A stretch of DNA of 20,000 nt from Neocallimastix lanati (nom. inval.) (Eukaryota; Neocallimastigomycota; Neocallimastigomycetes; Neocallimastigales; Neocallimastigaceae): contig JACVTC010000007.1 of NCBI GenBank assembly GCA_016946835.1, positions 170,001 through 190,000 on the forward strand, read 5' to 3'. This document shows positions 1 through 20,000 of this stretch, one piece after another. Made by a program: the position numbers and the translations under genes. Numbering within the stretch: the stretch's first letter is position 1; each line of letters opens with the position of its first letter. The notes under the pieces were generated by a model. The model worked only from the letters and a program-made list of their open reading frames with translations. It ran no database searches and was not told the DNA's origin.

Positions 1-2275
1 CTATTGTCTCTATCTGAACCTTCTTGATGATTTTCTTCAACAGCATTTCCATTATTCATATCTTGATTATCTTCTGGATTAACCACAGTATCATTACTTA
101 CATCATTATTATTTGAAATATTTTCATCCTTTGCTTCTTTTTGTTCTGCTTCTTTTTGTAATTCTTGGCTATTATCTTCTGGATTAATCTCAGTAATATT
201 ACTTATATCATTATTATTTGAAATATTTTCATCCTTTGTTTCTTTTTGTTCATTTTCATTTTCATTTTCTGATTTTTGGCTATTTTCTTTATCTGAACTT
301 TCTTGATGATTTTCTTCAACAGCATTTCCATTATTCATATCTTGATTATCTTCTGGATTAACCACAGTATCATTATTTACATCATTATTATTTGAAATAT
401 TTTCATCCTTTGTTTCTTTCTGTTCATTTTCATTTTCATTTTCTAATTCTTGGCTATTGTCTTTATCTGAACTTTCTTGATGATTTTCTTCAACAGCATT
501 TTCATTATTCATATCTTGATTATCTTCTGAATTAACCACAGTATCATTACTTACATCATTATTTTTTGAAATATTTTCATCCTTTGCTTCTTTTAGTTCA
601 TTTTCATTTTCATCATCATTATTATTTGAAATATTTTCATCCTTTGTTTCTTTCTGTTCATTTTCATTTTCATTTTCTGATTCTTGGCTATTATCTTTAT
701 CTGAACTTTCTTGATGATTTTCTTCCACGTCATTTCCATTATTCATATCTTGATTATCTTCTGGATTAACCACAGTATCATTACTTACATCATTATTATT
801 TGAAATATTTTCATCCTTTGTTTCTTTTTGTTCATTTTCATTTTCATTTTCTGATTCTTGGCTATTATCTTTATCTGAACTTTCTTGATGATTTTCTTCC
901 ACGTCATTTCCATTATTCATATCTTGATTATCTTCTGGATTAACCACAGTATCATTATTTACATCATTATTATTTGAAATATTTTCATCCTTTGTTTCTT
1001 TCTGTTCATTTTCATTTTCATTTTCTAATTCTTGGCTATTGTCTTTATCTGAACTTTCTTGATGATTTTCTTCAACATCATTTCCATTATTCATATCTAA
1101 ATTATCTTCTGGATTAACCACAGTAATACTACTTACATCATTATTATTTGAAATATTTTCATCCTTTGTTTCTTTTTGTTCATTTTCATTTTCATTTTCT
1201 GATTTTTGGCTATTTTCTTTATCTGAACTTTCTTGATGATTTTCTTCAACAGCATTTCCATTATTCATATCTTGATTATCTTCTGGATTAATCACAGTAT
1301 CATAACTTACATCATTATTATTTGAAATATTTTCATCCTTGGCTTCTTTTTGTTCATTTTCACTTTCATTTCCTGATTTTTGACTATTGTCTTTATCTGA
1401 ACTTTCTTGATGATTTTCTTCAACAGCATTTTCATTATTCATATCTTGATTATCTTCTGGATTAACCACAGTATCATTACTTACATCATTATTTTTTGAA
1501 ATATTTTCATCCTTTGCTTCTTTTAGTTCATTTTCATTTTCATCATCATTATTATTTGAAATATTTTCATCCTTTGTTTCTTTCTGTTCATTTTCATTTT
1601 CATTTTCTGATTCTTGGCTATTATCTTTATCTGAACTTTCTTGATGATTTTCTTCCACGTCATTTCCATTATTCATATCTTGATTATCTTCTGGATTAAC
1701 CACAGTATCATTACTTACATCATTATTATTTGAAATATTTTCATCCTTTGTTTCTTTTTGTTCATTTTCATTTTCATTTTCTGATGCTTGGCTATTTTCT
1801 TTATCTGAATTTTCTTGATGATTTTCTTCAACAGCATTTCCATTATTCATATCTTGATTATCTTCTGGATTAACCACAGTATCATTATTTACATCATTAT
1901 TATTTGAAATATTTTCATCCTTTGTTTCTTTCTGTTCATTTTCATTTTCATTTTCTAATTCTTGGCTATTGTCTTTATCTGAACTTTCTTGATGATTTTC
2001 TTCAACATCATTTCCATTATTCATATCTAAATTATCTTCTGGATTAACCACAGTAATACTACTTACATCATTATTATTTGAAATATTTTCATCCTTTGTT
2101 TCTTTTTGTTCATTTTCATTTTCATTTTCTGATTTTTGGCTATTTTCTTTATCTGAACTTTCTTGATGATTTTCTTCAACAGCATTTCCATTATTCATAT
2201 CTTGATTATCTTCTGGATTAACCACAGTATCATTACTTTCATCATTATTATTTGAAATATTTTTATCCTTTGTGC
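1..2275 (-). repeat. Coding tandem array, 58-residue (174-bp) unit, about 12-13 copies
   Basis: Each unit reads NPEDNQDMNNGNAVEE, then NHQESSDKDNSQ, then E/N-rich NENENEQKETKDENIS and NNNDVSNDTVV. Units differ by single substitutions such as QELENE versus QKSENE, or by a 20-residue insertion (DENENELKEAKDENISK type) present twice. All units stay in frame, so the array looks maintained as protein. The region is strongly acidic and disordered. Confidence 0.92.
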
Positions 2276-3577
2276 CATTTTGATCATTTACAATTTTTGT
2301 TGTTTGATTTCCAATACTACCTTCATTACTGTTATCTATGGACCTTTTTTGATTATAAGTTTTAATATCCATATTAGTATTACTTTCATTACTATTTTTT
2401 GAATTATTTCCATCTTTTGTTTCTTTTTTAATATTTACATTTTTTGATTTTGGACTCTTTCCTTTTAAAAATAGATATTTTTTATTTTCTCTGTTGAATA
2501 ACAATACATCAGTGTCATCATATAATATATATTCAAATTCGTTCCGCTTAGGCTGCTTATTTGTTGTTTGATTTTCATTTTTATTAGGATTATTTAACTT
2601 TATTGCATTATTTAAAATATTATTTTCTTTTTTGGATAATTTATAATCCTCATATGTAATAAACTCATTTCTTACATTTTTATTCATTTTTCTTTTATTA
2701 TGTTCAATATTTTGGAATATATATGATTTTGTTTTATTTTTATTTGATTCTCTTTTTCCATAATGATTGTCTATTTTAATACTACTAAATGAAAAAGATC
2801 CATTTATTGTATTATTACTATCTACTTTTTTGAGCTCATTTTTGTCATCGGTTCTATTCATTTTTCCTTTATTTTGTTCATTATTTTGAGACATATACGA
2901 TATTGTTTTATTTTTATTTGATTCCCTTTTTCCATATTGATTGTCTATTTTAATACTACTAAATAAAAAAGATCCATTTATTGTATTATTACTATCTACT
3001 TTTTTGAGTTCATTTTTTTTAGTACTATTACTTGAAGAAGATTCACTTATTGTATTATCACTCTTTACAATGACTTCAATTCCATCATTGGTTTCCTTAT
3101 CATCACTTTTATCCCCGTTAATTGATTTTTTTTTAATACTATTACTTGAAGAAGATTCATTTATTGTATTATCACTCTTTACTATGACTTCAATTTCATC
3201 ATCGTTTTCCTTATTAAAGCTTGAACTTTCACTGGTTGACAATTCACTATATGAAAAGGAATCGTAGTTATCTAAATGAGATGATGAATTCTTTTTTTCT
3301 AACTTAATTTTATTTTTATTTTTATTTCTATCTGAGTTTTGAATTTTATTATGCCATTTTTTTACTTCAATTAGTATTACAAATTATGTATATAAATTTA
3401 TTTAATATATAAATGAAAAAATTGTTAATATAATATGAATAGTTAAAAAATAATTCTATTTAATATATTTAGAAAAAATTCATTTTACATACTTATATCA
3501 AATAATTTCAAAATAATATTATTAAAAAAATTAGTAAAATAAAGAAAAAATTCTAAAATTTCTTTCAATTGTGTCAT
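1..3577 (-). CDS. Large acidic Asn/Glu-rich repeat protein, two exons, 3' end outside window
   Basis: Exon 1 (3577-3493) encodes MTQLKEILEFF and more, 28 residues of hydrophobic and amphipathic character that could anchor to a membrane. A 128-nt intron follows (GTATGT donor, TACTAAT branch-like box, GAAG acceptor). Exon 2 (3364 to the left edge) is open for about 1,120 codons. I chose this start because exon 2 has no in-frame ATG until about 2886 and the phase-1 junction keeps the frame. Order of parts: a basic Asn/Lys segment, two 38-residue repeats (IEVIVKSDNT), two 58-residue repeats (NELKKVDSNN), a less repetitive stretch with EFEYILYDDTDVLLF, then about a dozen 58-residue acidic repeats (NPEDNQDMNN ... 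DENISNNND). No known family is recognised. The C-terminus lies beyond the window, so a BAG domain like that of its neighbours cannot be excluded. The reading frame is certain; exon 1 is an inference. Confidence 0.8.
241..2220. repeat. 930-bp higher-order repeat over the 58-residue array
   Basis: Positions offset by 930 match closely. Blocks 541-840 and 1471-1770 are identical by eye, as are 961-1260 and 1891-2190, and 241-300 also matches 1171-1230 and 2101-2160. 930 bp is five 174-bp units plus the 60-bp insertion, so whole blocks were duplicated in frame, probably by unequal exchange. Confidence 0.88.
2668..3196 (-). repeat. Two further in-frame repeat pairs (38 and 58 residues)
   Basis: From about 3196 to 3016, two copies carry IEVIVKSDNT and SSSSNS, 38 residues apart. 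From about 3015 to 2668, two copies carry NELKKVDSNNTINGSF and SSIKIDN, exactly 174 bp apart. The second pair shares its period with the downstream acidic array but not its sequence. Confidence 0.75.
3365..3492 (-). other. Predicted phase-1 intron of the repeat-protein gene
   Basis: The donor GTATGTAA follows codon 28 plus one base. The 3' end has TACTAAT directly before TGAAG. Joining gives ATA-ATA-AAA-AAA-TGG with no stop. Confidence 0.55.
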
Positions 3578-4741
3578 ACTATAATAGTACTAGTAAATTT
3601 TATATTAGAAAAAAAAATTATAAATTTTAATTAAACAATAACTAAATAATAATTAAAATTTATTATTTTATTATAGTTTACTATTAATAAATTCTTTATA
3701 AAAATGTATTTTTTTTTAGTGAATAGAAAGTTTAAAAAAAAAAAAAAAAAAAAAAAAATATGAAATTATAATTCTTATAAAAAAAAAAAAAAAAAAAAAA
3801 AAATAAAGACCTAAAAAATATTTAACATAAAAATGGAAATAAATAAATCAGTATATTCATTATGTCCAATATATTTTAATTTTAATTGTATAAAATATAA
3901 TTTATTAAAACTATAATTTAATAAATATAATTTATATATTATATTAATTTAAAAATGAACCAATTAACTAAAAATTAAGAAATTTTTTTTTTTTTTTTTT
4001 TTTATTTAAAATCAGACATAATATTTATAATTATTGAATAATAGTTTAACTCACTTTCATTTATAATTTTTATTTTTATTTTTATTTTTATTTTTTAACT
4101 TATTAATATATTATAAAATAAATCTATTTAAAACAATAATATATAAATATATTATATCATATTATATTATATTATATCTATTTATTATAATTTTTTATTT
4201 TTTTTTTTTTAAGTCTTTTTTTTTTTATTTTTTTTTCTATTTTTAATTTATTTCTACCAATAAAAATATAAATAAAAAAATTTTATATTTAATATTTTTT
4301 TTTTTCTATTGATTATTTCATATCTAATTTTTATTCATGAAAATTTAATATATATAGAATATTAATATTTATTTTGATTAGTATATTAATTTATTATTAT
4401 TTATTATTATTTATTATTATTTATTATTATTTTAATATTTATTAAAACTTTTTATTTTTATAATTATCCAATAAAAGTTTAATCCTTTAAAATTCAGTTA
4501 CCTTTATAATTATTTATTCTTTTTTTTTTTTTTTTTTCTAAAAAAAAAAAAAAAATCTTCGTTTGTTATTTAATTTCTTTTCTATATTCTTCTATATTTT
4601 TTTTTAGATTATCTAATTCGAAAAAAAAAAAATAATAATTAATATAATATATATAGTTTTTTTTTTTCATTATTTTATTTTAATTTTTTTTATATTTATT
4701 TTATTTATATTTTTTTTATTATTATTATTTTTTATTTTTTA
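3578..4741. other. AT-rich intergenic spacer
   Basis: No gene is seen. It lies between the end of the first BAG gene and the start of the repeat-protein gene, so it should hold the terminator of one and the promoter of the other. It contains paired poly(A) runs (3734-3759, 3780-3803), a TATGTCC box at 3861, (ATTAT)n near 4150-4180, a tenfold-periodic TTTATTATTA tract (4390-4433, four copies) and an AAAGTTTAAT box near 4475. Confidence 0.7.
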
Positions 4742-6295
4742 TCAAATTTCTTTATAATTAATTTTTTCCGTTAGTTTATTTTTAATGACATCAGTTTCAC
4801 TTTCTAATTTTTGAATATATTTAACAATTGCTTTTCGTTTACAAAGTATTTCATCATTATCACTTTCAATTTTATCTATTAATTTTATTTTATTCATCAA
4901 AAATACTGTAATTTTTCGATAGGTTATTATTAAATCATTAGGTAATGGTAGGTCACATGAATAATTGTTCACTTTTTCTTCATAAATATTTATTAATGGT
5001 ACTATTTCTTCATCAATTTCTTTACGACTTTTTTCAATAAAATCCAATGGTTGTTCTCTTAAAAACCTAGATATTTCTTTTCTCGACATTTTTTTCTTCT
5101 TCGTTGGAATGGAAGTTTTATCATCTTGTGGATATATTGATATAGTTTCTTCTGTATTTTTTCCGGAAGAATGTTGATTATCCATTTTTTCATCTTTAAA
5201 GTTTTCCCTTTGTGTTTCATCATCCCTTATAGTTTTTAATGATATATTTTCATTACTTTTTTTATTCTTTGAACTTTTTCTTTTTGGTTTTTTAGGAAAA
5301 ACTTTAAATTTCTGCATACTATTCTGATTTATATTTTCTATTTTTGAATGACTATTAGCAATTTGCTTTTCTTTTTTATCAATTGTGAATAATTGTTTTT
5401 GACAATTTGGACTATTTTCTTCCTTAAAGTGTTTTGGATTTTCATTTTCAATAGGTTTATCTTCTAGAGATAGATTTTTCAAATTATCAGTTATTTTTTG
5501 TATATCATCATCATTAGTATTATCCTTTTTTTCAAGTGATTCTTCTAATGAAATATTTTTATTAGTTTTTTCTTTTTCAGTAGAAGTATTTTTTTGGCCT
5601 AAAATTGTATTATTATTATTTTGATATTGATTTATTCTTTGATTATCATAAATTGATGAATAAATTTTTTCATTTACCATAATTTTTACATTCCGAATTT
5701 CTTTTTGATCTAAAATTAGTTTATTATTATATTGATAGTGATTTATTCTTTGATTATTATGAATTGGTGATTGAAATGTTTCATTATTTATTTGAGTTAG
5801 ATTATGAGTTGGATATAGGTATTGATGTTGATATTGAGTCTGATTTTGAGTCTGATTTTGATTTTGATTATTAAAAAATGATTTTTGATTTGAATATGGG
5901 TATGGATGTTGATATTGATATTGATGTTGATATTGATATTGATGTTGATATTGATATTGATGTTGATATTGATATTGATGTTGATATTGATATTGATGTT
6001 GATATTGATGTTGATTTTGATGTTGATTTTGATTTTGATTATTAAAAGTTAATAATTTACGTCCTTCGTTAACAGAAGGGTTTTCGTCAATTTCAATGAT
6101 GCAATTCTCATTTTGTGAATAAGGCTTATTTAATAAATTATTTTTATTGTTATCATTTAATTTTTCGTTTTTATTCTTATTTTGATTGTGGTTATGAAAA
6201 GGAGTATTCGGTTCATCACTTCGATTTATGGATTGTACAATATTTTTAACAAGTTTTTTCACTATTAGCATTTTACAAATTAAACTTAAAATCAT
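4742..6295 (-). CDS. BAG-domain co-chaperone with Gln/Asn/Tyr-rich disordered region (copy 1)
   Basis: 517 codons from the first ATG. The C-terminal about 100 residues (419-513) form a three-helix BAG domain, the module that binds the Hsp70 ATPase domain and promotes nucleotide exchange. The Asp (D474, LIDKIES), Arg (R487, CKRKAIV) and Gln (Q495, YIQKL) that contact Hsp70 in BAG1 are present, with the Arg-to-Gln spacing of eight kept. Before it comes a Lys/Ser-rich linker; residues about 85-170 are QYQYQH repeats and QNQ tracts. The N-terminus MILSLICKMLIVKKLV is weakly hydrophobic. The true start is uncertain: TGCTAATAG at 6262-6270 resembles a branch point plus acceptor, so coding may begin at 6261 and continue from upstream exons. 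No UBL exon was found. It lies in tandem with two other BAG genes on the same strand. Confidence 0.82.
   Translation of the reverse strand: MILSLICKMLIVKKLVKNIVQSINRSDEPNTPFHNHNQNKNKNEKLNDNNKNNLLNKPYSQNENCIIEIDENPSVNEGRKLLTFNNQNQNQHQNQHQYQHQYQYQHQYQYQHQYQYQHQYQYQHQYQYQHPYPYSNQKSFFNNQNQNQTQNQTQYQHQYLYPTHNLTQINNETFQSPIHNNQRINHYQYNNKLILDQKEIRNVKIMVNEKIYSSIYDNQRINQYQNNNNTILGQKNTSTEKEKTNKNISLEESLEKKDNTNDDDIQKITDNLKNLSLEDKPIENENPKHFKEENSPNCQKQLFTIDKKEKQIANSHSKIENINQNSMQKFKVFPKKPKRKSSKNKKSNENISLKTIRDDETQRENFKDEKMDNQHSSGKNTEETISIYPQDDKTSIPTKKKKMSRKEISRFLREQPLDFIEKSRKEIDEEIVPLINIYEEKVNNYSCDLPLPNDLIITYRKITVFLMNKIKLIDKIESDNDEILCKRKAIVKYIQKLESETDVIKNKLTEKINYKEI
5888..6045 (-). repeat. 18-bp coding minisatellite (QYQYQH)n
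   Basis: The plus strand shows GATGTTGATATTGATATT repeated about five times, then degenerating to GATTTTGAT units. It encodes alternating Gln with Tyr, His or Asn, of prion-like composition, in the N-terminal third of BAG copy 1. Copy number is probably variable. Confidence 0.9.
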
Positions 6296-6415
6296 AAATA
6301 TTTCAAAAGAAATGAAATAAAAATATAATATTCAATAATAAAATTATTTCATTTAATTTGTTTTATAGTTATATAAATCAATTTTTAAAAAAATATAATG
6401 ATTATTTTATATTTA

Positions 6416-6416
6416 A

Positions 6417-6468
<52 letters not shown>
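6416..6468. repeat. (ATA)n microsatellite
   Basis: An uninterrupted ATA trinucleotide run of about 17 units in noncoding DNA. Confidence 0.95.
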
Positions 6469-6562
6469 GTTAATATAAATAGATTTCCATTAAAAATTAA
6501 TAATATTAATAATACTAATAATTATTATTATTATAGATAATGTTACATAAATTTATATTTAC

Positions 6563-6685
6563 AATATATGTTATAAAATGAAGGTGTTATATATATTAAA
6601 TGGAAGTCTTTTAACTTTTCTAAAGAATAAATTAATAATATCAATAATAAAAAAAAAAAAAAAATTAGTTTTTCCCATAATTTTA
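6563..6685 (-). other. Candidate upstream exon of BAG copy 1 (hydrophobic segment)
   Basis: Forty codons are open between an acceptor (AAGTAG) and a donor (GTAAATA), phase 1 at both ends. The translation starts KLWEKLIFFFFLLLILL, which would be a membrane segment. Joining to 6261 across a 301-nt intron (6562-6262) keeps the frame. The exon starts AG|TA-AAA-TTA-TGG, very like exon 2 of the repeat-protein gene (AG|TA-AAA-AAA-TGG). Part of the hydrophobicity comes from a 16-nt poly(T), so this may be chance. Confidence 0.25.
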
Positions 6686-6754
6686 CTACTTATAATTTTT
6701 TTAATTACCTATTTAATAATAAAAATCACATTACCTTCTAAAACTATTTTGAAT

Positions 6755-6789
<35 letters not shown>

Positions 6790-7362
6790 TAGATGTACAT
6801 ATATTAGTTTATTTATATCTTTTATTAATTATTCTATTATTATTAAAAAAAAAATGGAAATAATAAATAAATATAAATAATTATGTTGTATGTCCAAAAA
6901 TTAAAGTTTAATATTCTTTCCATTTTATTATTATACATCATATAAAATAAATTAATTTAAAAAATATATATATATATATATATGAATATATTATTTCAAT
7001 TTAAAAAGTTACCATTTAACTTAAGATAGAAAAATCTATATATATTATTCAATATTAGTAATTTAAAATTTTTTTTTTACATCCTATTCATTGGCCATAC
7101 ATATTATTTTGATTATTATTATAAAGTTACTAAACTTAATCAATTTTATTAAATGAAATAATTGTTACAATATTATTATCTCAGTTCATGTTTTTTTTTT
7201 TTTTTTCATGTTGATAATTTAAAGTTTAGATTTTTTTTTTTAATCTAGGATTAAACTTTAATTAATAATATTTATAAAAAAAAGTGCATATATATAAAAA
7301 TAAAATACATGAATTTTATTTTTTTTTTTTTTTACATTAATATTAAAAAAAAAAAAAAAAAA

Positions 7363-7760
7363 CTACGTTATGAGTTTCGAAGACGAAATGGCCTGTAACT
7401 TTTTCTGTAATTCATCGATGATAACTCCATTTGGATAATAATTATCATTTGAATGTGTATCAGAATTTCTTCTTTGCCATATCTAATTATCCTAATATTC
7501 CTCTTAATAATCTTGAAGATTTTTTAAGGAATTTTTTTCCTGAATTTCATCACCTACTTCATTGGCCGTAACAAAAAAGTTTCTTTACCATTGCGTTAGA
7601 ATCCAGATGATCATTATATTCAAATTCATCCGATAAATAGGTGAATTTTATTTTAAGAGAAATTTTTCACTTCATTTTTATCCCAACAAATTCAAATTCA
7701 AGTAGTTCAACTAATTTTCTTACCAGAAGGAGGTGTAAAATTGAAAATAATAATAAAAAG
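7363..7760 (-). pseudogene. Unidentified coding relic, minus strand
   Basis: This stretch has clearly higher GC and fewer homopolymers than its surroundings. On the minus strand, segments in shifting frames look protein-like: SGKKISWTTW then WDKNE near 7730-7670, YLSDEFEYNDHLDSNAMV near 7640-7590, and NDNYYPNGVIIDELQ then KKLQAISSSKLIT with a stop near 7450-7365, resembling a coiled C-terminus. Several stops and frameshifts interrupt it. I do not recognise the family. Order and strand suggest it may belong with the relic at 8100-8300. Confidence 0.4.
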
Positions 7761-8099
7761 ACGTAATTTTTTTTATAAAAAAAAAAAAAAAAAAAAGTTC
7801 ATAATATTAAATATCAAAAAGAAAATATTAATAAATCAAAAAAAAAAAAATGAAATAGAACCAATCAATTCTTATAGAAATAAAAAATAAATAAATAAAT
7901 AAATAAAAATCACAAAATTACATAATCATCAAAAAAAACAAAGAGTACATGATTAATATAATATTATACTACTATATAGTACTATACATAAAGGATTCAT
8001 ACATAGAAGAAATAGTAAATACATGAAAATAATGAAAATAAATAAATATATATATATAAAAAGATGCAATTTCTTAAAATTTTTTAAAAATTAATTAAT

Positions 8100-8300
8100 A
8101 ATTTTAATAAATATTATCTATTAGAAGCAACTGCAATGAACAACTATACCAAAAACGTTCTAAGATTTTTTTTTCATATCATCACCCTCGTTATTACGAG
8201 AATTAAGATAGTCTTTCCTCATTGGAACCCATAGAAGGTGATACATCCCTAAGGATTGAAGATATGATAGATAATGTTTCACATAATCATTGGATAAATA
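8100..8300 (-). pseudogene. Unidentified coding relic, minus strand
   Basis: The minus strand is open for about 47 codons and includes NYLSNDYVKHYLSYLQSLG, MYHLLWVPMRKDYLNS and RNNEGDDM. It then shifts frame at a poly(T) run into ERFWYSCSLQLLL. Composition is richer in GC than the flanks, and the text reads like real protein. The family is not recognised. It could be the 5' part of the same dead gene as 7363-7760, or an exon of a live gene whose other exons I cannot assemble. Confidence 0.4.
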
Positions 8301-8699
8301 ATTGAAATTAATATTCCTTTATGATATATATATATATATATATTAATAATCTTATATTAACTCAATTATTTTTAAAATTAAAAGCAACTCTATTATACTA
8401 ATGTTATTGCAACTATTACTATTATGGTTTTATTTTTAAGTATTTATTGCGCATTATTCATTATTTATTGGTTATTATTTATTATTAAAAATATTTAATA
8501 AATAATTATAAAAGGGTAAAAATAAGTTTTGTAATAAATAAAGTTTTAAAATAGTATAAAATAAAATTTCTTATAAATAATATTAATTTTTTTTTAAAAA
8601 AAAAAAAAAATATTTAAAAATAAATAAAAGTAAATAAAAAAAATTAAATGAAAAAAAAAATAAATGAATTATTAAATGTTCAATGTTTATAATAATAAT

Positions 8700-9035
8700 A
8701 TGGAAATAGAAGATTATCAAAAGGTTATAATGTGAAATGTGTAATTGGTAAAATAAAAGAAAGTAAAAAAAAAAAAAAAAAAAAAAAGTTAAATTATAAG
8801 TTTATTCCATGATACTGATATGAAATGGACAAAATGAAAATAACATTTTATATCTCAAGTATGGTGATAAAAATTGAAAATTATAAAGTTATTTACACAT
8901 TATAAACTATTTGTAAGTAAAAATAAAGATTTAATTGAAATCGAATATTTTTAATTATCCAGGAGAATGTAAAATGGAAATTGAAGGAGTTCATTTATTT
9001 AAAAATAATTGGAATCCTAATGTTTAATTAAATTT
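8700..9035 (+). pseudogene. Possible coding relic, plus strand
   Basis: There is only a weak signal. Fragments such as NYPGECKMEIEGVHLF and KNNWNPNV near 8955-9025 look protein-like and are preceded by KDLIEIEY in another frame. Stops and a poly(A) run break it. No family is recognised. Confidence 0.22.
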
Positions 9036-9064
9036 GTTTAACACGAGGTAATAAAGAAAATTAT

Positions 9065-9119
<55 letters not shown>

Positions 9120-10539
9120 TTGATAATATTTATTTAAAACTTTATTAAATATATAAAAAAAAACATATATTTTCCAAATTAATTTTTTTTTATTAATTTA
9201 TGAATAGTATTATTAATATATGTAGAAATTATTAAAATAAAAATTTTTTAATAATAATTTAATATTTTTACTTTAATAAAATTTGTTTTATTTTTTTTTA
9301 TTTTTTTATTAATATTTTTCATTTTTTATTTTTTTTTATTTTTTTATTAATATTTTTCATTTTTTAAATATTATTTTTAACGTATTTAATAAAGTGAAAA
9401 GTGAAAGTTGAGTGTTTGATTTTTATTATTTTTTTTGAAAGAAGAAATTTCTTTATGTAATTTTAATTTTATTTATCGATATATAATTTTTTATCTATAA
9501 AAGATACTTTTTATGTATGTAATTTATAATAATAATATTTATAAAAGAAAAACTTTTTTACCATAAAATTTTTTGAATATAATGATTGATTTTATATTAT
9601 TGGATAATAATATAGTTTCACATATGTTAATATATTTGAAATATATAAAATCATTTTATTTTTTGTTATAATTATATATTTTAAAATATTATTGTTTATA
9701 TATTATTCATATACTTATATTAATATATGATAAAAATTATTTGAAAAAAAAAACTTTTTTTTTTTAAATATTGATATTTGGTAATATAATATAATATAAT
9801 ATAATTTAATATAATATAATATAATATAATATTTTTTTTTTTATTTTTAATTAATTTTTTTTTATTGAATCTAAATTTTTATTTGATGATTCCATATTAA
9901 AAAGTTAATGAATGAATTTATTATTATTTAAATAAATATTTTGATATTTTATGATTTTTTTTTAATTCTTTTTTTTTTTTTTTAATTCTTTTTTTTTTTT
10001 TTAATTCTTTTTTTTTTTTTTTTAAATTCTTGTTTTAAAAGAATTTAAAGAAATTGTTTAGATCTAGAATAAATTTTGATTAGAAGGTAATTTTGATAAT
10101 AAAGTATATTAAGTTTTTAAAGTTATTTTTTATAGGAAGACTTAAATAATATTTTTATATTTTATAAATAGTTAATAGACAGACACATTTTTGGATTTAA
10201 AGTTTTGAAAGATTTGTATTGTAAAAAAGGTAAATATTTTTTTTATTTATTTATAAATAAATAAGCATAAATTAAAAAAAGTGAAAAGAAAGAAAAAAAT
10301 AAAAAAAAAAAAAAATTAAAGAAGAAAATAAACCAATATATATATATATATATATATATCAGAGGATAAATTTCCTCCTTTTGAAGTTATGTTATATTAT
10401 AGTATATTTAGAAATAGAAATATCAAAACAAAAAGAAAAAATAAATAAAAATATTATGAAAGATAAATAGAATTTAATATCTTAATAAGATGAATTGTAA
10501 GATTAAAAAAAAAAGTAGTTTATTAACAAAAGGAATATC
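9036..10539. other. AT-rich spacer with simple repeats
   Basis: No gene is supported. It includes a 52-nt poly(A) (9066-9117), two copies of a 38-bp T-rich unit (about 9300-9366), an (AATAT)n tract (9782-9832), a fourfold poly(T)-AATTC array (about 9958-10028) and a (TA)n run (10336-10357). Between about 10160 and 10240 the plus strand is briefly less AT-rich and reads RHIFGFKVLKDLYCKKG before a GTAAATA donor-like site. This might be an isolated exon, but nothing confirms it. Confidence 0.6.
9066..9117. repeat. Poly(A) homopolymer, 52 nt
   Basis: Direct reading shows 52 consecutive A. Similar runs occur at 14714-14757 (44) and 18580-18617 (38). They may be tails of very old retroinsertions or simply replication slippage. 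Confidence 0.95.
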
Positions 10540-11261
10540 ATGATGTATAGATTGATATTAATAAGTGTTATTAATATTTGTTGGATTAATAAAATAGGTA
10601 AATATAGAATAGAAGAAATAAGAATAAAAATAAGAGTTTATATAAAATTAAATATATGAAATGATTATAGAAATGAATACATAAAAAGTTTTAAAATGGT
10701 TAAAAATCAATTAACTTAATAAATGTATTATGAAGATGGTTGATATTAGATTAAGTAAAAAAAAAGATGAGTTAGAAATAAAGATTGTTGGATAGTCTTT
10801 TGATAATAAATATCTGATATTTTAAGATGTAATTTAAAAAGATATATTATTTTTAAAAGCAAATAAAAAAAATATATATATATAAAGTATTGATATTAAT
10901 TATTATATTTTTAAGAAAGCAGGATAGCAAGATGTGATTTTGGAATAAAGTTTTCAAATGTATTCTATTTATTATTGAATGGATTCATGAAAGTATTCAT
11001 CAGAGAACTGAAAGACCATTGAATTATAATAATTATGATAGTATACGAAACGAAGAAGGGTTAAATAATAGAGATGATAGAAAAATTGTTTATAATGTTA
11101 CTGTTAATAATTATTATTTTAATAGTAATAATACTTATAAAAAAGTAACAAAAGAAAATAGTTCTAATATAGAATATATAGAAGATAGTTATAAAAAAAC
11201 TAGCAATAGAAAATGTAGACCAACACTATTGGAATACGTAGACCAACCCCTATTAAGTTAA
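10540..11261 (+). CDS. Possible small two-exon protein, 122 residues
   Basis: Exon 1 (10540-10597) begins ATG-ATG and encodes MMYRLILISVINICWINKI, a signal-like or membrane-like segment, and ends at a GTAAATA donor in phase 1. Exon 2 (10951-11261) would join after AATAAAG and stay open to TAA: VFKCILFIIEWIHESIHQ, then an Asn-rich polar part (VTVNNYYFNSNN), ending CRPTLLEYVDQPLLS. The 3' half from about 10990 is certainly open; the splice model and the start are inferred. It is the only plus-strand gene-like object in the middle of the window. It could also be a remnant. No family is recognised. Confidence 0.35.
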
Positions 11262-11322
11262 TGTTAATAGATATTAAATAAAATTTTATAATAGATTTTA
11301 AATTAAGATGCCAGATAGAATT

Positions 11323-11840
11323 CCTGATCATATATAAAAGTCTATTTTAATAGATATAATTCTGTAATAGGATAAAATGTTTAATGTATTAATAATATAA
11401 AAAAAAAAAAAAAAAAAATCTAAAATCAAATTTATTATAATAAATTATTTATATATAATAAATAAAATTCATTTATTAAATAAAAAAAAAAAAAAAGAGA
11501 GAGAAATATATTATAATAATTATAATAATTATGTCCAAATTTTTATATATATATATTTACTATTATTAATATATTATTGTTTTGTTGATCATATATATAA
11601 AAGTCTATTTTAGAAATATAATCCTGTAATAGGATAAAATGTTTAATATATTAATAATATATGAAAATATAAAATCAAATATATTATTTATATATTATTT
11701 ATATATTATATATAATAAATAATTTTCATTAAAAAAAAAAAAAAAAAAAAGTTAAATATATTATTTTTTTTTGTTTATATATTATAATAATTATGAATAT
11801 ATAAAAAAAAAAAAAAAATTTGGACATAAATAAAAAAAGT
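11323..11840. repeat. Diverged tandem duplication of about 220-260 bp
   Basis: Copy 1 (about 11323-11545) and copy 2 (about 11582-11840) share TGATCATATAT, AAAAGTCTATTTTA, CTGTAATAGGATAAAATG, TAAAATCAAAT, a poly(A) run, TATTATAATAATTATG and a final TGTCC/GGACA box, in the same order. They differ mainly in microsatellite length. The DNA is noncoding and lies just downstream of the small plus-strand gene. Confidence 0.8.
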
Positions 11841-11857
11841 ATAATTACAATACAAAA

Positions 11858-11885
11858 TTTTTTGGACATAATTATGTCTAAAAAA
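11858..11885. repeat. 28-bp palindrome TTTTTTGGACATAA / TTATGTCTAAAAAA
   Basis: Two 14-nt arms abut with no spacer and have one mismatch. The arm is the same TTATGTCCAAA-type box seen elsewhere in the spacers. Confidence 0.85.
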
Positions 11886-11908
11886 AAAATTTTTTTTTAT
11901 ATTCATTA

Positions 11909-11920
<12 letters not shown>

Positions 11921-11983
<63 letters not shown>

Positions 11984-11990
11984 TATTATT
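11921..11990. repeat. (TTA)n microsatellite
   Basis: A long TTA trinucleotide run. It creates a poly-Leu reading frame that is not a gene. Confidence 0.93.
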
Positions 11991-12312
11991 ATTATTATTT
12001 TTTATTATTTTATTTAGTAAAAAATAAAAAATAAATATAATTACTACTTATAACCATTATAAACTTATTACAAAAAAAAAAAAAAAAATAAACTGAATAA
12101 AAAAAGTATGTATATACGTTTACATTTTTTATAATATATTTAATTATTTATAATTTAATTACAAAGGAATAAAAACCACATTTCAAAATACATCATATTC
12201 TTATTTTTATATAATTTTTTTTTTTTGTCATTATTATTTATTTATTTTATGTGAAAAAAAAAAAAAAATTTTTTTTTTTTTGTCAGTAAATAATATTAAT
12301 AAAAACTTATTA

Positions 12313-12343
12313 GATTTAATATTTATTATGAAGACTTACTCAT
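12313..12343. repeat. Copy of the BAG copy 2 stop region
   Basis: 31 bp match 12668-12698 with one mismatch. That source encodes the last residues (MSKSS) and stop of BAG copy 2 plus the first 3' untranslated bases. No further BAG sequence is seen next to the echo. Confidence 0.8.
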
Positions 12344-12680
12344 AATAAATATATATATCTATTAATTTTTTTTTAATATATATTAGATTATTTGAAGAAT
12401 TTTTTAATTTATCTTTTTTTTTTTTTTTTATCTTTATTTAAATACAATTTCATTTTAGTTGTATTGATGTTTTTATTTATTATTTAATTATAATTTAAAT
12501 TATTAGAAAAAAAAAAAGTAATTCGTAATTATATCAATGTTTTTATGTATTTATTTATTAGTAAAAAAAATAAATAAATAAAAATAATTCCATTTCTTTA
12601 TTTTTATTCTTATTTTTTTTTTTCAATTTCTTTATTTTTATTTTTTTTTTTTTTTTTTTTTTTTTTTGATTTAATATTTA

Positions 12681-13104
12681 TTATGAAGACTTGCTCATTA
12701 ATTCCATTTTCCTTTTTTCTACCAAAGAAAGAATTTTTTGAATTAATCTTACATGAAATTTACGACTTTCTCTTATTTCTTCATTTTGACTTTCCACTTT
12801 ATCTATTAGCATTAATTTTTTCATTAAAAACTCCGACGCTTTTCTATAGGAAATATCAACATCATCAGTGATTTCTTTAATTTCTTTAACTTTCGAATAG
12901 TTCTCCACTTTTTCCTTATATTCTATATATAAAGGAATCAGTTCTCCAATAATTTCTTCAAAACATAAACTTAAAAAATTTTCTGGGTCTTGATTTATCA
13001 TTTTATTTAATTGAGCTCTTGACATCTTCTTAGACTTCACAGATTTATTTATAGCTAGTGGAGGGAGTTTATTATTTTTTGGAGTAGTTAATTTATCATC
13101 ATCA

Positions 13105-13175
<71 letters not shown>

Positions 13176-13680
13176 ATTATTATTGGAATCCTGATTAAAT
13201 TTTGTATCTATTTCCTTATAATCATCGTTTAAATTATCTTTTATTTTTGATGAATCTTGTTGATCTTTTTGATTTTTACTATTATTTCTGTTCTTCCATA
13301 CATTTTGTGATGAATCAGATAGATGTATGTTATCATTATCATTAATTTTTATTTGTAATGAACCCTGTTGATCTTGTTGATTTTTTCTATTATTTCTGTT
13401 CTTCCATGTATTCCATGGATTGACATTTTGTGATGAATCAGATCGATGTCTGTTATCATCATTATTATTTTTTATTTTTGATGAATCTTGTTGATATTGT
13501 TGATTTTTACTATTATTTCTGTTCTTCCATACATTTTGTGATGAATCAGATCGATATTTGCTTTTATCATCATTATTTTGAATATTATATGATTTTGAAA
13601 TACTTTTTTCATTTCTATTTTGGCAAATTCCATTTCTACCATGGTTAATAGTCTTTGAATAATATTCTTTTTTATCATTA

Positions 13681-13749
<69 letters not shown>

Positions 13750-14562
13750 CTATTTTTATTATTGAAATTCTGATTAAATATATTCGATTTTGAATTTATT
13801 TCCTTATAATTGTCATTTAAACTATCTTTTATATTGGAATGATTATCATTTTTAGAGTCTTGTTTAGACACTTTTTTAGATTCATTTTTAGATTTTTGTT
13901 TAAACTCTTGTTTAAACTCTTGCTTAGACTCTTGCTTAGACTCTTGCTTTGATTCTTGCTTTGATTTTTGTTTAGACTCTTGATTAAAGTCTTGTTTAAA
14001 TTTTAATTTTGGATCTTTCTCTATAATAATTTTTAAAAAATTTCCGTCGAAACCACATTTGTTCAACAATTTATCATCCTCTATTAATTCTATTTTTATT
14101 TAAAAAAAAAATTGTAATATTAATAAGAAATATTTAAAAAAAAAAAAAAAAAATTCATATCAATATATCAATATATATCTTTTACATTATAATATATTAT
14201 TTTTTTTATTTTATTTTATTTTATTTTAGATATAATATATATTATTTTTTAAAAATATTTAAATATTGATATGAAAAAAAAAAAATTTTTTTATTTTCAT
14301 TATTTTTTTTTTTTTTTTGGAATTACTTTATTTATGAAGTTTAGGATTTTTATTATTTACCCTCTTTAATTTTAAATTTTATTTCATTTTCTGAAATTGA
14401 GAAAGTCTTACTAATTCTTGGCTTTAAATCACAAACTTTATATTCTTTAAATTTTTTTGAATCACAATAAATAATGGCATCATTTGTACTATTTGATTTT
14501 TTGGAATCAAAAGTAATGGTCTCATATTTACCATTGTATTCTAATGAAATAACACGTTTCAT
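12681..14562 (-). CDS. UBL-BAG co-chaperone with poly-Asn region (copy 2), two exons
   Basis: Exon 1 (14562-14361, ATG start) and exon 2 (14089-12681) join in phase 1 over a 271-nt intron to give 536 residues. Without splicing, exon 2 has no ATG at its front. The junction rebuilds a ubiquitin-like fold: strand MKRVISLEYNGKYETITF, helix region VCDLKPRISKTFSISEN, then ELIEDDKLLNKCGFDGNFL, the usual EDDKxLxxxGxxDGxxL ending. Next come ESKQ repeats, two poly-Asn tracts and three copies of SDSSQNVWKNRNN. The BAG domain (about 438-530) keeps Asp (D497, LIDKVES), Arg (R510, ESRKFHV) and Gln (Q518, LIQKIL). By family, UBL-BAG proteins bring Hsp70 to the proteasome; a cytosolic or nuclear site is inferred. 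It is a tandem paralogue of the genes at 4742 and 15990. Confidence 0.85.
13099..13180 (-). repeat. Poly-Asn tract (AAT)n, C-terminal one
   Basis: More than twenty consecutive AAT codons, ending in four Asp, just before the BAG linker of copy 2. Pure codon use indicates slippage. Confidence 0.93.
13235..13565 (-). repeat. Three in-frame SDSSQNVWKNRNN repeats
   Basis: The box CATTTTGTGATGAATCAGAT on the plus strand starts at 13301, 13424 and 13532. Units of 36-41 residues combine SDSSQNV, WKNRNNSKNQQ and DSSKIK. The Trp residues stand out in an otherwise polar region. Confidence 0.85.
13679..13760 (-). repeat. Poly-Asn tract (AAT)n, N-terminal one
   Basis: About nineteen AAT codons flanked by Asn/Lys mixtures in UBL-BAG copy 2. 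Confidence 0.92.
14090..14360 (-). other. Predicted phase-1 intron of UBL-BAG copy 2
   Basis: The donor is GTAAATAATA after AAA-GAG-G. The acceptor AAAAATAG is preceded by a poly(T) tract. The joined codon is GAA and the UBL continues across it. Confidence 0.75.
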
Positions 14563-14710
14563 TATATATTCTTTATAATTGTTAAAATATATATATATAT
14601 TATTTAAATTATACAGAGCTATAAATAAATAAGCTTTTATTAATAAAACATTAAATAAATTTAAATTAATAACTTTTATAATTTTTTTTTATTAATTATA
14701 TTTATATATA

Positions 14711-14759
<49 letters not shown>

Positions 14760-14937
14760 AAATTTAATTTTATTTTATATTGAAAAATAATAAAAAATAA
14801 GTCCATATTATTAATTTTTAATTTAAGATACCTATTAAATCAAAATTCAAAAAATGGACATATATATGCCTTTTTTTTTTTTTACACAATATCATATCAA
14901 TACAATTTTTTATATCCTGTGTAATACTATAATAATA

Positions 14938-15140
14938 CGTATTGCACGCCACGCTTATTGATAATGAGCCATGCCAGTTCCTTTGTTCGACCCTCATTTT
15001 TTTTAATCTCTAAGCAAAGGGTAGTACTGAAGGATAATAACAGTTCCTACAGTCACATAGTATATAATGTGGCTTGAATTGTCTAAGGGATTTTCATCAA
15101 GATTGACGAATAGTTAAGTACCTTTTCGGTTAACCTATTA
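14938..15140. other. GC-richer island, possible structured RNA or gene relic
   Basis: Roughly 200 nt with near-balanced composition stand out sharply. Possible stems are AGTCACAT/ATGTGGCT (15051-15074, 8-nt loop), CCTTTG/CAAAGG (14980-15020) and a GTTAA/TTAAC hairpin (15113-15135). CAGTTCCT occurs twice (about 14975 and 15041). GTTCGACCC at 14985 resembles an RNA polymerase III B box, but no tRNA fold or partner A box is seen. I compared it by memory with U1-U6, U3, 5S, SRP, RNase P and MRP signatures and found no convincing match. Open stretches of 30-40 codons exist on both strands without a recognisable protein. Confidence 0.45.
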
Positions 15141-15634
15141 AAAAAAAAAAAAATGGAAATAAAAAATAAAAAAAATGGAAATAAAAAAATAAAAAAAATA
15201 ATTTAAATAAATTAATCACCATTTTAAAGTTTAATTCAATGAATAATGAATATCTTTTTATAAAATTTTATAATTTATTGAGTTATTTAATATATTTATT
15301 ATTAATGATGTCCTTTTTTTTTTTATTTTTTTTTTCAATGATAATACTATTTTTTATTAATAATAATATAATTGTATTATATTTTTCAAAGTTTTAATAA
15401 AAAATTTTTCAATTAATATTTAGTTATTATAATATATTCATTAAGAAAAATATATCTACTATCTACTAATTTAATTTTTATAATGAATTGATAATATATT
15501 AATGATATATAATATTCTAAACTTTTTTTTTTTTATAAAGAAATAAAAAAAAAAAAAGTTCCTAAATTGGTATAAAAACTTGACAGTAATAAATAATAAT
15601 AGTAATAATAATAAATAATAATAATAAATAATAC

Positions 15635-15708
15635 ACATTAAATATTATTACTTAATAATATTAAATGTAATAAAAGTGTTTAAAGATATATATATACATA
15701 TCTTTAAA
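15635..15708. repeat. Two adjacent inverted repeats downstream of UBL-BAG copy 3
   Basis: The first is ACATTAAATATTATT / AATAATATTAAATGT (15635-15668, one mismatch, 4-nt loop). The second is TTTAAAGATAT / ATATCTTTAAA (15679-15708, perfect). They lie about 280 bp beyond the stop of the minus-strand gene and could mark its 3' end; that role is inferred. Confidence 0.7.
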
Positions 15709-15989
15709 GAGAAATAACAGTAAAAATGATGAAAAAAAAAATATCAATTATATATTTACATTTTTTCAATAATTTTGATATTTTTTATCTTTATTTCTTT
15801 TTTTTTTATTTTTTTTTTTTTTTTTATTTTTATTTTTATTTTATTTTTATTTTTTTTTTTTTTTAAATGCCTCAAAAATTAAATAAATAAATAAATGAAA
15901 AAAATAAAATTAATATTAATAAAAATAAAAATAAAAAAGTTTAAAAATAGTTAAATATAAAAAAAAAAAAGTTAATATTAATTTATTAT

Positions 15990-16943
15990 TTAATTAATAG
16001 ATATCGATATTGACTTTTTTTCTTTTTCTTTTTCTTTTTCTTTTTTAAAAAATTCATTTTTCTGTACATCAATTTTAAATAATAACTCTTGAATTAATGT
16101 CATTGTAAATTTATGTTCTTCTTGTACTTTACTGTCATTAATTTTTATATTATTTATTAAATTTAATTGTTTCATTAAAAGACACTTAATTAATTGATAG
16201 GAATCGTTTAAATCTTTTAATGATACATTATTCGGATAGTTTTCTACCTTTTCTCTAAAGATAATAATTAATGGAATAATATCCTCTATAATGGCTTCAA
16301 AGCGTCGTTCTAGGAAAGCTAATTGGTCTTCTTCAATTGGCGGACTTAATTTTTCTTTTTGCATTTTTATTTCATTGTAAATTTGTTTCTCTGAATTTGA
16401 TTGATCAGAAATCGTTTCATCTGTAATTGAATTATCCACGATTGTTTCTTCTGAATCTGTTTTTTTTGATTTTGTCTCTTCTAAAATTAAATGTTCTGAA
16501 TCCGATGTGTTTACGTATAAAGTACTTTGTGATCTAGTGTCCTGATTCATATCTGAAGTTTTTGAGAAAATTTTACCATTGGAATTGGAATTATTATTAA
16601 TATTTACTGCATTTTCAGTTTTAATTTGAAGACTATTTTTATATTTCACAGATTCGATGGAATGATGATCATGCTTATCCCTGTTTATGTTACATTTATT
16701 TAGTAAAATTTTGATATCTGATACGCGTTCTTCTCTATGACTCAGTAAATTATCAAGTTTCGGTTTTTCTTGATTTGAAATAGGAATGGAATAATTATTA
16801 TTATTGGTATACGATGTATTTGATTTGGATTTTGAATGATATTGGTTTAATAAAGAAAGATATTTTCCCATATTTATTGAATATGAGAGAAGTAAAGGTT
16901 TTTCCTTTTTATATTTAATTTTTCAGATAGGATATATATACCA

Positions 16944-16974
<31 letters not shown>

Positions 16975-17311
16975 CATTGATATTTATAAAAAGAAAAGTA
17001 AAAAAATATAGTTATTATTTTAATACTTTATTAACATTTTTAACTCACTTTATAAAATAGAATATTTATATTGCCCATATAAATATACTTACACCTTTAA
17101 CAATAATTAATGAATCTTTCGTAATACCATAACTTACTAATTTCTTATTATCATCTTCCATGGCAACTTTTAAAAGTATTAAATGAATTTATAATTTTAT
17201 ACATTTTTAAATATACTTTAATAATGTTATAATAAATAAATATCAAATAAAAAAAAAATATCTCTTTTCTATAAATAATCATTAATTCATATATAAACAA
17301 CTACATATATA

Positions 17312-17345
<34 letters not shown>

Positions 17346-17672
17346 GATTCATTATTAACCTAAAGACTACTTTTTATATATATTTTATATTATATTAAAA
17401 AAAAATAATAATAATAATAATAATACAAAATAATACAATATATATTAATGATTATTTAATATTTATACTACTACATATTTTATTATGATTATAATTGTTT
17501 TACCTCCATCAAAAAAAAAGATAAACTTTTTATATTTATTTAATAAATGATATTTTTTACAAAGTATATTTTTTACATTCCGTAATGTAGCATTTCTAAA
17601 AACACTATCATTGATAAACCCAAATTGATATGTTCTATTACGCATTTCTATAAAAATGAAAATAAATATCAT
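15990..17672 (-). CDS. UBL-BAG protein with altered BAG contact residues (copy 3), three exons
   Basis: Exons 17672-17504, 17166-17093 and 16904-15990 join to 385 codons. The first junction (phase 1) yields FFFDG-V-AMEDDNKKLVSYG, the second (phase 0, GTAAGT donor) follows ITKDSLIIVKG. Residues 10-81 thus make a typical ubiquitin-like domain (helix ATLRNVKNILCKKYHLLNKY, ending EDDNKKLxxYGxxxDS). The middle is Ser/Asn-rich with acidic Thr/Ser patches (SEETIVDNSITDETISD). The C-terminal BAG-like domain (about 277-365) aligns to copies 1 and 2 through IIPLIIIFREKVENY and LIQELLFKID. However, the Asp and Arg contacts are Asn332 and His345; only Gln353 remains. A KEKEKEK tail follows. The ATG at 17645 is an alternative start. 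The last acceptor (AAAAAG) is weak but is the only AG available. Confidence 0.82.
16905..17092 (-). other. Predicted phase-0 intron of UBL-BAG copy 3
   Basis: The donor is a perfect GTAAGT after GTT-AAA-GGT. The acceptor AAAAAG lies 33 nt before the in-frame ATG at 16871. Exon 3 stays open from it. Confidence 0.65.
17167..17503 (-). other. Predicted phase-1 intron of UBL-BAG copy 3
   Basis: The donor is GTAAAACA after GAT-GGA-G and the acceptor is TTTTAAAAG. The joined codon GTT sits inside the UBL where the flanking halves complement each other. Confidence 0.8.
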
Positions 17673-18578
17673 TGTTGCTTTATTTTTCTTTCTTTTCTTT
17701 TTTTTTTTTTTATCAAAATTTCATGTTCCATTCTTAATTATAATATCATATTAACATATATATATAATAGAATATTATAGAAATATTTATTATTTAAATA
17801 TGAAAAACTTTGAAGAAAATAAAATTTTTTTTTTTTTTTTAATAAATGTTATGTCTAAATTTTTTAACCAAAAAAAAAAAAAAATAATAATAAATTTTTT
17901 TTTTTGTATAAAGTCTTAAATCTAATAATTTAATTTATAACAATATATTATAATATATTATCAATATATTAATAATATTATAACTATTTAATTTTTTTTT
18001 TATGATTTTTAAAAAATATAAATAATAATAATTTTTGAAACAAAGTTAAAACGGTTAGAATATGTGTGAAACCTAAGAAAAAGAAAGCTTCAAATGTATT
18101 GAAATATAATGTATAATGTATTATATAAGCCACAACGTATTAATATAAAAAGCATTCAACATAGAATACTTTAGTTACTACTAGTAACACTTTATAATAA
18201 AATATATTAATTAAAAATGATTATAAATAAAACTATTTATAATAATTATTAATATTAATTTATTATATTAATTATTAATAATTCTATTTATTAATAAAAT
18301 ATATATATATAGTAATAACTTTTTATATAAAATAAAATTCGTTAATATAAAATATTTCTTTAAAATATTAAATTGAATATAATAGGCTAGGGTTAAAGAT
18401 ATTGTTCTTGCTTTCATGCTGTTAACTATAGTCCAGAAATTATAGTAAATTTTCATAAAAAAAAAAAAAAAAAAAAATATATGTAGAAGAATCTAGTGTT
18501 AACAATTAACTTTTTTTTTTTGTAGAAAATGAACTTTTAGGAACTAGTAAATTATTATTAATAATGATAAAATTCAGG

Positions 18579-18619
<41 letters not shown>

Positions 18620-18757
18620 ACGATTTAATAGAATAATAAAATATTTTTTTAAAAAAATTATTAATAATAATAATTTAAAAATATTCATTTTTTAAATATG
18701 TATACTTTTTATTTTTTATTTCATTACTGTTAAAAATGATCTTTAAAAATTAAATTA
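17673..18757. other. AT-rich spacer upstream of UBL-BAG copy 3
   Basis: No gene is recognised. It has a TTATGTCTAAA box at 17849, poly(A)/poly(T) runs (17871-17884, 18458-18477), a palindrome GTTACTA-C-TAGTAAC at 18173-18187 and a 38-nt poly(A). Around 18045-18180 and 18380-18440 the DNA is slightly less AT-rich without readable coding sense. Confidence 0.6.
18580..18617. repeat. Poly(A) homopolymer, 38 nt
   Basis: Direct reading. It lies about 140 bp upstream of the MPG1 pseudogene. Confidence 0.95.
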
Positions 18758-19099
18758 AACGTAGCTGGTCCATTAGCTTTTTGCAAAAAAGAAATTCCTA
18801 CAAAAGGATGATGATGATTCATTCTTTGTATTTAAAACAGAGATGTTATTTTTATGATTTCCTTTTTTTATTTATTTAACAAAAATTTCCAAAAAAGTCT
18901 CATGGCACTGAAGGAACCGATTATGATTACTAGGGTGGAAGAATCATCATTAAAGAAGGGTGTTGTTGTTTTGCAAGCCGAACAGCTCATGTAATGTAAA
19001 GTGACCAGTTTCGTTGAAAAACCTACAAAATTTCGTTGGGATAATAGAATTAATGCTGGTTATTTACATATTTTTTTCAATCCTTCTTTGCTTGACAGG

Positions 19100-19290
19100 T
19101 ATTAAATTCGAAAAAGAGAAGGACGGTTATTTATTACAACAAAGGAGGTATGAAAATATACTTGATAAATATGATATAAATAAATATAAGATATCTTCAA
19201 ACATGATACCAGAGGAAAATGAAAAGTTGAGAAAGAAAAAATTTAATATCACAAGATATCAACAAGCTATAGGGACATTTCTATACCTTG
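19100..19290 (+). mobile_element. Ty1/copia reverse-transcriptase fragment inside the MPG1 pseudogene
   Basis: About 190 nt encode in one frame GIKFEKEKDGYLLQQRRY, ENILDKYDINKYKI, then YQQAIGTFLYL. These are the copia landmarks at the end of the RT domain (FLGI..., LSQ.KYI..IL.K, and YR..IG.LLYL...). The piece starts right after LLDR of MPG1 and ends where ELKLPSTSIDKEVF of MPG1 resumes. No LTR, tRNA primer site, integrase or obvious target duplication is present, so it is an orphan fragment. It happens to stay in frame with MPG1 sequence on its right and with a shifted MPG1 frame on its left, creating a 118-codon chimeric ORF (19014-19370). Confidence 0.8.
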
Positions 19291-19692
19291 AATTGAAATT
19301 ACCATCAACTTCTATTGATAAGGAAGTCTTCCTTGCTATGGCCCGCGGAAGATCAAATTACATTGTATAGATTTTTAGAAGGATGATGAATGGATGTTGA
19401 TCCACCAAAGGATTACCTTAACTGGTAATGTCTTAATATATCTTTCATTCATCTCTTGCTAAGAAAAAGTCCGAAAAAGTTCAGAAAAGTTATTTCAGAC
19501 TCTCTACATCTCTGTACCATTGGTAATGTTTTTTAATTAATTCAATTGCTAAGATTGGTAAAGATTGTAAAATTGATTTAAATGTTGTTATTGATCCAAA
19601 TGTCATCATTGATAATGATATTGAAATGGTTAGATTTTCTCTATTAGAAGATGTAAAAAAAAAAAAAAAAAAAAAAATTAAAGGCCATTCAA

Positions 19693-19738
19693 GGATTAGA
19701 GAAAGTATCATTGCAAGCAATGATACTTTCTCTAATCC
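19693..19738. repeat. Perfect 22-bp inverted repeat with 2-nt spacer
   Basis: Left arm GGATTAGAGAAAGTATCATT-GC (19693-19714), spacer AA, right arm its exact reverse complement (19717-19738). The left arm is MPG1 coding sequence (RIRESII); the right arm replaces the MPG1 sequence expected next. Confidence 0.95.
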
Positions 19739-19848
19739 AACAATGTAATGATGTTCATGCTAAGAATGAAGTATATATATTAATGGTGGTGGCTTAATTC
19801 TTCCACATAATTTCATCAAATATTACTGAACCAAAGATCGTTATGTAG

Positions 19849-20000
19849 ATAATTTTTTTTTTTAAAAAATATATATATATATAATTTTTCCAATAAATAC
19901 TTAACCCAAAAGTATTATAAAAAATTTATATATTAATTAAATATAATTAGACAATATATATACAAAATATATATATATGTATATTTTTATAATGAATATT
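19849..20000. other. AT-rich flank
   Basis: Only TA-rich simple sequence follows the pseudogene stop; nothing else is seen. Confidence 0.8.

Follow-up and report, generated by a model that had tools for sequence, protein, structure and literature searches.

BAG genes of the Neocallimastix lanati locus

A stretch of 20,000 nucleotides from the Neocallimastix lanati genome (contig JACVTC010000007.1, positions 170,001 to 190,000; hereafter the window) carries neighboring genes that end in BAG-like domains, which raises the question of what these domains are, how the genes came to lie side by side and which partners they serve. We consider it likely that this DNA belongs to a family of BAG-domain Hsp70 co-chaperones that is specific to the lineage and grew by tandem amplification, and whose founder would have been a BAG1-type gene.

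Gene A (4742..6331, minus strand) is a 529-codon open frame with Q/H/Y repeats, an N-rich linker and a C-terminal BAG domain, which together with an N-terminal extension (MSRKEI..REQPLDF) occupies positions 4763..5098 on the same strand, as placed by Pfam, homology and residue alignment. Gene B, also on the minus strand, was modeled with two exons, the first (14361..14562) encoding the first part of an inferred UBL-like N-terminus and the second (12681..14089) the remainder of this region, an N-rich linker and the BAG domain (12690..13043, placed by Pfam and residue alignment). Gene C, again on the minus strand, was modeled with three exons. Exon 1 (17504..17645) covers the first half of the UBL according to the splice model and a weak ubiquitin match, exon 2 (17093..17166, its end read by hand) the second half, and exon 3 (15990..16904, its start read by hand) an S/N/K-rich linker and a divergent BAG domain (16041..16364), which was recognized by whole-genome homology search and is predicted to form a three-helix bundle.

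The same-strand trio with alignable C-terminal domains described in an earlier note on this DNA is thus present, B and C sharing 41% and 33% identity with A, respectively. The sequence motifs reported there occur in A and B, whereas C keeps PLxxxxxEKVxNY but reads LINNIKI in place of LIDKxES. Tandem duplication is likewise supported, although three is too small a number: the array comprises at least six BAG genes and a broken copy, with a relative, gene D, overlooked in the note, besides. Gene D (3..3383, minus strand) is a frame at least 1127 codons long; it contains repeats of ~58 residues and extends beyond the left edge of the window. In its N-terminal part it is a paralogue of the BAG gene lying at 213.0k on the contig (65% across 324 aa, E 6e-66), and on this ground it is a further relative. 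No BAG domain was seen in the part of gene D inside the window, and no Pfam match was obtained at E up to 0.05.

Identity of the C-terminal domains

A Pfam scan against PF02179 assigned the BAG domain of B with 29.4 bits at a cut-off of 23.4, but left A below this cut-off at 19.3 bits and returned no match for C; in a genome search, A together with its neighbors reached 23.9 bits. The cut-off is passed by 7 of the 16 family members scanned. C is linked to B at E 3.9e-11 in the whole-genome homology search. When 17 members were combined into a family profile, the first four PDB matches were the solved BAG4, BAG4, plant BAG4 and BAG3 domains, and a profile of seven clade I members alone matched exclusively BAG chains (8/8 PDB entries with E of 0.1 or less). 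The profile of clade II, to which C belongs, matched no BAG chain in the PDB on its own; when the profiles were compared with each other, clade II joined clade I with a probability of 99.4% (E 5.6e-22).

Structure prediction, carried out for gene C, returned a three-helix bundle with a mean pLDDT of 86.4 and helices at residues 17-45, 52-74 and 81-113. BAG1-type and plant BAG structures are among the top PDB matches of this model in Foldseek (TM 0.40-0.71); the E-values are weak (best 0.068, none <=0.001) and a designed helical scaffold takes rank 6 among the BAG entries. The BAG fold of C is a prediction. The sequence comparisons show the C-terminal domains of A, B and C to be homologous, and the observation made in the earlier note is in part confirmed, namely in its core, with corrections to the details.

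UBL domains and splice models

At least two of the genes had been proposed to begin with a UBL after splicing. For C this finds weak support, as the spliced N-terminus matches ubiquitin in Pfam with 21.3 bits (E 2.4e-4), below the cut-off of 25.4. For B the UBL is putative, and the spliced N-terminus gives no Pfam UBL match; for A no UBL exon was recognized by eye in the translated upstream stretch. Three paralogues (C224, C113 and M715) carry a UBL above the Pfam cut-off. In the predicted splice models of the family, six genes have a phase-1 intron in a corresponding part of the UBL, E200 being an ambiguous case, and the model of gene B shows a phase-1 intron as in the paralogues. The ancestral plan was probably UBL-linker-BAG.

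Size and evolution of the family

Searching the 199 Mb genome for further copies by homology raised the number of BAG loci to at least 17. Array 1 holds six of them, array 2 four and contig C654 three, and a further four stand singly. The number is a lower bound, because parts of the genome read N, and it leaves out contig C645, gene D, the broken copy and weaker matches elsewhere with E above 0.01. Included in the 17 is a partly unreadable Snl1-like locus; it was omitted from the tree and, owing to its poor alignment, from the residue counts. Array 1, which includes the window genes, spans 38.5 kb, with the broken BAG copy at contig position 205.9k. Contig C645 (12 kb) holds a 457-codon frame that translates like one of the array 2 genes; the two stretches are not identical over the whole length compared. 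In the tree, 4 of 13 inner branches are well supported, and clade II receives 98/97. Relatives outside the genome were not found when viral contigs were scanned twice and prokaryote genomes once (one protein each), and A, B and C gave no match against a library of defense systems. As a side observation, the genome carries many dockerins, in line with an anaerobic gut fungus.

Building on the homology, the tandem arrangement and the contact-residue changes found within the family, we propose that the founder was a BAG1-type gene with a UBL, a disordered linker and a long BAG domain, whose closest survivor would be the single C224 gene, with ubiquitin (5.5e-12) and BAG (3.6e-13) matches both above cut-off. 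Tandem copies would then have multiplied, retaining the BAG end while the UBL decayed to differing extents and the linkers drifted to whichever low-complexity repeats the AT-rich genome offered.

In a genome so rich in repeats, tandem duplication of BAG1 might have yielded mostly redundant or decaying copies without new function, a relaxed birth-and-death process that we regard as a serious possibility, though one that we do not favor. Simple counts gave omega values of 1.8-2.4 for three pairs of array 2 genes, a fourth pair showing no synonymous change, and of 0.88 for G209/H212. Positive selection on these recent copies was considered and dropped, as simulated neutral evolution under AT-biased mutation yields similar non-synonymous fractions (four recent BAG pairs, P 0.03-0.82 over 36 settings). 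Because the recent copies fit the neutral expectation, some of them may be turning into pseudogenes; the broken copy in the array and the complete turnover of the linkers also fit such decay. On the other hand, the last-exon frames of 269-952 codons are intact in A+T-rich DNA, distant paralogues retain the hydrophobic pattern, C retains the predicted fold, and the five clade II sequences, which include two near copies, share 20 invariant columns. A compensated frameshift behind the differing third helix of array 2 was also considered and rejected, the codons showing substitutions only.

Residues of the BAG-Hsp70 contact

The contact columns were placed in our alignment by what we take to be the residue spacing of BAG1. 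The BAG residues that touch Hsp70 are given as Glu212, Asp222, Arg237 and Gln245 in passages of PMC6013550 and PMC8755836. All four are kept in B as well as in K1489, M721, C113 and C224. Gene A keeps three (D222, R237 and Q245, with E212 replaced by V) and additionally K238, and gene C keeps Q245 alone (E212 to C, D222 to N and R237 to H). Of the 16 copies compared across the family, 14 keep D222 and 8, C and its clade included, have lost R237.

A and B, which share R237, D222 and Q245, therefore probably bind Hsp70; they would contact its nucleotide-binding domain and speed nucleotide exchange, and the UBL and linker may set their site of action. C and its clade, devoid of R237, probably do not bind Hsp70 in the standard way; their hold on it could be weak, their partner could be a different Hsp70, or they could act by competition. 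The loss of R237 in so many copies raises the question of their present binding partner, and the clade lacking it offers a natural test of how free the interface between Hsp70 and its exchange factor becomes after duplication.

Hsp70 partners

The genome contains at least 52 Hsp70 loci. All 24 canonical Hsp70s keep the BAG-facing residues, and a normal partner for BAG therefore exists. Other parts of this chaperone cycle were seen as one weak Fes1 place and 48 exon-level DnaJ matches. In the contact pairs considered, Glu283 and Tyr294 of Hsp70 face BAG Arg237 and R262 faces BAG D222. Among 21 divergent Hsp70s, separated from the canonical ones by eye after the residues had been seen, E283 is kept in 1, Y294 in 0 and R262 in 21; counting C757 as divergent changes the first two numbers to 2/22 and 1/22. 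Omega lies at 0.41-1.10 for the divergent Hsp70s, with one pair at 2.14 (18 pairs), and at 0.02-0.16 for the canonical ones, with one pair at 0 (15 pairs).

These numbers could be taken to indicate a second, rewired network, in which the R237-less BAG proteins act as co-chaperones for those divergent tandem Hsp70s that have lost E283 and Y294. Losses on both sides would then match, as would the retention of R262 and of D222, and both the Hsp70 and the BAG set are tandem and fast-changing. However, 10 of 61 conserved columns are as poorly kept as E283 and Y294. The chance of the pattern is 0.025 with the two columns preset and rises to 0.25 over all six listed contact columns, the copies moreover being non-independent. 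With every contact taken into account, the replacement of E283 and Y294 thus stays within what chance can give. The sorting by eye and the placement of C757 also weigh against this reading, and no charge swap is seen. Given the chance of 0.25, we hold the rewired pairing to be unlikely, and equally so the wider idea that gut fungi run a conserved Hsp70-BAG network next to a private, fast-evolving one that includes the gene C clade. If true, it would represent a rewired form of a contact between chaperone and exchange factor that has been called highly conserved among the BAG proteins known so far.

Composition of the linkers

Long Asn or Gln tracts had been ascribed to all three genes, which does not hold: the longest Asn runs measure 4 (A), 22 (B) and 4 (C) residues and the longest Gln runs 1, 2 and 1. 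Asn and Gln together make up 29.0% of the linker in A, 36.6% in B and 17.5% in C. From run lengths and percentages, A and B are therefore N/Q-rich, with a tract in B only. In the family, 9 of 16 linkers, A and B included, contain 23-37% Asn+Gln and the other seven 2.7-19.5%, namely E200 (5.0%), the four array 2 genes (2.7-5.9%), G209 (19.5%) and the tract-free C. One of these seven contains 35% Glu, and some linkers are Glu/Lys-rich. Both Asn runs of gene B are encoded by AAT codons throughout (40/40), as microsatellite slippage would give; the longer one is encoded by an (ATT)n microsatellite at 13107..13184 (minus strand). Published surveys describe low-complexity tracts rich in Asn, and homopolymers, as common among the gut fungi of this phylum (PMC11878562, PMC10512342), and the repetitive linker filler looks like ordinary background.

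The suggestion of the earlier note that such linkers would let the co-chaperones phase-separate or track N/Q-rich clients is consistent with the nine linkers of at least 23% Asn+Gln and with the report, in part of PMC3962485, that a free Snl1 BAG domain from yeast is able to rid cells of the N/Q prion [URE3] via Hsp70, but with seven linkers lacking this composition, pure AAT runs in B and a phylum rich in Asn tracts it finds weak support at best and we judge it very doubtful.

Comparison with known systems

No paper joining "BAG domain" with Neocallimastigomycota or Neocallimastix was found in the open PMC literature. Passages of PMC7766421 describe fungal BAG-1 as a single gene that is lost from >90% of fungi and absent from Chytridiomycota. 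Measured against this, at least 17 loci are indeed unusual for a fungus, as the earlier note had supposed, and here they occur in a member of the chytridiomyceta, the wider chytrid group, beside the at least 52 Hsp70 loci.

BAG1 and the fission yeast proteins Bag101 and Bag102 combine an N-terminal UBL with a C-terminal BAG domain, as the C224 gene does. They are encoded by one or two loci, whereas the present family has many, with low-complexity linkers and the frequent loss of R237; its splice models place introns within the UBL, while the fungal BAG1 genes surveyed in the passages of PMC7766421 are intronless. The yeast membrane-anchored BAG protein Snl1 is resembled by the C43 locus, whose N-terminus has a stretch that looks hydrophobic by eye and whose C-terminus matches BAG weakly. 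In contrast, A, B and C show no such anchor by eye, and their alignments with one another are much better than those with C43. Plant BAG families are multi-gene as well: sweet potato has 15 such genes and two of its relatives have 14 each (PMC12470027). The radiation described here would be a separate one, plant BAG4 and BAG1 structures being only distant matches.

In the gut-fungal lineage itself, an enrichment of Hsp20 and Hsp70 has been proposed to buffer the Asn-rich proteome; the passages of PMC10512342 in question name these two families, and the term BAG is absent from its main text. To this idea of a strengthened chaperone system, the BAG family adds an exchange-factor arm.

BAG domains of genes A, B and C

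The three BAG-domain genes are encoded on the minus strand: gene A at 4742-6331, gene B at 12681-14089 with a further exon at 14361-14562, and gene C at 15990-16904, 17093-17166 and 17504-17645. In the protein scan, gene B scored 29.4 bits against the Pfam BAG cut-off of 23.4, gene A remained under this cut-off with 19.3 bits, and gene C gave no Pfam BAG match. The place of gene A scored 23.9 together with its neighbours in the Pfam BAG genome search, and a direct whole-genome search revealed the homology of C to B (E 3.9e-11). When a profile built from 17 family BAG regions was compared with the PDB, ranks one to four were BAG4, BAG4, plant BAG4 and BAG3 (E 6e-5 to 0.0017; one BAG4 entry is listed as Silencer of Death Domains), and the first non-BAG chain followed at rank 5 (E 0.0077). 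An AlphaFold model of the BAG domain of C, computed from three input sequences, is a three-helix bundle with a mean pLDDT of 86.4. Its best eight Foldseek matches had weak E-values (0.068-0.36), with TM-scores to the query of 0.40-0.71 for BAG entries. Five belong to one HSP70 fragment-screening series (5aqs, 5aqi, 5aqf, 5aqq, 5aqh), which we take to be complexes containing BAG1. Plant BAG1 and BAG4 account for two more, and a designed scaffold is at rank 6. Judged from sequence, gene B most likely encodes an Hsp70 nucleotide exchange factor of the BAG1 type, and gene A probably does as well.

Family size and genomic setting

Searches of the assembly (199,045,447 bases, 762 contigs) with the Pfam model and five member domains as queries identified at least 17 BAG loci. 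Array 1, on the contig of the window (C665), has its domains between contig positions 174,763 and 213,297, all on the minus strand, and comprises A, B, C and the members labelled by position E200, G209 and H212, with a broken BAG copy near 205.9k. Array 2 holds four genes near 1.48-1.49 Mb of the same contig and array 3 three genes on the plus strand of C654; single loci lie on C113, C108, C224 and C43, the last being Snl1-like and partly unreadable. In the 16 non-Snl1 members the last-exon frame spans 269-952 codons, and seven of these members pass the Pfam BAG cut-off (B; K1489, M717 and M721, likewise labelled by contig position; and the genes of C113, C108 and C224). On a 12 kb contig (C645), a 457-codon frame translates identically to one array 2 gene (C665:1.49 Mb), and the two stretches differ when compared as a whole; this frame would be an allele or a second copy.

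Gene D (3-3383, minus strand) encodes a very long N/E/D-rich protein with repeats of about 58 residues, and no BAG end was found in the part within the window. As it shares 65% identity over 324 residues (E 6e-66) with the N-terminal portion of H212, a paralogous BAG gene at a distance of 40 kb, we assign it to the same family. Any BAG end would be expected to lie outside the window.

The window has a G+C content of 17.5%. Genome-wide, a first look gave 1440 candidates for dockerin CBM_10; 150 of them were scored, and all those listed exceeded the cut-off. We take dockerin arrays of this kind to be a mark of anaerobic gut fungi (Neocallimastigomycota). By eye, a possible secreted polysaccharide deacetylase gene with two dockerin-like ends interrupts the BAG array between C and E200 (C665:194010-195359, minus strand). 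A degenerate plus-strand stretch at about 18990-19370 contains a nucleotidyl transferase-like piece that stays below the Pfam cut-off (NTP_transferase, E 0.096); the frame after it is presumably a Ty1/copia-like polymerase and gave no Pfam match. Inside this stretch is a perfect inverted repeat of 22 bases with a 2-base spacer (19693-19738). The stretch may combine a disrupted gene with the remains of a transposon.

Splice models and apparent decay of the UBL

In splice models of six genes (C, B, C224, M715, M717 and C113), a phase-1 intron interrupts the UBL in a corresponding part, and phase 0 or 1 are both possible in E200. For B, E200, C224, M715 and C113, several candidate donors or acceptors existed, of which the ones completing the UBL were chosen. 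The spliced UBLs of C224 (5.5e-12), C113 (3.7e-9) and M715 (1.4e-7) exceed the Pfam ubiquitin cut-off, that of C is under it (E 2.4e-4), E200 has a weak Ubiquitin_2 match only (0.01), and B and M717 gave no Pfam UBL match. By eye, no UBL exon was seen in translated stretches upstream of A, the 721k gene, D and the H212/G209 type, nor a UBL in those array 2 frames that were listed. Given these scores and missing exons, the family looks like one of BAG1-type genes, several copies of which have a decaying UBL or have lost it. In two array 2 genes (C665:1481-1492k), a short upstream frame with GKKVGKV-type lysine/valine/glycine repeats stands in place of a recognisable UBL; it might encode a membrane-seeking amphipathic segment.

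Probable loss of the standard Hsp70 contact in the clade of gene C

Among the BAG1 residues contacting Hsp70, D222 is kept in 14 of the 16 aligned members, Q245 in 12 and E212 in 11; R237 is lost in eight. In its place C has H, E200 has K, G209 and H212 have N, M715 has Y, and three array 2 members have L, C and L. All seven members above the Pfam cut-off have R237, and A is the only one below it to keep the residue. Five of the eight members lacking R237 (C, E200, M715, G209, H212) form one clade, clade II, with support of 98/97 in a midpoint-rooted tree of 16 rows with four of 13 inner branches well supported. Loss of R237 takes three changes on this tree, or two with starred branches only. 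A profile of clade II alone matched no BAG chain in the PDB, and profile comparison joined it to the other BAG clade at 99.4% probability. C and its clade have most likely lost the standard Hsp70 contact.

On the partner side, the genome search recovered 55 Hsp70 matches at no fewer than 52 main places (52 of 118 first-look candidates scored). The BAG-facing segment was read in all 52, which in our judgement sort into 24 of canonical cytosolic type, 21 divergent and seven others, presumably two BiP-like, two organelle-like, two more and C757. Many divergent Hsp70s stand in tandem groups (C135, C1, C301, C257, C468). R258, R262, E283, D285, D292 and Y294 are all kept in 24/24 canonical Hsp70s. 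Among the divergent ones, R262 is kept in 21/21, D292 in 15, D285 in 14, R258 in three (Lys in 18), E283 in one and Y294 in none. Their mean conservation over 61 conserved columns is 11.0/21, and in ten of these columns no more than one divergent Hsp70 retains the residue; the chance of the E283 and Y294 pattern is 0.025 if only these two are preset, and that of at least two such columns among all six listed contact columns is 0.25. The replacement of E283 and Y294 may be taken as a lead, not as proof. That C and its clade would serve the divergent Hsp70s is a candidate reading that we consider unlikely and worth testing.

Within the BAG-facing segment, and for selected groups of Hsp70s, omega was 0.02-0.16 in 15 pairs among six chosen canonical Hsp70s (one pair without amino-acid change). 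For tandem or related divergent Hsp70s (18 pairs), the range was 0.41-1.10, apart from one pair that reached 2.14. Among recent BAG pairs, omega was 0.88 for G209/H212 and 1.8-2.4 for three array 2 pairs; one further pair had zero synonymous changes. Positive selection on these pairs was not demonstrable: neutral simulation produced non-synonymous fractions near those observed (four BAG pairs, 36 settings, P 0.03-0.82), so the data are compatible with a lack of constraint or a mixture.

Linker composition and chaperone context

The earlier note had proposed that N/Q-rich filler could serve phase separation or the tracking of N/Q-rich clients. Asn and Gln indeed make up at least 23% of nine of the 16 linkers, but the range extends from 2.7 to 36.6%, measured from the open-frame start and including a few intron-derived residues in some. 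The linker of E200 is 35% Glu, those of array 2 carry repeats rich in Glu/Lys/Ile/Val, C113 has N/E/Q repeats and M715 QRIEN-type repeats. The two Asn runs of gene B (18 and 22 residues) use AAT for 40/40 codons, against 56/65 Asn codons outside the runs (chance 0.0026), and an intergenic (ATT)n tract at 11900-12014 is similar to the tract coding for these runs. A survey reports that homopolymers are most numerous in Neocallimastigomycota, partly explained by proteome size, and that the largest Asn share is found in Neocallimastigomycota and Microsporidia (PMC11878562). In our judgement the filler is probably background and not a prion-like device common to the family.

The BAG arm of gut-fungal chaperones was not found in the open PMC literature searched. 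One study ranks gut fungi first among fungi in the share of genes encoding HSP20 and HSP70, and proposes that this stabilises a proteome rich in Asn (PMC10512342).
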